Shown here piece by piece: positions 1 through 64,000 of a stretch of DNA of 64,000 nt. Location: positions 1,488,001 through 1,552,000 of the forward strand of contig NZ_JAFBCT010000001.1 in assembly GCF_016907835.1 (NCBI RefSeq), written 5' to 3'. The DNA is from Agromyces cerinus (lineage in GTDB: Bacteria; Actinomycetota; Actinomycetes; Actinomycetales; Microbacteriaceae). The stretch's first letter is position 1; each line of letters opens with the position of its first letter. Below the pieces are notes generated by a model, which did not search any database, was not told the DNA's origin, and saw only the letters and a program-made list of their open reading frames with translations. Position numbers and translations under genes: made by a program.

Positions 1-302
1 TCAACGGCGGCTATCGACGCAGCTCCAACACCGACCTGGCGGCCGGATACGACCGAGTCGTGGTGCTGGAGCCGTTCGGCGGCCGGTCGCGGACCCCGCT
101 CGAGTGGGGCATGGACCTCGCGACGCAGGTCGACGAGCTGCGCGCAGTGGGAAGCGAGGTCGAGACCGTCTTCCCCGACGCCGGCGCGGGTGACGTGTTC
201 AATGCCAATGCGCTGGACCCCGCGACCCGTCGGCCGGCAGCGCGAGGAGGTCACGACCAGGGCCTGGCACTCGCTGCGAGTCTCGCCGACTTCTGGCGCT
301 GA
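1..302 (+). CDS. Patatin-like phospholipase, C-terminal fragment (5' end outside window)
   Basis: Only the last 99 residues are present; the gene enters from the left edge in frame 3 and stops with TGA at 300-302. The opening residues NGGYRRSSNTDLAAGYDRV match the end-of-domain motif of bacterial patatin-like hydrolases, where DGG/DGA carries the catalytic Asp before a conserved N-A/T-D-L-A segment. The rest resembles the usual C-terminal helix region of these acyl hydrolases. Odd point: the catalytic position reads Asn (codon AAC at 3-5) rather than Asp. The Ser of the GxSxG nucleophile elbow lies outside the window, so activity cannot be judged. The next feature downstream is the convergent RNase P RNA. 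Confidence 0.7.
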   Translation, partial: NGGYRRSSNTDLAAGYDRVVVLEPFGGRSRTPLEWGMDLATQVDELRAVGSEVETVFPDAGAGDVFNANALDPATRRPAARGGHDQGLALAASLADFWR

Positions 303-356
303 TCCGCGAACCCGATTCACGGGAGGTGGTGCCGCCGGTCGGTGTGCGAAAGGGTG

Positions 357-738
<382 letters not shown>

Positions 739-820
739 CGATTCGAGTCTACCGTCGCGGCCGAGCCCGGATCGCCGCGGCATCCGGGCCCGTTCGCCGG
801 TCGTCAGCGCAGAGCGCGGC

Positions 821-1558
821 TCAGAGGCCCGACTCGTCGGTCCGCACCAGGATGCGGTCGCACTCGGGGCACAGCACGACCTCGTCGGGGGCTGCACGGC
901 GCACCGACTCGAGGTCGGAACCCGTGAGCGTGATGCCGCAGCCACCGCACGTGCGCGCTTGCAGGAGGGCCGCGCCGACTCCCCCGCCGCGCACGCGGCG
1001 CTGCTCGTAGAACGCGAGCAGCGGCTCGGCCACGCCCTCGGCGACGACCGCCCGATCGCGTTCGGTCTGCTCGCGCTCGACCCCGAGGCCGCCTGCGGCC
1101 TCGTCACGCTCGGCCTCGAGGGCGGCGACCTCGGTGACGATCGCGTCGCGCTGCAGGTCGATGCTGGAGAGGGCCACGTCCGCCTCCTCGACGCGCTCCA
1201 TGACGACGAGCTCCTGCTCTTCGAGGTCGTTCAGCCTGCGCCGGAGCGAGACCAGCTCGGCCTCGAGCGCCGAGACGTCCTTCACCGATGAGGTGTGCTG
1301 GAGGCGCTCGCTGTCACGCGCGATGCGCGCTTCGACGACGGCGACGTCGGACTCCAGGCGCTTCAGCTCGACGCGTGCGTCCTCGAGGGTGCCGAGAGCC
1401 TCGGCACGCGTGCCGCGCACGGCCTGGTCACGGGCGGCGAACTCGGCGAGCCGGCCTGCCTGCGGCAGCGAGCCGAGCTTGTGCGCGAGCTGCGCGAGGC
1501 GGGTGTCGAGCGACTGGAGCCGCAACAGCTGTTCTTGTTCGGCGGGGCTGGCCTTCAC
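821..1558 (-). CDS. C4-type zinc-ribbon coiled-coil protein (CT398/zf-RING_7-like)
   Basis: The product has 245 residues. About 170 residues of alpha-helical coiled coil rich in Glu, Arg and Leu (residues 1-175) are followed by a C-terminal zinc ribbon with two CxxC pairs (CGGC and CPEC, about residues 207-235). Proteins of this build are conserved in actinobacteria and in Chlamydia/Helicobacter (CT398, HP0958-like) and are thought to be nucleic-acid-binding or adaptor proteins. Their precise role is unknown. The GTG start at 1558 was chosen because GAGGAG lies 7-8 nt upstream and MKASPAEQ is the typical N-terminus; the frame stays open further upstream only as a high-GC artefact. It lies 56 bp after the NIF3 gene and is probably co-transcribed with it. 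Confidence 0.88.
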   Translation of the reverse strand: MKASPAEQEQLLRLQSLDTRLAQLAHKLGSLPQAGRLAEFAARDQAVRGTRAEALGTLEDARVELKRLESDVAVVEARIARDSERLQHTSSVKDVSALEAELVSLRRRLNDLEEQELVVMERVEEADVALSSIDLQRDAIVTEVAALEAERDEAAGGLGVEREQTERDRAVVAEGVAEPLLAFYEQRRVRGGGVGAALLQARTCGGCGITLTGSDLESVRRAAPDEVVLCPECDRILVRTDESGL

Positions 1559-1614
1559 GTGGTGCTCCTCGTGGGATCGGGTCGTCGGTGAGGACGGTGG
1601 TCGGGGTTCGCTGT

Positions 1615-2433
1615 TCACTGCACGATCTGGAAATCCCAGGGATCGGTGCGGAGCTCGGAGACGACGACGGAGAGCTCGGGGTGGGCTGCGCGCAGCTGCG
1701 CGGCCGCGACATCGAGCCACAGCCATTCGCTCGCCCAGTGCGAGACGTCGAGCAGCGCAGGGCCGCCCGTGAGCTTCGCCTGCTCGCGTGCCTCCGACGC
1801 CGGGTGATGGCGGAGGTCGGCCGTGATGTACGCGTCGGCGCCGCGGACCGCCGGGTCGCCGAGCAGCGAGTCGCCGGCGCCGCCGCACACGGCGACCGTC
1901 TCGACCGGGTCGTCGAAGCCTCCGGAGGCGCGGACACCGGTCGCCGTCGCGGGGAGGATGTCGGCGAGCACACGGGCGAGGCGGCCCAGGGTCGTGGGCT
2001 CGGGCAGGCGACCGACGCGGCCGAGCCCGAGCGACGGGTCGATCGACGGCCGGATGGGCCGCGTCTCGATGAGGCCGAGCCGGTCGGCCAGTACCGCCGA
2101 GGTGCCTTCGGCGACGACATCCGCGTTCGTATGGGCGGTGACCACTGCGCAGTCGGCGCGGATCAGACGCGCGATCAGGGACCCCTTGTAGCGGTCTTCG
2201 GCGACCGAGGTGACTCCGCGCAGGAGCAGGGGGTGGTGGGCGATGACGAGATCGACACCCTCGGCGATCGCCTCGTCGACCGTCTCGACGACGGTGTCGA
2301 CCGTGAAGAGCACGCGCCGCACCGGGGCCGCTGGATCGCCGGTCACGAGTCCTGGGGAATCCCACGACTCCGCTCCCGCGATCGGCCAGAGACGTTCGAT
2401 CGTCGTCAGCAGGTCGGCGAGGGTGGCGGTCAC
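1615..2433 (-). CDS. Nif3-like dinuclear metal centre protein
   Basis: The product has 272 residues, the normal length for single-domain NIF3/YbgI proteins. These form hexameric toroids with a dinuclear metal site and have been annotated as GTP cyclohydrolase I type 2 without firm proof. Visible metal-site motifs are the early E-SWD-PGL segment (about residues 21-29), DLVIAHHPLL (residues 61-70, the His pair), TAHTNAD (about 99-105) and, near the C-terminus, DVSHWASE, which carries the late His/Glu ligands. It is followed on the minus strand by the zinc-ribbon gene, a pairing common in actinobacteria, and is preceded by ribA 74 bp away. Confidence 0.9.
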   Translation of the reverse strand: MTATLADLLTTIERLWPIAGAESWDSPGLVTGDPAAPVRRVLFTVDTVVETVDEAIAEGVDLVIAHHPLLLRGVTSVAEDRYKGSLIARLIRADCAVVTAHTNADVVAEGTSAVLADRLGLIETRPIRPSIDPSLGLGRVGRLPEPTTLGRLARVLADILPATATGVRASGGFDDPVETVAVCGGAGDSLLGDPAVRGADAYITADLRHHPASEAREQAKLTGGPALLDVSHWASEWLWLDVAAAQLRAAHPELSVVVSELRTDPWDFQIVQ

Positions 2434-2507
2434 CCGCCCAGCCTACCTTCGGAGCGCGCGACACCGCGGCCCGGCGCTGCGCCGCATCCGCTTCGCGCCC
2501 GTGTCGG

Positions 2508-3161
2508 TCACGTGTCGGCGGGGATCAGGTGCCCCATTCGGTCGCGCTTCGCCCGGAGGTAGGCGAGGTTGGCCGGAGCGGCCCCCGTCACGAGCGGCAC
2601 TCGCTCGACGACCTCGATGCCGTGGCCGGTCAGCTGGGCGATCTTGTCGGGGTTGTTCGTGAGCAGCCGCACCGAGTGCAGGCCGAGATCGTCGAGGATC
2701 GCCGCAGCGGCCGCGTACTCGCGATCGTCGGCGGGCAGGCCGAGCGCGAGGTTGGCGTCGAGCGTGTCGAGGCCCGACTGCTGCAGGCGATACGCCTTGA
2801 GCTTGGCGACGAGGCCGATGCCCCGGCCCTCGTGCCCGCGGAGGTAGACGACGACTCCGCCGTCCGCGATCCGCTCGAGGGCGGCATCGAGCTGCGGGCC
2901 GCACTCGCACTTCTCGGACGAGAACACCTCGCCCGTCAGGCACTCGGAGTGCACGCGCACGAGCGCGCCCTGCGTCACGGGTGCGAGCGAGACGATCGCC
3001 AGGTGCTCGTCGTCCGTCACCAGATCCCGATAGGCGCGGAAGCGGAACGGCCCGTGCGCGGTCGGGATCTCGGTCTCGACCTCGAAGGCGACGCGCCCGG
3101 CGGCCCCGAGCTCTGCGGCTACGGGCGTCGGCTCACGAACGGTCTCGGTCTGCTGCGGCAT
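2508..3161 (-). CDS. ribA: GTP cyclohydrolase II
   Basis: This enzyme converts GTP to 2,5-diamino-6-ribosylamino-4(3H)-pyrimidinone 5'-phosphate, formate and pyrophosphate, the first step of riboflavin synthesis. The product is 217 residues, a stand-alone RibA rather than the common RibBA fusion. Zinc ligands appear as C74, C85 and C87 in SECLTGEVFSSEKCECG. The active-site motifs LRGHEGRGIGL (about 109-119), DTLDANLALG and LLTNNPDK are intact. It starts 3 bp from the end of the transaldolase gene, so it is very probably in the same transcript. No FMN riboswitch is visible upstream, and no other riboflavin gene is nearby. Confidence 0.95.
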   Translation of the reverse strand: MPQQTETVREPTPVAAELGAAGRVAFEVETEIPTAHGPFRFRAYRDLVTDDEHLAIVSLAPVTQGALVRVHSECLTGEVFSSEKCECGPQLDAALERIADGGVVVYLRGHEGRGIGLVAKLKAYRLQQSGLDTLDANLALGLPADDREYAAAAAILDDLGLHSVRLLTNNPDKIAQLTGHGIEVVERVPLVTGAAPANLAYLRAKRDRMGHLIPADT

Positions 3162-3164
3162 CCG

Positions 3165-4292
3165 TCATGGCCTTCCGGTTCGTGCGCGCTCGAGTGCGGC
3201 CGCGACGGTGGCGACGAGTTCGTCGCCCGATGCCTGGAACTTCGCGACGCCCTCGCGCTCGAGGGTCGCGGTGACTTCGTCGTAGGAGATGCCGAGCGCC
3301 GCCAGGCCGGCGAGCACGGCCCGCGACTCGTCGGCGGTGCCCGTGATCGTGTCGCCGCGGATGCGACCGTGGTCGAACACGGCCTCGAGCGTCTTCTCGG
3401 GCATCGTGTTGACGACATCGCGGGCCACGAGCTCTTCGACGTAGCGGGTGTCGGGCAGCGCCGGGTCCTTCGCACCGGTCGAAGCCCAGAGCGGTCGCTG
3501 CACGTTCGCGCCGAGCGCCAGCAGCCGCTGGGCTCGTGCGCCCGCGAACTCGCTCGTGAAGATCTCGTACGCGAGTCGCGCGTTGGCGATGCCGGCGAGA
3601 CTCCTGAGCTCGCGCGCGGCCGCTGTGCCGATCTCATCCAGCCTGCGATCGACCTCGGTGTCGACGCGCGACACGAAGAACGATGCGACCGAGCGGATGC
3701 CCCGGAGTGCGAGACCCGACTCGTGGGCGCGCTCGAGACCGGTGAGATAGGCGTCGACCACCGCTCGATAGCGGTCGAGACCGAAGATGAGGGTGACGTT
3801 GACGCTGATGCCGAGCGCGATCGCGGCCGTGATGGCGGCCACGCCCTCGACGGTCGCGGGGATCTTCACGAACACGTTCGGGCGATCGATGTGCTCGGCG
3901 AGCGACCGGGTCTCGACGAGCGTCGCGAGCGTGTCGTGCGCAGCATCGGCACCGACCTCGATCGACACCCATCCGTCGACGCCGCCACTCGCATCGAACA
4001 CGGGGCGAAGGAGGTCGGCCGCCCTCGCCACATCGTCGGTGGTCAGCGCGAAGACGACGTCGCTCGCGGACCGGTTGCCCTGCGCGAGGGCGGCGACCTG
4101 CTCGTCGTACGCCGTGCTTCCGCCGATGGCGGCCGCGAAGATCGTGGGGTTGGTCGTGACACCCACGACCTCGCGCTGCGAGATGAGGCGCTGCAGGTCG
4201 CCGCTGAGGATGCGCTGTCTCGAGAGGTCGTCGAGCCAGATGCTCACCCCTTCGGCTGCAAGTGCCGCGGTCGGGGACGCTGCGGGGCTCAC
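3165..4292 (-). CDS. tal: Transaldolase
   Basis: Transaldolase of the non-oxidative pentose phosphate pathway transfers a dihydroxyacetone unit between sedoheptulose-7-P and glyceraldehyde-3-P. At 375 residues it is the actinobacterial length class. The N-terminal signature GVTTNPTIF is at residues 44-52. The Schiff-base lysine is K143 in NVFVKIPAT, followed by later barrel strands such as SVNVTLIF and [10 protein letters not shown]. The start overlaps the stop of the upstream flavoprotein by 4 nt (4289-4292), and the stop lies 3 nt before ribA, so the three genes appear to form one minus-strand operon. No transketolase or zwf is adjacent, which is unusual for actinobacterial tal. Confidence 0.95.
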
Positions 4293-5518
4293 AGCTCCTC
4301 CAACGGAATCCGCTCGTCGGCGAGGCGCGCCGGGTCGACCACGTTGCCGCGCCGGATGACGCCTTGCACCCCTTCGTTGACATCCCAGACGTTGACGTTC
4401 ATGCCCGCGACCACGCGACCGCCGGCGACCCAGAACGAGATGAACTCCCGGGCGTCCCGATCGCCGCGGTACACGATCTCGGCGCCTCGGGTCAGCGGGC
4501 CGAAGCCCGAGTACTCCATGCCCAGGTCGTACTGGTCGGTGTAGAAGTACGGGATGTCGTCGTAGGAGACGGGGAGTCCGAGCATCGAGCGGGCGGCGAC
4601 CGCGCCGCCGTGCAGGGCGTTGGCCCAGTGTTCGCTTCGCAGGCGCAGGTCGGCGAGCGGATGGTACGCCTCGGCGATGTCACCCGCGGCCCAGACGTTC
4701 GCCAGGTCGGTGCGGAGCGCGGCGTCGGTGAGCACTCCCGAGCCGATCGCGGCGCCGGCGCTGCGGGCCAGGTCGAGGTTCGGCATCGCGCCGACGCCGA
4801 CCAGCACGAGATCTGCGGCGAAGAGGTCGCCGGTGTCGAGCCGCACGCCGGTCGCGCGGCCGCCGGCGCCAGTGATCTCGGTGACGACGACGGAGGTTCG
4901 GAGCTCCACGCCGTGCTCGACGTGCAGTTCGGCGAACATGCCGCCGAGCTCGTCTCCGAGCGCGTTCGCGAGCGGCACGGGGTCTCGCTCGAGGATCGTG
5001 ACCTCGTTGCCGAGGGTGCGCGCCGTCGCGGCGACCTCCATGCCGATCCAGCCCGACCCGATCAGCACGAGTCGACGGCCGCCACTCGCGAGCTCCTCGT
5101 GCAGCGCTTCGGAATCATCGAGGGTGCGAAGCGTGCGCACTCCCTGCAGTTCGGCACCGGGGATCGTGAGGCGACGGGCGGTCGATCCGGTCGCGAGCAG
5201 CAGGGCGTCGTAGTCGAGCGCCTCGCCCGTGTCGAGCTGCACGCGCTGCTCTGCGGGGTCGAGCGCGGTGACGGTGGTACCGAGTTGCAGGTCGATCTCG
5301 CGCCGGCGGTACCACTCGGGCGACTCGACGAACACCGAGTCGCGCTCGGCGGTGCCTGCGAGGTAGTCCTTCGACAGCGGCGGCCGGATGTACGGATGAT
5401 GCGCCTCGGCCGCGATCAAGTGGACGTCGCCGTCGAAGCCCTCGTCGCGGAGCGTCTTCGCCGCGGTGGCGCCGGCGAGTCCCCCGCCGACGATGACGAA
5501 ACTCGGCGCCGTGGTCAC
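4289..5518 (-). CDS. FAD/NAD(P)-binding oxidoreductase, ferredoxin-reductase family
   Basis: This flavoprotein resembles the NAD(P)H-dependent reductases that feed ferredoxins in oxygenase systems (putidaredoxin/rhodocoxin reductase type). The N-terminal Rossmann motif is [15 protein letters not shown] second nucleotide-binding motif, [15 protein letters not shown], follows near residue 150, then VGVGAMPN and the FAD motif [10 protein letters not shown] reductase C-terminal domain ([16 protein letters not shown]) closes it. The length is about 409 residues. The GTG at 5518 is preferred because GAGAGG lies 9 nt upstream; the ATG at 5524 would leave only 3 nt. It heads the flavoprotein-tal-ribA run and is divergent from a cysteine-rich regulator that may control it. 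No ferredoxin gene is adjacent. Confidence 0.88.
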
Positions 5519-5588
5519 GATCATCCGCCTCTCGATGCGACTCGAGCGCATCTCATGTTCCCGACTGTACGAGCAGGAAATTCTTAAG

Positions 5589-5641
5589 TCAATGATTGCT
5601 GTTTTAGATTCTCGTCTTTCGTCAAGAATCATCGTTTTAGA
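5589..5641. promoter_or_regulatory. Divergent operator/promoter region with direct and inverted repeats
   Basis: This is an unusually A+T-rich patch between the flavoprotein and regulator genes. Two 20-nt direct repeats (5589-5608 and 5622-5641) share 14 of 20 positions, including the ends tcaa and gttttaga, with a 33-bp period (about three helical turns). Nested within them is a perfect inverted repeat, GATTCT (5607-5612) and AGAATC (5625-5630). The second repeat ends 14 bp before the regulator's ATG. Binding by the neighbouring regulator is inferred, not shown. Confidence 0.5.
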
Positions 5642-5655
5642 GCTAGGCTGACCGC

Positions 5656-6327
5656 ATGGACGACTCCGCGCGGCACGACGACCTGGTGGCCGTCGCCTCG
5701 ATCGCAGACCCGCAACGGCGGGCGCTGCTCGAGTTCGTCGGCCGGCATCCCGAGCCCGTCGGCCGCGACGAAGCCGCTCGGGCGCTCGGCATGGCGCGCG
5801 GAACTGCGGCCTTCCACCTCGATCGACTCGTCGAGGCGGGGTGGCTCGTCACCGAGTTCCAACGTCGCAACGGCCGCACCGGGCCGGGCGCCGGGCGCCC
5901 CGCGAAGCTCTACACCGCCGCCTCCGGTGAGGTCTCCGTCTCCGTGCCCAAGCGCCACTACGACATCGCCGCCGAGCTCTTGAGCCGGGCCGTCGAGGAA
6001 TCGGATCGCACGGGCCGCCCGATCCGGCCGACGCTCGAACGCGTCGCGACCGACCTCGGCCGGGCGCTCGGCTCGGCCTCCGACTCGATGACCGAGGTGC
6101 TCCAGCGACTCGGCTACGAACCCGTCGACGACGGCGCCGATGGGCTGCTCCTCACCAACTGCCCGTTCCACCGGGTCGCGCAGAACCACACCGCGACGAT
6201 CTGCGGTGCCAACCGGGCCCTCCTCCAGGGCGCCGCCGAAGGCGTCGACGGGGAGGCGAGAGCGGTCGTGCTCGAACCCGGCGTGGGGCAGTGCTGCGTA
6301 CGGCTCGTGGCCGGCGACCCGGCCTAG
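5656..6327 (+). CDS. COG2345-type winged-helix regulator with C-terminal cysteines
   Basis: The product is a 223-residue transcriptional regulator. An ArsR/MarR-like winged helix occupies about residues 12-90, with a recognition-helix region RGTAAFHLDRLVEAGWL and a wing GRPAKLYT. The C-terminal half carries C169 in TNCPFH, C183 in TICGAN and a C213-C214 pair near the end. The spacing C-x13-C followed by distal cysteines recalls SufR-like iron-sulfur regulators of the same COG, so a redox or Fe-S sensing role is plausible but unproven. It is divergent from a ferredoxin-reductase-like gene with repeats between them, which suggests local control. Confidence 0.8.
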   Translation: MDDSARHDDLVAVASIADPQRRALLEFVGRHPEPVGRDEAARALGMARGTAAFHLDRLVEAGWLVTEFQRRNGRTGPGAGRPAKLYTAASGEVSVSVPKRHYDIAAELLSRAVEESDRTGRPIRPTLERVATDLGRALGSASDSMTEVLQRLGYEPVDDGADGLLLTNCPFHRVAQNHTATICGANRALLQGAAEGVDGEARAVVLEPGVGQCCVRLVAGDPA

Positions 6328-6339
6328 GAAGGCGAAGGG

Positions 6340-6412
6340 TGGGCCCTGCCGGGCTCGAACCGACGACATCCACGGTGTAAACGTGGCGCTCTACCAACTG
6401 AGCTAAAGGCCC
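6340..6412 (-). tRNA. tRNA-Val (anticodon UAC)
   Basis: A 73-nt cloverleaf on the minus strand. The acceptor 5' GGGCCTT pairs with 3' AGGGCCC, with discriminator A at 6340. The D-arm is AGCTCAGTTGGTAGAGC, and the anticodon stem CCACG/CGTGG encloses loop TTTACAC (anticodon TAC, reading GTA/GTG). The T-arm contains GGTTCGAGCC. The 3' CCA is not encoded. Confidence 0.95.
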
Positions 6413-6466
6413 GCGACCGCGCGCGGCGCACGCTCATGCTATCGCGAGCTGCCTAGACTCGCGGCC

Positions 6467-7171
6467 ATGGAGCAGCCGATGCAGCAGCATCCGAGCCGAA
6501 GCACGCCGTCGGAGCATCGATGGCCGTCGGTCGTCGCGCTCGTGATCGCGCTGGCGCTCTACGCCGCATTGCCGAACGCGTTCCTCGGCCCGCTGCGCTT
6601 CGTCGTCGTCGTCTTCGGCCTGGCGCTGCTCGTGCCGCTCGTGATCGCGAACCCGCACCGGCTCACCCGGCTCACCCCGTTCACGAAGTGGACGTCGATC
6701 ATCCTCGCCGCCGGGCTCGTCGTCGCGAACCAGATCACGCTCGTGTTCCTGCTCGTGGCCCTGGCCGTCGGCCAGGCGGATGACGCGCACGGCCTGCTCC
6801 TCTCGGCACTGCAGGTCTGGGTCGCGAACGTGATCGGATTCACACTGCTGTACTGGGAGCTCGACCGGGGTGGCCCGGTCATGCGCACGATGGCGGCGCG
6901 ATCCGACCTGCCGCCCGCGGACTTCCGGTTCCCACAGGACGAGGACGACGACGCGGTCACCGAGGTCGCGGCGCGGTCATCGGCGGTGCGCGACTGGATG
7001 CCCCGCTTCGTCGACTACCTCTACTCGGCGCTCTCGAACTCGATGGCGTTCAGCGCGACCGACGCGATGCCGCTCTCGCCGCGGTTCAAGCTCCTGATGG
7101 CGTTGCAGGCGTTCGGCGGGTTCCTGATCCTCGCGCTCGTGATCGCCAGGTCGGTCAACATCCTCGGCTGA
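6467..7171 (+). CDS. Conserved multi-pass membrane protein of unknown function
   Basis: The product has 234 residues. Hydrophobic segments lie at about residues 20-40, 42-62, 72-100, 108-128 and 205-230, separated by an acidic cytoplasmic-looking stretch (QDEDDDAVTEVAAR, about 164-177). The C-terminal part, with DYLYSALSNSMAFSATDAMP followed by a last helix, recalls the pore-loop layout of small two-helix ion channels, but no TVGYGD filter is present. I recognise it only as a conserved actinobacterial membrane protein. It stands alone between tRNA-Val and a convergent peroxiredoxin. The ATG at 6467 is the only strong start. Confidence 0.7.
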   Translation: MEQPMQQHPSRSTPSEHRWPSVVALVIALALYAALPNAFLGPLRFVVVVFGLALLVPLVIANPHRLTRLTPFTKWTSIILAAGLVVANQITLVFLLVALAVGQADDAHGLLLSALQVWVANVIGFTLLYWELDRGGPVMRTMAARSDLPPADFRFPQDEDDDAVTEVAARSSAVRDWMPRFVDYLYSALSNSMAFSATDAMPLSPRFKLLMALQAFGGFLILALVIARSVNILG

Positions 7172-7210
7172 CGTCAGGCGACCGTGCGATCGGATGCCGC
7201 CGGCGCACGC

Positions 7211-7666
7211 TCAGAGCGCCGCGAGCGCCGTTCGGTACTGCTCGAGCGACCGCGCCTCGCCGCGTGGTGTCGCGAAGCTCGCCGCCACGACGCCCTCGGC
7301 ATCGATCAGGAACGTCGCCCGTTCGGCGAGCCCGGTGCGCACGTCGAACGCGCCGAACGAATCCGCGACCGCGCCGTGCGGCCAGAAATCGGCGAGCAGC
7401 GGGAAGTCGTAGCCCTCGCGCTCGGCCCAGGCGCGCAGGGTGTGCTTCGAGTCGACGGAGATCGCATGCAGCGCGACATCCGGCCCCTCGAACATGGCGA
7501 TGTTGTCGCGCAGTTCGCAGAGTTCGGCGTGGCAGATGCCCGAGAACGCCAGGGGGAAGAACACGAGCGCCACGGCGCGACCCCTGAGCTCCGAGAGCTG
7601 CACGGGCTGGCCGAACTGGTTCACGAGGGTGAAGTCGGGCGCAGCGGCGCCGGGAGCGAGGATCAC
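7211..7666 (-). CDS. Thiol peroxiredoxin (AhpE/BCP-like)
   Basis: The product is a 151-residue thioredoxin-fold peroxidase that reduces H2O2 and organic hydroperoxides. The peroxidatic cysteine is C45 in the FPLAFSGIC motif (PxxxS/T-xxC class). C50 lies five residues later (C-x4-C), the spacing of BCP/PrxQ enzymes that form an internal disulfide. The overall sequence, including NQFGQPVQLSEL and FPLLADFWPHG, is closer to mycobacterial AhpE, which usually lacks that second Cys. The GTG start at 7666 has GGAGGGAAG upstream and gives the normal N-terminus VILAPGAAAPDF. It is divergent from aceE. Confidence 0.88.
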   Translation of the reverse strand: MILAPGAAAPDFTLVNQFGQPVQLSELRGRAVALVFFPLAFSGICHAELCELRDNIAMFEGPDVALHAISVDSKHTLRAWAEREGYDFPLLADFWPHGAVADSFGAFDVRTGLAERATFLIDAEGVVAASFATPRGEARSLEQYRTALAAL

Positions 7667-7734
7667 GGGGCGGCTTCCCTCCACAGGACGTTCGGTCGGA
7701 TCGAGGCCCCAGCCTAGCCCCCACCCCGCGGGCA

Positions 7735-7740
7735 TAGAAT
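7735..7740 (+). promoter_or_regulatory. Possible -10 element for aceE
   Basis: TAGAAT fits the TANNNT -10 consensus and lies about 100 bp before the aceE start, in the 175-bp divergent gap with the peroxiredoxin gene. No convincing -35 box is placed 16-18 bp upstream, so this is a weak call. Confidence 0.25.
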
Positions 7741-7841
7741 CACTAGGATGGCGTGGTGCCACCCGGCCGAGAACCCGGCCCACTGGGCGTGCGCACATCC
7801 CACACCCCGCAGGCACGATCTGCTGAAGAGAGAGGTCGAGT

Positions 7842-10568
7842 GTGACTGTCAACGACCAGGATCCCTACTCGGTCGAGGCGATGGACGCCGATCCGGAAGA
7901 GACTTCCGAATGGGCCGAATCCCTTGATGCGCTTGTCGCCGAGAAGGGACACCAGCGCGCGCGAGAGATCATGCTGAGCCTGCTGAAGCGCTCGAAGGAA
8001 CTGCACCTCGGTGTGCCGATGGTTCCGACCACCGACTACCTGAACACGATCGCTCCCGAGAACGAGCCCGAGTTCCCCGGCGATGAGGAGATCGAGCGCC
8101 GGTACCGTGCCTGGATCCGGTGGAACGCCGCTGTGCTCGTGCACCGCGCGCAGCGCCCCGGCATCGCCGTCGGCGGCCACATCTCGACGTACGCCTCGTC
8201 TGCCGCCCTCTACGAGGTCGGATTCAACCACTTCTTCCGCGGCCAGGACCACCCCGGCGGCGGCGACCAGATCTTCGTGCAGGGCCACGCCTCCCCCGGC
8301 ACCTACGCCCGCGCGTTCCTCGAGGGCCGCCTGTCGGCCGACCAGCTCGACGGGTTCCGTCAAGAGAAGTCGCACGCGCCCAACGGCCTCTCGTCGTACC
8401 CGCACCCGCGCCTCATGCCGGAGTTCTGGCAGTTCCCGACCGTGTCGATGGGTCTCGGACCGATCAACGCGATCTACCAGGCGCAGCTCAACAAGTACCT
8501 GACGAACCGCGGCATCAAGGACGCCAGCGACCAGCAGGTCTGGGCGTTCCTCGGCGACGGCGAGATGGACGAGGTCGAGAGCCGCGGCCAGCTCCAGGTC
8601 GCCGCGAACGAGGGTCTCGACAACCTGAACTTCGTGATCAACTGCAACCTGCAGCGCCTCGACGGTCCGGTGCGCGGCAACGGCAAGATCATCCAGGAGC
8701 TCGAGAGCTTCTTCCGCGGTGCCGGCTGGAACGTCATCAAGGTCGTCTGGGGCCGCGAGTGGGACGACCTGCTCGCGCGCGACCACGACGGTGCGCTCCG
8801 CAACCTCATGAACGTCACCCCCGACGGCGACTACCAGACCTACAAGGCGGAGTCGGGCGCCTACGTGCGCGAGAACTTCTTCGGCCGCGACCCGCGCGCC
8901 CTCGAGCTCGTCTCGCACCTGTCCGACGACGAGGTGTGGGGTCTCAAGCGCGGTGGCCACGACTACCGCAAGGTCTACGCCGCGTTCAAGGCTGCGAGCG
9001 AGCACAAGGGCCAGCCGACGGTCATCCTGGCGAAGACGATCAAGGGCTACGGCCTGGGTCCGGCCTTCGAGGGGCGCAACGCGACCCACCAGATGAAGAA
9101 GATGACCCTCGACAACCTCAAGACGTTCCGCGACCAGATGCGCATCCCCATCACGGACGCGCAGCTCGAGGAGAACCCGTACCTGCCGCCGTACTACACG
9201 CCCGGCGACCAGGACGAGGCGATCCAGTACCTGCACGAGCGCCGTCGCGAGCTCGGCGGCTACCTGCCCGAGCGCCGCTCGAACCACACGGCGATCTCGC
9301 TGCCAGACGACTCGGTCTACGCGATCGCGAAGAAGGGCTCCGGCACGCAGGAGATCGCCACGACCATGGCGTTCGTACGACTACTGAAGGATCTCATCCG
9401 CTCGAAGGACTTCGGCCACCGCATCGTGCCGATCATCCCCGACGAGGCGCGCACCTTCGGCATCGACGCGTTCTTCCCGACCGCGAAGATCTACAACCCG
9501 AACGGCCAGCACTACACCTCGGTCGACCGCGAGCTCCTGCTCGCCTATAAAGAGAGCCCGCAGGGCCAGATCCTCCACGTCGGCATCAACGAGGCCGGCG
9601 CCATGGCGGCGTTCACGAACGTGGGCACGTCGTACTCGACGCAGGGCGAGCCGCTGATCCCGGTGTACGTCTTCTACTCGATGTTCGGCTTCCAGCGCAC
9701 GGGCGACGCGATGTGGGCGGCCGGCGACCAGATGGCCCGCGGGTTCATCATCGGCGCCACGGCCGGCCGCACGACCCTCACCGGCGAAGGCCTCCAGCAC
9801 GCCGACGGCCACTCGCCGCTGCTCGCGTCGACCAACCCGGCCGTCGTGTCGTACGACGCGGCCTACGGCTACGAGATCGGGCACATCATGCGCTCCGGAC
9901 TCGAGCGGATGTACGGCGGCTCTCACGCCGACCCGAACGTCATGTACTACCTCACGGTCTACAACGAGCCGCTCGTGCAGCCCGTCGAGCCCGAGGGCGT
10001 CGACGTCGACGGCATCATCCGCGGCATCCACCGCCTGAACACGTCGGACGTCGCCGGGCCGAAGGCCCAGCTCCTCGCCTCCGGCGTCTCGGTGCCGTGG
10101 ATCCTCGAGGCGCAGCAGCTCCTCGCGCAGGACTGGGGCGTGTCGGCGGATGTCTGGTCGGTCACGAGCTGGTCGGAGCTGCGCCGCGACGGCCTCGCCG
10201 CCGACGAGCACAACTTCCTGAATCCCGACGCCGAGCGCCAGGTTCCGTACCTCACGCAGAAGCTCACCGCGGCGAACGGACCGTTCGTCGCCGTCTCGGA
10301 CTTCATGCACGCGGTGCCCGACCAGATCCGCGCCTACGTGCCCGGTCAGTACGCCACGCTCGGCGCCGACGACTTCGGGTTCTCCGACACGCGCCCCGCC
10401 GCGCGTCGCTTCTTCAAGATCGACGGTCCGTCGGTCGTCGTCCGCACGCTCGAACTCCTCGCAGACCGCGGTGAGGTCGACCGTTCACTCCCCGCCCAGG
10501 CGATCGAGAAGTACCGCCTGTACGACGTGAACGCCGGCACCACCGGATCGGCCGGCGGAGAGAGCTAG
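7842..10568 (+). CDS. aceE: Pyruvate dehydrogenase E1 component, homodimeric
   Basis: This is thiamine-diphosphate-dependent pyruvate decarboxylase/acetyl-transferase E1 of the pyruvate dehydrogenase complex, making acetyl-CoA. At 908 residues it is the size of the homodimeric (E. coli/actinobacterial) type. The ThDP/Mg motif starts with [13 protein letters not shown] and ends at NFVINCN, followed by [13 protein letters not shown]. The acetyl-transfer and C-terminal domains also look complete (for example [17 protein letters not shown]). The GTG start at 7842 follows AGAGAGG. The E2 and E3 genes are not in the window. The FASII regulator starts 11 bp after the stop, so acetyl-CoA supply and fatty-acid synthesis are physically linked. 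Confidence 0.97.
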
Positions 10569-10579
10569 CAGGCGACGAG

Positions 10580-11794
10580 GTGGCGACGAGGCCCAAGACG
10601 AAGGCGGAAACGCTCGCATGGTTGCGCACCATCGCGGGCGAACTCGCGACGGCGACGCTCAAGCGTCTCGAAGACACGTTGCCGTGGTACGGCGACATGC
10701 CACCCAGCCGTCGCTCCGCGGTGGGCCTCGTCGCCCAGGCCGGCATCTCCTCGTTCGTCGCCTGGTTCGACGACCCCCGGTCCACGCCGTGGATCGCGGC
10801 CGACGTCTTCGGGGCGGCTCCGCGTGAGCTGCTCCGCTCGGTGAGCCTGCAGCAGACGCTGCAGCTCATCCGGGTGACGGTCGAGGTCGTCGAAGATCGC
10901 GTGAAGGACGGCGGCGAGCCGCTGCGCGAGGCGATCCTCCTGTATTCGCGGGAGATCGCCTTCGCGGCCGCCGACGTCTACGCACGCGCCGCCGAGGCGC
11001 GCGGCCTCTGGGATGCCCGTCTCGAAGCCCTCGTCGTCGACTCGATCCTCTCGGGCGAGGCCGACGACGAACTGCCGAGCCGCATCGCGGCCCTCGGCTG
11101 GCACGGCCACGGCGAGGTGTCGGTGCTCGTGGGCACGGCGCCGAAGCAGCTCGACGTCGACCACGTGCGCCGGGCGGCCCGCCACATGCACGCCGACGTC
11201 CTGATCGGCGTGCAGGGCAATCGCCTCGTGCTCGTGATCGGTCGTGCCGATCCTCTCGCCCGTGAAGCGGAAGAGGCGATCGGCACCGCCCCGGCGCTCA
11301 CCTTCATGGAGATCGCGAGCCAGCTCGAGCCGCACTTCGGCCCCGGGCACCTCGTGCTCGGCCACGCCGTGCCGAACCTCGTCGACGCCTCGAAGAGCGC
11401 GAAGGCGGCACTCGCCGGCTTCGCGGTCGCCCGCTCCTGGCGGCACGCACCCCGGCCGGTGCACGCCGACGATTTGCTTCCCGAGCGCGCGCTGGCCGGC
11501 GACCCGCTCGCCCGGGCGACGCTCGTGCACCGCATCTATCGGCCGCTGCAGGCCCACTCGACCGAACTCCTCACCACGCTGTGGAGCTACCTCGACAACG
11601 GCCGCTCGCTCGAGGCCACGGCACGTGAGCTGTTCGTGCACCCCAACACCGTGCGCTACCGCCTGAAGCGCGTCTCCGACGTCATCGGCTGGGACGCGAC
11701 GGGTGCGCGCGAAGCGCTGATCCTGCAGTCGGCGCTCATCATCGGTTCGATGAGCGATCACGAGCTGGCCCCGCGCCGACGACCCACCAACTGA
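10580..11794 (+). CDS. fasR: PucR/CdaR-family transcriptional regulator, FasR-like
   Basis: The product is a 404-residue regulator with a C-terminal PucR-type helix-turn-helix (about residues 335-390: TLWSYLDNGRSLEATARELF, then HPNTVRYRLKRV). The middle is a GGDEF-like/CdaR-type domain. In Streptomyces coelicolor the gene in this exact position, upstream of fabD-fabH-acpP-fabF, encodes FasR, an activator of the fab operon. The name here rests on that synteny and domain match. It should not be confused with the unrelated TetR-type FasR of corynebacteria. It starts with GTG 11 bp after aceE and precedes fabD by 88 bp, which contain an inverted repeat. Confidence 0.85.
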   Translation: MATRPKTKAETLAWLRTIAGELATATLKRLEDTLPWYGDMPPSRRSAVGLVAQAGISSFVAWFDDPRSTPWIAADVFGAAPRELLRSVSLQQTLQLIRVTVEVVEDRVKDGGEPLREAILLYSREIAFAAADVYARAAEARGLWDARLEALVVDSILSGEADDELPSRIAALGWHGHGEVSVLVGTAPKQLDVDHVRRAARHMHADVLIGVQGNRLVLVIGRADPLAREAEEAIGTAPALTFMEIASQLEPHFGPGHLVLGHAVPNLVDASKSAKAALAGFAVARSWRHAPRPVHADDLLPERALAGDPLARATLVHRIYRPLQAHSTELLTTLWSYLDNGRSLEATARELFVHPNTVRYRLKRVSDVIGWDATGAREALILQSALIIGSMSDHELAPRRRPTN

Positions 11795-11803
11795 CCCGGC
11801 TTC

Positions 11804-11818
11804 TGTACCGTTCGTACA
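11804..11818. promoter_or_regulatory. Inverted repeat upstream of fabD
   Basis: TGTAC (11804-11808) and GTACA (11814-11818) form a perfect inverted repeat with a 5-bp centre, 65-79 bp before the fabD start. Its position is right for an operator of the adjacent FasR-like protein. The arms are short, so chance cannot be excluded. Confidence 0.4.
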
Positions 11819-11882
11819 AGGCTTCCGCCGAGAGCTTGTCGCGTGTGCACACTCCAGGTGGCGCTCCGGTTGGCAGACTGGG

Positions 11883-12806
11883 GTGGTGATCGTCGTCGTC
11901 TGCCCTGGACAGGGCTCTCAGACCCCCGGATTCCTCGCTCCCTGGCTGGCCGAGTCGGCCTACGCCGAACGGCTGTCGGTGCTGTCCGATGCCGCGGGGC
12001 TCGATCTCGCGCACTTCGGCACCGAAGCTGACGCCGACACGATCCGCGACACCGCGATCGCGCAGCCGCTCATCGTCGCGGCCGGCATCCTGACGCTCGG
12101 TTCGCTTCTGGCCGACGGCCGTGCGGCGCGCATCGGCGGCATCGCGGGCCACTCGGTCGGCGAGATCACCGCTGCCGCAGGTTCCGGCGTGCTCAGCGAC
12201 ACCGATGCGATCCGCTTCGTCGCCGAACGCGGCCGGGCGATGGCGGATGCCGCTGCGCTCGTGCCGACCGGCATGAGCGCGGTCATCGGCGCCGACGAAG
12301 CCGCGCTGCTCCCCCGTCTCGACGAGCTCGGCCTCGAGCCCGCCAACTTCAACGGCGGCGGCCAGATCGTCGTGGCCGGCGCGCTCGACGCGCTCGAGGC
12401 CCTGAAGGCCGAGCCTCCGGCCGGTTCACGGGTCATCCCGCTGCAGGTCGCCGGCGCCTTCCACACCCGGTACATGCGCCCGGCGGTCGACCGTCTCGCA
12501 GCTGTCGCGGCCGACCTCGCCCCGGCCGACCCCACGCTCCCCCTCTGGACCAACCGCGATGGCGCAGCCGTGACATCCGGTGCCGCATTCCTCGACCTGC
12601 TCGTCGGCCAGGTGTCCTCCCCCGTACGCTGGGATCGCTGCATGGAGTCCTTCCAGGCGGCAGGAGTCACGGGCATCATCGAACTCGCTCCGGCCGGCGC
12701 CCTCGTCGGTCTGGCGAAGCGCGCACTCAAGGGCGTGCCGACGGTCGCCGTGAAGACTCCCGAAGACCTGTCGGCGGCGATCGAGCTCATCGAGCAGCAC
12801 GCCTGA
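11883..12806 (+). CDS. fabD: Malonyl-CoA:ACP transacylase
   Basis: This enzyme loads malonyl groups from malonyl-CoA onto acyl carrier protein for FASII. It has 307 residues, a normal FabD length. The N-terminal motif CPGQGSQTPG is at about residues 7-16. The nucleophile elbow GHSVGE carries S91, and the catalytic His lies in GAFHTRYM (about residue 200). The start is one of two tandem GTG codons (11883 or 11886). It is the first gene of fabD-fabH-acpP-fabF and is followed by fabH after 28 bp. Confidence 0.95.
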   Translation: MVIVVVCPGQGSQTPGFLAPWLAESAYAERLSVLSDAAGLDLAHFGTEADADTIRDTAIAQPLIVAAGILTLGSLLADGRAARIGGIAGHSVGEITAAAGSGVLSDTDAIRFVAERGRAMADAAALVPTGMSAVIGADEAALLPRLDELGLEPANFNGGGQIVVAGALDALEALKAEPPAGSRVIPLQVAGAFHTRYMRPAVDRLAAVAADLAPADPTLPLWTNRDGAAVTSGAAFLDLLVGQVSSPVRWDRCMESFQAAGVTGIIELAPAGALVGLAKRALKGVPTVAVKTPEDLSAAIELIEQHA

Positions 12807-12834
12807 GCCGGCGACGAAGACGAGAAAGCCGAGC

Positions 12835-13839
12835 ATGACGAATCCCACCCTCCAGCAGTCGCACGGGCCTGCCTTCACGCGCATCTACGCCGTCGGCGCA
12901 GCCCGCGGCGAGAACGCGGTGCCCAACGCCGACCTGATCGGCCCGATCGATTCGTCCGACGAGTGGATCCAGCAGCGCACGGGCATCGTGACCCGCACGC
13001 GTGCCGGAGCCGACGTCTCGGCGACCGACCTGGCCACGACCGCTGCCCGCGAGGCGATCGAGCGGTCGGGCATCGCCCCCGAGCTCATCGACCTCGTCAT
13101 CATCGCGACCATCTCCAACGTGCAGCAGACGCCGTCGATGGCGGCCGTCGTCGCTGATCGCGTCGGTGCGAACCCCGCCGCGGCATACGACATGAACGCC
13201 GCCTGCGCGGGCTACGCCTACGCGGTCGCGCAGGCCGACGCGCTGATCCGCTCGGGCGCCGCGACCTACGCCCTCGTCATCGGGGCCGAGAAGCTCTCCG
13301 ACGTCGTCGACCCGACCGATCGCTCGATCTCCTTCCTCCTCGGCGACGGAGCCGGCGCCGTCGTCGTCGGCCCGAGCGAGACGCCCGGCATCGCCCGCAC
13401 CATCTGGGGCTCCGACGGCTCGAAGGCGGGCGCGGTCGGCATGAACGGCACCCTCACCGAGTTCCGCGACGGCGCGGCCGAATGGCCGACGCTCCGGCAG
13501 GAGGGTCAGACGGTCTTCCGCTGGGCCGTGTGGGACATGGCGAAGGTCGCGAAGCAGGCGCTGGATGCCGCGGGCGTGACGTCCGACGACCTCGCCGCCT
13601 TCATCCCGCACCAGGCGAACATGCGCATCATCGACGAGTTCGCCAAGCAGTTGAAGCTGCCCGAGACCGTCGTCATCGCCCGCGACATCGCGACGACGGG
13701 CAACACCTCTGCCGCCTCGATCCCGCTCGCGACGCACCGCCTGCTCGAGGAGCACCCTGAACTTTCCGGAGGCCTCGCCCTCCAGATCGGCTTCGGCGCC
13801 GGACTCGTGTTCGGCGCCCAAGTGGTGGTTCTTCCCTGA
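12835..13839 (+). CDS. fabH: 3-oxoacyl-ACP synthase III
   Basis: FabH condenses an acyl-CoA primer with malonyl-ACP, starting each fatty-acid chain. In this group branched-chain primers, giving iso/anteiso acids, are expected. It has 334 residues. The catalytic triad is visible as C124 (MNAACAG), H259 (FIPHQAN) and N290 (TTGNTSAAS). The GAG at the C-terminus (GFGAGLVFG) matches the family. The ATG start at 12835 follows GAGAAAG. The preceding gene is fabD and the next is acpP after 65 bp. Confidence 0.96.
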   Translation: MTNPTLQQSHGPAFTRIYAVGAARGENAVPNADLIGPIDSSDEWIQQRTGIVTRTRAGADVSATDLATTAAREAIERSGIAPELIDLVIIATISNVQQTPSMAAVVADRVGANPAAAYDMNAACAGYAYAVAQADALIRSGAATYALVIGAEKLSDVVDPTDRSISFLLGDGAGAVVVGPSETPGIARTIWGSDGSKAGAVGMNGTLTEFRDGAAEWPTLRQEGQTVFRWAVWDMAKVAKQALDAAGVTSDDLAAFIPHQANMRIIDEFAKQLKLPETVVIARDIATTGNTSAASIPLATHRLLEEHPELSGGLALQIGFGAGLVFGAQVVVLP

Positions 13840-13904
13840 ACCACCTCCCCCTGTCCATCTAGACTGTCTCTCGGTCAAACGAGACACCCCCAAGGAGAAG
13901 AACA

Positions 13905-14153
13905 ATGGCATTGTCCACCGAAGAAGTGCTTGCCGGCCTGGCCGAGCTCATCAACGACGAGACCGGCATTGCGACCGACACGGTTGAGCTGGACAAGTCG
14001 TTCACCGACGACCTCGACATCGACTCGATCTCCATGATGACGATCGTCGTCAACGCCGAAGAGAAGTTCGACGTGAAGATCCCCGACGAAGAGGTCAAGA
14101 ACCTGAAGACCGTCGGCGACGCCGTCACCTTCATCGTCAAGGCCCAGGCCTAG
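13905..14153 (+). CDS. acpP: Acyl carrier protein
   Basis: This small acidic four-helix carrier protein of FASII has 82 residues. The phosphopantetheine attachment serine is S41 in DLDIDSISM, where most ACPs read DSL; the Ile for Leu change is mild. The acidic helix II region that docks FAS enzymes is intact. A strong ribosome binding site (AAGGAGAAG) precedes the ATG. An inverted-repeat hairpin directly after the gene may stabilise or attenuate the message so that more ACP than FabF is made. Confidence 0.96.
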   Translation: MALSTEEVLAGLAELINDETGIATDTVELDKSFTDDLDIDSISMMTIVVNAEEKFDVKIPDEEVKNLKTVGDAVTFIVKAQA

Positions 14154-14163
14154 CAGCTGCGTG

Positions 14164-14195
14164 GAGCGGGCCGGCGCCTTCCGCCCGGCCCGCTC
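14164..14195 (+). terminator. Hairpin between acpP and fabF (attenuator or RNA-stability element)
   Basis: GAGCGGGCC (14164-14172) pairs perfectly with GGCCCGCTC (14187-14195) around a 14-nt loop, 11 bp after the acpP stop. No U-tract follows, so partial termination or 3'-end protection is more likely than full termination; fabF follows 40 bp later. Confidence 0.45.
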
Positions 14196-14234
14196 GATCA
14201 GTGTGACCATTTCCTCCATCGGAGTGTTTCTCGA

Positions 14235-15470
14235 ATGACCAAGAAGATCGTCATCACCGGCATCGGTGCGACCTCACCGCTCGGCGGCACCGCCCCTGAG
14301 AGCTGGAACGCCCTGCTCGCCGGCGAGTCCGGCGCGCGCTCGCTCGAGCACGACTGGGTCGCCAAGTACGAGCTGCCCGTCACCTTCGCCGCCGAGGCGA
14401 AGGTTCGCCCCGAAGAGGTGCTCGAGCGCCCCGTCGCGAAGCGACTCGACCCGTCGAGCCAGTTCGCCCTGATCTCCGCGAAGGAGGCGTGGGCGGACGC
14501 CGGATCACCCGATGTCGCCCCCGAACGCCTCGGCGTCGACTACGCCACCGGCATCGGCGGCATCTGGACCCTGCTCGACGCATGGGACACACTGCGCGAG
14601 CGCGGCCCCCGCCGTGTGCTGCCGATGACCGTGCCGATGCTCATGCCGAACGCCGCATCTGCCGCGATCTCGATGCACTTCGAGGCACGCGCGTTCGCAC
14701 GCACGGTGGCTTCGGCCTGCGCGTCGAGCACCGAGTCCCTCGCGAACGCCTACGAGCACCTCCAGCTCGGCTACGCCGACGTCGTCATCGCCGGCGGCTC
14801 GGAGTCCGCGGTGCACCCCATCACGCTGGCCTCCTTCTCGTCGATGCAGGCGCTCTCGCGTCGCAACGACGACCCGGCGCACGCCTCGCGCCCGTACAGC
14901 GTCGACCGCGACGGCTTCGTCATGGGCGAGGGTGCCGCGAGCCTCGTGCTCGAGACCGAGGAGCACGCCCTCGCGCGCGGCGCCCGCATCTATGCGGAGC
15001 TCGCGGGCGGTTCGGTGAGCGCCGACTCGTACCACATCACCGCGAACGACCCCGAGGGCCGCGGCGCGAGCCGAGCGGTGCTCGACGCACTCGCGCAGGC
15101 CGGTGCGACGGTCGACGACGTGACGCACATCAACGCCCACGCGACGAGCACGCCCGTCGGCGACATCGCCGAGTACACGGCGCTGCGCAACGTCTTCGGC
15201 GATCGCGTGCACGAGATCCCCGTCTCCGCCACGAAGGCGTCCACCGGGCACCTGCTCGGCGGCACTGGAGCGCTCGAAGCGGTATTCACGGTCCTCGCGC
15301 TCCAGAACCGCCTTGCGCCGCCGACGATCAACCTCACCACGCAGGATCCCGAGATCCCGCTGCGCATCTCCGGTGAGCCGCAGCCGCTCGGTGATGGCCC
15401 GCAGCTCGCGATCAGCAACTCGTTCGGCTTCGGCGGCCACAACGCCGTCGTCGCGATCCGCACGCCGTAG
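14235..15470 (+). CDS. fabF: 3-oxoacyl-ACP synthase II
   Basis: This elongating beta-ketoacyl-ACP synthase of FASII has 411 residues. The catalytic cysteine is C162 in TVASACASSTES. The two active-site histidines lie in HINAHATSTPVGD and ATKASTGHLLGG, and a Gly-rich FGFGGHN motif ends the protein. It is the last gene of the fab cluster, and a strong terminator hairpin starts 21 bp after the stop. The ATG at 14235 was chosen for its conserved N-terminus, KKIVITGIGATSPLGG. Confidence 0.96.
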   Translation: MTKKIVITGIGATSPLGGTAPESWNALLAGESGARSLEHDWVAKYELPVTFAAEAKVRPEEVLERPVAKRLDPSSQFALISAKEAWADAGSPDVAPERLGVDYATGIGGIWTLLDAWDTLRERGPRRVLPMTVPMLMPNAASAAISMHFEARAFARTVASACASSTESLANAYEHLQLGYADVVIAGGSESAVHPITLASFSSMQALSRRNDDPAHASRPYSVDRDGFVMGEGAASLVLETEEHALARGARIYAELAGGSVSADSYHITANDPEGRGASRAVLDALAQAGATVDDVTHINAHATSTPVGDIAEYTALRNVFGDRVHEIPVSATKASTGHLLGGTGALEAVFTVLALQNRLAPPTINLTTQDPEIPLRISGEPQPLGDGPQLAISNSFGFGGHNAVVAIRTP

Positions 15471-15490
15471 ACGAGGGCCGGGCCCGCCCG

Positions 15491-15546
15491 GTGCACGCAT
15501 GAGAAGACCCCGGTCGCAGTCCCTGCGCCGGGGTCTTCTCGTGCAC
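15491..15546 (+). terminator. Terminator of the fab operon
   Basis: GAGAAGACCCCGG (15501-15513) pairs exactly with CCGGGGTCTTCTC (15528-15540), with a 14-nt loop. Flanking GTGCAC copies at 15491-15496 and 15541-15546 extend it after a bulge. It lies between fabF and the convergent DUF3145 gene and may serve both. Confidence 0.8.
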
Positions 15547-15624
15547 GGTCCGAGGGTTTCGCTCATGCGCCGCCGGGAAGAGTCATCCGACTTCGCGTCA
15601 CGCCGCCGGCGGACCGAGGTTCGC

Positions 15625-16146
15625 TCAGCCCACCTGGTGCAACCAGACGACCGGGGCGAAGTCGCTCGCGTGGCGGAAGGGCTCGAGTTCGTCGTCCCAC
15701 GCCTGCCCGAGGGCGAGGCGCAGCTCGCGATGCAGTTCGATGGAGTCGGTGCCACCGACGTCCATCGCATATCGGATGCGGTCCTCGGGCACCACGACGT
15801 TGCCCGCGGTGTCGGTCTGGGCGAAGAAGACGCCGAGTTCCGGAGTGTGCATCCATCGTGCACCGTCGGAGCCGGGCGTCGGGTCTTCGCTCACCTCGAA
15901 GCGCAGCTGCTCCCAGCCGCGCAGTGCCGAGGCGAGCTTCGCGCCGCTGCCGGCATCGCCTTCCCAGTAGAACTCCGCTCGCATGGCACCGCGAAGCACC
16001 GGCTGCTCGTTCCAGTCGAAGTTCACGGCGACACCGAGGGCGGTGCCGGCGGCCCACTCGACATGCGGACACAGCGCCCTCGGCGAGGAGTGCACGAACA
16101 GCACGCCTCGCGCGGTGCGCACTGCCCGCGTGGCATTCTTCGTCAT
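15625..16146 (-). CDS. DUF3145 family protein
   Basis: The product is a 173-residue soluble protein, recognisable as the actinobacteria-specific DUF3145 family by VLFVHSSPRALCPHVEWAAG (about residues 15-34), SGAKLASALRGWEQLRFEV and the MHTPELGVF-PEDRIR stretch. The function is unknown. In many actinobacteria this gene is found close to the fab cluster, as here, where it converges on fabF across the terminator. The 170-bp gap to the divergent PadR gene contains TTGACA (16260-16265) and TATACT (16279-16284), but the spacer of 13 bp is too short for an ordinary promoter. Confidence 0.88.
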   Translation of the reverse strand: MTKNATRAVRTARGVLFVHSSPRALCPHVEWAAGTALGVAVNFDWNEQPVLRGAMRAEFYWEGDAGSGAKLASALRGWEQLRFEVSEDPTPGSDGARWMHTPELGVFFAQTDTAGNVVVPEDRIRYAMDVGGTDSIELHRELRLALGQAWDDELEPFRHASDFAPVVWLHQVG

Positions 16147-16315
16147 CTCATACTCCGTTCTCGAGGTGCGTCTTCCCCAACGACCTCAACGGATAGATGA
16201 CGGTATTCGGTTGTCGACGAGCGAGCCGTCACCGCCGATTATGCCCCGCATCAGGCTCATTGACAAGGCGCGAAACCATATACTCAGTGAAACGTTGACT
16301 TCGATCGGAGTACGA

Positions 16316-16972
16316 ATGGCTGTTCGCGATGCACTGCTCGCCCTGCTCTCCGCGGGCCCGGGGTACGGGTTCCAATTGCACGGCGACCTCGCCGAGCGCA
16401 CCGGCGGGCGGCGTAACGTCAATGTCGGCCAGAGCTATGCGACGCTCGAGCGCCTCGGCAAGCAGGGCCTCGTGGAATCGGCGGGTGCCACCGACGACGG
16501 CCTCCCCCTCTACCGGGCGACGAAGGCGGGCACCGCTGCGACGTCGGCCTGGTTCGCCGGTGCGGATGCCTCAGGCAGCGACCCGTGGGACGAGACCGTC
16601 GATCGGGTGCTCGTCGCGGCGTCGCTGCCGAGCATCGAGGTCGGCCCGGTCGTCGCGGCCGAGCGTGTGCGGTGGCAGGAGCGTGCGCTCGAGGCATCCG
16701 CTCGTGCAGCGGTCGACGACGGGGAACGCGACGACGACGCGGCCGTGGCCTCCGTTCGGCTCGCCGCCCTGGCGGCCTCCGCCGAGGTGGCGCGCGCCCA
16801 CGCGGCGCTCGCCTGGCTCGACGAGGTCGCCGCGATCACCGGCCGGATCGATCTCGCCTTCGCACCCCGCATGGAGCGGCCTCGACGCGGAAGGCGGCCG
16901 TCGGCGCGGTCGGCCGACTCCGAGTCACTCGCCGCCGAGGCCAACGCGGCTCAGGCATCGGCCGAGGCGTAG
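16316..16972 (+). CDS. PadR-family transcriptional regulator
   Basis: The product has 218 residues. The N-terminal winged helix (about residues 1-75) has the PadR signature ALLSAGPGYGFQLHGDL, then NVGQSYATLERLGKQGLV. The C-terminal helical dimerisation arm is long (about 90-195), with two Ala-rich helices. The last 25 residues are basic and then Ala/Glu-rich. The start ATG at 16316 has GGAG 6 nt upstream; the frame is open further upstream without a better start. The 3' end overlaps the convergent DNA polymerase gene by 22 bp. The target is unknown; the gap to the divergent DUF3145 gene is A+T-richer than its surroundings. Confidence 0.85.
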   Translation: MAVRDALLALLSAGPGYGFQLHGDLAERTGGRRNVNVGQSYATLERLGKQGLVESAGATDDGLPLYRATKAGTAATSAWFAGADASGSDPWDETVDRVLVAASLPSIEVGPVVAAERVRWQERALEASARAAVDDGERDDDAAVASVRLAALAASAEVARAHAALAWLDEVAAITGRIDLAFAPRMERPRRGRRPSARSADSESLAAEANAAQASAEA

Positions 16973-18744
16973 CTCTCGACGATCGCGAGATCGAGCGGGA
17001 ACTCCACGGGGAAGTCGCCGAAGAGCAACCTGCCGGCCTCCATCGCGGACTCCATGACCGCGGCAGCCACGGCATCGGCGTGCTCGACGGGCGTGTGCAC
17101 GATGATCTCGTCGTGCAGGTAGTAGACGAGGTGCGGCATGCGCTCGAATGCCGGCCCCGAGCGGGACGCGATCGCACCGGGCCCGGGGGCATCGCCCGCG
17201 ATCGCCACGAGCCGCGATCGGAGGCCCGCCATCCAGCAGAGCGCCCACTCGGCCGCGGTGCCCTGCACGACGAAGTTGCGGGTGAAGCGGCCCCAGTCGC
17301 GGGCACGCGAGCGCGCACGTCGCTCGTCGGTCGGGGTCGCCTCGGGCTGGGAGGCCAGTGACTGGATCGCGCGCCACTCGGCTCCGGGCGGCGGCGACGA
17401 CCTGCCGAGCAGGGTGGTGACGCTGGCTCCGCGCTCCCCCTCGGCTGCGGCGCGGTCGACGAGCGCCATCGCACGCGGGTACGCGCGTGCGAGGCGCGGC
17501 ACGAGCCGGCCGCTCTCGCCGGTCGTCGCCCCGTACATCGCGCCGAGGATCGCGACCTTCGCCTGATCGCGCGTCTCGACGACGCCCGCGCCCACGATGC
17601 CGCTGTAGAAGTCGCGCCCCCTGCCTGCAGCGGCCATCGCCTGGTCGTGCGCCATGCCTGCGAGCACACGCGGCTCGAGCTGTGCGGCGTCGGCGACGAC
17701 GAGCGTCCAGCCGGGGTCGGCGACGACCGCGCTGCGCACGTTCTTCGGCAGCTGCAGGGCGCCGCCGCCCGATGTGGCCCATCGCCCCGTGGCCGTGCCG
17801 CCGGGAACGTAGTCGGGCCGGAACCGCCCGTCGACGATCCACTCGTCGAGCCAGGACCACGCGTTCGCACTGAGCAGCCGGGCGCGCTTCTTGTAGGCGA
17901 CGAGCGGTTCGATCGCCGGATGGTCGTGCTCGCGCAGCTCCCAGCGGCTCGTCGACTCGACCGGGATGCCGGCACGGCGCAGTGCCTTCAACAGGTCGAC
18001 CTGGGAGTCGAGGTTCACGGCCGGGGCGCCGAGCAGGGTTCGCACCTCGGTCGCGAGCTCCTCCATGCGAACGGGCTTGCGACCGGGAGCGGGCTTCGGC
18101 CCGAGCTCGGCCTCGAGCACGCGCTCGTGCACGCCGCGATGCCACGGCAACCCGGCGGCGTGCAGCTCCGCACCGATGAGCGCGCCGGCGGACTCGGCCG
18201 CGAGCAGCAGGCGGAGCGCGCCCGGCCGCTCGGACGCGGCGACGAGCGCCAGTTGCCGTGCGTGCTCGGCGAGCACCGCATCGACCGGCACCCCGAGCAC
18301 GTCGCGCGGCCCGGTGGCGGTCTCGCGCGCCGCGGCATCCGCTTCGCCGTCGAAGTCGAGCAGATCGAAGAGCGCCGAATGCGCAGCGGATGCCGCGGGC
18401 ACGGCAGGTATCGGCTGCCCGGCCTCGGCCGGCCCGAGCGGCAGCCATTCGGGCCTCGGATGCATGCCGTCATCGCGAGCCGCCGTCGTCGCAGTCGAGT
18501 GGTCGAGGATCGCGGAGGCGAGCACGAGGTCGTGGCAGCGCTCGACGCGCACTCCCTCGGCGAGGAGGCGGGGGTACCAGCGACGGGTGTCGGCCCAGAT
18601 CCAACGGGGGCGGTGAGTCGCCTCGAGGGCGCGGACAACGCCCGGGAGGTCGTGCAGCGGCACCGTGTCGAACGGTGCGATCGAGACCGAGGGGTCGACC
18701 AGTGCGACCCGGCCGGGCCCCATCGCACCGACCACGATCCGCAT
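16951..18744 (-). CDS. Family-A DNA polymerase (3'-5' exonuclease-like/polymerase, no 5' nuclease)
   Basis: The product has 597 residues, a PolI-type polymerase without the 5'-nuclease domain, as in the actinobacterial 'bifunctional 3'-5' exonuclease/DNA polymerase' group. Motif A is DAAQLEPRVLAG (catalytic Asp, Gln, Glu and Arg kept, with Pro after the Glu). The O-helix is RDQAKVAILGAMYG, where R, K and Y are kept but the usual Phe is Leu. Motif C is YYLHDEIIVH with HDE intact. The N-terminal exonuclease-like region lacks an obvious DxE, so proofreading is doubtful. It stands alone, converging on the PadR gene and divergent from the zinc-ribbon protein. A lesion-bypass or repair role is inference. 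Confidence 0.85.
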   Translation of the reverse strand: MRIVVGAMGPGRVALVDPSVSIAPFDTVPLHDLPGVVRALEATHRPRWIWADTRRWYPRLLAEGVRVERCHDLVLASAILDHSTATTAARDDGMHPRPEWLPLGPAEAGQPIPAVPAASAAHSALFDLLDFDGEADAAARETATGPRDVLGVPVDAVLAEHARQLALVAASERPGALRLLLAAESAGALIGAELHAAGLPWHRGVHERVLEAELGPKPAPGRKPVRMEELATEVRTLLGAPAVNLDSQVDLLKALRRAGIPVESTSRWELREHDHPAIEPLVAYKKRARLLSANAWSWLDEWIVDGRFRPDYVPGGTATGRWATSGGGALQLPKNVRSAVVADPGWTLVVADAAQLEPRVLAGMAHDQAMAAAGRGRDFYSGIVGAGVVETRDQAKVAILGAMYGATTGESGRLVPRLARAYPRAMALVDRAAAEGERGASVTTLLGRSSPPPGAEWRAIQSLASQPEATPTDERRARSRARDWGRFTRNFVVQGTAAEWALCWMAGLRSRLVAIAGDAPGPGAIASRSGPAFERMPHLVYYLHDEIIVHTPVEHADAVAAAVMESAMEAGRLLFGDFPVEFPLDLAIVESYASADA

Positions 18745-18823
18745 GCTCCCATTCTCGCCCGTGCGTCCGACATGCCGAGCGCATCATGTCGGTGGCAGCG
18801 GCGATGATCGAGCCCATGAACGA

Positions 18824-19600
18824 ATGCGGGCGGCGTCGATGGTCGCGGTGAGCTTCCGATGCGGGCACGGCGCCGAGGCGGGCGCTGCCGGTGCCGTCGC
18901 GCTCTCCCGCGTGTGCCCCCTCTGCATGCTGCTGCACGAGACGCAGCGCTCGCGCGCCGAGCTGCTCTCACGCGTCGCTCCCCCGCAGCGCGCCGCGCTC
19001 GCCCGCGAGACGCGCATCGGAGCGAGCTACGACTGGCGCTGCGCCCGCGGGCACGATCGATACCCCGCCACGGTGGGCGAGGTGCTGACCGGCCCGAGTT
19101 GTGCCAAGTGCCGGTCGAACGCGGCAGCGCCCGGTGCGCGGCGCGAGGCCGGCGTCGCCTTCATGAAACCGGGTCTGAGACTCGGCACCTCCCAGGTCGA
19201 GCAGCGGTTGCGCATGCTCCTCGGCGAACGCATCCGCCTCCACCATCGCGTCAACGCCGTGCGCACCGCGCGCATGTTCTACGGCAAGCAGGAGGTCTGG
19301 CCCGACATCCTCGTCCCACAGCTTCGCATCGCCATCGAATACGACGATCCCGGCCGATCGAGACGCGCCCACCTCGGCCTGAAAGAGGCGTCCGACGTCG
19401 AGAAAGACGAGGCGCTCCGGGAGGTCGGCTGGGAGGTCATCCGCATCAGGGCCGGCGGGCTCGAAGCCCTCGGGCCGTACAGCATCGTATGCCGCGGCCT
19501 CACCCTCGCCGTCGTCGACGAGGTCGTCGCGCTCATGCGGCGCATCCGCGGCGACGCTGCGGTCGATGCGCTGCTGGTCTCTCGGCAGCACGCGGTCTGA
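18824..19600 (+). CDS. Zinc-ribbon protein with Vsr/DUF559-like nuclease fold
   Basis: The product has about 258 residues. Two zinc-binding segments come first: C13/H15 with C31/C34 (CPLC), then W-x-C73-x3-H77 with C93/C96 (CAKC), the latter resembling the 'W-C-GH-W' probable zinc-ribbon domain. From residue 155 on it looks like a very-short-patch-repair/DUF559 type restriction-endonuclease fold: VWPDILVPQLRIAIEYDDPG with D161 and E172, then KDEALREVGWEVIRIR. That spacing fits a PD-(D/E)xK core. A role in DNA cleavage or repair is therefore likely but unproven, and there is no methylase beside it. The start is uncertain (ATG 18824 or 18839). Divergent from the PolA-like gene. Confidence 0.7.
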   Translation: MRAASMVAVSFRCGHGAEAGAAGAVALSRVCPLCMLLHETQRSRAELLSRVAPPQRAALARETRIGASYDWRCARGHDRYPATVGEVLTGPSCAKCRSNAAAPGARREAGVAFMKPGLRLGTSQVEQRLRMLLGERIRLHHRVNAVRTARMFYGKQEVWPDILVPQLRIAIEYDDPGRSRRAHLGLKEASDVEKDEALREVGWEVIRIRAGGLEALGPYSIVCRGLTLAVVDEVVALMRRIRGDAAVDALLVSRQHAV

Positions 19601-19737
19601 GCGCCACGATGCCTGCCGCAGCATACGTGTGACGCGGTCGGCATATCCGCTGCTGCGCGGAGCCTCCCAGCCCGGTAGGGTGTATCCACCCGAGCACCCC
19701 CTCTGCCCGGGTTTTCGCGCGCGCAGAGAGGCAGTCG

Positions 19738-20208
19738 ATGCTCCTTCCGTTCCTCATCGTCGGAGGCATCGGCCTCGTACTCCTCGTCATCTCGCTCGTG
19801 CTCGGCGACATCTTCGACCACCTCGAGATCGGCGACGGCGCCCTCTCCGGCACGGCACTCGCCGTCGGCATGGTCGTCTTCGGGGCATCCGGCGCCCTCG
19901 TCGGCAGCATGGGACTCGAGGTCGTCTGGGTGTACGTGCTCTCGATCGTGCTCGCCGCGGTTGCCTACCTGCTCTGCGTGCTCGCGATTCGCAACCTCAC
20001 CCGGAGCTCCGACGGGGTGCCCGCCTCGGCCGTAGGGCTTTCGGGCGTCGCGCGCTCGGATGTCACCACCGCGGGCGGCGAGGTGAGCCTCGACGGCCCC
20101 GGTGAGCTCGAGCGCCGCCTGGCGTACTCCGACGAGCCGATCGCGGAGGGCGCTCGGGTGCGCGTCGTCGAGCACGCCGGCAGCCGCGTGAAGGTCGTCG
20201 CGGGCTGA
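19738..20208 (+). CDS. NfeD-like membrane protein
   Basis: The product has 156 residues. Three transmembrane segments (about residues 3-24, 40-60 and 63-85) are followed by a soluble C-terminal beta-rich domain (GLSGVARSDVTTAGGEVSL to VRVVEHAGSRVKVV) with the OB-fold pattern of NfeD proteins. Short NfeD proteins pair with flotillins (SPFH) and are thought to organise membrane microdomains. The flotillin gene follows after 85 bp on the same strand, which supports the call. The start ATG follows AGAGAGGCAG. Confidence 0.85.
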   Translation: MLLPFLIVGGIGLVLLVISLVLGDIFDHLEIGDGALSGTALAVGMVVFGASGALVGSMGLEVVWVYVLSIVLAAVAYLLCVLAIRNLTRSSDGVPASAVGLSGVARSDVTTAGGEVSLDGPGELERRLAYSDEPIAEGARVRVVEHAGSRVKVVAG

Positions 20209-20293
20209 CCACGCCCCTCCGCTCGCACTTCCCGCTCAACCCCCGAAGTCCCCTGCACCACCCTCCCTGCGTCTCCTCCCGAAAGGAAACCCG

Positions 20294-21751
20294 ATGCTCT
20301 CCCCCCTGCTGATCCAGGTCATCTCGGTCATCGCGATCGTCATCGCGCTGCTCGCGCTGCTGACGTTCATTGCCCGCCGCATCCGCCGCGTGCCACCGAA
20401 CGAGGCGCTCGTCATCGTCGGTCGTGGGGCCGGACGCGCCGCACCCGAGCAGTCGTCGGCGCAGCGCGTCGTCATCGGCGGCCGCACCTTCGTCTGGCCG
20501 ATCCTGCAGCAGGGCTTCGCGATCTCGCTCGAGCAGCGCCAGATCGGCATCACCGTCGAGGGCGTCGACAAGAACCGCATCAAGATCGCCATCAAGGCGT
20601 CGATCAACTTCAAGGTGAGCGGAACCGAAGACGGCGTTCGCCGTGCAGCCCAGCGCTTCCTCTCGCAGCAGAGCCTGCTCACCGAGATCATCAAGGAATC
20701 GCTCGAGGGCTCGCTGCGCTCGATCGTCGGCGACATGACGATCGAACAGATCATCTCCGATCGCAAGAGCCTCTCCGACCGCGTCGTCGCCGAGACGAAG
20801 ACCGACCTCGTCGAGCAGGGCCTGCAGGTCGACCTGCTGAACATCTCCGACATCTCGACGCCCGGCAGCGAGTACCTCGCGAACCTCGGCCGCGCCGAGG
20901 CCGCCCGCGCACGTCAGGTCGCCGAGGTGAGCGAGGCCGAAGCCGCACGGGTCAGCGAGTTCGCGCGCATCGAGGCTGCCGAGCAGGTCGCCGAGCGCCA
21001 GAAGGCGCTGAGCCTGAAGCAGGCCACGATCAAGGCCGAGACCGACCGGGCCAATGCCGAGGCCGAGGCATCCGGTCAGCTCGCGAAGGCCGAGCAGGAC
21101 AAACTGGTCGCCGTGCAGGAGCGCGACGCGCTCTCGGAGCAGGCGCTCGTGACCCAGGAGCGGCTCGACATCGAGATCCGCAAGCCCGCCGAGGCCGAGG
21201 CGTACGCCGAAGTGCAGCGCGCGACCGCACTCCGCGACGCCGCCAACGCGAGCACCGAGGCAGAGGCGTACAAGCGCACCAAGATCGCCGAGGCCAACAA
21301 GGTAGCCGCGGTGCAGGACGCCGAGGCATCCGCCACCTCCGTGCGCTTCGCCGGTGAGGCCGAGCGCGACCGTCAGGTCGCACTCGCCGCCGGTATCCGG
21401 GCCGATGGCGAGGCTCGCGCCTCGGCGATTCAGGCCGAAGGTCTCGCCGAGGCCGCCGCCACCGACGCGAAGGCCATGGCGCTGAAGAAGTACGGCGAGG
21501 CGGCGCTCGCGCAGGAGATCATCTCGCGCCTGCCCGAGATCGTACGTGCCGCGGCGGAGCCGATCTCGAACATCAAGACGCTGACCGTCGTCTCGACCGA
21601 CGGCGCAAGCGCGATCACGAAGACCGTCGGCCAGGTGCTCGGCGAGGGCACCGAGGTCGTCAAGTCGCTGACAGGGCTCGACGTCGGCTCGATCCTCGCC
21701 GGGCTCGCCGGCGGGCAACTCGTGAAGGCGGCCGACACCACGGCGGAGTGA
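20294..21751 (+). CDS. Flotillin-family (SPFH) membrane scaffold protein
   Basis: The product has 485 residues. An N-terminal membrane segment (about residues 5-27) is followed by an SPFH/band-7 domain (about 33-200; VPPNEALVIVGRGAG, then VDKNRIKIAIKASINFKV). A long Ala/Glu-rich coiled coil (about 205-400) with the EA-rich repeats typical of flotillin comes next, ending in a C-terminal oligomerisation region. Flotillins assemble into ring or cage structures in the inner membrane and affect membrane fluidity, secretion and signalling. Gene order NfeD-flotillin is the classic bacterial arrangement. RBS AAAGGAAA precedes the ATG. Confidence 0.92.
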   Translation: MLSPLLIQVISVIAIVIALLALLTFIARRIRRVPPNEALVIVGRGAGRAAPEQSSAQRVVIGGRTFVWPILQQGFAISLEQRQIGITVEGVDKNRIKIAIKASINFKVSGTEDGVRRAAQRFLSQQSLLTEIIKESLEGSLRSIVGDMTIEQIISDRKSLSDRVVAETKTDLVEQGLQVDLLNISDISTPGSEYLANLGRAEAARARQVAEVSEAEAARVSEFARIEAAEQVAERQKALSLKQATIKAETDRANAEAEASGQLAKAEQDKLVAVQERDALSEQALVTQERLDIEIRKPAEAEAYAEVQRATALRDAANASTEAEAYKRTKIAEANKVAAVQDAEASATSVRFAGEAERDRQVALAAGIRADGEARASAIQAEGLAEAAATDAKAMALKKYGEAALAQEIISRLPEIVRAAAEPISNIKTLTVVSTDGASAITKTVGQVLGEGTEVVKSLTGLDVGSILAGLAGGQLVKAADTTAE

Positions 21752-21823
21752 CGCGCCGCCCCCTTGATCGACTTCGACCCTCACCCCTGCCAAGGTGAGA
21801 GCACGATTCGATCAAGGGGGAAC

Positions 21824-23260
21824 ATGTCAGAGCACACGCGTCCAGGACTCACCGCTGCCCAGATGGCGGAGGCCGTGGCCTCGGTGAGCACACCCGACAC
21901 CGTCCCGTCGCCGTTCGGCGATCTGCACTTCTTCGATGGAGTGCCGGTGCCCGAGACCGTCGAGACCGCGTACAACGCACTCGACCTCATCCGAGCCATC
22001 GATGTGTTCCTGAACGCCGTTCCCGGAGCGTCGCTCGTGGCGTTCCGCGCAGGCCTCCGCGTCGCCGGCGTCACCTCGGCCCGGCAGATCGGCATCACCG
22101 AGCCCCGCGCGACCTCGAAGGCGCTGTTCCTCACGCCGAACACCGAGACGACCTACGGTGTGACCATGCTCGACCTGAAGGCGTGGGGGCCGACCGTCAT
22201 CGAGGCGCCACCGCAGTCGCTGTGCGTCGTCGACGACTTCTGGTTCCGGTACGTGGCCGACATGGGCATCGCAGGGCCCGACCACGGCGCCGGCGGCAAG
22301 TACCTGTTCCTGCCGCCGGGCTATGAGGGCGAGGTGCCCGACGGCTACTTCGTCTATCGCACGCCGACGTACACGAACTTCGTCGTGCTGCGCGCGCTCG
22401 GCGGCGTCCCCGCGATGAAGCAGACGCGCATCTACCCGCTCGCCGATGCGGCGAACCCCGCGGAGAACGAATTCATCAATCTCGCCGAGACGCCGTTCAA
22501 CACCGTGCACGCGAACGACTTCTCGTTCTACGAAGAGGTTGCCCAGCTGGTTCAGGAGGAGCCGGCAGATGCACTCGACGCAGAACGTGCAGGTCAGCTC
22601 GCTGCGATCGGCATCGTGAGCGGTCAGCCCTTCGCGCCCGATGCGCGTCTGCGCGCCATACTCGAGCTGGCGGCGCCGATCGCCGCCGGCCTCGCCCGAA
22701 CGGTCGGCTACGCACCGCGCGACCCCGAAGCCGTGCTGTACGGATCGTGGCGCAACGCCTTCGTGGGCGGCAACTACGAGTTCCTCCGTGACGGTGCTCG
22801 GCTTCTCGACGCCCGCACCCAGTTCCACTACCTCGCGACGGTCATCACCCCGGCGATGGCGCACGCGCAGGTCGGTGCCGGGTCGGCGTACGCCTACACC
22901 GTGCACGACTCCGAAGGACAGCTCCTCGACGGCGCGCGCAGCTATCGTCTGCACGTCGACGCCAATCCCCCGGCGAAGAACTTCTGGGCAATCGACGTGT
23001 ACGACACGCAGACGCGGTCGCTGCTCGTCATCCCCTCGACCCCGTACCCGGCTCTCGCCAGCAACGACGGCAAGCTCCAGGCCAACGACGACGGCTCGTT
23101 CGACCTCTACTTCGGCCCGGCCGCGCCGGTCGGCAAGGAGTCGAACTGGGTCGAGACGCTGCCCGGCAAGTCCTGGTTCCCGGTGCTGCGCCTCTATGGC
23201 CCGCTCGAGCCCTGGTTCGATCAGACCTGGCGCCTCAACGAGTTCGAGCCGATCGGATGA
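21824..23260 (+). CDS. DUF1254/DUF1214 family protein
   Basis: The product has 478 residues. The N-terminal DUF1254-type half contains LFLTPNTETTYGVTMLDL (about residues 104-121), and the C-terminal DUF1214-type half has the SYRLHVDANPPAKNFWAIDV and PYPALASNDGKLQANDDGSF segments. No signal peptide is evident, whereas many homologues are exported. These proteins are widespread and of unknown function; some are reported near catabolic genes. ATG 21824 was chosen because AAGGGGGA lies just upstream. It follows flotillin by 72 bp and precedes an enoyl-CoA hydratase-family gene. Confidence 0.85.
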   Translation: MSEHTRPGLTAAQMAEAVASVSTPDTVPSPFGDLHFFDGVPVPETVETAYNALDLIRAIDVFLNAVPGASLVAFRAGLRVAGVTSARQIGITEPRATSKALFLTPNTETTYGVTMLDLKAWGPTVIEAPPQSLCVVDDFWFRYVADMGIAGPDHGAGGKYLFLPPGYEGEVPDGYFVYRTPTYTNFVVLRALGGVPAMKQTRIYPLADAANPAENEFINLAETPFNTVHANDFSFYEEVAQLVQEEPADALDAERAGQLAAIGIVSGQPFAPDARLRAILELAAPIAAGLARTVGYAPRDPEAVLYGSWRNAFVGGNYEFLRDGARLLDARTQFHYLATVITPAMAHAQVGAGSAYAYTVHDSEGQLLDGARSYRLHVDANPPAKNFWAIDVYDTQTRSLLVIPSTPYPALASNDGKLQANDDGSFDLYFGPAAPVGKESNWVETLPGKSWFPVLRLYGPLEPWFDQTWRLNEFEPIG

Positions 23261-23323
23261 GGGTGGCCCAGACGTTCGAGCCGCACGTCGAGTCGTCACC
23301 ACGGGTCTACGCCCGTTAGCGTT

Positions 23324-24478
23324 GTGCGGGTGCATACGCCTGTCAACTCCGTCGTCGTCGGCCAACTCGGCCACCTGAGTCTCAATCGTCCGGAGTCGAT
23401 CAACGCGATCGACCTCGAGATGATGCGCGCCATGACCGAGGCGCTCGATGCGTGGGCGGAGGATCCCTCCGTCTCGGCCATCCTGCTGGACGGGGTCGGC
23501 GACTACGGGTTCTGCGCAGGCGGCGACTTCCGCGAGATCCTGGCTCGTGCGGCCGAGGGCATGACGATCGGCGCGGTCTTCTTCCGCGATGAATACCGCC
23601 TGATCGCGAAGCTCGCCGAGTACCCCAAACCGATCGTGTCGATCATGCACGGCATGACGATGGGCGGCGGCATCGCGCTCGCCGGCCACGCCTCCACACG
23701 AGTGGTGACGGATCGGGTGAAGCTCGGGCATCCGGAGACCGGCTACGGCTTCGTTCCCGACGGGGGTGCGACGTGGCGGCTCGCGCGCACCCCGGGTGAG
23801 GTCGGAACGTACCTCGCCCTGAACTCGGTCGACCTGACCGCAGCGGACGCGATCGCCCTCGGCTTCGCCGATGTGATGGTGCCGACGGAGCGGATCGGTG
23901 AGTTGACCGCAGCACTCGAAGACGAAGGTGACGGGGCCGCGCCCGATGAGAAGGTTCGGCGATTCGCGGCCGACCCCGGCACCTCGACGGTGCTCGTCCG
24001 TCGTGACTGGATCGACGCCTGTTACGCCGTGGACTCGGTCCATGCGATCCTCGAGCGCCTCTGGGCGTTCTCGAACCACGAAGAGGTTGCCGGGCTGCGC
24101 GCCGCCGATTCGAGCGACCCCGATGCTGCTGGAAACGCGGCCGCGGCCGCCGACACGCTCCTCCGGCTCTCGCCGACGGCACTTGCGGCGACGCTGCGCT
24201 CGGTACGAGCTGCGCGCGACGGCGAATCGTTGCGCGAGGCGCTCGAACGCGAGCTGCGGCTGGCGCGCTGGTTCACGACGCAACCCGACATGTTCACCGG
24301 GGTGCAGGCACTGGTGGCGCAGAACACCGACTCGCTCCACCAGGATGTCGTGCCGGAGTGGCAGCCCGCAGATCTCGCGGCGGTCGACATCGCGGACATC
24401 GTCGGAGCCATGGAGACCCAGCTCCGCCACAGCGTGTTCCCTCGCGGGCTCGGCATCCCCGAGGAGGAGCCGGCGTAG
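23324..24478 (+). CDS. Enoyl-CoA hydratase/isomerase family; probable 3-hydroxyisobutyryl-CoA hydrolase
   Basis: The product has 384 residues, the length of 3-hydroxyisobutyryl-CoA hydrolases of valine breakdown rather than the roughly 260 of simple enoyl-CoA hydratases. The crotonase oxyanion-hole motifs are GFCAGGDFRE (about residues 60-69) and MTMGGGIALAGHA. The hydrolase-type active-site stretch HPETGYGFVPDGGATW (about 144-159) carries the Glu and Asp used for thioester hydrolysis. The C-terminal extension (residues 250-384) matches the HIBYL-CoA hydrolase family. A GTG start at 23324 (or 23330) is used. No other valine-catabolism gene is nearby. Confidence 0.85.
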   Translation: MRVHTPVNSVVVGQLGHLSLNRPESINAIDLEMMRAMTEALDAWAEDPSVSAILLDGVGDYGFCAGGDFREILARAAEGMTIGAVFFRDEYRLIAKLAEYPKPIVSIMHGMTMGGGIALAGHASTRVVTDRVKLGHPETGYGFVPDGGATWRLARTPGEVGTYLALNSVDLTAADAIALGFADVMVPTERIGELTAALEDEGDGAAPDEKVRRFAADPGTSTVLVRRDWIDACYAVDSVHAILERLWAFSNHEEVAGLRAADSSDPDAAGNAAAAADTLLRLSPTALAATLRSVRAARDGESLREALERELRLARWFTTQPDMFTGVQALVAQNTDSLHQDVVPEWQPADLAAVDIADIVGAMETQLRHSVFPRGLGIPEEEPA

Positions 24479-24497
24479 GCGGCATCGACCGCGACGC

Positions 24498-24917
24498 TCA
24501 GTCCCCTCGTGACGGCAGGGCGGCGGTCTCGGGGCCGAGCTCGTCGAATCGGGTCCGCAAGTACTTCGGAGCCTGCACTCTCCACGCCTCGGTCACCAGC
24601 TCTGCGAGGTGCTGCTCGTCGATCCCCGCCATGCGGAACGCCACCTTCGGCTCGCCCCACCTCGTGGTGGTGCGCAGGAACACACCGGGTGCCATCTCGA
24701 CGAGCGCGAGTGCATCGACGGGGTCGGCGACCTTCACGCCGACGACGAGTTCTGCCGCGATGATCGTACGCATGTCTTCAGGGATGCTCGGCCAGGGGTG
24801 GCACTCCCAGGCGTAGAGCTTGCCGCGCACGAACCAGGCGGCGCCGCCCGTCGTCGCTCGCTCTTCGCTCCCGGGCAGCCCGACGGCGGTGCGACGGAGA
24901 TCATCGAGGTTGGCCAC
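24498..24917 (-). CDS. MmcQ/YjbR family protein
   Basis: The product has 139 residues, a small CyaY-like-fold protein. The typical opening LDDLRRTAVGLPGSEE, the FVRGKLYAWE strand and the WGEPKVAFRM turn are present. Members are often annotated as DNA-binding because of structural resemblance to double-wing proteins; a physiological role is not established. It sits alone between the convergent hydrolase gene (20 bp away) and the lipoprotein gene. Confidence 0.85.
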   Translation of the reverse strand: MANLDDLRRTAVGLPGSEERATTGGAAWFVRGKLYAWECHPWPSIPEDMRTIIAAELVVGVKVADPVDALALVEMAPGVFLRTTTRWGEPKVAFRMAGIDEQHLAELVTEAWRVQAPKYLRTRFDELGPETAALPSRGD

Positions 24918-24970
24918 GGCGCAAGCCTACGACGCACCACCGACCGGAAACGCCTTCACGGGGCTCACGC

Positions 24971-24990
24971 GCCCGGCGCCGGCGCCGGGC
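24971..24990 (-). terminator. Perfect 20-bp GC palindrome, probable terminator of the lipoprotein gene
   Basis: GCCCGGCGCC is followed immediately by its exact complement, GGCGCCGGGC, 23 bp beyond the stop of the minus-strand lipoprotein gene. There is no U-tract and no loop beyond the central bases, so it would fold with a small opened loop. Function as a terminator is inferred from position. Confidence 0.4.
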
Positions 24991-25012
24991 CGAAGAAGTC
25001 GGGCTGGGCGAC

Positions 25013-25585
25013 CTACGACCAGTCCCACGTCGCGAGCACGGACTCCGACAGCTCGTCGCGGTCGGGCTGCGACACGGTCGGGCTGAACGAGAACGTGACG
25101 ACGTACGTCTGGCCGTCGTTGGTCACGTAGTACTGCTCGATCAGATAGTCGGCTCCGTTCGACGAGAGACCGGCCGAGATGTGCGCCGACTCCGACTCGG
25201 CGACCACGACGCGCTCCCGCACCGTCACCTCCGTGGCACCTGCCCCCTCGAGTTCGCCGACACCCATCGACTCGACCTGGTCGGGTGCGAGCTCACCCGC
25301 AGGAGAGAGGAAGACGTTGACGTTGTCGGCGAATCCGTCGGAGTCGGTCAGATCGGCGACGATGACATCCGCGCCGGGCAACGAGAAGTCGGCCGGAATC
25401 TCCCAGCCCTCGGGTGCGACGAACCCGTACCCGGTCCCCTCGACCGCGACCCCCGTGGCGGGCGCCGCAGTCGGCTCCTGCGCTTCACTCGCCGACGGTG
25501 AATCGTTGCCCGGGTTGCTCGAGCAACCTGCGAGGGCGAGTGAGGCCGCAACGGCCAGGGCGACGGGCGTGAGGAATCGAGGCAT
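25013..25585 (-). CDS. Secreted lipoprotein, LpqN/DUF1795-like
   Basis: The product has 190 residues. The signal peptide ends in lipobox LALAGC with C21 as lipidation site, followed by a Ser/Pro/Ala linker to about residue 45. The mature domain (GYGFVAPEGWEIP, then ESAHISAGLS, YLIEQYYVTNDGQTYVVTFS) has the DcrB/PsbP-like pattern of small actinobacterial lipoproteins. The substrate is unknown. The ATG start is the only one that yields the signal peptide. Divergent from dinB across 156 bp. Confidence 0.8.
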   Translation of the reverse strand: MPRFLTPVALAVAASLALAGCSSNPGNDSPSASEAQEPTAAPATGVAVEGTGYGFVAPEGWEIPADFSLPGADVIVADLTDSDGFADNVNVFLSPAGELAPDQVESMGVGELEGAGATEVTVRERVVVAESESAHISAGLSSNGADYLIEQYYVTNDGQTYVVTFSFSPTVSQPDRDELSESVLATWDWS

Positions 25586-25741
25586 CCCGAAAGCCTATTG
25601 CGACGTGAGACGCCCTTCGTGGCCGGAACGATAACGATCGGGTAGCGCATTGTTCGCAGCAGGTGAGCCCGCGAGGGCCGGCCCCGTGTCGTCGGTGCGT
25701 GCGACGATCCGCAGTACGGACGACCGATTTGAAGGAGCGAG

Positions 25742-26938
25742 ATGCGGGGCGAGGCGACCGTGCTGCACGCGGATCTCGATGCGTTCTACGCGTCGGTCGA
25801 GCAGCGCGACGCGCCTGAACTGCGCGGCCGGCCCGTCGTCGTCGGCGGCGGTGTCGTACTGGCGGCGAGCTACGAGGCGAAGGCCCGTGGGGTGCGCACT
25901 GCGATGGGCGGCCGGCAGGCGCGCAACCTCTGCCCGGATGCCGTGGTCGTCCCGCCGCGGATGGACGCGTACTCGGCGGCCAGCCGAGCCGTGTTCGCGA
26001 TCTTCCGCGACACGACGCCGCTGGTGGAGGGGCTTTCCATCGACGAGGCGTTCTTGGAGGTCGGGGGCCTCCGACGCATCGCGGGCACGCCCGAGCAGAT
26101 CGCGCTGCGACTGCGTGAGCGGGTTCGTTCCGAGGTCGGGTTGGCCATCTCGGTCGGGATCGCGCGGACCAAGTTCCTCGCGAAGGTCGCCAGCGCGGTC
26201 AGCAAGCCCGACGGCCTGCTGGTGGTCGAGCCCGAACGGGAGGAGGCGTTCCTGCTGCCGTTGCCGGTGGAACGACTGTGGGGAGTCGGTGCGGTGACGG
26301 CCGAGAAGCTGCATCGGCTCGGCATTCGAACGGTCGGGCAACTGGCGGAGCTCGAAGCCGCGACCGCGGAGAGGCTGCTCGGCAAGGCGACCGGCGCGCA
26401 TCTGCACGCGCTGGCCCGGTTGCGGGACCCCCGCCCGGTCGACACCACGCGCCGCCGCAGCGCCATCGGCTCTCAGCGCGCACTCGGCAGTCGCCTGCGC
26501 TCCGCCGACGAGCTGGACGTCATCCTCACCCAGATCGTCGATCGGCTCGCCCGCCGCCTCCGCGACGGCGACCGGATGTGCCGCACGGTCGTGCTGCGTC
26601 TTCGCTACGGCGACTTCGTGAAGGCGACCCGCTCGCGCACGCTCCGCTCCCCCTCCGATCGCACCGCAATGCTGCTCAGCGTCGCGCGAGAGCTGCTCGT
26701 CGGCGCGCAGCCCGTGATCGCAGAGCGCGGCATCACCCTGATCGGGGTCTCGCTGTCGCAACTGGCGCGCACCGACAGCCTCCAGCCGGAGCTGCCGATC
26801 GACTGGGACGACGGGGTGCGCCTCGACACGGCGCTCGACGCGGTACGCGATCGCTTCGGCGCGGCATCCGTCTCGCGCGCTGCGCAACTCGGTCGCGATC
26901 CGGGATGGTCGCCGCCGCTGCTGTCCGAACACGAGTGA
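25742..26938 (+). CDS. dinB: DNA polymerase IV (Y-family)
   Basis: This error-prone translesion polymerase has 398 residues. The palm motif LHADLDAFYASVEQRD (about residues 8-23) and the catalytic SIDEAFLEV (about 100-108) carry the metal-binding Asp, Asp and Glu. The helix-hairpin-helix thumb LWGVGAVTAEKLHRLGIRTV and a little-finger domain follow. No clear C-terminal beta-clamp peptide is visible. RBS GAAGGAG precedes the ATG. It marks the left edge of the accessory region that runs to the CAU tRNA. No LexA box is obvious in the 156-bp upstream gap. Confidence 0.95.
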   Translation: MRGEATVLHADLDAFYASVEQRDAPELRGRPVVVGGGVVLAASYEAKARGVRTAMGGRQARNLCPDAVVVPPRMDAYSAASRAVFAIFRDTTPLVEGLSIDEAFLEVGGLRRIAGTPEQIALRLRERVRSEVGLAISVGIARTKFLAKVASAVSKPDGLLVVEPEREEAFLLPLPVERLWGVGAVTAEKLHRLGIRTVGQLAELEAATAERLLGKATGAHLHALARLRDPRPVDTTRRRSAIGSQRALGSRLRSADELDVILTQIVDRLARRLRDGDRMCRTVVLRLRYGDFVKATRSRTLRSPSDRTAMLLSVARELLVGAQPVIAERGITLIGVSLSQLARTDSLQPELPIDWDDGVRLDTALDAVRDRFGAASVSRAAQLGRDPGWSPPLLSEHE

Positions 26939-27007
26939 ACACGATGGACGATGCAACGTCATCGCGGCGGCTCATCACGCCGATCTGGAGAGATGGCGCG
27001 GATCGCC

Positions 27008-27709
27008 TCAGCGAAGCGACATGACCGCTGCGCCGGCGAAGGGACCTGGATGGACTCGTCGGAGAGTTCGACCTCGATCAGCACCCACGAAGCGAACCGT
27101 GTCCGACACGGCAGCAGTGAGCAGGGCGACGAGATGTTCATCGGGATCCGCGACGCACGCCCGCGCGATCCCATCGACGGCGCTGGTCGCGAGAGCGGAG
27201 CACTGCCGCACCGTCATGCCGGGGCGGCCCGGACCGACCTCCTCGATGAACCGTGCGGCCCAGGCGTCGGCGGCGGGGGCGGCGCGGAGGGCAGCCTTGC
27301 CCAGTTCGCGCAATTCCGCGGCGGGATCGTCGTCTCGATCCGCGAGGACCCTGAGGGCGACTCGCAGCCCCACCGCCAGCGAACGCTGACGTTCCTCGGC
27401 GGCGATGGGCAAGGCGGCACTGGCAGCTCGTACGGCGAGCAGCACGTCGAGCAGCGGGTCATCGCTCGTCAGGCCGATGACCGTCGGGATGAGCGGCGTG
27501 AGCCGGGCGCGGCCGGCCTCGCTCGTCCGGTCGTTCACCATCCGCGCAAGAAGCGCGAGCGTGCGGTGCGTGCAGGCGGGATGGTCGCTCCAACGCTCCC
27601 CCGCGAGGTACGACGCGAATTCCATGAAGCACGCCCCGCGCCGTGGGGAGAAGTGCCGGCCCGGGGACAGGATCGGCATGACATCCGGCTGAGCCGTCCA
27701 GTCGCGCAT
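27008..27709 (-). CDS. Conserved hypothetical protein, full-length copy
   Basis: The product is a 233-residue soluble, Ala/Arg/Leu-rich, mostly helical protein that I do not recognise. The N-terminus MRDWTAQPDVMPILSPGRHF is followed by ACFMEFASYLAGERWSDHP; the middle has many helices (ALLARMVNDRTSEAGR, LLDVLLAVRAASAALP). No transmembrane segment, metal motif or P-loop is seen. ATG 27709 has GAGGGGG upstream. A second, internally deleted copy of the gene with the same 5' flank lies at 28509-28622, on the other side of the DHFR-like gene, which suggests a duplication in this region. Confidence 0.7.
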   Translation of the reverse strand: MRDWTAQPDVMPILSPGRHFSPRRGACFMEFASYLAGERWSDHPACTHRTLALLARMVNDRTSEAGRARLTPLIPTVIGLTSDDPLLDVLLAVRAASAALPIAAEERQRSLAVGLRVALRVLADRDDDPAAELRELGKAALRAAPAADAWAARFIEEVGPGRPGMTVRQCSALATSAVDGIARACVADPDEHLVALLTAAVSDTVRFVGADRGRTLRRVHPGPFAGAAVMSLR

Positions 27710-27779
27710 GAGACCCCCTCTGTCTCCTTCCACTGTGCGCCTGCCGCGGCCGCGATTCAAGTACCTCGCCCGGATGTCC
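27629..27779 (-). repeat. Duplicated segment, copy A (5' end of gene and its upstream region)
   Basis: These 151 bp match 28542-28691 at roughly nine positions in ten by eye. They cover the first 26-27 codons of the 233-aa gene and about 70 bp of upstream sequence, including the purine-rich RBS and a GATTCAAGTA segment. The upstream part presumably contains the promoter. Confidence 0.8.
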
Positions 27780-27889
27780 ATCGAGGGTGGATGTCGGCTG
27801 GCGCGTCGGCCTCAGTGCAGCGATGCGCAAGCGCAGCCGGATACCCGACCCTGTGCCGTCGTTCGCAAGGGGCGTCTTCGCGCACCCGC

Positions 27890-28480
27890 TCAGTTCGGTT
27901 GCCGGCGCACCCGATAGCGCAGGTGTAGCACCCGGTCGCCCTGAATCACCACATCAGGATCCTCCAACAGGTGCGGTGCGTGGACCGACCCGAAGTAGCG
28001 CTTGCCGGCCCCGAACACGACGGGTGCGACATCCATGCGCACCTCGTCGACCAGGCCCGCGGCAAACATCTGGCCACCGACGTCACCAGCGGCGACCTCG
28101 ACGATGCGGTCACCCGCAAGTTCTTGCGCCTTGGCCATGGCCGCCTCGACGCCGTCGACGAAGTGGAACGGCGCCTCGGAGTCCCAGCCCTCGGGCTGCG
28201 GTCGGTGCGTCACGACGACCACGTGGTCGATCCCGCTCGGAGGCTTTCCGTCCCAACCGTCCGTCAGGTCGAAGACGTGGCGGCCGGCGATGGTCACCCC
28301 GATCTGGTCCCAGTACGGCCGGATGTGGTCGTAGGACGCTTGCGACACGTTCAACACGCCGCTCTCGTCCAACGGGACGTCACCGCTGACCAGCCATTCG
28401 AACAGTGGACCGGGATCGTCGTTCTCGTCCGCGATGAAGCCGTCCACCGACACCGAGCCGTTCAAGACCACCTTGCCCAC
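27890..28480 (-). CDS. Dihydrofolate reductase family protein (RibD C-terminal-like)
   Basis: The product has 196 residues with the DHFR/RibD-C fold: N-terminal GKVVLNGSVSVDGFIADEND (residues 2-21), then TIAGRHVFDLTDGWDGK, HVVVVTHRP and a nucleotide-binding VAAGDVGGQMFAAGLVDEVR near residue 130. Such YyaP/YwjB-type proteins are common in actinobacteria as NAD(P)H reductases of unknown substrate; they are not the housekeeping folA. It lies between a truncated and a full copy of an unrelated hypothetical gene on the same strand. Confidence 0.85.
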   Translation of the reverse strand: MGKVVLNGSVSVDGFIADENDDPGPLFEWLVSGDVPLDESGVLNVSQASYDHIRPYWDQIGVTIAGRHVFDLTDGWDGKPPSGIDHVVVVTHRPQPEGWDSEAPFHFVDGVEAAMAKAQELAGDRIVEVAAGDVGGQMFAAGLVDEVRMDVAPVVFGAGKRYFGSVHAPHLLEDPDVVIQGDRVLHLRYRVRRQPN

Positions 28481-28508
28481 AGGGTTCTCCGATCTGGACG
28501 TGCGCGGA

Positions 28509-28622
28509 TCAGCTCAGCGAAGCTGAGACGACCGCATAATCGCACGCCCCACGCCGTGGGGAGAAGTGCCGGCCCGGGGACAGGATCGGCATGACATCCG
28601 GCTGAGTCATCCAGTCGCGCAT
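28509..28622 (-). pseudogene. Internally deleted copy of the 27008-27709 gene (37 codons)
   Basis: Starting with ATG at 28622 this frame encodes 37 residues. Residues 1-27 match the N-terminus of the 233-aa neighbour almost exactly (MRDWxxQPDVMPILSPG, then RHFSPRRGAC). The frame then jumps to a tail AVVSASLS resembling that protein's last residues AVMSLR. Flanking bases 28506-28534 also resemble 27001-27028. It therefore looks like the full gene with about 600 bp removed from the inside. Whether the 37-aa peptide is still made is unknown; the start and a purine-rich RBS region are kept. Confidence 0.6.
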
Positions 28623-28691
28623 AGGCGCCCTCCCTCTCCTTCCACTGTGCGCCTGCCACGGTCACGATTCAAGTATCTCGGCTGGATGTCC
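28542..28691 (-). repeat. Duplicated segment, copy B
   Basis: This is the partner of 27629-27779. The match includes the first 26-27 codons and about 70 bp upstream and ends near the same CTGGATGTCC/CGGATGTCC position in both. The remaining bases to 28863 contain no gene I can support. Confidence 0.8.
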
Positions 28692-28863
28692 GGACAAACC
28701 GACCGATCCTGGCTTCGCGGGCGGCAGCGTCCTCCGAGAACGCGGTCACCAACCCCGAATCGGACACCAGCGCATGCTTCTGGGCCTGCGGACGCCGCAA
28801 TGATGGTCGACATCGAACTGCCGCTGGACCCGCTGGGGGTCGAGGCGTCATCGACGGGATGAA

Positions 28864-29931
28864 CTATTGGCCACCCATCGACGGAATACTGTTCGGGTTC
28901 GAAGCAGCCGACCGGCCCACCAACAGGTTCGCCTCCGTCCCAGGGCCTGCGCGGCGCTCCAGGGCTTCGATGACGGTCTCGGCGATGTCGATGTCGTAGA
29001 GCCTCTCGATGCTCTGGAACCCGCCGGGACTCTCCGCGTTGATCTCCACCACGTGACCGCCGATCACGTCGATGCCCACGAGGAACATGCCATCGGCGAC
29101 GAGCTTGTCGCCCATCGCCTCGACGATGCCGAGCTCGGCCTCACCGACCTCGAGGGGCACCGACCGACCGCCGGTGCTGATGTTGGCGCGCGGGTCGTTA
29201 CCGCTGGGCACGCGTCGGAAGGCGGCCGGCCGGCCGTCGCGCTCGAGGATGCGGCCCTCCAGCAAGAAGATCCGGGCATCGCCGTCCTCGGCGCCGTCGA
29301 CGAACTCCTGGATGATGGCGTACCCGTCCTGCAGGACGGCCTCCGTCATCTGAGCGAGGTTGGTCTCCCCCGGGCCCTCGATCATGAAGACGTTGCGGCC
29401 CTTGGCCCCGTACAGCGGTTTGACGACGCAATGGCCGACGTCGTCGACGAACCGCTCGATCGCCTCCTTGTTTCGTGTCACCAGCGACCGAGGTCGGACG
29501 TTCTCGGAGAACTCCTCCAGGTAGAGCTTGCTGGTCGCCCGATGGAGGGTGTTCGGGTCGTTGACCACCGTCACACCTCGGTCCGCGAGCATCTGTCCGA
29601 ACACCACGCCCATCGGGCTGGCCCACGGGCGCTCCTGCAGGTCGTCGATCGACTCGTTGCGCAGGACGAGCGCATCGAGGTCGTCCATGACGATCCGCTC
29701 GGCGTCGCGCGCCTTGATCCTCTCCATGAAGCTCGCGAGAGTGTCGTCGCTCTTCCATCTCGCGGCGCGAGCCATGGCCGCGAACAGCCCGTCGCTGCTG
29801 CCGAGCTCGAGATCCCCGACGCCGACATACCAGGTCTCGTGCCCGCCCCTGGCCGCGGCCCGTGCAAGTCGGGTGGTCGTGTACTCGTCCACCTCGGTGG
29901 CGACATCGTTGACGAGAAATGCGAGCCTCAT
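28864..29931 (-). CDS. ATP-grasp ligase, glutathione-synthetase (GshB)-like
   Basis: The product has 355 residues with the GshB/RimK-type ATP-grasp fold. A pre-ATP-grasp domain (residues 1-125; MRLAFLVNDVATEVDEYTTT and DPNTLHRATSK) is followed by the nucleotide-binding K171 in CVVKPLYGAKG, QEFVDGAEDGDARIF and FRRVPSGNDPRANISTGG, close to the GshB R-x-P-x-x-G-x-x-R-x-N-x-x-x-GG pattern. The metal/substrate strand GIDVIGGHVVEINAESPGGF (287-306) ends the catalytic core. Such enzymes join a carboxylate to an amine with ATP. Actinobacteria normally make mycothiol, so glutathione synthesis is unlikely here. Its ATG overlaps the stop of the DUF1704 gene by 4 nt (ATGA), implying coupled expression. 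Confidence 0.88.
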   Translation of the reverse strand: MRLAFLVNDVATEVDEYTTTRLARAAARGGHETWYVGVGDLELGSSDGLFAAMARAARWKSDDTLASFMERIKARDAERIVMDDLDALVLRNESIDDLQERPWASPMGVVFGQMLADRGVTVVNDPNTLHRATSKLYLEEFSENVRPRSLVTRNKEAIERFVDDVGHCVVKPLYGAKGRNVFMIEGPGETNLAQMTEAVLQDGYAIIQEFVDGAEDGDARIFLLEGRILERDGRPAAFRRVPSGNDPRANISTGGRSVPLEVGEAELGIVEAMGDKLVADGMFLVGIDVIGGHVVEINAESPGGFQSIERLYDIDIAETVIEALERRAGPGTEANLLVGRSAASNPNSIPSMGGQ

Positions 29932-31166
29932 GCTGCCCTGTCTCCTTCGTAGAGGTCGGTGACAGTCGCGCCCGCGCGCAGCCTCTCCAGACGCTCTTGT
30001 GCACCGGGCACGTCCAACCAGCGTGGCCGAACCCACGGGGCGTGGAGCACCTCGCGGTCGAGCAGATCCTGCACCAAGGGGATGTGGTCCAATGCGAGCT
30101 TGCCGACGAGCAGGACGTCGAGCCGGCTGCCCTCGGCGAGAGCGTCGAGGATGCGCGTGATCCCGCGCAGGTAGATCGCGTCCTTCACCGATCCGCCCCC
30201 GACGACGACCCGGATGGCGATGGACCACGCGGTACGCGCCGGTATGCGATGGGCGGCCCGCAGCAACTCGAAGATGTCCAGGAAGCCGGCGCCGTCGAGC
30301 ATCTCGCCGACCGCGACCACTCGCGCCGCGAGCACGCGTAGCCGCCGCGGGTCCAACCCGCCGGTCAGGTACTCGGCGAGCACGGCGAGGCCTTCCTGCG
30401 TCTCGTCGTAGCCGGGCAGGCCGATGGTCAGCAGCGTCAGTGGCTGCCGGGCACCGTTCTGATAGGTGACCACGTGGGTGCCGACCTCGTGGTGCAGCAG
30501 CGGCTCGACCCGGTCGGCCCTGAAAGCGGCGGACGCAGGGATGAGCAGGCGGCCGAACGACACCATCAGCTCGGAGACGTCGTCTCGCACCTCGACGCTG
30601 ACCGGGAAGTCCGGATACACGGCACGGTAGCGCTCGAACTCCGCCCGGGCCTCGTCGGCGAACGCCCCGGCGGTGACGGTCTGGGTGCTGGGCGCCTGCG
30701 GGGGGATGGTCTCGAGCAGCTCCTGCGCCGCCGCGGCCAGCGGAGGGGCCACCGTTCCGTAGAGCTGGAGTGACCCGTAGAGGAACCGTGACGTGTCGCG
30801 GTCCTCCAACGCGGTGATCTGACGGGCGATCTCGTCCCTCTTCGCCCGGAAGAGCGTGTGCAGCGCCGGGTCATCCACATTCTCGACCTCGAGGTCGTAC
30901 AGGTCGCGCTGCAGCAGGTCCGGGTCGAAGTCCAACGGCCGCAGCCGCAGCGTGGGGGCCGTGCCGAAGTCACTGCGTTCGAAGTCCGCCCACGCCTCCG
31001 CCGCATTGAGTGGCGTGACGTTGACGAGCAGGTTCACACGGCGCTCGATCTCGGTGAGCCGGGCGTCGATGTCGAGTGCGGGCGCCAGCTCCTCCGTCGG
31101 TGACGACCGCTCGCGGGCAGGCTCGTCCTCGGGCGGGCCAGGATCGCCAGGGCGAGCGTCACTCAT
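29928..31166 (-). CDS. DUF1704 / QEGLA-motif putative metallocarboxypeptidase
   Basis: The product has 412 residues. It shows the hallmark zinc motif HEVGTH (HExxxH, residues 226-231) followed by the family motif QEGLAVLAEYL (257-267), the features that define DUF1704, named 'flavohemoglobin expression-modulating QEGLA motif protein' in databases. The eukaryotic members (MATCAP) are metallopeptidases that remove the C-terminal tyrosine of tubulin; bacterial substrates are unknown. The N-terminal 30 residues are acidic and disordered-looking. Both neighbours overlap it: the small upstream ORF by 8 nt (ATGAGTGA, 31159-31166) and the ATP-grasp gene downstream by 4 nt. No signal peptide, so it is cytosolic. 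Confidence 0.88.
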   Translation of the reverse strand: MSDARPGDPGPPEDEPARERSSPTEELAPALDIDARLTEIERRVNLLVNVTPLNAAEAWADFERSDFGTAPTLRLRPLDFDPDLLQRDLYDLEVENVDDPALHTLFRAKRDEIARQITALEDRDTSRFLYGSLQLYGTVAPPLAAAAQELLETIPPQAPSTQTVTAGAFADEARAEFERYRAVYPDFPVSVEVRDDVSELMVSFGRLLIPASAAFRADRVEPLLHHEVGTHVVTYQNGARQPLTLLTIGLPGYDETQEGLAVLAEYLTGGLDPRRLRVLAARVVAVGEMLDGAGFLDIFELLRAAHRIPARTAWSIAIRVVVGGGSVKDAIYLRGITRILDALAEGSRLDVLLVGKLALDHIPLVQDLLDREVLHAPWVRPRWLDVPGAQERLERLRAGATVTDLYEGDRAA

Positions 31167-31338
31167 CGTCGTCCCCGGGGCTCTGGGTCCCACCCGACGC
31201 AGTATCGATCCCGACGGTCTCGTCTTCGATCTGGGTCTCCGCAGGAAGGGTGACGTCGTCGCTCGACCCGCGACGGTCATCGCTCTTCCCACCTGAGTCG
31301 TCAGCCGTCCGCGACGGGGTGATCTCCGGATCGGACAT
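31159..31338 (-). CDS. 59-aa acidic small protein, first gene of DUF1704/ATP-grasp operon
   Basis: The product has 59 residues, rich in Asp, Ser, Thr and Gly, with no hydrophobic segment, and is predicted disordered. It begins MSDPEITPSRTADDSGG and ends SGGTQSPGDDDE, a highly acidic C-terminus. ATG 31338 has a good RBS (GGAG, 5-nt spacer), and the stop overlaps the next start as ATGAGTGA, so a real translated gene is likely. I know of no family for it. Position before a carboxypeptidase-like and a ligase-like enzyme makes it a candidate substrate or carrier peptide (inference). An alternative is a simple leader that sets translation of the operon. Open frame continues 22 codons upstream without a better RBS. 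Confidence 0.6.
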   Translation of the reverse strand: MSDPEITPSRTADDSGGKSDDRRGSSDDVTLPAETQIEDETVGIDTASGGTQSPGDDDE

Positions 31339-31504
31339 GGTGGCTCCGTTCACTCGATGATCAGACCGTATGCGTGCCGCCGTCGCGGCGTCGAGGCCTT
31401 GCATGCTGGCACGGAGTGCACTATGCGTAGGTGAACGATGTCGAAGTACTCACGGCGCCAGCAGCGGGGGTACGCCGCAGCGATGTGAGATCAGCTGGAC
31501 CCGG

Positions 31505-31696
31505 CTAGATTGCCGTAGTGGGTCCGAGTTCAGTTGACGAACTCACGGATGGGCCGAACAAGAACTCCCACTCACTGGTTACTCGGCCAGCGCGTAGCTC
31601 GAAGATCTCGACGGACACCGCGCCTTGATCATCAATGAGTTCGACGAGCACCCGCCCATCGTCGGATTGTCTGAACCGCTCGGCTCGCGCCTCGCG
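31505..31696 (-). pseudogene. Fragment of a possible SnoaL/NTF2-like protein
   Basis: An open stretch of 63 codons between stops has protein-like character, including DDGRVLVELIDDQGAVSVEI and FELRAGRVTSEWEFLFGP. This resembles the last two beta-strands of SnoaL-like domains, but there is no start codon in a good place and the N-terminal half is missing. The identification is tentative. Confidence 0.3.
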
Positions 31697-32003
31697 CTAA
31701 CGAGAAGCGGACACCGAGGGATACGTGACGAATCGCAATAGGCCCCCGGGTGAGAAGCCGGAAGCCAGAAGCAGATTCCGAGGTTCCGCGCCCGTGATCA
31801 GGATGCCGTTATGTCAGCCTCGGCGAGGCGAGAGCCGCAACCCGAGAAGAGGACCCCTGGAGGAGCCGTGCGCTGTGGCTGGTACCCGGAGCGTTTGTAG
31901 CTGTGGGAGTTCTCACCGGCTGGAGCTGTGGTCATCGACGATTACCTTCGCGTGGACGTCCCGATTGGGATCGAGTATGAGGCAGCCCAGTGTGCTGGCG
32001 GGC

Positions 32004-32120
32004 GTCAACCCTTACTCACGACATGAATGCCCTACCGATGAGAAGGGGCTGGTATGCGCGGCCTTCCTCGAACGGGCGAACGCCGTCGTCACCGCGCACG
32101 GCATCACCCGCGTGAGGTTC
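32004..32120 (+). pseudogene. IS481-family transposase remnant
   Basis: The translation runs VNPYSRHECPTDEKG, then LVCAAFLERANAVVTAHGIT and RV. It aligns by eye with the catalytic rve region of IS481 transposases (DDYSRLAYxEVxPDEKG, then CAAFLxRAxxxFAxHGITRV), with a four-residue gap after YSR. The DDE residues that should follow (TDNG) are absent, and no inverted repeats were found. It is a short relic, not an element. Confidence 0.55.
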
Positions 32121-32160
32121 CACACCGGCACTGCGCCTGTACCCCGAGCTGCACCACTGG

Positions 32161-32343
32161 TCAGAACGGTGTCCCGAGGCTTCCCCGCGGCAGCCAGGTG
32201 ACCTTCCAGCCGTCCTCAGTCACGCCACGCTCCAGCTCAACCACGTCGGCGAACCAGAAGTCTGCAATCGACTCCAGAGATCCAGGCTGACCATTGCAGA
32301 TGAGCGCAATGATCGACCCGCTCTCGTCCTCCTCGGCGACCAA
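32161..32343 (-). CDS. Small ORF or gene fragment, unknown
   Basis: 60 codons from a TTG (32343). The translation is protein-like: residues 1-20 are VAEEDESGSIIALICNGQ-type acidic/hydrophobic alternation and the end is DGWKVTWLPRGSLGTPF. The open frame extends about 14 codons further upstream in similar style (RDARFTAGPHAGKF) without a start, so it may be the 3' part of a lost gene. I do not recognise a family. It overlaps no other call. Confidence 0.35.
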   Translation of the reverse strand: MVAEEDESGSIIALICNGQPGSLESIADFWFADVVELERGVTEDGWKVTWLPRGSLGTPF

Positions 32344-32422
32344 GAATTTGCCGGCATGGGGGCCGGCTGTGAACCGCGCGTCTCTTCAGATCATCGCCCT
32401 CACCCTGGTGAAACCATATTTG

Positions 32423-32496
32423 TAGGGCGGACGGGACTTGAACCCGTGACCGATGGATTATGAGTCCACTGCTCTGACCAGCTGAGCTACCGCCCC
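32423..32496 (-). tRNA. tRNA with anticodon CAU (Met, or Ile2)
   Basis: A 74-nt cloverleaf on the minus strand. Acceptor GGGGCGG pairs with CCGCCCT (first pair G-U), discriminator A at 32423. The anticodon stem GTGGA/TCCAT (with one wobble) encloses CTCATAA (CAT), and the T-arm is ACGGGTTCAAGTCCCGT. CCA is not encoded. Whether it is elongator Met or lysidine-modified Ile2 cannot be settled from sequence alone. It bounds the accessory region and could have served as an integration site. Confidence 0.9.
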
Positions 32497-32506
32497 ACGC
32501 ACCGGG

Positions 32507-33760
32507 TCACTCGGGAGTGGCAGCCGGCGCGACGTCGGTGACCGGATCGGTCACCGGCCTCCCACGATACAGACTCTCGAAGGTCGAGATCGTGCGCTGG
32601 ATGTCGTGTGCGGCGATCAGCCGGATCGACTCCTCCTTCAGCCTGCGGTACTCGGCCGGCGAGGCCTCGAGCACGATGCGGAGCTTCGCAGCGAGGTCTT
32701 CGGCGTTGCTGGGCTCGAAGAGGTATCCGTTCTCGCCGTCGTGCACGAGGTGCGGAAGCGCCATCGCGTTCGCCGCGACGACGGGCAGCGCCGAGGCCAT
32801 GGCCTCCATCGTCACGATGCTCTGCAGCTCGGCGATCGAGGGCATCGCGAGCACGGACGCGCGGTGGTAGGCCTCGCGGAGCTCGTCATCCGTCACATAG
32901 CCGGTGAACTTCACCCGGTCGGCGATGCCGAGTTCGACCGCCAGGTGCTCGAGGTTCTTCTTCTGGTCGCCGCCGCCGACGATCTCGACCTTGGCGTCGA
33001 GTTCCTTCGGCAACAACGTGAGCGCTCGCAGGAGCACGTCGATCTGCTTCTCGCCGGTGACTCGACCGACGAAGAGGATGCGGTTCTCGGTGCGCGGCTC
33101 CCAGCTCGGCGAATACTTGTGCGCATCGATGCCGCACGAGATCGCGTGCACGCCGACGAGACCGGTGTGCTTCTCGAGGAACTGCGCGGCCTTTCGGGTC
33201 GGCGTCGTCACTGCCTCGGCGCGGCCGAAGGTGCGACGTGCGGCCTTCCAGGCGAGACCGACCGCCCACTCCTGCCACGCCGCGGGCAGCAACGTGAACT
33301 CGAGCATGTTCTCGGGCATGAAGTGATTGGTGCCGACGATGCGGATGCCGCGCTTCTGCGCTTCGACCGAGAGGCCGCGGCCGGTGATGATGTGCGACTG
33401 GAAGTGCACCACGTCGGGCTTGACCTGGTCGATGACCCGGGCGCTGTTCTGCTTGATGCGCCACGGCAGCGCGAACCGCAGCCAGTCGTGCGGGTACCAA
33501 CGCCAGCTGCGGAGGCGGTGCGCCGTGATCTCCTGACCCTCGTGCACCTCCTTCCAGGTGCCGTGCTTGCGGTTGCCCGCAGGGGCCATGACGTGCACGT
33601 CGTGACCGCGCTCGGCGAGGCCTGCAGCGAGGCGTTCGGCGAAGCGTGCGGCGCCGTTGACGTCGGGGGCGAAGGTGTCGGCGCCGATCAGAACCGTGAG
33701 CGGTCGCTCGATCTCGGCTCCGGCGGTGCCGGGAGTACTCGCACCGGGGGTGTCTGACAC
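32507..33760 (-). CDS. Glycosyltransferase family 4
   Basis: The product is a 417-residue GT-B glycosyltransferase. The N-terminal acceptor domain has ADTFAPDVNGAARFAERLA (residues 27-45, the GT4 opening) and DVVHFQSHIITGRGL. The C-terminal nucleotide-sugar domain has ILFVGRVTGEKQIDVLLRAL (about 230-249) and SIAELQSIVTMEAMASALPVV, which holds the EX7E motif (E...E). The best family resemblance is to actinobacterial mannosyl/glucosyltransferases acting on lipids or polysaccharides; donor and acceptor cannot be told. It begins 169 bp from the divergently spaced DMT gene on the same strand and ends 10 bp before the CAU tRNA. Confidence 0.88.
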   Translation of the reverse strand: MSDTPGASTPGTAGAEIERPLTVLIGADTFAPDVNGAARFAERLAAGLAERGHDVHVMAPAGNRKHGTWKEVHEGQEITAHRLRSWRWYPHDWLRFALPWRIKQNSARVIDQVKPDVVHFQSHIITGRGLSVEAQKRGIRIVGTNHFMPENMLEFTLLPAAWQEWAVGLAWKAARRTFGRAEAVTTPTRKAAQFLEKHTGLVGVHAISCGIDAHKYSPSWEPRTENRILFVGRVTGEKQIDVLLRALTLLPKELDAKVEIVGGGDQKKNLEHLAVELGIADRVKFTGYVTDDELREAYHRASVLAMPSIAELQSIVTMEAMASALPVVAANAMALPHLVHDGENGYLFEPSNAEDLAAKLRIVLEASPAEYRRLKEESIRLIAAHDIQRTISTFESLYRGRPVTDPVTDVAPAATPE

Positions 33761-33929
33761 GTGGGGTTGTTCCTCACCATTTCAAGGGATCGAGGGCGAT
33801 CGGCCCTCGTCGGGGCATCGGGGCGCTGCGATAGGCGGCTCGACGCGCGGACTGAATCCGACGATAGTCTACGCAGCGCACCGGATGCTCCCCTGTGCGC
33901 GCATGTCGTCGGAGCAGCCGACACTCAGC

Positions 33930-34847
33930 TCACAGGCGCGTCTGGGGGTGGTTTCGGGCAAGTTGGAAGACGCCCCACACCGCGATGACCCCGGCCACGA
34001 TGAACACGCCGATCGCCCAGAGCGGCGCCTGCGACGCCTCACCGAGCACGGCGATGCCGATCGCCACGGCCACCATCGGGTCGACGACCGTCAGCCCCGC
34101 GATGACCAGGTCGGGCGGGCCCGACGCGTACGCGTTCTGCACGAAGTACGCGCCGAGTGCGGCGGCGCCCAGCAGCCCGATCAGGCAGAGTGCGGTGAGC
34201 CATTCGAACTCGCCCTGCTCCACCCGGCCGATCACGACCTTGGCGAGGGTGGCCACGAAGCCGTAGAGCACGCCGGCCATGATGACGTAGTAGATGGCGC
34301 GGATGTGCTGGCGGAACAGCGCGAACGTGACACCGGAGGCCGCGAGCACGATGGCGAGGATGATCAGGATCGTGATCAGTTGCCGCTCGGTGACCGGCTT
34401 GTCGACGGCCGTGAACGCGGCGACGCCGACGAAGAGGAACACGCCGCCCACGCACATCACGATCGCCGTGATCGACTTCCGATTCAGCTTCACGTGATTG
34501 ATGCGCGAGTTGAGGATCGACGTGATGACGAGCGCGATGGCGCCGAGCGGCTGCACCACGATGAGCGGGGCGAAGTAGAGGCTCGACAGCTGGAAGACGA
34601 TCGCGAGACCGAGCATGACCGTGCCGAGTACCCACGAGGGTCGCGCGAGGAGCAGCGTGAGCTGCTTGAAGTTCAGCCCCTTGCCGAAGCTGTCGACGGT
34701 GCGCGACTCGACCTTGACCACGCCTCGGTGCTGGAACTGCGCTCCGAGGGAGAGGAACACCGCGCCGACGAGGGCGAGCGGGATCCCGATGAACTGGGTG
34801 GGGTCGAGTGCGATCTGCTCGGTGAGGTCGCTCAGGTCCGGTTCCAC
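33930..34847 (-). CDS. DMT-superfamily (EamA/NIPA-like) membrane transporter
   Basis: The product has 305 residues with nine to ten hydrophobic helices spread along the whole length, arranged as two EamA-like halves (about 18-150 and 165-290). Typical features are VQPLGAIALVITSILN (about 97-112) and VVDPMVAVAIGIAVLGE near residue 262. Actinobacterial members of this DMT/NIPA-like branch have no known substrate; Mg2+ has been suggested for eukaryotic NIPA. Only the first dozen residues precede the first helix. It is divergent from peptide deformylase across 40 bp. Confidence 0.78.
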   Translation of the reverse strand: MEPDLSDLTEQIALDPTQFIGIPLALVGAVFLSLGAQFQHRGVVKVESRTVDSFGKGLNFKQLTLLLARPSWVLGTVMLGLAIVFQLSSLYFAPLIVVQPLGAIALVITSILNSRINHVKLNRKSITAIVMCVGGVFLFVGVAAFTAVDKPVTERQLITILIILAIVLAASGVTFALFRQHIRAIYYVIMAGVLYGFVATLAKVVIGRVEQGEFEWLTALCLIGLLGAAALGAYFVQNAYASGPPDLVIAGLTVVDPMVAVAIGIAVLGEASQAPLWAIGVFIVAGVIAVWGVFQLARNHPQTRL

Positions 34848-34887
34848 GCATCGACCCTACCCGTTCCGTGCCGGATATCCTTGCCGA

Positions 34888-35451
34888 ATGGCCGTGCTCC
34901 CCATTCGAATCGCCGGTGACCCGGTGCTGCATTCCCCCGCCCTCCCCATCGAGGAGATCGACGACGAGATCCGCACCCTCGTGGCCGACATGTTCGACAC
35001 GATGGACGCTGCGCCGGGCGTCGGGCTCGCCGGCCCGCAGGTCGGCGTCGGGTTGCGACTCTTCACCTACGGATGGGTCGACGAAGACGGCACGCGCTGG
35101 CGTGGCGTCGCGATCAACCCCGAACTCTGGATCTCGCCGCCTCCTGCCGGCGAGCCCGACATCGATGAGGAGGAGGGCTGCCTCTCCTTCCCCGGCGAGC
35201 GATTCGGGCTGCGGCGCGCCGAGCGCGCGATCCTCCGCGCGACCGACCTCGACGGCGAGCGGTTCGAGATCGAGGCCGAGGGATGGCTCGCGCGCATCTT
35301 CCAGCACGAGTACGACCACCTCGACGGCACGCTCTACACCGACCGCCTCGGTGAGCGCGATCAGCGCATCGTCGCGAAGATCACCCGCAAGCTCGGCTGG
35401 GGCAAGCCCGGCGCGCAATGGATGCCGGGCGTCGACGACCTCGAGGCCTGA
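34888..35451 (+). CDS. def: Peptide deformylase
   Basis: This Fe/Zn enzyme removes the formyl group from nascent N-terminal methionine. It has 187 residues. The three family motifs are present: GVGLAGPQVG (about residues 44-53), EGCLS with metal ligand C98, and HEYDH with H140, catalytic E141 and H144. The second Gly of GLAGPQ replaces the more common Ala. The ATG at 34888 gives the usual N-terminus. No fmt or other translation gene is adjacent, so this may be one of two def genes in the genome. Confidence 0.93.
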   Translation: MAVLPIRIAGDPVLHSPALPIEEIDDEIRTLVADMFDTMDAAPGVGLAGPQVGVGLRLFTYGWVDEDGTRWRGVAINPELWISPPPAGEPDIDEEEGCLSFPGERFGLRRAERAILRATDLDGERFEIEAEGWLARIFQHEYDHLDGTLYTDRLGERDQRIVAKITRKLGWGKPGAQWMPGVDDLEA

Positions 35452-35487
35452 GCACCGCCAGACCAGCGGATGCCGCGTGGCGCCGGT

Positions 35488-35793
35488 TCACCCGAGTGCG
35501 CGGATGCCCGCGGCGACGAGCGCGGCGACCGCCACGACCACGATGAACGGCACCCTGAGCGCGTAGAGCGCTGCCGCGACGATCAGCGCGGGAACGCGGG
35601 CGTCGATCACGATGTCCTGGCCGACACCGAGCGTCTGCACCGCGATGAGTGCGGCGAGCAGCGCGACGGTCAGGAGGTCGGCGATGCGCGCAGGTCGTTC
35701 GCGCTCGAGGAACCCGGCAGGCACGAGGTGCCCGACGAGCTTGAGGGCGAGGGTCGCCGCACTGGCGATGAGGATGATGTGCCACGTGGTCAC
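35488..35793 (-). CDS. azlD: AzlD-family branched-chain amino-acid exporter subunit
   Basis: The product is a 101-residue membrane protein with three to four helices. It contains the conserved start TWHIILIASAATLALKLVGH and a central ALLAALIAVQTL helix. AzlD is the small partner of AzlC; the pair exports branched-chain amino acids (BrnFE type). The GTG start at 35793 overlaps the stop of azlC by 4 nt, showing translational coupling. Confidence 0.85.
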   Translation of the reverse strand: MTTWHIILIASAATLALKLVGHLVPAGFLERERPARIADLLTVALLAALIAVQTLGVGQDIVIDARVPALIVAAALYALRVPFIVVVAVAALVAAGIRALG

Positions 35794-36551
35794 GACGCGC
35801 GCCGCCGATCGAAGAGATTGAACCAGCCGACGACGACCGCGACCACGGCCGCGACGAGCACGGGAAGCCCGGGCATGAGCACCGGTGTGGTGAGGGTTGC
35901 GACGACCGCCGCCGCCACCGCGACCGCGCCGGCCTGGAATCGCTTGAGTCGCGGCCACAGGAGCCCGAGGAAGGCCGCGGCCGCCGCGGCATCCAGCCCC
36001 CATGCCCGCGTGTCGCCGATCGCGTCGCCGATGAGTGCGCCGACGAGCGTCGTGAGGTTCCAGCCGACGAAGATCGTGATGCCGGTCACCCAGAAGCCGA
36101 CGCGGGCGGCGCGATCGCTCGGCTGAGCGAGCGCCACCGCCGTCGACTCGTCGATCGTGACCCACGCCGCAGCGACGCGTCGCCAGATGCTGCCGCGCCC
36201 GGTGGCCGGATCGACGTCGTCGACGATCGGCTTCATGCGCATGCCGTAGACCACGTTGCGGATGCCGAGCATCGCAGCCGTGGCGATCGCGGACCCGCCC
36301 GCGGCGACTCCCCCGCTCGCGAGCACGCCCACGAGTGCGAACTGCGAGCCGCCAGTGAACATCACGAGGCTGAGGAAGCATGTCTGCCAGATGTCGAGGC
36401 CCGCGGCCACTGAGAGGGCTCCGAACGAGACGCCGTAGATCGCGGTCGCGAGCCCGACGGCGAGGCTGTCGCGGATGGCCGTCGAGCGCTCGGCGGCAGC
36501 GCCCGCGCCGTCGCCGGCGGCAGACGCGTCGGCGGCGGTGCGCTCGTCCAC
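35790..36551 (-). CDS. azlC: AzlC-family branched-chain amino-acid exporter subunit
   Basis: The product has 253 residues with about six to seven transmembrane helices after a 25-residue Ala/Gly-rich cytoplasmic start. The family motif YGVSFGALSVAAGLDIWQT is followed by SLVMFTGGSQFALVG (about residues 60-75), then AAMLGIRNVVYGMRM and WVTIDESTAVAL. It acts with the coupled downstream AzlD. It is divergent from the GNAT gene across 83 bp. A regulatory Lrp-type gene, common beside brnFE, is not present. Confidence 0.9.
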   Translation of the reverse strand: MDERTAADASAAGDGAGAAAERSTAIRDSLAVGLATAIYGVSFGALSVAAGLDIWQTCFLSLVMFTGGSQFALVGVLASGGVAAGGSAIATAAMLGIRNVVYGMRMKPIVDDVDPATGRGSIWRRVAAAWVTIDESTAVALAQPSDRAARVGFWVTGITIFVGWNLTTLVGALIGDAIGDTRAWGLDAAAAAAFLGLLWPRLKRFQAGAVAVAAAVVATLTTPVLMPGLPVLVAAVVAVVVGWFNLFDRRRAS

Positions 36552-36634
36552 GGACCCTCCTTCTTCCGCTCCTCAGAATATCGGGACGCCTGTGCCCCGA
36601 CTGGCGCTCGACAGACCTCCGCTAGCGTTGGCGG

Positions 36635-37120
36635 GTGCTCACCTTCGTGCAGGTCGACCCGACGACCGAGTCCTCGCGCCTGATCCTCCGCCGCTACTAC
36701 GACGACATCATCGGCCGCTACAACGGGCGGCCCGCGACGGACTCCGAGATCGAGGAGACGCTCGCCGACGAGCCGAGCGATGACCTCCGCGGCGAGACCG
36801 GAGCATTCGTCGTCGCCCGCGACGGGCACGAGGTGCTCGGATGCGCCGGAGTCCGCTACATCGACGCCGAAGTCGGTGAACTCACTCGCGTCTTCATCAC
36901 GTCTGAAGCACGCGGCCGCGGGCTCGGAGCGGCGCTGATCGGCGAGGTCGAGCGCGTCGCCGAACGGCGCGGGGTACGACGCATACGACTCGAAGTGCGC
37001 GGTGACCTGGTCGAGGCGCAGCGCCTGTATCGTCGCGCGGGGTATCGGGAGGTTGCGGCGTTCAGCGATGGACCGTACGCCGACCACTGGATGGCCAAGG
37101 ATCTCGTCGAGCACGGGTGA
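36635..37120 (+). CDS. GNAT-family N-acetyltransferase
   Basis: The product is a 161-residue single-domain acetyltransferase. The acetyl-CoA-binding motif is ITSEARGRGLGAALIGEVER (about residues 88-107, the R-x-x-G-x-G/A type), preceded by strand VGELTRVFI and followed by IRLEVRGDLVEAQRLYRRAGY. The substrate is unknown. GTG start 36635. It is convergent with the large metallophosphoesterase gene and shares a bidirectional terminator with it. Confidence 0.85.
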   Translation: MLTFVQVDPTTESSRLILRRYYDDIIGRYNGRPATDSEIEETLADEPSDDLRGETGAFVVARDGHEVLGCAGVRYIDAEVGELTRVFITSEARGRGLGAALIGEVERVAERRGVRRIRLEVRGDLVEAQRLYRRAGYREVAAFSDGPYADHWMAKDLVEHG

Positions 37121-37145
37121 GCCGACACGGTCGTGTCGAGGAGCC

Positions 37146-37181
37146 GTCGGGCGGCCGGCGCACTCGCGCCGACCGCCCGAC
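37146..37181. terminator. Bidirectional terminator hairpin
   Basis: A 16-bp stem with a single mismatch (GTCGGGCGG then CGGCGC, against GCGCCGA and CCGCCCGAC) around an ACTC loop lies between the converging GNAT and metallophosphoesterase genes. U-tracts are weak, as is common in actinobacteria. Confidence 0.7.
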
Positions 37182-37191
37182 AGAGCGGGAT

Positions 37192-40100
37192 CTATCCGCA
37201 GGACCTCCGCTCGTACTCCACGTAGCGCGTGGTCGTGACTTCCTCCCCGTCGATCTCTGCGGTCGCCGTCACCGTCACCTCACCGGCCGGAAGCACCTGC
37301 TTCCGTGTCGAGAACGGGTGGAACGCCTTCTCGCCGGGGGCGATGCCGTCGAACGACTTGTCGCCGAACTCGGTGGCCATCGAGACGTCGATCGGAACCT
37401 CCTCGGCGTTGACCACCTTGACGGACAGCTTCGCGTTCGGACCGGCGCAACGACTCCCGACCGTCACGTCCATGGCGAGCTCCCGCGCGGGTTCGGGCCT
37501 CGCGGTGAAGGCGTGGATCGATCCGTCGTCGGTCAGCGCGTACAGCCAGTCACCACTCACCGAGAGCGCCGAGGCGACGCCGCCACCGAGGTCGTACGAG
37601 GCGACCAGCGAACCGTTCGCCCGGTCGAGGGCGAGCAGGCGGCCGTCCCAGGTCCCGGCGTAGACCATGGTTTCTGTGACGAGCGGATGCATCGTCGGAG
37701 ATCCGACGGCGTCAGCACCGCATCCTGCCCTTCCGGGGTCGTCGGACGGTGCCTCGCCTGGCAGATACCCGACCTCCGTCGCCCAGATCGGGGTGCTCGG
37801 GGTCTCCGACGCGGTGTCGTACGCCCTGATGACCCCGTCGATCGCCGCGACGTAGGCGATCTCGCCGCGGATGGCCGGACTCGTGACCGGCGGCGGACCG
37901 GGCTCGCACTTCTCGCCGGAGAGGGCGGCGTGCCACAGCACGTGCCCGTCACCGGGATCATGCGCACGGACGCCGTCCTTCGTGACCGTCACGACCTTCG
38001 GTTCGCCCTGTTCGGGATCCGTGAGCGCCGGTGACGACATGCTCTGCAGTCCGCCATTCGTGCCCGTGGAGCTAGTCTGCTGACAGGTCGACAGGTCGAG
38101 CCCGATGAGCGTCTCGCTCGAACCGCTGTGCATCCAGGCACGGTTGCTCCCGGGCACGCGCACCGCCGTGCTGTGGAACTCGCCCCATGCCGCCGGAGCG
38201 GAGAATCCACCGGGCAGCTTGCTGCCGTCTGACGCGTCGCGGCAGATCACACGGCCGTATTCCTGGTACACCGCGACGGCACGCCCCTCGGCAGGGAGGT
38301 CGAAGACGCTCACGGGTCCGCCGGCGCGTCCGTACCTTCGCACCGACGTCGCCTGGCGGTGCTCGTCGTCGATGGTCTCCCAGGCGACGGCTCCCGTTTC
38401 GGCATCGAGCGCGTAGAGCCGCGCGTTCGACGTCGTGATGTACACCTTGCCCTCGTGCAGGGACGGTGCCGACTCCGCATCGCCGTCGAGGTAGGTGCGC
38501 CAGAGCTCGGCACCGGTGCGGGCGTCGTAGGCCAGCATCATGCTGTACGGCGAATCGAACGCCTCCGACGCGACGATGACTCGCCCGTCGGCGATGACCG
38601 AGCCATTGAGGTTGAACTGCTCACCGGTGTTCTGGACCCATTGCAGGTCGAGTTCGGCGCCCGGATCCGTCGCTGCCGACGACCGTCCGGCCTCGGTGCC
38701 GCCCTGCCGTACCCAGTCCCCGTCGAACGCAGGTTCCTCGTCTGCCGCCTTCGTGACGCTGAACGAGGTCGATCGCTCGGGCCATCCGTTTCCGTCGGTG
38801 CCGACGACCGCAAGGTCTGCAGTGTAGTCACCGGCGCGGAGTGCCGGAATCTCGCTCACCGCGCGCGTCCAGGAGGTTCGTGCCGGCGGGCATGGTTCGG
38901 GCCCATCACCGCCAGGCTCCACGTAGCAGTTCTCGCGACCGAGTGCGGCTGCGTCCCCGCCGAACGCGAGGTCCTCGGTCCAGACCACCCGTCCTCGAGC
39001 GTCCTGCACCGTGACCGTGGCCGTAGCAGGTGTGCGTCCGTCGTCCTCCGCGTAGACCTGCACCGGGACGGGACTGCCCGCATCGAATCGGCCTCCCTCT
39101 CCCGGGCTCACGAGTGCGGCATCGTCATCGATCTCGAATTGCCGGTGCGTGCCGAACACGAGTCCGCGGTCTTCGTTCTCAGGCGTCGACTCGTCATCGG
39201 TGATGGCCGAGAAGTCCAGGATCTTGTAGTCGGGGCGGGCGCCATCGATTCCGTAGGTGCCCTGGTTGTTGATCTCGACCGAACGGGCGAACGCTCCCCG
39301 GCGGTACTCCGCCTGCTGATTGTGCCCGGCTGCGAACATGCGCGTGTCGTAGCGGGCGAGTTCATCGACGATCGGCTGCATCCCGGCGCCCGGACCCCAC
39401 TTCGTGAACAGGGAACGGTGCGCGAAGACCAGCACCTGCTTGCCCTCCGCGTGACGCTTGAGGTCCTCCTTGAGCCACGCGAGCTGCGGTGCGAGGCCGC
39501 GTGCGTCGTAGTTGTCCTCGAGCACCACGACATGGCGGCCGTTGCGGTCGAACGAGTACCACTCCGGGCCCATGTTCTGTCGCCAGAACTCCATGCTTCC
39601 GCCGTATCCCGAAGCACCGGCGGGCCCGCCGACGTCGTGATTGCCCATGACTGGATAGAACGGATGTCCGAGGCCTCCGTTACGCAGTCCGTCGCGGAGC
39701 ACGTCGTAGCCCTTCTGCCGTCGCTCCGTCGCCGCGTAGTCGGTCACGGTCAGGTCTCCGGTCGTGATCGTGAAGCTCGCGTCGTCGACCTCGGAGAGCG
39801 TGTGGACCCGCGCGGTCCATGCCGCGAGGGATTCCGCCGCCCGCTCGTCGGTGAAGCCGACCACCTCGGTGTCGGAGACCATCAGCCACGTCTCCGTCGG
39901 GTCGGCGGCGTGCTCGTCGGGGACGAGACCGAGGTCGACGCCCTCGGCGGCAGAGCCGCTCGTGTCGACCTTCGAGAAGAACTGCGGTACGAAGTCGTCG
40001 CGCAGGGTCGGCGTGAAGCCGTCGGGCGAGACGACGCTGACCAGGTCGGTCGCGCGGCGGGCGGGATCGATGTCGATCTGATAGCGACCGTTCTCATCGG

Positions 40101-41187
40101 TCGTGGCCCAGACCTGGCCGTCCGTCACTGAGAGCCCCGCCATGCCGGGCTCACCGTCGTCGCGTGTGCCGTCCGCGTCCTGGTCGGTGTACACGATTCC
40201 GCTGACCGGCACCGTGGTGCCGGTGTTCGCCCGTGGCGCGACGGTGAACGTGATGGGAGCGACGATGGGGTCGTATCCGTCATTGGCGAGGAAATGCGCC
40301 TTCCAGGTGCCGGCCTCGAGGCCGCTGAAGGTGACCGTGCCCGACGGGCCGGCCGTGTACTTCCACATCGTCGCAGCCACGGGACCCGGTTGGTCTGTCG
40401 GCCGGTAGATCCCCACCCAGTTCGTCGACGACGGCGTGTCCGTCTTGTAGTTGAACGTCAGCGCATCGCCTTCCTTCGGATTCTGCGTCACGAGCACCAG
40501 GTCGTCTGGCACCTCGGTCGCAGTGGCGGCGTAGCCCGGCACCAGCGCCAGGACGAGCGCGCCGGCGAGTACGCCGGCGACGCCACGGACCCGACGAGTG
40601 CGCGATGGGCGTCCGTTCGTCGAATCAACAGCGTTCCGACGCGTGCTCGCTTCGGCTCGGAACTTCCGAGACTGCAGCATCCACCACACGCCGAACGCCA
40701 CGGCGGCTGCAGCCACAAGGCCTGCGAGCACCATCAGGAGGAACGGGATGGACGGCGCAACAGGATGCGCGCCACCCGCGTCGACCACGGGCATCGAGGG
40801 ATCCGCGTTCACGGTCATCCCGTCGAAGTCCGTGACCACACGATTCAGACCCGCCGACTCGACCAGCGCAGAGAGGTCGAGCTGCGAGACCCGGCACGCC
40901 CAGTTGAGCTCGACGACGACGCCACCGGGTGCGCCGACCGAGGAACCCGGGAACGCGGCAGCGTCGGCAGCGCAAGGGCCCGCGACCCGGGCCGCGACGA
41001 AGTCGGCAGCGGTCTCGACATCGACGACGTCCTCAGGCAACGTCAGCACGGCCATCGATGACGAACCCGTGCGAACCACGATCTCGGCCTGATGCTCGCC
41101 GACGTGAGCGGATGCGGGGAGAGGGACCAACGCTATTGCGAGCCCAACCAGTAAGGAGACGGCAGAGAGCCGTAGAGAGGTTTTCAC
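37192..41187 (-). CDS. Large secreted calcineurin-like metallophosphoesterase with PQQ-like beta-propeller
   Basis: About 1331 residues. The N-terminal signal peptide (LSAVSLLVG...PLPASAHVG) leads into a 140-residue domain and then a transmembrane helix ([20 protein letters not shown]). A second hydrophobic, signal-like stretch ([20 protein letters not shown], about residues 208-227) follows. Next come an Ig-like region, a MetallophosN-type repeat ([19 protein letters not shown]), a calcineurin-like core with [23 protein letters not shown] and AGHNQQ, and a PQQ-like propeller (for example [13 protein letters not shown]). Two usual metal ligands are changed: the first motif reads SDTE rather than DxH, and GHxH reads GHNQ. 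GTG 41187 is used as start; GTG 41226 is the alternative. It lies downstream of the HupE-like gene. Confidence 0.8.
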
Positions 41188-41284
41188 AGCAGCGAGCGTA
41201 GGGACATCCTGAATTGCGGATGCCACATGAACTGAGTGTTCGTCAGGAGTTCACCGTCCCATTCCCGGACCATCGTCACTGCAC

Positions 41285-42490
41285 TCATCCGATGCCGAGC
41301 ACGCGCTGCACGAACCACACGAGACCGATCAGCGCGACCCCTGACGCGATGACGGCCCCGCCGATGATCGAACTCGTCGGAGCCTGTCGGCGCCACAGCC
41401 CGAGCAGCGGGAAGAGCGTGACGATGATCCCGACCTGCACGGCCTCGATGCCCAGGTTGAACACGAGCAACGACCAGAGGAGCGGCCACGAGAACGGCTC
41501 GTCGATGCCGAGCGCACCGGCGAACCCGAGTCCGTGCATGAGCCCGAACCCGAATACGACCGCGAGCCTGGCCCAATCGCCGACGTCGAGACGGGTCCTG
41601 CCCGGCTGCACGACGAGTGACGCCGCCCGATCGCGACGTGCGCGCCAGAGGTACCACACTGCGACCACGGCGATCGACAACGCGATGACCGGCTCGACGA
41701 GCGCCGCGGGAACCGAGATGATGCCGAGCGCCGCGAAGGTGAAGGTGACCGAGTGAGCGACCGTGAACGCGGTCGCCGCCATCACCACGTCCCGAAGGCG
41801 CCGCGACCCGATGATGAGTGCGAGCAGGAAGAGAAGGTGATCGATGCCGTAGAGCAGATGTTCGGCACCGAGGACGAAGTACTGCGAGAACCGCTCGATC
41901 AACGGCTGCTCCGTGTCGAACTCCGGCGCCTCGCGATTCAGCGTCGCGGTGCTCGTGCGCCCATCGAGTCGATACTCGACGATCGTGACGGTGCCCCGCA
42001 CGAACTGCTCCTCATCGGGGAAGAGCGTGCTGCGGAATGCGTGAGTGGCAGCCGGCTCGCACGCGAAGTCGAGCGTGAGGAGCGCGTAGGGAACGTCGTG
42101 CCGCTCGATCACCCCGAGGGCGCCGGACTGCGCGGGCTCGCACGCTCGTCCATTCGCGCTCACCGCGAAACGGTCGGTCACGTAGCCGACGATGGCGTCG
42201 GCATGCGCGTTGAGCGCCGACGACTCCTCTCCCGTCCCGAACGCCGCCATCCCTTCGTCGAAGAACTGCGGCACGTCTCGGCTCCCCGCCACTGAAGCGA
42301 CGAGCAGGTCGTACTCGAGACCGATCTCGGTGCGGACATGGTCGGCGCCCGGTGCGGTGGCATCGACGTAGACGACCGTCGAGAACCCGTGCGCCGCACC
42401 CGGCGCCGCGGGCATGACGGCGGCGATGACGACGATCACCAGTGCGACGATCGGGATGAGGGCACGTCGAATGCCGATACGGATGGACAT
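41285..42490 (-). CDS. HupE/UreJ-like membrane protein with exported N-terminal domain
   Basis: The product has 401 residues. A signal peptide (IVALVIVVIAAVMPAAPGAA) precedes an external domain of about 160 residues. The C-terminal half has six to seven helices carrying the HupE_UreJ_2 pattern GAEHLLYGIDHLLFLLAL (His and Asp residues inside the membrane) and FGLMHGLGFAGAL. HupE/UreJ proteins are nickel or cobalt permeases or accessory proteins in hydrogenase/urease systems; this longer type is found without those enzymes and its metal is unknown. ATG 42490 has GGAG 5 nt upstream. It is probably co-transcribed with the metallophosphoesterase 97 bp downstream. Confidence 0.82.
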   Translation of the reverse strand: MSIRIGIRRALIPIVALVIVVIAAVMPAAPGAAHGFSTVVYVDATAPGADHVRTEIGLEYDLLVASVAGSRDVPQFFDEGMAAFGTGEESSALNAHADAIVGYVTDRFAVSANGRACEPAQSGALGVIERHDVPYALLTLDFACEPAATHAFRSTLFPDEEQFVRGTVTIVEYRLDGRTSTATLNREAPEFDTEQPLIERFSQYFVLGAEHLLYGIDHLLFLLALIIGSRRLRDVVMAATAFTVAHSVTFTFAALGIISVPAALVEPVIALSIAVVAVWYLWRARRDRAASLVVQPGRTRLDVGDWARLAVVFGFGLMHGLGFAGALGIDEPFSWPLLWSLLVFNLGIEAVQVGIIVTLFPLLGLWRRQAPTSSIIGGAVIASGVALIGLVWFVQRVLGIG

Positions 42491-42590
42491 CTGGCTCCTT
42501 CGTAGAACGCAGATGCTCCAACAATCGAGTGAACGGAATCTGGCCGGACGAGAAACGGAGGCTGCAGTGCGATCCGACCCCGAGGCAACG

Positions 42591-42620
42591 AAAAAGCCCC
42601 GCATTCATGGAATGCGGGGC
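42591..42620 (-). terminator. Intrinsic terminator downstream of tRNA-Asn
   Basis: On the minus strand GCCCCGCATTC pairs with GAATGCGGGGC around a short CAT loop and is followed by TTTTTC, a textbook rho-independent terminator. It ends tRNA-Asn transcription before the HupE-like gene's promoter region. Confidence 0.85.
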
Positions 42621-42626
42621 TTGTCG

Positions 42627-42699
42627 CTCCCCCACTTGGACTCGAACCAAGAACCTACCGGTTAACAGCCGATTGCTCTGCCAATTGAGCTATGGAGGA
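42627..42699 (-). tRNA. tRNA-Asn (anticodon GUU)
   Basis: A 73-nt cloverleaf on the minus strand. Acceptor TCCTCCA pairs with TGGGGGA (one T-G wobble), discriminator G. The anticodon stem ATCGG/CCGGT encloses CTGTTAA (GTT). The T-arm holds TTGGTTCGAGTCCAA. CCA is not encoded; a strong terminator follows. Confidence 0.95.
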
Positions 42700-42790
42700 T
42701 CGCTTGTTCAGCGATGGATACTCTAGCAAAAGGTTCGCCCGACTCCCAATCCGAGGCCCCCTCGAGAATGCCGAGCCCGAGGTGACCGAC

Positions 42791-43807
42791 TCAGTAGCCC
42801 GCGACAGGATCGATCCGGCCCTCGAAGTCGCCGTCGCCGAGGAACGCGCGCACGTTCTGCGAGATGCGCTCCGCGAAGAGCGGCACGGTCATCTCCTCGG
42901 TGTCGGCGACGTGCGGCGTCACGATGCAGTTCGGCGCCTGCCAGAGCGGATGCCCCGCCGGCAACGGCTCGGGATCGGTGACGTCGAGCCCGACCCCGCC
43001 GAGATGGCCCGACGTCAGGGCGGCGACGAGGGCCTCGGTGTCGACGAGGCCGCCGCGTGCCACGTTGACGAGCACGGCGCCACGAGGCATCCGTTGCAGT
43101 TCTCCTTCGCCGATCAATCCGCGTGAGTCGCCTGTGAGTGCCGCTGCGAGCACGACCACGTCGGCGTCGGCGAGTGCCTCACCGAGTCGCGCCGTCGGCA
43201 GGGTGCGCTCGGCTCCGACCACCGGCTCCGTGCTGCGCCGCACGACCGTGACGCGCGTCCCGAACGGCTGGAGCAGCCGAATCAGTTCGACGGCGATGCC
43301 GCCGGCGCCCACGATCACGACGTTCGCGCCGTAGAGCGTGCGGCCGAGCTCGTCGGCCTGCCACGATGTCGCACGCACACGCCTCGGGAGCTCTCGGAGC
43401 ACCGCGAGCACGAGCACGAGCGCGTGCTCGGCGACGGGCTGCGCGTACGCGCCCTTCGCGCTGGTCCAGACGCGGCCGTCGCCGGCGGCACGCTCGATCA
43501 ACCCGGCGAACGCGTCGACGCCCGCCCACGGCAGTTGCAGCCAGCCGATCGAGGGGTGCTCGTCGAGCACCCGTGCGAGGTCGTCGCTTCCGGATGCCGC
43601 GGTCCACACGAGTCCGCGGGTCGCCGCCGTCAGCGGGGCGACGACTCCCCCGGCCCGCTCGACCGCGTCGACGAACGCCGGCTCGGCAGTCGGCAGGATC
43701 GCGACGGGCCCGGCCTCGACCGGGGTCGCAGCGGCGCGCCGCCCGGCGGCGGCACCGGCCACGACGCGGTGCCGTGCACGTGAGACGGATGCCGCGGCAT
43801 CCGTCAT
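42791..43807 (-). CDS. D-2-hydroxyacid dehydrogenase, NAD-dependent
   Basis: The product has 338 residues. The Rossmann domain has the motif VIVGAGGIAVELIRLL (about residues 165-180). Catalytic residues are R in NVARGGLVDTEALVAAL, E in TDPEPLPAGHPLW and H in IVTPHVAD. It looks most like the branch that acts on glyoxylate/hydroxypyruvate-type or unknown 2-ketoacids. It is the last gene of the peptide ABC transporter run; its start overlaps the stop of the ATPase gene by 4 nt. The first 30 residues are Ala/Arg-rich and may be an over-long start. Confidence 0.88.
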   Translation of the reverse strand: MTDAAASVSRARHRVVAGAAAGRRAAATPVEAGPVAILPTAEPAFVDAVERAGGVVAPLTAATRGLVWTAASGSDDLARVLDEHPSIGWLQLPWAGVDAFAGLIERAAGDGRVWTSAKGAYAQPVAEHALVLVLAVLRELPRRVRATSWQADELGRTLYGANVVIVGAGGIAVELIRLLQPFGTRVTVVRRSTEPVVGAERTLPTARLGEALADADVVVLAAALTGDSRGLIGEGELQRMPRGAVLVNVARGGLVDTEALVAALTSGHLGGVGLDVTDPEPLPAGHPLWQAPNCIVTPHVADTEEMTVPLFAERISQNVRAFLGDGDFEGRIDPVAGY

Positions 43808-44664
43808 ACCGAAGGCCCCAGGTCGAGATCGTCGATCACGGCGTGTCCGGCGTCGAGCGCCCCGGCCAGGGCCATCACGTACGGATGCTTCGGATCGTCG
43901 AGCACCTCGTCGATCGTGCCGATGGCGACGAGCCGACCCCGGTCGAGCACCGCCACGCGCTCGGCGGTGCTTCGCAGCACGGGAAGGTCGTGGCTGATGA
44001 TGACCGCCGAGAAGGTGTGCTCCTGTCGGAGCTCGCCGATCAGCTGCGCCACCACGTCGCGCACGGTGAGATCGATTCCCGCCGTGGGTTCATCGGCGAT
44101 GAGCACCGATGGCCCCAGCACGAGCGCGCGGGCCAGCGCGACGCGCTGCCGTTGACCGCCCGAGAGCTCGTACGGGTACATGTCGAGCTTGCCGAGCGAG
44201 AGACGCACCCCGTCGAGCATCGTGGCGACCCGGGTCGCCAGGGCGCGCGCGTTGTACCGGTGGTCGCGCTCGAGGATCGGCTCGCCGATGATCTCGGCGA
44301 CGGTGCGGTCGGCGGGCAGCGTCGACGCGGCGTCCTGCGGCAGGTAGCCGACATGGAACTGGTACTCGGGCACCTTGCGCTTCGGGAGGCGGCGGAGCGA
44401 CTGCCCGAGCACGGTGGCGTCACCGCCGGTGATGAGCGGCCGGCCCTCGGCCGCGCGCGTGTCGAACGCGACACCCGAGAGCAGCTTGGCGAGGGTGCTC
44501 TTGCCGCTGCCGGCGCTGCCGAGCAGCCCGAGCACCTCCCCGGGCGCCACTGTGAGGCTCAGCCCGTGCAGCGTCACATGCGCCGGGCTCGGACCCCTCG
44601 CCGGATACTCGACCGACAAGTCGTCGAGCACGATCGGATAGCCGTGGGCCGCGCCACGCATCAC
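43804..44664 (-). CDS. ABC transporter ATP-binding protein, OppF/DppF-like (third NBD)
   Basis: The product is a 286-residue ABC ATPase. Walker A is GSAGSGKST (about residues 49-57), Q-loop GYLPQDAAST, signature ELSGGQRQRVALARAL, Walker B VLIADEPTAGID and switch His ISHDLPV. The C-terminal extension (about 235-286) matches peptide-importer ATPases only partly. With the dual-ATPase gene upstream it makes three nucleotide-binding domains for one pair of permeases, so it may be an extra or exchangeable subunit. It overlaps both neighbours by 4 nt. Confidence 0.88.
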   Translation of the reverse strand: MMRGAAHGYPIVLDDLSVEYPARGPSPAHVTLHGLSLTVAPGEVLGLLGSAGSGKSTLAKLLSGVAFDTRAAEGRPLITGGDATVLGQSLRRLPKRKVPEYQFHVGYLPQDAASTLPADRTVAEIIGEPILERDHRYNARALATRVATMLDGVRLSLGKLDMYPYELSGGQRQRVALARALVLGPSVLIADEPTAGIDLTVRDVVAQLIGELRQEHTFSAVIISHDLPVLRSTAERVAVLDRGRLVAIGTIDEVLDDPKHPYVMALAGALDAGHAVIDDLDLGPSV

Positions 44665-45598
44665 ACGGCCTCCCGGAGTCGGCGAAGCTCCTCGCGACGC
44701 TCGGCCTGCGCGATCGGATCGGGTACCGGCAGCGACGCGAGGAGCCGCTGCGTGTACGGGTCGCTCGGTGCGCCGAGCACCTCGGCACCCGTGCCCTCCT
44801 CGACGAGCGATCCGCGGTAGAGCACGGCGATGCGGTCGGCGAGGATGTCCACGACGGCGAGGTCGTGGCTGATGAAGAGCGAGGCGAAGCCGAACTCGCG
44901 CTGCAGCTCGGCGAAGAGCTCGAGCACGCGCGCCTGCACCGAGACGTCGAGCGCCGACGTCGGCTCATCGGCGATCAGCAGTTCGGGCTCGAGCGCGAGC
45001 GCCCGGGCGAGGCTCGCGCGCTGACGCTGGCCGCCCGACAGCTCGTGCGGGTAGCGGTCTCCGTAGGCCTTCGGCAACTGCACCGCCTCGAGCAACTCGT
45101 CGACCCGCTTGCGCGCCGCGGCCGGGTTCGATGCCCTGCCATGGATCACGAGGGGCTCGGCGACGCACTCGGCGATCGTCAGCAGCGGATTGAAGCTCGA
45201 CGCCGGGTCTTGGAAGACGAAGCCGATTCGGCTGCGGAGCGGCCGGAACTCGCGCTCGCGCACCCCGTTCATCTCGTGGCCGAGCACGCGCAGCGAACCG
45301 CCGGTGACCTTCGTCAGCCCGGCGATCGCACGGCCGATGGTGGTCTTGCCCGAGCCCGACTCCCCCACGAGCCCGAGCACCTCGCCCGGACGGATCACGA
45401 AGTCGACACCGCCGACGGCCTGGAAACCGGGTCGCCCGAAGCGGCCCGGGTAGACGATCTCGAGACCGGATGCCTCGACCACGGGCGCCTGCTCGACCCA
45501 GTCGGCCGGTCGCTTCGCCGCGCGCTCGATGGCGCTCGCCGTGCCGGTGCCGACATACGGCACCGCAGCGAGCAGGGCCTTCGTGTACTCGGCCTGGG
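44661..45598 (-). CDS. C-terminal half of frameshifted dual-ATPase ABC gene (DppF-like NBD)
   Basis: This is the second half of what should be one two-NBD peptide-ABC ATPase gene of about 560 codons (44661-46348). From residue 2 it reads QAEYTKALLAAVPYVGTG, the normal link after the first NBD, then the second NBD: Walker A GLVGESGSGKTT, Q-loop FVFQDPASSFNP, signature ELSGGQRQRASLARAL, Walker B LLIADEPTSALD, switch SHDLAVVD and an oligopeptide C-terminal signature (PSDPYTQRLLASLPVPDP). It has no start codon of its own in a good place; the break is a one-base loss at 45596-45598. If the base is a sequencing error the whole gene is intact. Confidence 0.8.
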
Positions 45599-46348
45599 CG
45601 AGGCGAAGAGCGTCTTGGCGTCGGCCTCTTCGACCACCTTGCCCTGGTACATCACGGCCACACGGTCGGCGAGGTCGGCGACGACGCCCATGTTGTGCGT
45701 GATGAGCACGATGCCCATGCCGAACTCGTCGCGGCAACGGCGGAGCAGATCGAGGATCTCGGCCTGCACGGTCACGTCGAGCGCCGTGGTCGGCTCGTCG
45801 GCGACGATCAGGCCGGGGTCGAGCACGAGCGCCATGGCGATGACGATGCGCTGCTTCTGACCGCCCGAGAACTGGTGCGGGTAGTGATCGACTCGGTGCT
45901 CGGGGTCGGGGATGCCGACCCGACCGAGGATCTCGATCGCCTTCGCACGTGCGTCCTTCGCCGAGATCGACGAGTGGGCGCGGAGGCCTTCGATGATCTG
46001 CCAGCCGACGGTGTACACCGGGTTCAGGGCGCTCGAGGGCTCCTGGAACACCATCGCGACATCCGTGCCCCTGACGGCGCGCAACTGCTTCTTCGAGAGC
46101 GACACGACATCGCTCTCGGAGGTGCCGGCCTTGTTCGAGAGGATGACGGCGCCGCTCGCGGTGGCCGTGTCGGGCAGCAGGCCGAGGATCGTCTTCGCGG
46201 TGACGGTCTTGCCGGACCCCGACTCGCCGACGATCGCGAGGACCTCGCCGCGCTCGACCTTCAGCGAGACGTCGTCGACCGCCTTGACGGCGCCGGCGTC
46301 GGTGGCGAACGAGACGCCGAGTCGCTCGATGTTGACGACCGTGCTCAT
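45595..46348 (-). CDS. N-terminal half of frameshifted dual-ATPase ABC gene (DppD-like NBD)
   Basis: Starts with ATG 46348 (MSTVVNIERLGVSF), overlapping the DppC stop by 4 nt. It contains a full first NBD: Walker A VGESGSGKTVTAK (about residues 38-50), Q-loop MVFQEPSSALNP, signature QFSGGQKQRIVIAMAL, Walker B LIVADEPTTALD and switch ITHNMGVV. After ADAKTLFASP (about residue 250) the correct frame is lost and the reading frame would run into 65 foreign Arg/Ser-rich residues to a stop at 45395. The expected continuation is in the -1 frame. The gene is the fused DppD-DppF type common in Microbacteriaceae. Confidence 0.8.
45596..45598 (-). other. One-base frameshift site (C-run of three instead of four)
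   Basis: On the coding (minus) strand the sequence reads GCCTCGCCCAGGCCGAG, giving ASPRPS. With one more C it would read GCC TCG CCC CAG GCC GAG (ASPQAE), which restores the known link between the two ATPase halves. The missing base lies in a C homopolymer. Confidence 0.85.
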
Positions 46349-47418
46349 GAGCGGACCCCGATTCCGTGTTCGTCGAATGATTCGCCGTCTTCGAGCCCCG
46401 CGAGCCCTCCGGGACCCGCGATCAGCGTGCCGCCGGGAACGACCGAGGTCTCGGCGACCTCGCCGGAGGCCTGTGCGACGCGTCGGCGGCCGCGCAGGCG
46501 CGGGTCGGCGAGGTCGTTCAGGCTCTCGCCGACGAGCGTGATGCCGAGCACCACGAGCACGATCGCGATGCCCGGGTAGAGCGCCGTCCACCAGATCCCG
46601 CTCGAGACGTCGGAGAGCGCCTTGTTGAGGTCGTAGCCCCACTCCGCGGCCGCCGTCGGCTCGATGCCGAAGCCGAGGAAGCCGAGGCCCGCGAGGGTCA
46701 GGATCGCCTCGGACGAGTTCAAGGTGAAGATCAGCGGCAGGGTGCGGGTGGCGTTCCGCAGCACGTGACGGAACATGACCCGGCCGTTCGAGGCGCCGAG
46801 CACCTTGGCGGACTCGACGTACGCCTCAGCCTTGATGCGCACGGTCTCGGCACGGATCACCCGGAAGTACTGCGGGATGAACACGACCGTGATCGAGATC
46901 GCCGCGGCGAAGACGCCGCCCCACAGGTTGGACTGACCGCCCGAGATGACGATCGCCATGACGATCGCGAGCAGCAGCGACGGGAACGCGTAGATCGCGT
47001 CGCACACCACGACGAGCACGCGGTCGAGCCAGCCGCCGAAGTATCCGGAGACGAGGCCGAGCAGCACGCCCGCGAAGATCGACAGGATGACCGCGATGAC
47101 GATGACGTACAGGGCGGTCTGGGCGCCCCACAGCACGCGCGAGAGCACGTCGTAGCCGCCGACGGTCGTGCCGAAGAGGTGTTCGGCCGACGGAGGCTGC
47201 TGGCTGCCGAAGGGGCCCTGGGCATCGCGCAACTGCGCGAAGCCGAACGGGGCGATGAGCGGCGCGAAGATCGCGACCAGCACGAAGAGGCCGGTGAGCA
47301 CGAGGCCTGCGACGAGCATGCCTCGCTGGAGGCCGACGCTCTGGCGCAGCTGGTGCACGACGGGAAGCCGGTCGCGCAGGCGCCGCTTCGGCGGCTGGAT
47401 GACGGTGTCGGTCGACAT
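46345..47418 (-). CDS. Peptide-type ABC transporter permease, DppC-like
   Basis: The product has 357 residues with six transmembrane segments. The first follows a 30-residue cytoplasmic head (LVAGLVLTGLFVLVAIFAPL). An FGTTVGGYDVLSRVLWGAQT segment typical of DppC/OppC comes next (about residues 82-101), and the EAA loop region is YVESAKVLGASNGRVMFRHV. The last 50 residues are Gly/Pro-rich and longer than usual. It is coupled to the ATPase gene by a 4-nt overlap and lies 1 bp after the DppB gene. Confidence 0.92.
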   Translation of the reverse strand: MSTDTVIQPPKRRLRDRLPVVHQLRQSVGLQRGMLVAGLVLTGLFVLVAIFAPLIAPFGFAQLRDAQGPFGSQQPPSAEHLFGTTVGGYDVLSRVLWGAQTALYVIVIAVILSIFAGVLLGLVSGYFGGWLDRVLVVVCDAIYAFPSLLLAIVMAIVISGGQSNLWGGVFAAAISITVVFIPQYFRVIRAETVRIKAEAYVESAKVLGASNGRVMFRHVLRNATRTLPLIFTLNSSEAILTLAGLGFLGFGIEPTAAAEWGYDLNKALSDVSSGIWWTALYPGIAIVLVVLGITLVGESLNDLADPRLRGRRRVAQASGEVAETSVVPGGTLIAGPGGLAGLEDGESFDEHGIGVRS

Positions 47419-47419
47419 G

Positions 47420-48511
47420 TCAGTACCTCACCCTCGGGTCGATGAGCGCCGCGATGATGTCGACGATGAAGTTGGTGAGCGCCACGATCACGGCGAGCAG
47501 GGCGACGATGCCCTGCACCGCGACGAAGTCGCGCGCCTGGAGGTACTCGGAGAGCATGAACCCGAGCCCCTTCCACTCGAAGGTCGTCTCGGTGAGCACC
47601 GCGCCGCCGAGGAGCAGCGCGATCTGCAGGCCGATGACCGTGATGATGGGGATGAGCGCGGGGCGGTACGCGTGCTTGCGCACGAGACGGTACTCGCTCA
47701 CGCCGCGAGATCGCGCGGCATCGACGTAATCGGTCGAGAGCGTGCCGATGACGTTGGTGCGCACGAGCCGGAGGAACACGCCGGCGGTGAGCAGGCCGAG
47801 TGCGATGGCGGGCAGCACCGCGTGAGCGAGCACGTCGCCGAGCACCGCCGGATTCCCCGTCATGATCGCGTCGATCGTGTAGAGGCCCGTCTTGTTCGGC
47901 AGCAGCTCCATCTGGAGCTGCGCACTGACCGAGGCTCGACCGGCGACCGGCAGCCACCCGAGCCACACCGAGAAGATGAGCTTCAGCAGCAGGCCGGCGA
48001 AGAAGACCGGAGTGGCGTAGCACAGGATGGCGAACACGCGCAGCGAGGCATCCTGGCCCTTGTCGCGGAAGTACGCGGCGATCAGGCCGAACGGGATGCC
48101 CACGACGAAGGCGACGAGGAGCGCGTAGAACGCCAGCTCGAGGGTCGCAGCGCCGTAGGTGACGAGGATTTCGGTGACCGGGCGGTTGTCGGTCAGCGTG
48201 GTGCCGAAGTTGCCCGTGGCGATCTGTCCGAGGTACTCGAGGTACTGCACGAAGATCGGGCGGTCGTAGCCGGCGGCGTGGATGCGCTCGGCGAGCTGGT
48301 CGGCCGGGAGCTGGCCGCCCAGCTTCGCGGTGATCGGGTCACCGGTCGAGCGCATGAGCACGAAGACGAGGGTGACGAGGATGAACACCGTCGGGATGAT
48401 GAGAAGGGCCCGCACGATGATGTAGCGGCCGAGGCCGCCACCGGAGGACTTCGGTGGTCTCCGTTTTGCGGGGGACGCGCTACTGGCGGGCGCCGTCGTC
48501 GTTGAGGTCAA
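47420..48511 (-). CDS. Peptide-type ABC transporter permease, DppB-like
   Basis: The product has about 363 residues. A 30-residue Ala/Pro-rich head is followed by the DppB opening YIIVRALLIIPTVFILVTLV, then FVQYLEYLGQIATGNFGTTL and the EAA loop VDAARSRGVSEYRLVRKHAY. Six helices are evident. TTG 48511 is the likely start (MTSTTTAP by family habit) because a strong stem-loop immediately upstream (48541-48570) excludes starts further back, although the frame stays open. It sits downstream of the substrate-binding protein gene with a 97-bp gap. Confidence 0.85.
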   Translation of the reverse strand: MTSTTTAPASSASPAKRRPPKSSGGGLGRYIIVRALLIIPTVFILVTLVFVLMRSTGDPITAKLGGQLPADQLAERIHAAGYDRPIFVQYLEYLGQIATGNFGTTLTDNRPVTEILVTYGAATLELAFYALLVAFVVGIPFGLIAAYFRDKGQDASLRVFAILCYATPVFFAGLLLKLIFSVWLGWLPVAGRASVSAQLQMELLPNKTGLYTIDAIMTGNPAVLGDVLAHAVLPAIALGLLTAGVFLRLVRTNVIGTLSTDYVDAARSRGVSEYRLVRKHAYRPALIPIITVIGLQIALLLGGAVLTETTFEWKGLGFMLSEYLQARDFVAVQGIVALLAVIVALTNFIVDIIAALIDPRVRY

Positions 48512-48540
48512 TGTTCGCCAATCGGGTGAGGCTCGAATGC

Positions 48541-48570
48541 GGATGGCCCGCTCGGGAGAGCGGGCCATCC
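48541..48570 (-). terminator. Stem-loop between substrate-binding protein and permease genes
   Basis: GGATGGCCCGCT (48541-48552) pairs perfectly with AGCGGGCCATCC (48559-48570) over a 6-nt loop. No U-run follows. A hairpin here is a common way to keep the binding-protein message more abundant than that of the permease genes. Confidence 0.6.
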
Positions 48571-48608
48571 GTTCTTTGCGTAGAAGTGACTCTAGCCGTT
48601 CAGCCGGC

Positions 48609-50240
48609 TCAGCCCTTCGACAGCGCCGCGTAGCGGAACTTGAACGAAGCGTCGAGCGTCTGGTCGGTGCCCTCCACATCGGTGCCCGTCACGGCGACCT
48701 GTGCGCCCTGCAGGTACGGCACGGTCGACAGGTCGGCCGCCACCTTCTCCTGGATCGCCTCGATGTCGGCGGTGCGGGTTGCGGGGTCGGGCTCGGAGGC
48801 CTGCTTGATGATCAGGTCGTTGACTTCCTGGTTCACGTAGTGGTTCCCGAGGAAGTTCTCGATCAGGAAGAACGGCGTGACGTAGTTGTCGGCGTCCGAG
48901 TAGTCGGGGAACCAACCCAGCTGGTAGGCCGGGTACACGTCGGAGGTGCGGTCTTCGGAGTACTGCACCCACTCGGTGGTCTGCAGGTTCACCGTGAACA
49001 GGCCGGTCGACTCGAGCTGGTCCTTGATGAGTGCGTACTCGTCGGCCGACGAGGGGCCGTAGTGGTCGTTCGAGTACTGCAGGTTCAGCTCGACCGGCGT
49101 GGTCACGCCGGCAGCCGTGAGGCGCTCGGCGGCCTTGTCGGCGTCGGGCGCGCCCTCGCCGTCGCCGTACATCTCGACGAGCGGCTCGACCGCGCCGGCG
49201 ATGCCGGCCGGTACGTAGGAGTACAGCGGCGTGTAGGTGCCCTTGTAGACCTGGTCGGCGAGCTCATCGCGGTCGATGAGGTCGGCGACGGCCTGACGCA
49301 CCGCGAGCGCTTTGGCCGGGTCGGCCTCGGGCGTCTTCGCGCCGTACGGCTGCGTGTCGAAGTTGAAGACGATGTAGCGGATCTCGCCGCCGGGACCCTC
49401 GACGACGTTGACCTTGTCGTTGCCCTTGAGGTCGTCGATGTCGGTCGCGGAGAGGCTGCGGTAGGCGACGTCGATGCCGCCCTCCTGCACGTCGAGCTTC
49501 AGGTTCGACGACTCGGCGTAGTACTTCAGGTTGACCGTGTCGGTCTTCGCCTCGGCGAGAAGGCCCTTGTATTCGGGGTTCTTCTTGAACGAGATGAGCG
49601 TGTTGAAGTCGTAGCTCGTGATCGTATACGGGCCCGCGAAGGCGTTCGCCGCGACGATCTCGTCGTCGGGCGTCAGCGCGTCGGCGGCGAAGACCTCGTC
49701 ATCGACGATGGCGCCCGGGAAGCTCGTGAGGATGAGCGGGAAGACCTGGTCGTTCTCGGCCTTGAGGTGGAAGACGACCGTGGTGTCGTCGACGACCTCG
49801 GTGCTGTCGAGGTTGTAGAGCAGGCTCGAGGCGCCGTTGGGGTCGGCGATCGCGACCTGGCGGTCGAACGAGAACTTCACGTCGTCGGCGGTGAGGTCGT
49901 TGCCGTTCGCCCACTTCAGGCCCGCGGGAAGCTTGACCGTGTACTCGGTCGGCGAGGTGAACTCGGCCGACTCGGCGAGGTCGGGAACGACCTCGGTGCT
50001 CTGGTAGTCGGTGTTCAGCAGGTACGGGAAGACCTGCGTCTGCACGGCGAGCGAGCCGTTGTCGTACGAGCCGGCCGGGTCGAGCGTGGTCACCTTGTCG
50101 GTCGTGCCGATGGTGATCGAGCTGCCGGAAGCGTCGTCGCCCCCGCCGCCCGCGGCGCAGCCGGCCAAAGCGAGGGCTGCGGCCGAGAGACCGGCCACTG
50201 CGACGAGGCTGCGCCGCCCGTTCTTGGATGCGGATGTCAT
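48609..50240 (-). CDS. ABC transporter substrate-binding lipoprotein, SBP family 5 (peptide type)
   Basis: The product has 543 residues. Signal peptide and lipobox ALALAGC with C28, then a Gly/Asp/Ser linker. The mature part has the DppA/OppA features VTTLDPAGSYDNGSLAVQTQ (about residues 50-69), LKWANGNDLTADDVKFSFDR and the late NLQTTEWVQYSEDRTSD and FLGNHYVNQEVNDLI segments. It binds peptides or similar solutes outside the membrane and feeds the downstream permeases. First gene of the operon (then hairpin, DppB, DppC, ATPases, dehydrogenase). Ligand not predictable. Confidence 0.93.
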   Translation of the reverse strand: MTSASKNGRRSLVAVAGLSAAALALAGCAAGGGGDDASGSSITIGTTDKVTTLDPAGSYDNGSLAVQTQVFPYLLNTDYQSTEVVPDLAESAEFTSPTEYTVKLPAGLKWANGNDLTADDVKFSFDRQVAIADPNGASSLLYNLDSTEVVDDTTVVFHLKAENDQVFPLILTSFPGAIVDDEVFAADALTPDDEIVAANAFAGPYTITSYDFNTLISFKKNPEYKGLLAEAKTDTVNLKYYAESSNLKLDVQEGGIDVAYRSLSATDIDDLKGNDKVNVVEGPGGEIRYIVFNFDTQPYGAKTPEADPAKALAVRQAVADLIDRDELADQVYKGTYTPLYSYVPAGIAGAVEPLVEMYGDGEGAPDADKAAERLTAAGVTTPVELNLQYSNDHYGPSSADEYALIKDQLESTGLFTVNLQTTEWVQYSEDRTSDVYPAYQLGWFPDYSDADNYVTPFFLIENFLGNHYVNQEVNDLIIKQASEPDPATRTADIEAIQEKVAADLSTVPYLQGAQVAVTGTDVEGTDQTLDASFKFRYAALSKG

Positions 50241-50430
50241 ATCCGTCTACCTCTTCCTGTCAGGACTGAATCGCGCTGCGCTGCGCGCAGACGCGTTTTC
50301 GTATCCCCAAGACGTAGCACACGGCCTCGGAATGGTGCTTGGAGTGACGGCTCCACGGCCGAATGTTTACCGATCTGCAACATTGGACGCAACGGATGCG
50401 CGTCGGCGGGCACCTTCGTGCGGATGGTCC

Positions 50431-52305
50431 TCAGTCGGCCCTGAGCGCGCGGCGCTCGGTCTCGATCTCGACGAGGGCACGCTGCAGTGCCGCATAGGCG
50501 GCGACGTCGGTGCGGTCGGTGCGCTGCAGGCGCCCGAGCAGCTCGGACTTCTGGCGCAGCAGTTCGCGATCGACGAGCGCTCCCACCACGCCCTGCACGT
50601 AGACCGTGAGCTCGGCCTCGCTGCGATGCGGCATCGGTGCGACGGCGAGCTGCTGAACGAGGCTGGCGAATGGCGCCGGCACCTCGGCGATGACCCGGTC
50701 GACGCGCACCTGCGGGTCGGAGGAGGCCAGCACCGAGGCGATGCCGTCGCGGATCACCGTGAGCGAGGGGTTGCCGAACCGGCAGTCGACCGCGTGGCGG
50801 AGCAGGTCGGCACCGACGGTGTCGGGGTGCTGCACCATCGCCTGGAGGGCATCGCGCTCGAGGCGGGTCGCGGGGTCGTTCGGCAACTGGGTGATGGAGA
50901 ACGGGCGCTCGGGGACATCCGCCGCCTCGGTGGCGCCTGCGGTGCCGGATGCCGCGGGCCGGCCGTCGCCCGACTCCCCCGACTTCGGCCGGCTCGCCGC
51001 CGAGCGCACCGCGCGCGTGACCTCGCCGAGCTCGACGCCCAGCATGCGGGCCAGCTCTCGGGTGTACCCGGGCCGCAGCGCGGGATCGCGGATGTCGGCG
51101 ACGACGGGCGCCGCCGCTCGGAGCGCGGCCACCCGGCCCTCGACCGTCTCGAGGTCGTAGCGGGCCAGCGTGTGCTTGATGACGAACTCGAACATCGGAG
51201 TGCGCGACTCGATGAGGGTGCGCACGGCGGCGTCGCCGCGCGCGAGGCGCAGGTCGCACGGGTCGAGCCCGTCGGGGGCGACGGCCACGAACGTCTGCGC
51301 GGCGAAGCGCTGCTCTTCGCCGAACGCGCGGATCGCCGCCTGCTGGCCGGCCGCGTCGCCGTCGAAGGTGAAGACGACCTCGCCGACGCCCGAGGCATCG
51401 CCGAGCACGCGGCGCAGCACCTTGATGTGGTCGACGCCGAACGAGGTGCCGCACGTGGCGATCGCGGTCGTGACCCCGGCGAGGTGGCACGCCATGACGT
51501 CGGTGTATCCCTCGACGACCACCACCCGGTGGGTCTTCGAGATGTCGCGCTTGGCCAGGTCGAGCCCGTAGAGCACCTGCGACTTGTGGTAGATCGCGGT
51601 CTCGGGGGTGTTCAGGTACTTGGGGCCCTTGTCGTCGTCGAGCAGGCGTCGCGCACCGAAGCCGACGGTCTGGCCCGTGACGTCGCGGATCGGCCACACG
51701 AGCCGGCCGCGGAAGCGGTCGTAGACGCCGCGGTCGCCCTGCGAGACGAGGCCGGAGGCCGAGAGCTCTTCGGTCGTGAACCCTCGACCCTTGAGGTGGT
51801 CGGTCAGTGCGTCCCAGCTCTTGGGCGCGAAGCCGACGCCGAAGCGCCGGGCCGCCTCGGCGTCGAAGCCGCGCTCGCCGAGGAACCGGCGGCCGACCTC
51901 GGCGTCGGGGGCGCTGAGACGCTCGACGAAGAACTCGGCGGCGGCCTGGTTGGCCGCGAGGAGCCTCGCGCGGTTGCCGTGATCGGAGGCCTGGCCGCCG
52001 TCTTCGTAGTGCAGTTCGAAGCCGATGCGGCCGGCGAGCCGCTCGACCGCCTCGGTGAACGAGACGTGGTCCATGCGCTGCAGGAACGTGTAGGCGTCGC
52101 CCGACTCGCCGCAGCCGAAGCAGTGGTAGTAGCCGAGACCCGGTCGCACATGGAAGCTCGGGCTGCGCTCGTCGTGGAAGGGGCAGAGGCCCTTCATCGA
52201 ACCCACGCCCGCCGACTTCAGGCTGACGTGCTCGCCCACGATGTCGGCGATGTTCGTGCGGGCCTTCACCTCATCGACATCGCTCTGTCGAATTCGGCCC
52301 GCCAT
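50431..52305 (-). CDS. dnaG: DNA primase
   Basis: This is the replication primase, making RNA primers for DnaB-led forks. It has 624 residues. The CHC2 zinc ribbon has C41, H44 (CPFHDE), C62 and C65 (CFGC). The RNA polymerase core includes [12 protein letters not shown] and the TOPRIM motif [12 protein letters not shown], with [11 protein letters not shown] for the Asp metal ligands. The C-terminal helicase-binding region is present. The start ATG 52305 gives the family N-terminus [15 protein letters not shown] 52314 is possible. Order dusB-dgt-dnaG is typical for actinobacteria. Confidence 0.96.
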
Positions 52306-52360
52306 GGCTCTCATCCTAGTTCGCCGAACGCCGACGAGCGCCGGAGGCCGGTTCGCGTCG

Positions 52361-53617
52361 TCACTGCTGCACGAGGCGCTCGTACCAGGCGAGGGCCGAC
52401 TGGTCGGTGAGGCTCGCGACCTGGTCGACGACGACCCGCTTGCGCGCCGGGTCGTCGTCTGCCGCACGCCAGTCTTCGGCGAAGCCGGCGTCGAGGTGCT
52501 GCTCGCCGCCCGCGAGGAGCACATCGGCGAGCGACGTGAGCACCTCGCGCTGCTGGTGGTAGATCGGCTGGCGCGTGTTCTTCGACATCACGTACGCAGC
52601 GACGATGCCCTTCAGCACCGCGATCTCGGCCTGGATCTCGCGGGGCACGATGACGTCGGCGTCGAAGCGGATGAGGCTCGCGAGCGGGAACGCCGATCGG
52701 GTCGCGGTGGTCGCGGCGTGCGCGAACCGGCCGATGAGCTGGCTCGTGAGGTTCTTCAGGCGGCCCTGGTCGAATCGGCTGCCGTTCCAGGTGTCGAGCC
52801 ATCCGTCGAGGGAGTCGAGGCGGTCGAATGCGGCGATGAGTTCGTCGTGGGTGATCGAGCCGCCGACCCACTCGTACATCGACGTGACGAGGCTCTCGTG
52901 GTCGACGCGGGCGCCGAGCGCTGCGACGTCGATGTAGCCGTTGACGATCGCGTCTTCGAAGTCGTGCACCGAGTAGGCGATGTCGTCGCTGAGGTCCATG
53001 ACCTGCGCCTCGATGCAGAGGCGGCGCTCGGGGGCACCGGCGCGGAGCCAGCGGAACACCTCGGTGTCGCCCTGGTAGAAGCCGAACTTGGCGCGGCCGG
53101 ATGGATCGGCGACGCTCGTCGCCTCGGGCCACGGGTACTTGCAGCTCGCGTCGAGGCTCGCGCGGGTGAGGTTCAGGCCGTAGCTGCGGCCGTCGGGGCC
53201 GAAGACCTTCGGCTCGAGTCGCGTGAGCAGCCGCAGCGTCTGCGCGTTGCCCTCGAAGCCGCCGATGTCGGCCGCCCAGGTGTTCAGCGCCTTCTCACCG
53301 TTGTGGCCGAAGGGCGGGTGGCCGAGGTCGTGCGCGAGGCACGCGGTGTCGACGACGTCGGGGTCGAGACCGAGGCTCGAGGCGAGCTCGCGCCCGACCT
53401 GTGCGACCTCGAGCGAGTGCGTGAGGCGGTTGCGGGCGAAGTCGAGGCCGGCAGTCGGGCTCAGCACCTGCGTCTTCGCCGCGAGGCGACGCAGCGCGCT
53501 CGAGTGCAGCAGCCGGGCACGGTCGCGCGCGAAGTCGCTGCGCCGCGAGGAGTGCTCTTCGGGGAGCCAGCGTTCGGTGTCGGCGGTCTCGTAGCCGCCG
53601 AAGAGTGGTTCGCGCAC
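52361..53617 (-). CDS. dgt: Deoxyguanosinetriphosphate triphosphohydrolase-like protein
   Basis: The product is a 418-residue HD-domain dNTPase that splits dNTPs to nucleoside and triphosphate. HD-motif residues are visible as H67 (RLTHSLEV) and H96-D97 ([16 protein letters not shown]), with the distal Asp in [13 protein letters not shown]. It is the shorter actinobacterial dgt type. GTG 53617 follows the dus stop by 2 bp and gives the usual VREPLFGGY start. It lies between dus and dnaG; nucleotide-pool control next to the primase is a recurring actinobacterial context. Confidence 0.92.
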
Positions 53618-53619
53618 GG

Positions 53620-54777
53620 TCAGCCGCCGCTCGTGTCGAGTTCGGCGTCGACGAGGGTCACTCGGTCGTGGCCCGCCAGCTCCTGCGAGTCGAGCCAGCC
53701 GTCGGGCAGCGCCGGCTTCTTCGGAGTGCCGGCGCGACCGCGCGGGCCCTCGGCGCCCTCGCCCGGGTAGGGCATCGACCAGTCGAGGGTGCCGAGCAGC
53801 TCGTCGAGCTGCACGAGCGACTCGACGGTCGCGAGGCGCGCGCGAAGGTCGCCGCCCACGGGGTAGCCCTTGAAGTACCAGGCGACGTGCTTGCGGATGT
53901 CGCGGCACCCGCGCTCTTCGCTGTCGAAGAACTCGGTGAGGAGCTCGGCGTGCCGACGGAATGTCTGCGCGACCTGCCCGAGCGACGGGTGGAAGCTCTG
54001 CGACTCGCCGCGGAACGCCGCGGCGAGGTCGCCGAAGAGCCACGGGCGGCCGAGGCATCCGCGCCCGACGACGACCCCGTCGCACCCGGTCTCTGCGACC
54101 ATGCGCAGCGCGTCATCGGCCGACCAGATGTCGCCGTTACCGAGCACCGGCACGCTCGTGACCGTCTCTTTGAGCCTCGCGATGGCCGACCAGTCGGCCT
54201 CGCCCGAGTAGAACTCGGAGGCGGTGCGCGCGTGCAGCGCGACCGCAGCGACGCCGGCGCCCTCGGCGATGCGGCCCGCCTCGAGGTAGGTGAGGTGGTC
54301 GGCGTCGATGCCCTTGCGCATCTTGATGGTCAGCGGGATCTCGCCGGCCGCGCGCACGGCGCCCTCGACGATGTCGCGGAAGAGCCCGCTCTTCCACGGA
54401 AGGGCGGCGCCGCCGCCCTTGCGGGTGACCTTCGGCACGGGGCATCCGAAGTTCAGGTCGATGTGATCGGCCCGGTCTTCGGCCACGAGCATGGTGACCG
54501 CCTCTGAGACGGTCTTCGGGTCGACGCCGTAGAGCTGGATCGAGCGCGGCGTCTCGGACTCGTGGTGCGTGATGAGGCGCATCGACTCGGGGGTGCGCTC
54601 GACGAGCGCGCGCGAGGTGATCATCTCGCTGACGTAGAGGCCGGCGCCGAATTCGCGGCAGAGGCGACGGAAGGCCGTGTTCGTGATGCCGGCCATGGGG
54701 GCGAGCACGACGGGCACGTCGAGTTCGAGCCCGCCGATCGTGAGCGGGCCCGTTGGAAGCGTGGTGGTTGAGGACAT
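53620..54777 (-). CDS. dusB: tRNA-dihydrouridine synthase (DusB-like)
   Basis: This FMN enzyme reduces uridines in tRNA. It has 385 residues. TIM-barrel start [20 protein letters not shown] (about residues 21-40), catalytic cysteine C112 in [20 protein letters not shown], and FMN-phosphate-binding [10 protein letters not shown] and [13 protein letters not shown]. The C-terminal helical domain includes [13 protein letters not shown]. The last 60 residues are a Pro/Gly-rich extension. It starts the dusB-dgt-dnaG minus-strand run and is divergent from the YbaK gene across 91 bp. Confidence 0.94.
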
Positions 54778-54868
54778 CACCGTCGATTCTCCCAGAGATC
54801 GGGGCGCACTCGCCCGCTTCGTCCGTGCGCGCCTAGGATTCTCGGAGGACGAGGCTGGGGAGGACGAC

Positions 54869-55345
54869 ATGTCGGAGCTCACGGGTGCGGATCGGGTGCG
54901 AGCGGATGCCGCGGCGCGCGGCCTCGAGGTCGAGATCATCGAGCGCCCGGCGGCGAACAGCCTCGAGGAGGCGGCCGCGCTCATGGGCATCACTCCCGCC
55001 GACATCGTCAAGTCGCTCGTCGTCAAGCGCAGCGACGACACCTACGTCTTCGCCCTCGTGCCCGGTGGCCGCAAGATCTCATGGTCGAAGCTGCGCGCGG
55101 TCGTCGGCGTGAACAAGCTGCAGCTGCCCGACGCATCACTCGCGCTCGCCGCGACGGGCTACGAGCGCGGCACCATCACCCCGCTCGGCTCGACCACGGC
55201 CTGGCCGGTCGTCGCCGACGCCTCGATCGCGGGTCGACGCGTCTCGATGGGTGCCGGCGAGCACGGCCGCAGCCTCTTCGTCGACGCCGATCGGCTCATC
55301 GACGCCTTCGGCGCGACGGTGGCCGACATCTCCGACCCCGAGTAG
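54869..55345 (+). CDS. YbaK/EbsC-type aminoacyl-tRNA deacylase-like protein
   Basis: The product is a 158-residue editing-domain protein of the YbaK/ProX family, which hydrolyses mischarged tRNAs such as Cys-tRNA(Pro). Visible motifs are AAALMGITPADIVKSLVVKR (about residues 37-56, with the functional Lys) and ALVPGGRKISWSKLRAVVG, then the C-terminal GAGEHGRSLFVDAD. The ATG at 54869 follows GGGGAGGA. Substrate specificity cannot be judged. It is followed by an intergenic repeat cluster. Confidence 0.85.
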   Translation: MSELTGADRVRADAAARGLEVEIIERPAANSLEEAAALMGITPADIVKSLVVKRSDDTYVFALVPGGRKISWSKLRAVVGVNKLQLPDASLALAATGYERGTITPLGSTTAWPVVADASIAGRRVSMGAGEHGRSLFVDADRLIDAFGATVADISDPE

Positions 55346-55383
55346 CGCGAGCGTTCAGCGCCCCGTGCCCGCTGCTGCGGGTC

Positions 55384-55454
55384 GAGCCTGTCGAGACCGG
55401 GTTTCGACAGGCTCAACCAGCAGACAGGCTCAACCAGGCGACAGGCTCAACCAG
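55384..55454. repeat. Palindrome plus three direct repeats (intergenic REP-like element)
   Basis: A perfect 11-bp inverted repeat, GAGCCTGTCGA (55384-55394) and TCGACAGGCTC (55404-55414), is joined to three copies of GACAGGCTCAACCAG at 55406-55420, 55423-55437 and 55440-55454 (17-bp period). A palindrome of this kind is scattered through intergenic regions of Microbacteriaceae genomes as I recall. The last copy overlaps the end of a small ORF. Confidence 0.85.
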
Positions 55455-55569
55455 CAGGGGGGATGAAGCAGACGTCGCCCTCGCAGACCATGGCCGACGG
55501 GTCGCCCGTGATCATCGCGAAGGGCGCGGGAGCCGCGGCATCCGTCGTCGCAGTGTCGACCTCGCTCAC
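55447..55569 (-). CDS. 40-aa ORF with CxxxxC motif, coupled to the DsbA-like gene
   Basis: The product has 40 residues from GTG 55569: MSEVDTATTDAAAPAPFA, then MITGDPSAMVCEGDVCFIPP and AG. The two Cys (CEGDVC) and the GDPSAMVC setting are shared with short C-terminal segments I recall in actinobacterial redox proteins, but I cannot name a family. It overlaps the stop of the upstream DsbA-like gene by 4 nt (GTGA). Its own stop codon lies inside a repeat copy. Either a small redox/metal peptide or a chance ORF. Confidence 0.45.
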   Translation of the reverse strand: MSEVDTATTDAAAPAPFAMITGDPSAMVCEGDVCFIPPAG

Positions 55570-56231
55570 GCGACGGCGCTCTCGCGCTCGTCGGCGATCT
55601 GCGTGAGCGCCTGGGCGAAGACCTCTGCGGGCTGCGCGCCCGAGATGCCGTACTTGCCCTCGATGACGAAGAACGGAACGCCGTTGATGCCGTAGGCCTG
55701 CGCCTGGGCGATGTCGGCCTGCACGGCCGCGGCGTACCGGCCCGACTCGAGCGCTTCGCGCGCAGCGTCGGCGTCGAGGCCGATCTCGGCGCCGAGCTCG
55801 ACGAGCTCGTCGACGCGTCCGACGTGACGGCCCTCGGTGAAGTAGGCGCGCAGCAGGCGCTCGGTGAGCTCGAGCTGCAGGCCCTGCTCCTTGGCGAAGT
55901 GCAGCAGCTCGTGCGCCTTCAGCGTCTTGGTGTGCTGCAGCGCATCGAAGTCGTAGTCGAGTCCGGCGGTCGCGGCGACGCCCGTCACGTGCTCGAGCAT
56001 CTGCTGCACGCGCTCGGCGGGCATGCCCTTGTGCTTGGCGAGGAAGTCGATCTCGGAGCCCTCGAAGTCGACCGGGGTGTCGGGTGCGAGCTCGAAGGAG
56101 TGGTACGTGATGTCGACCTCGGGTGCGTCGTCTCCGAGCGAGGCGATGCCGCTCTCGAGGTGGCGCTTGCCGATGTAGCACCACGGGCACGCGATGTCGG
56201 ACCAGATGTCGATCTTGATGGGTTCACTCAC
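55566..56231 (-). CDS. DsbA-family oxidoreductase, FrnE-like
   Basis: The product is a 221-residue thioredoxin-fold protein of the 2-hydroxychromene-2-carboxylate isomerase/FrnE class. The active-site motif is C15PWC18 in SDIACPWCYIGKRHLE. The inserted helical domain (about 60-165) and the cis-Pro region YGINGVPFFVIEG (about 180-192) are present. There is no signal peptide, so it is cytosolic. FrnE in Deinococcus acts as a disulfide isomerase. GTG 56231 gives the family N-terminus EPIKIDIWSDIAC. A tiny CxxxxC ORF is coupled downstream. Confidence 0.9.
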   Translation of the reverse strand: MSEPIKIDIWSDIACPWCYIGKRHLESGIASLGDDAPEVDITYHSFELAPDTPVDFEGSEIDFLAKHKGMPAERVQQMLEHVTGVAATAGLDYDFDALQHTKTLKAHELLHFAKEQGLQLELTERLLRAYFTEGRHVGRVDELVELGAEIGLDADAAREALESGRYAAAVQADIAQAQAYGINGVPFFVIEGKYGISGAQPAEVFAQALTQIADERESAVA

Positions 56232-56326
56232 GAACTCTGCAAACGGATGATTCGGTCTCCGTATTCCCCGTCGGGCACCCCTCGTCGATCGCGACGCCGC
56301 GTCCGGGCCCGGATTAGGGTGAACGG

Positions 56327-56896
56327 ATGCCTCATGCTGCCGATTCCCCGCGCGACCGCGCACCGCGCCGCATCCTCGTCGCCGGGGCCAGCGGGGCGGG
56401 CAAGTCGACGCTCGCGCGGCAGATCGCCGCGGCATCCGGACTGCCGTTCCAGGAGATCGACGCGCTCTTCCACGGACCCGACTGGACGCCGCGTCCGAGC
56501 TTCGTCGCCGACGTCGACGCGTTCACGTCCCAGCCGGGCTGGGTGACCGAGTGGCAGTACGACTCGGCGCGTGAACTGCTCGCCGACCGGGCGCAGGTGC
56601 TGGTCTTCCTCGACTACTCGCGGGCGCGCGTGATGCGGCAGGTCGTCGCGCGAACGGTGCGACGCCGCGTGCGGCGCGAGGAGCTCTGGAACGGCAACCT
56701 CGAGCCTTCACTGACCACGATCTTCAGCGACCCCGAGCACATCATCCGCTGGGCGTGGAACACGCATGGCAGCCGGGGCGAACTCGTCGCCGACGCCGCG
56801 CGCAGGCGCCCGCACCTCGAGGTCGTGCTGTTGCGGAATCCACGCGAGGCCGAGGCCTGGCTCGCCACGACGTACCCCTTCCATTCAGGACGCTAG
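56327..56896 (+). CDS. P-loop NTPase, adenylate-kinase/topology-modulation-like
   Basis: The product has 189 residues. Walker A GASGAGKSTLARQIA lies at about residues 20-34, followed by EIDALFHGPDWTPR, the adenylate-kinase-like acceptor site of the FlaR/'topology modulation' proteins. VLVFLDYSRARVMRQVVART supplies the Walker B-like strand and lid-type Arg cluster. It probably phosphorylates a small molecule; substrate unknown. ATG 56327. It runs divergent from the DsbA-like gene and 45 bp before the PadR gene, with an inverted repeat in between. Confidence 0.8.
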   Translation: MPHAADSPRDRAPRRILVAGASGAGKSTLARQIAAASGLPFQEIDALFHGPDWTPRPSFVADVDAFTSQPGWVTEWQYDSARELLADRAQVLVFLDYSRARVMRQVVARTVRRRVRREELWNGNLEPSLTTIFSDPEHIIRWAWNTHGSRGELVADAARRRPHLEVVLLRNPREAEAWLATTYPFHSGR

Positions 56897-56918
56897 CGAT
56901 ATATCGTTGAGTATCGCT
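56895..56918. promoter_or_regulatory. Inverted repeat, probable PadR operator
   Basis: AGCGATA (56895-56901) and TATCGCT (56912-56918) form a perfect 7-bp inverted repeat with a 10-bp centre that includes a second small palindrome, CGATATATCG (56897-56906). It lies 24 bp before the PadR start, where PadR-type repressors usually control themselves. Confidence 0.6.
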
Positions 56919-56941
56919 CAGTCGTGAACCGGGAGGTCATC

Positions 56942-57526
56942 ATGAACGGTCAACGCCCGACAGGCGGATTCGGTGGAGCAGGTTTCAGTGGTGAACGCGG
57001 CTTCGGGGCAGGCAGCCCCGGCGCTGCGATCTGGGAGGCGATGGAGCAGTTGCGCTCCACCTTCGACCCACGACCAGGGGTGAAGCGGATGGCGCGCGGC
57101 GACGTGCGCGCGGCGGTGCTCGCCCTGCTCGCCGAGCAGCCGATGCACGGCTACCAGATCATCCAGGAGATCGAGGAGCGCAGCGGCGGCATGTGGAAGC
57201 CGAGCGCCGGCTCGGTCTACCCGACGCTGCAGTTGCTGGCCGATGAGGAGCTCATCGTCGCCGAGGAGCTGCGCGGTCGCAAGACCTACTCGCTCACCGA
57301 CCTCGGCCGTGCCGAGGTCGAGGCAGCGGCCGACCGGCCGGCACCCTGGGAGTCCTCGTCGTCCAACGGCACCGAACAGCACCGCGCCCTCTCGAAGGCG
57401 GCCGTCGACCTCGCCGCCGCAACGGCGCAGCTCGGCCGGAGCGGAACCCCCGACCAGGTGAAGCAGGCCGTGACGGTGCTCGACGACGCCCGCCGCGCGC
57501 TGTACTCGATCCTCGCCCAGAGCTGA
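56942..57526 (+). CDS. PadR-family transcriptional regulator
   Basis: The product has 194 residues. The N-terminal 45 residues are Gly-rich and disordered (FGGAGFSGERGFGAGSPG). The winged helix follows at about 52-130: VLALLAEQPMHGYQIIQEIE, then SAGSVYPTLQLLADEELIV and GRKTYSLTDLG. A helical dimerisation tail closes it. ATG 56942 has GGGAGG 7 nt upstream; GTG 56924 is weaker. It lies upstream of the UbiB-like kinase gene (50 bp), so both may be co-transcribed. A perfect inverted repeat precedes it. Confidence 0.88.
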   Translation: MNGQRPTGGFGGAGFSGERGFGAGSPGAAIWEAMEQLRSTFDPRPGVKRMARGDVRAAVLALLAEQPMHGYQIIQEIEERSGGMWKPSAGSVYPTLQLLADEELIVAEELRGRKTYSLTDLGRAEVEAAADRPAPWESSSSNGTEQHRALSKAAVDLAAATAQLGRSGTPDQVKQAVTVLDDARRALYSILAQS

Positions 57527-57576
57527 CACGTGGCGCCCCTGCTTCCCCATCGAGGAACCGGCGAGCGGATGGCGCG

Positions 57577-59289
57577 ATGAGCGACGGTGCACGTCGTGCG
57601 CGCTCCCGCCGCATCCTGACGTTCGCGGCCCGGCGACTGATCCAACTCTGGTGGTTCGAGCTCGCGCTGCCGAAACTGGGCCTCGCGGGCGTCGCCGAGC
57701 GCACACGCGAGCAGCGCATCCGTCGACTCGCGGAGGATTTCCGCACGCTCGCCGTCGAGCTCGGCGGGCTCATGATCAAGGTGGGGCAGTTCCTCTCGTC
57801 GCGCCTCGACGTGCTGCCGCCCGAGATCACCTCGGAGCTCGAGGGCCTGCAGGACGAAGTGCCGCCGGTGCCGTTCCCCGCGATCCGCGACCTCGCAGAG
57901 GCCGAGCTGGGCGCACGACTCGAGCACGTCTTCGACCGCTTCGACGAGGCCCCCGTGGCGGCGGCCTCGCTCGGGCAGGTGCACCGCGCCCGGCTCTCCG
58001 ATGGCGACGCCGCCGAGACCGGGCTGCACGACGTCGTCGTCAAGGTGCAGCGCCCCGGCATCGACCAGATCGTCGCCGTCGACCTCGCCGCGCTCCGCCG
58101 CGTCGCCGGTTGGCTGCGGCGGGTGCGCATCGTGTCGGACCGCGTCGATGCCCCTGCCCTCGTCGAGGAGTTCGCCCAGACGAGCCTCGAGGAGATCGAC
58201 TATCTGCACGAGGCAGCGAGTGCCGAGCGCTTCGCGGAGTCGTTCGCCGATGACGACCGCGTGTACGCCCCGGCCGTGGTGTGGGAGCGGACGACCCGTC
58301 GGGTGCTGACCCTCGAGGACGTCACGGCGATCAAGATCAACGACACCGTCGCATTGCAGGCGGCCGGCATCCCGCCCGCCGACGTCGCTCAGGTCTTCGC
58401 CGAGATCATGTTCGACCAGGTCTTCACGCACGGATTCGTGCATGCCGACCCGCATCCCGGCAACATCTTCGTCACGCCGTTGCCGCCCACGACCGTGCAC
58501 GGCGACGGGCCGAACGGCTCTGTTCCGCCGTGGCGGCTCACCTTCGTCGACTTCGGCATGATGGCCGAGGTGCCGACCGAGCTGCGCTCGGGGCTTCGCG
58601 CACTCGTCATCGCCGTGGCCGCCCGCGACGGTCGGGCGATGATCGACGCCGCCCGCGAGATCGGGGTGCTCATGCCCTCGGCCGACACCGGCGAGCTCGA
58701 GCGCGCGCTCTCGCAGCTCTTCGCCCGCTTCGGCGGCATGGGCTTCGCCCAGCTGAAACACGTCGACCCGCGGGAGTTCCGCGAGTTCGGCGAGGAATTC
58801 GGCGATGTCATGCGGTCCCTCCCGTTCCAGCTGCCCGAGCACCTGCTGCTGCTGATCCGCTCGATGGCGCTCACCTCGGGAATGTGCAGCGGACTCGACC
58901 CCGAGTTCAACGTGTGGGATGCCGTCGAGCCCTACGCCGCACGGCTCCTCGATGAGGAGCGCGGCGACATCGCGCGAGACCTCGCCTCGGAGGCGATGAA
59001 GAGCGCGGGCCTGCTCTGGCGGATGCCGCAGCGCGTCGACGCGCTCATCACGAAGGCCGATGAGGGTCGGCTCTCGTTCGACACCTCACGCATCGAACGG
59101 CGCCTCGACCGACTCGAGGGCCTCGCCCGCCGCGTCGTGTCGGCCGTGCTGTTCGCCGCGCTGCTCATCGGCGGAGCGATGCTCGTCGCGCCGAACCCCG
59201 TGCTCGGAACGACACTCATGATCGCTTCGGCGCTGCCGCTCCTGCACGCGTTGTTCGCCGGAGTGATCGGTCGCCGCAGATCCCGCTGA
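57577..59289 (+). CDS. UbiB/AarF/ABC1-family atypical protein kinase
   Basis: The product has 570 residues. Signature motifs are the KxGQ loop LMIKVGQFLSSR (about residues 66-77), the Ala-rich nucleotide loop AAASLGQVHRARL (about 128-140), the lysine VVKVQRPG, catalytic HADPHPGNIFV (about 290-300) and metal-binding VDFGMMAEV (about 325-333). Two C-terminal hydrophobic segments (about 510-560) anchor it. Family members take part in quinone or lipid metabolism. Actinobacteria lack ubiquinone, so a menaquinone or lipid role is more likely (inference). ATG 57577. A PadR regulator lies immediately upstream. Confidence 0.9.
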   Translation: MSDGARRARSRRILTFAARRLIQLWWFELALPKLGLAGVAERTREQRIRRLAEDFRTLAVELGGLMIKVGQFLSSRLDVLPPEITSELEGLQDEVPPVPFPAIRDLAEAELGARLEHVFDRFDEAPVAAASLGQVHRARLSDGDAAETGLHDVVVKVQRPGIDQIVAVDLAALRRVAGWLRRVRIVSDRVDAPALVEEFAQTSLEEIDYLHEAASAERFAESFADDDRVYAPAVVWERTTRRVLTLEDVTAIKINDTVALQAAGIPPADVAQVFAEIMFDQVFTHGFVHADPHPGNIFVTPLPPTTVHGDGPNGSVPPWRLTFVDFGMMAEVPTELRSGLRALVIAVAARDGRAMIDAAREIGVLMPSADTGELERALSQLFARFGGMGFAQLKHVDPREFREFGEEFGDVMRSLPFQLPEHLLLLIRSMALTSGMCSGLDPEFNVWDAVEPYAARLLDEERGDIARDLASEAMKSAGLLWRMPQRVDALITKADEGRLSFDTSRIERRLDRLEGLARRVVSAVLFAALLIGGAMLVAPNPVLGTTLMIASALPLLHALFAGVIGRRRSR

Positions 59290-59364
59290 GGCCACCGTCT
59301 GCGGGCCTGTCGGCCGGACGACACCCGGCCGAAATGGAGGGTGGCCTCCGCTAGCCTCGTCCGC

Positions 59365-60705
59365 ATGGGTGTTCGCGGGTTCACGACGGCGTCATCGGTG
59401 ACTCGCGATCGGCTGGCGCTCGCACTCGCCCCGGCCCTCACTCCCGACGGGACAGTCGCCAGTCCGAGCTTCTTCCACGGGTTCGCAACCGAACCGCAGG
59501 TACTGGCGCGCGGACTGCTGTCGCTCGCCGACATCACCGCCACCCGGTACTTCAAGTACACGCCCACCACTCAACGCGACCCGGTGCTCACCGCCCACGG
59601 CGATCGACTGCGCGCTGAAGTCTTCTCAGCCTGCAACAGCGTGTACGCACGACTCGACCTCCTCGGCTCCGGACTGGACGGCGGTGAGGTCGCGCATGGG
59701 ACCACGAACGTCGACATCGGGATGGCCACGCGACAAGCGCTCGCGTCGGTCGGCAGGGGCGAGCTGTTCCATCTCGATGTCGGCCGGCACGGGCTGACCG
59801 TGGCCACCCCTGCGACCGCGGCGACGGAGCGGCCGGTCGAGATGCCGAATCGGTGGATCCCCGCGCTCGGCAATGTCGCAGAGTTGCACCGTGGACTCGC
59901 TCGCGCCTTCACGCTCGACCGGGCGGCCGCACGCGCACTGCTCACCTCGATCCCTGCGACGACCGCGACGGGATCGGCCGGATGGCTCACACCGACTGCT
60001 GCAGGATTCCGCATCGCGCCTCGTCGCACCGACCGCGCAGTGCACGTGAACGGAATCCATCGCCTGAGCGGGCTGAAGCGGCTGCTCCCCCATGTGACCG
60101 GGCTCACCGTGTACGGCCCTGCCGACGGTGAGCCGGGCGCCACGGCATTCGAGGTCGAGCTCCAGCACGCCCGATTGCTGCTCGGGATCACCAAGGAGCC
60201 ATGGCGCGGGTTCTCGGGCGAGGGCTCGTTGCTGAGCGCGCTGGCGAGTCCCGAGGTCACCGAGCATGCGGCGCTCGTCTCGGCGCTGCTGGCGTTCGAA
60301 CCGGTGATCGACGTCGAGCGGCTGCGCCTCGAGTCGGGGCTCACGACGGCACAGGTCGAGTCGGGTCTCGCCGTGCTGGCCGCCTCCGGACGCGTGGGCT
60401 GGGACATACGCGCACGCGCCCACTTCCACCGGGAGTTGCTGGACGACCCCGAGCGCGTCACGCGGGACAACCCGCGCGTGAGCGCGGCGCGACGGCTCGT
60501 CGCGCAGCGCCTCGTGGAACGGGGTACCGAGCCCGGCGAGTGGCTCGTGCATTCGGGCACCCGCACCGAGCCCGCAACGTACAGCGTGCGCGGGGCCGAT
60601 GGCGACGCCCGCTGCACCTGCACGTGGCAGCTCACCGGCGGTGGAGATCGAGGACCGTGCAAGCACGTGCTCGCCGCACAGATCATGATGAAGGAGATCC
60701 GATGA
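59365..60705 (+). CDS. SWIM zinc-finger protein
   Basis: The product has 446 residues. The N-terminal 400 residues are helical and strand-mixed with no motif I recognise (opening GVRGFTTASSVTRDRLALAL). The last 33 residues form a SWIM zinc finger, CxCx(n)CxH, with C417, C419, C432 and H434 (RCTCTWQLTGGG, then PCKHVL). SWIM domains bind DNA or proteins. The stop overlaps the ATG of the following 1092-aa gene by 4 nt, so the two products are probably partners. The ATG start at 59365 was chosen; the frame is open upstream to 59341 only by chance. Confidence 0.85.
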   Translation: MGVRGFTTASSVTRDRLALALAPALTPDGTVASPSFFHGFATEPQVLARGLLSLADITATRYFKYTPTTQRDPVLTAHGDRLRAEVFSACNSVYARLDLLGSGLDGGEVAHGTTNVDIGMATRQALASVGRGELFHLDVGRHGLTVATPATAATERPVEMPNRWIPALGNVAELHRGLARAFTLDRAAARALLTSIPATTATGSAGWLTPTAAGFRIAPRRTDRAVHVNGIHRLSGLKRLLPHVTGLTVYGPADGEPGATAFEVELQHARLLLGITKEPWRGFSGEGSLLSALASPEVTEHAALVSALLAFEPVIDVERLRLESGLTTAQVESGLAVLAASGRVGWDIRARAHFHRELLDDPERVTRDNPRVSAARRLVAQRLVERGTEPGEWLVHSGTRTEPATYSVRGADGDARCTCTWQLTGGGDRGPCKHVLAAQIMMKEIR

Positions 60706-63700
60706 CCGACGCCCTCGCGCGCTCGCTCGAGCTGTTCAGCGACCTCGGCTGGGCCGGCGCCGCACAGACCGACGCGCTCGCACTCCCGGTCGGCACCGAT
60801 GCGCAGCAGCGCGAAGCCCGCGCCGGCCTGCAACGCGGCGACTGGGACGTCTGGGTCGAAGAGGGGAACAGTCTCTTCCGCGAGTCCACGGTGGGCGAGG
60901 TCGACCACGGGATGCTCGCGCTGTTCGCCATCCGTGTGGGTGCGGACGCACGACGCGCGGAGGCCGTGCTCGACGGGCCGGGTTCCGTCCCCGATCAGCT
61001 CGCCAGCGAGGTGCTCGCGACGCGCGGGCCGGAGTTCGCCATCGCCTTCACGTCGCGCGCCTGTCGCTCCAACCGGCGCCCATGGGAGCACGCGACGTCG
61101 GTGCACGCCGGTCGCGCGGTGCGGCTGGTGCATCACCATGCACTGCCCGTGCCCGAGAGCGTGGAGTACCTGAAGGACTGGGCCGTGTACGCGGCCGTCG
61201 CGCTCGGTCTGGAGGCTGAGCTGTACCCCGTCGGTCGCGGCGCGATCGATGCCGAGGTGATCCGCTCTCGATTCGTCGACCATCTGCGCACCGGCGTCGC
61301 CGTCGGGGCTCCGGCGACCGGACCGTTCGGCGACGTGGTCGCCGCGGGCGCCGAACAGGGGTGGGTCGAGCGCGACGAAGCCGTGGCGCTCGCGCTCACG
61401 GCGCTCGACGCCGCGCAGCGGCCTGGAGACCGCAAGGTGTGGGCCGTCGTCCTCACCGATTCGCTGGCACTCACCGACGCAGAGTTCGTCGCACATGCGG
61501 ACGCCCTCCTCGGAGCCCTCAGTCACGCGGAGGCCCCGGTGGTGACGGCGTTCGCGCCCGCGATCATCGAGCACGGTGACGCGTACCAGGCCGCCGACGT
61601 GCTCTCGCTCTCGCTCGCGGCGAAGTCCAAGGCCGCACGCAGGATCGTGCTCGACGCAGCGCTGCGCCGCACGCAGCCGCTCACCGGTGATGCTGCCGAG
61701 ACGGCCTCGTTCGCGCTGTCGCCGGTCGCGTCGGGCCGCGACGGCTCGCTGGCGAAGGCGGCCCTGGCCCTGCAGGAGCGATGGGGCGTCGACTCCGAAC
61801 CCGTCGCGGAGCCCGAGGTCGCAGCGACAGCGTGGCAGCCGACTCCCGACGTCTGGATCGTGCCGCGCTTCCAGCTGCCGGTCGCATCACCTGCCGCGCT
61901 CGCCGAGGCCGCGGGGGTGCTGGCGTCACGCCCTGAGGGCGCCGAAGACCTCGAGGTCGACCGCTTCCTTGAGCTCGCGAACGCTGTCGCACGGACCGAT
62001 GTCGACGCAGCGCACAACGCGCTGCGCGGGCTGAGGCCGAACTGGCGTGCGGGCGTGAGCTCCGCTGCCGACCGGGTCGCCGGCGCTCGCATCCGAATGC
62101 TCGACCGGCTCGTGCCCTCCGGCGACGACGAGTGGCGGCGCGATGTGGTGTTCAGTCCGGTCCCGGCGCGCGAAGCCTCGGTCGTCCGACGGCTCGGCGA
62201 GGTTCCCACGCTGCTGTCCACACCGTCGTGGGACGACCTTCGGATCGCGCCGGACGATCTCGTCGAACGCCTGCTGAGGTACCGCGATGCCGACGCCACA
62301 GCGAGTGAGGCGGATCTGCTCCTCGCACTGCTCCGCCTCGACCTGGTGCTCGTCGAGCAGCGGCACCTCGACGCGCTCGCCCTGTTGGACGTGCCCGTCG
62401 TGCTGCAGTCCGGCGAGCTGATGACGATCGCCGCCGGCCCGGCAGCCATCGCGTACGCGCTCGATCCGTTGATCGAACCGGCACAGGTGCAGGACGAGGA
62501 TGGCGACTGGCGCCGTGCAGCCACCGCGCTTCCGGCGTCGCTCACTCCGTTCCCGCGCCGAATCGATACGACGGGTTTCGCCTGGGGCGGGACGGTCGAG
62601 TTGCCGACGTGGGGTGACGGCGCATACTCGGGCGATGGACTCGAAGCCGGCAGCGGCTTCGAGTGGCGACAGCTCGCGCGCCGCAAGGCACCACTCACCC
62701 CGTGCCTCGCCGCCCGGATGCTCAGTGGACTTCAGTCACCGCATCCGAATGCCGCCACCGCGATGTTCGAGGGTGTGCTGGAGGCATGGGATCGAGGGCT
62801 GCTCCGGCCGGGGACGGCCGATCTCGGCCTGCTCCGGTGTGGCAGCTCGGGCAGCGGCGCGCAACTCGCGCGCGTCGCGCTGGAGCTGAGCGAGGCCGGA
62901 CTCGGCTCCGTCGTCTGGCCGCTTCTCGACGGCTTCGTCGGCGCGTCGCTCGGAGCTGTTCGGATGACGGCGGGCACCGCGGAGGTGGTCGAGGCGATCG
63001 GCGTCCTGCTGCCCGGCGCCGAGGACGCCGTCGCTGCCGGCAACGCCGAACCGACGACGCTCGACCTCCCGCACACCCGCGCTCTCGCCGCCCGCCCCGG
63101 CTCCTCGCGCGCCGTCGCCGCCGCGAAGGCGATCGCTGCGCGACTCCCCGAACCGAGTGCGGCCTCCGGCTCCGACGTCGCTTCGCCGAAGCCCGCGGTC
63201 GATCTCGACGCGATCTGGCCCGCCGGAGACGGTGAGGGGGCCGCCATCGACGACGGCATCCGCCTCGCCTCGTCATCGCACCTTCGCGGGTCGAAGCGCT
63301 TCGTGCCGCTCGAGTTCAGCCTGGCCGAAGCACCCGAGGTGCGGTACCGGGCGCTCATGTCCTGGTCGTACGCCCTCGACCGCGAGGGCCAGCTCGATGC
63401 CGACACGGTCGTGGGCGAGGAGCGACGCTGGCTGCAGTGGGACGAAGCGTCGGGCAGGATCATCCCGTCGGAGTTCCGCGACCGCAACGCCGGCAAGGAC
63501 GGCCCGATGAGCAACGGCCCGGTACCGCCCCTGACCGTTCTGATGGTCGCGGTCGTGCTGGCCTCGCTGTGCTCCGACGTCGAGTCGCGCTACAGCGTCG
63601 ACGCGATGGTCGCCGGCCGCCGCTTCTCTGCCGAGTCGGTGTGCCTGGCCGCGTCACGGCTGCTGCCGCTGCCCGACATCACGCCTGCGCGCATGATGGG

Positions 63701-63980
63701 CTCGATCGAACGCGAGATGCGCGCGCTGCCGGTGCTGTGGCCGCTGCTCACCGAATCCGTCCGATTCGCGGCCGCCCAGCCGAAGCCGCCGTCCTGGCTG
63801 AACCGCGTCCTCGACGTCGCACTGCTTCGGGCCCCGGTGCTGCGTGCCGCCGCATCGGCGGGCCGGATCCCAGCCGAGCACGCCGCATGGCCGGGGCTGG
63901 CGGACCTCGCAGCACGGCCGGGCTCGAGCGCAGCGCTCACCAAGGCGCGGTCGCTCGTGACCGAGCTCGGCCTCGGCTGA
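60702..63980 (+). CDS. Large 1092-aa protein partnered with SWIM gene (DUF6493-like), unknown function
   Basis: The product has 1092 residues, no signal peptide or transmembrane helix. Residues about 10-600 are Ala/Leu-rich, repeat-like helices (for example WAAGAEQGWVERDEAVALAL-type segments and ALLGALSHAEAPVVTAFAPA) suggesting a HEAT-like scaffold. The rest is a mixture with charged and Pro-rich segments. No P-loop, metal cluster or nuclease motif was seen. It matches the DUF6493 proteins that, as I recall, follow SWIM zinc-finger genes in Streptomyces and relatives. Its ATG overlaps the SWIM stop (ATGA, 60702-60705). The only feature downstream in the window is 20 bp. Confidence 0.8.
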   Translation: MTDALARSLELFSDLGWAGAAQTDALALPVGTDAQQREARAGLQRGDWDVWVEEGNSLFRESTVGEVDHGMLALFAIRVGADARRAEAVLDGPGSVPDQLASEVLATRGPEFAIAFTSRACRSNRRPWEHATSVHAGRAVRLVHHHALPVPESVEYLKDWAVYAAVALGLEAELYPVGRGAIDAEVIRSRFVDHLRTGVAVGAPATGPFGDVVAAGAEQGWVERDEAVALALTALDAAQRPGDRKVWAVVLTDSLALTDAEFVAHADALLGALSHAEAPVVTAFAPAIIEHGDAYQAADVLSLSLAAKSKAARRIVLDAALRRTQPLTGDAAETASFALSPVASGRDGSLAKAALALQERWGVDSEPVAEPEVAATAWQPTPDVWIVPRFQLPVASPAALAEAAGVLASRPEGAEDLEVDRFLELANAVARTDVDAAHNALRGLRPNWRAGVSSAADRVAGARIRMLDRLVPSGDDEWRRDVVFSPVPAREASVVRRLGEVPTLLSTPSWDDLRIAPDDLVERLLRYRDADATASEADLLLALLRLDLVLVEQRHLDALALLDVPVVLQSGELMTIAAGPAAIAYALDPLIEPAQVQDEDGDWRRAATALPASLTPFPRRIDTTGFAWGGTVELPTWGDGAYSGDGLEAGSGFEWRQLARRKAPLTPCLAARMLSGLQSPHPNAATAMFEGVLEAWDRGLLRPGTADLGLLRCGSSGSGAQLARVALELSEAGLGSVVWPLLDGFVGASLGAVRMTAGTAEVVEAIGVLLPGAEDAVAAGNAEPTTLDLPHTRALAARPGSSRAVAAAKAIAARLPEPSAASGSDVASPKPAVDLDAIWPAGDGEGAAIDDGIRLASSSHLRGSKRFVPLEFSLAEAPEVRYRALMSWSYALDREGQLDADTVVGEERRWLQWDEASGRIIPSEFRDRNAGKDGPMSNGPVPPLTVLMVAVVLASLCSDVESRYSVDAMVAGRRFSAESVCLAASRLLPLPDITPARMMGSIEREMRALPVLWPLLTESVRFAAAQPKPPSWLNRVLDVALLRAPVLRAAASAGRIPAEHAAWPGLADLAARPGSSAALTKARSLVTELGLG

Positions 63981-64000
63981 CGAGAACGATCACCGACGGA

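Follow-up and report, generated by a model that had tools for sequence, protein, structure and literature searches.

A coupled and conserved pair of MATCAP-type peptidase and GshB-like ATP-grasp ligase genes in Agromyces and other bacteria

According to passages of PMC10499314 (2023), the MATCAP/TMCP enzymes are carboxypeptidases and deglutamylases that trim protein tails, and human MATCAP acts on tubulin and includes a tubulin-binding part. No substrate is reported for the bacterial DUF1704/MATCAP proteins in the literature searched. Tubulin tyrosine ligase (TTL) is an ATP-grasp enzyme that adds at a C-terminus; TTL and TTLL modify tubulin, and RimK modifies S6. The locus described here would share the chemistry of the TTL/tyrosine carboxypeptidase cycle, ATP-grasp addition versus metallocarboxypeptidase removal at a C-terminus. 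However, its ligase belongs to a different ATP-grasp family and the locus contains no conserved tubulin-tail-like peptide. No TTL family model is found among the Pfam matches of the ligase at E-values up to 1, so that the parallel with tubulin tyrosine ligase is one of chemistry and not of close kinship.

The locus lies in an Agromyces genome searched as a single contig of 3.98 Mb, within the window (the whole stretch of DNA analysed, 64,000 nucleotides). It comprises three genes:

31338–31159, minus strand: gene of a 59-aa acidic small protein, no Pfam match
31166–29928, minus strand: DUF1704/MATCAP-type metallocarboxypeptidase of 412 aa, PF08014 (E 6.8e-94), HEVGTH and QEGLA motifs
29931–28864, minus strand: GshB-like ATP-grasp ligase of 355 aa, PF02955 GSH-S_ATP (E 1.7e-43) and PF02951

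The original prediction had described a minus-strand trio linked by stop-start overlaps, with intact HEVGTH and QEGLA motifs in the DUF1704 protein. Both motifs are present, and the coordinates and both overlaps are confirmed by the ORF listing of the window: the 59-aa ORF and the peptidase gene share ATGAGTGA (31166–31159), and the peptidase and ligase genes share ATGA (29931–29928). A longer form of the peptidase, starting at a GTG at 31292, was rejected because a stop codon interrupts that frame in A. cerinus; we therefore prefer the ATG at 31166 as the start. Neither a sigma-70 promoter nor a terminator was detected in 28500–31900. A RibD_C-like gene is located immediately downstream of the pair. 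Direct repeats of roughly 150 bases that have diverged from each other (27629-27779 and 28542-28691) flank it on either side, and the second copy duplicates the beginning of the ORF at 27781-27008.

The association of the two enzyme genes extends well beyond the window. A contig scan with the peptidase yielded 31 loci (L004–L034), of which 30 (L004–L033) form the clade of the window. The pairing of DUF1704 and ATP-grasp genes that had been predicted from the window holds in the relatives: the ligase gene is directly downstream of the peptidase gene in 31/31 loci, which is more than chance, and, except in L022, L026 and L027, the overlap in the window-clade loci is of exactly 4 bases (27/30). 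Clustering of the ORFs of the 30 clade loci and the window gave a peptidase cluster covering 30/31 loci, a ligase cluster covering 28/31 and a cluster of ORFs antisense to the peptidase gene covering 22/31, the next-largest clusters covering just 3 loci each. Since both genes are found in all loci by locus comparison, the absent members of the peptidase and ligase clusters were probably lost to the composition filter. No other neighbour gene widely common to the clade loci was identified by this clustering, some of the loci ending at contig ends. At larger scale, PF08014 is present in 12/296 genomes of the phylum and in 3/150 genomes of the family of the window. Scores above 300 bits with the ligase subfamily model NF009110 occur in 7 of the 296 phylum genomes (the next best match reaches 89 bits), and all seven adjoin PF08014, sharing its contig and strand. 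The pair is real and widespread.

Outside the clade of the window the pair has a further partner. A gene of the FGase family (PF05013) lies beside it in all 22 non-clade pair loci examined (13 from rhizobial plasmids, Photobacterium L059, Acidobacteria L034 and 7 other genomes, of which G020 and G129 belong to the window's own family). The plasmid loci come from 15 regions chosen among 124 matching records, the fifteenth being Pseudoalteromonas L060, described below; in L064 the FGase match is split, its two parts lying about 1.9 kb from each other. In the Photobacterium locus a single 665-aa protein carries both the FGase and the MATCAP domain, fused together, and the ligase gene immediately precedes its gene. 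The rhizobial triads (FGase, QEGLA protein, glutathione synthetase) share with the window the peptidase, the ligase and their order, with 37-43% identity for the peptidase and 40-44% for the ligase. They differ by the FGase gene itself and, in several cases, by an additional N-terminal region on the peptidase, neither of which is seen in the window clade: FGase gives no tblastn match in 30/30 window-clade loci, and PF05013 has no match in the window's own genome, nor in any of 5 further clade genomes searched.

Some DUF1704 genes have neither partner. Eight of them (L073, L076, L077, L078, L080, L086, L087 and L088) form a lone group, encoding divergent peptidases (25–39% identity); neither a ligase nor an FGase was matched in the stretches fetched around them, and in two genomes (G311 and G343) the locus is close to the contig start. 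This set represents 5 of the 12 phylum genomes carrying PF08014; among 119 genomes around Acidobacteria G442, PF08014 is present in 5, of which 3 belong to the set. Both partners are also missing in Pseudoalteromonas L060. Taken together, the lone peptidases and the Pseudoalteromonas locus indicate that, in divergent branches at least, the peptidase can function on its own. The Pseudoalteromonas gene (L060:3332-4612) adjoins a gene with a redoxin domain and a TonB receptor gene. In a tree of 43 peptidases, in which several deep forks are unresolved, the FGase-less set falls on a single branch (100/99) and seven of the eight lone peptidases on another (100/99). The eighth, L078, has a very long branch, and L081, L059 and L082 are also on long branches.

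The window peptidase matches the PF08014 model with 315.3 bits, for a Pfam gathering cut-off of 27, and scores under the cut-off of the QEGLA equivalog TIGR02421 (308.3 vs 338.65 bits). The HExxxH and QE catalytic motifs show no variation in the rows aligned; H226, E227, H231, Q257 and E258 are invariant in the 15-row alignment. Human MATCAP/TMCP1 (KIAA0895L; PDB 7z5g, 7z5h and 7z6s) shares the HExxxH motif with its downstream Glu ligand and, by family name, PF08014. It is a tubulin enzyme, however, whereas the window peptidase is bacterial and its gene is coupled to a ligase gene. A 15-row profile of ligase-linked peptidases retrieves human KIAA0895L (7z5g) with an E-value of 1.3e-15, and a smaller profile of 6 rows retrieves human MATCAP with 3.5e-12. 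A lone-peptidase profile, also of 6 rows, retrieves no related protein at E-values up to 1, a single lone peptidase used as query has no related match at E-values up to 10, and the window peptidase used alone retrieves nothing from the PDB at 0.001. Judged by these searches, it is the ligase-linked branch that resembles human MATCAP. However, several proteins of the lone group reach 361 to 415 bits with the Pfam MATCAP model, against 315 for the window protein, which argues against the ligase-linked branch being nearer to human MATCAP.

The ligase is a GshB-like ATP-grasp protein. Its PF02951 (GSH-S_N) match has an E-value of 3.8e-07, and it matches the structure of E. coli GshB (1gsa) with an E-value of 2.5e-32, both domains and the catalytic residues being found. 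D288, E296 and N298 are invariant and align with D273, E281 and N283 of E. coli GshB, which are presumably its metal ligands. The window ligase differs by insertions, by an SPGG motif where E. coli GshB has SPTC, and by scores under the cut-offs of the glutathione synthase equivalogs TIGR01380 (187.2 vs 299.05 bits) and NF003573 (192.3 vs 272). Its best NCBIfam score is with the PRK12458 subfamily NF009110 (335.8 bits), yet this is under the cut-off of 408. The GshB domains, the names given to the ligase in the annotated rhizobial records (glutathione synthase or synthetase) and two GCS2-family matches in the window's own genome would fit plain glutathione or thiol metabolism, in which glutathione would be made by the ligase, as its synthase, and degraded by the peptidase. 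With both equivalog cut-offs missed by wide margins, SPTC replaced by SPGG, and an actinobacterial host in a group that mostly uses mycothiol, we consider this unlikely.

We favour a different reading, to which we assign a probability of about one half: the pair would build and trim a short glutamyl-type peptide, the ligase adding residues at its C-terminus and the peptidase removing them. At the expense of ATP, the GshB-like ATP-grasp enzyme would ligate an amino acid onto the carboxylate of a short peptide or a peptide-like tail, and the MATCAP-type metallocarboxypeptidase would take C-terminal residues off the same compound. With these opposite actions the pair might set the length of the compound or salvage it, and outside the clade of the window the FGase-family hydrolase would take part in the same pathway. 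The likeliest substrate would be a glutamyl-type peptide, small and soluble, that is akin to glutathione but distinct from it. Against this, the two GCS2-family enzymes of the window's genome make a glutathione-like pathway possible there. Linkage alone is no proof of opposite reactions on one compound, and this mechanism draws on family chemistry, from which we infer the common substrate and its nature. The linkage, the fusion and the MATCAP match support the idea of a ligase acting with a carboxypeptidase and make it worth testing.

The same enzymes could instead edit the tail of a protein, the ligase adding residues such as Glu to a protein C-terminus or side chain and the MATCAP-type enzyme removing them. 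The ligase does match the RimK family (PF08443, E 2.4e-13, the RimK-type model TIGR00768 remaining under its cut-off), the profiles of ligase-linked peptidases reach human MATCAP, and MATCAP/TMCP enzymes trim and deglutamylate protein tails according to passages of PMC10499314. However, the best score of the ligase is with a GshB-like family of small-molecule ligases, and the clade loci do not share a third gene widely enough to suggest a target, which could nevertheless be encoded elsewhere. The FGase family suggests small N-acyl amino acids or peptides as substrates, and such a partner would point away from a protein. Protein-tail editing therefore appears somewhat unlikely, and a small glutamyl-type peptide is preferred as the compound on which the pair would act.

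The original prediction had gone further, proposing that the pair may add and remove residues at the end of the 59-aa peptide, to be checked by whether a small ORF with an acidic C-terminus is always upstream. The gene itself is not a chance ORF, a possibility rejected on both its substitution pattern and its database relatives. Its dN/dS is 0.25 in the comparison with A. cerinus and 0.41 in that with strain S2-1-8, with 1.25 and 1.28 for the other two frames (window/S2-1-8 pair alone), and the protein database contains 23 matches of 52–74 aa, namely the window's own protein and 22 relatives with 71–90% identity, one of them from A. cerinus. The product is a real acidic peptide, its gene overlaps the peptidase gene, and the predicted GDDDE end exists: the C-terminal DDE is almost constant in the 24 aligned rows. 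However, the final codons, GAT GAG (or GAA) TGA, contain the ATG of the peptidase, and this overlap explains part of the conservation of the DDE end.

The distribution of the small gene is narrow, all the genomes in which it was observed being Agromyces. Among the 15 Agromyces genomes bearing DUF1704 (60 genomes searched), 3 have the small ORF at the DUF1704 locus, and in a further 76 fetched loci, which include duplicates, it lies beside the pair twice, both times in Agromyces; in L009 it ends 158 bases before the start of the peptidase match. In the family sample of 150 genomes the small-protein profile hits two genomes, both of Agromyces and both already in the profile. Weak relatives (42–48% identity, E-values 5.6e-5 to 5.1e-4 for sequences of biased composition) occur in 7 further Agromyces genomes and have in common an MSDxEITPS start or an ETVxADTASGG stretch. 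Five of these genomes are without DUF1704 and the other two (G595 and G600) carry it on a different contig; one relative (L100) ends in DE and the remainder in DPA, GDD, ERT or AGR. This small acidic family (LPEE...ETVxADTASGGAPEP) is scattered in Agromyces (L096-L102) in mostly different neighbourhoods, although two pairs among the seven loci have a common one. In L102 (3163-4800) the small acidic sequence forms an in-frame extension of an ORF that appears peptidase-like by eye.

These data support a conserved coupled unit composed of the MATCAP-type peptidase and the ATP-grasp ligase, of which the small peptide is not part. What stands of the proposed add/remove cycle is its enzymes, with a conserved pair and a profile match to MATCAP, and not the peptide as their target, homologous loci being without the small ORF, an outcome that the original prediction had named as refuting the cycle; we regard a cycle acting on the 59-aa peptide as very improbable. 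From its distribution, the 59-aa protein is probably a local Agromyces addition and not the target of the pair. Its gene would be a recent Agromyces-specific upstream gene whose translation, we infer, is coupled to that of the peptidase by the overlap. The purifying selection on the gene at this locus makes a functional link with the pair possible in that lineage.

The region upstream of the pair contains a candidate control element. Of the 21 clade loci from outside Agromyces, 8 of them Kribbella, 15 have a GGGTA[CT] box before the conserved start, and as first found 14 of these boxes are at position −18 to −21; shuffled sequences of all 37 loci give a mean of 1.05 and a maximum of 4. In L015, L019 and L024 an in-frame stop separates the box from the start, so the box is non-coding there. 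A suitably spaced GTT −35-like element accompanies GGGTA[CTA] in just 6/21 loci (shuffle mean 0.12). Passages of PMC8346170 give SigB-type promoters as GTTTAA-N12-14-GGG(A/T)A(A/T) in B. subtilis and, for example, GTTTGC-N14-GGGTAC in Streptomyces, and the box resembles a sigma-B −10 element, with which it fits. The exact box is found in 0/16 Agromyces-like loci including the window (one of them labelled Cellulomonas); in the window, L008 and L009 the small gene and a longer N-terminal part of the peptidase occupy its position. A QEGLA protein shows a 27.5-fold change in the low-salinity transcriptome of Photobacterium damselae, according to passages of PMC10308900. The SigB-like boxes and this transcriptome make a stress role of the pair plausible. 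Upstream of the rhizobial FGase, GGAAC-N16/17-GTT sites, which resemble the sigma-EcfG consensus, occur in 2/12 loci within 120 bases and 4/12 within 400 (shuffle means 0.06 and 0.14; L064 was excluded because its FGase start is off the stretch). Two triads have such a site shortly before the FGase gene (L049:4417 and L053:4344). General sigma-EcfG control of the rhizobial triads was rejected, the sites being suggestive for a few of them.

We found no description of a peptidase–ligase(–FGase) module in a partial literature search, and make no claim that it is unpublished; passages of PMC4431377 mention neither a peptidase nor formylglutamate. The human MATCAP relatives were only recently described as tubulin carboxypeptidases (passages of PMC10499314, 2023). 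With the ligase partner, the FGase partner and the fusion, the bacterial peptidase becomes part of a two- or three-enzyme pathway that can be tested, and knowing that the small peptide is not conserved avoids effort on a wrong substrate. A broader and improbable scenario would make the ligase, the MATCAP-type carboxypeptidase and, in most branches seen, the FGase a bacterial tail-editing kit under a general-stress sigma factor, which would edit glutamyl-type residues on peptide or protein C-termini as a counterpart of the eukaryotic tubulin-tail editors and possibly, for MATCAP, as their source. The pair could in this way bear on the origin of the eukaryotic tail-trimming enzyme.
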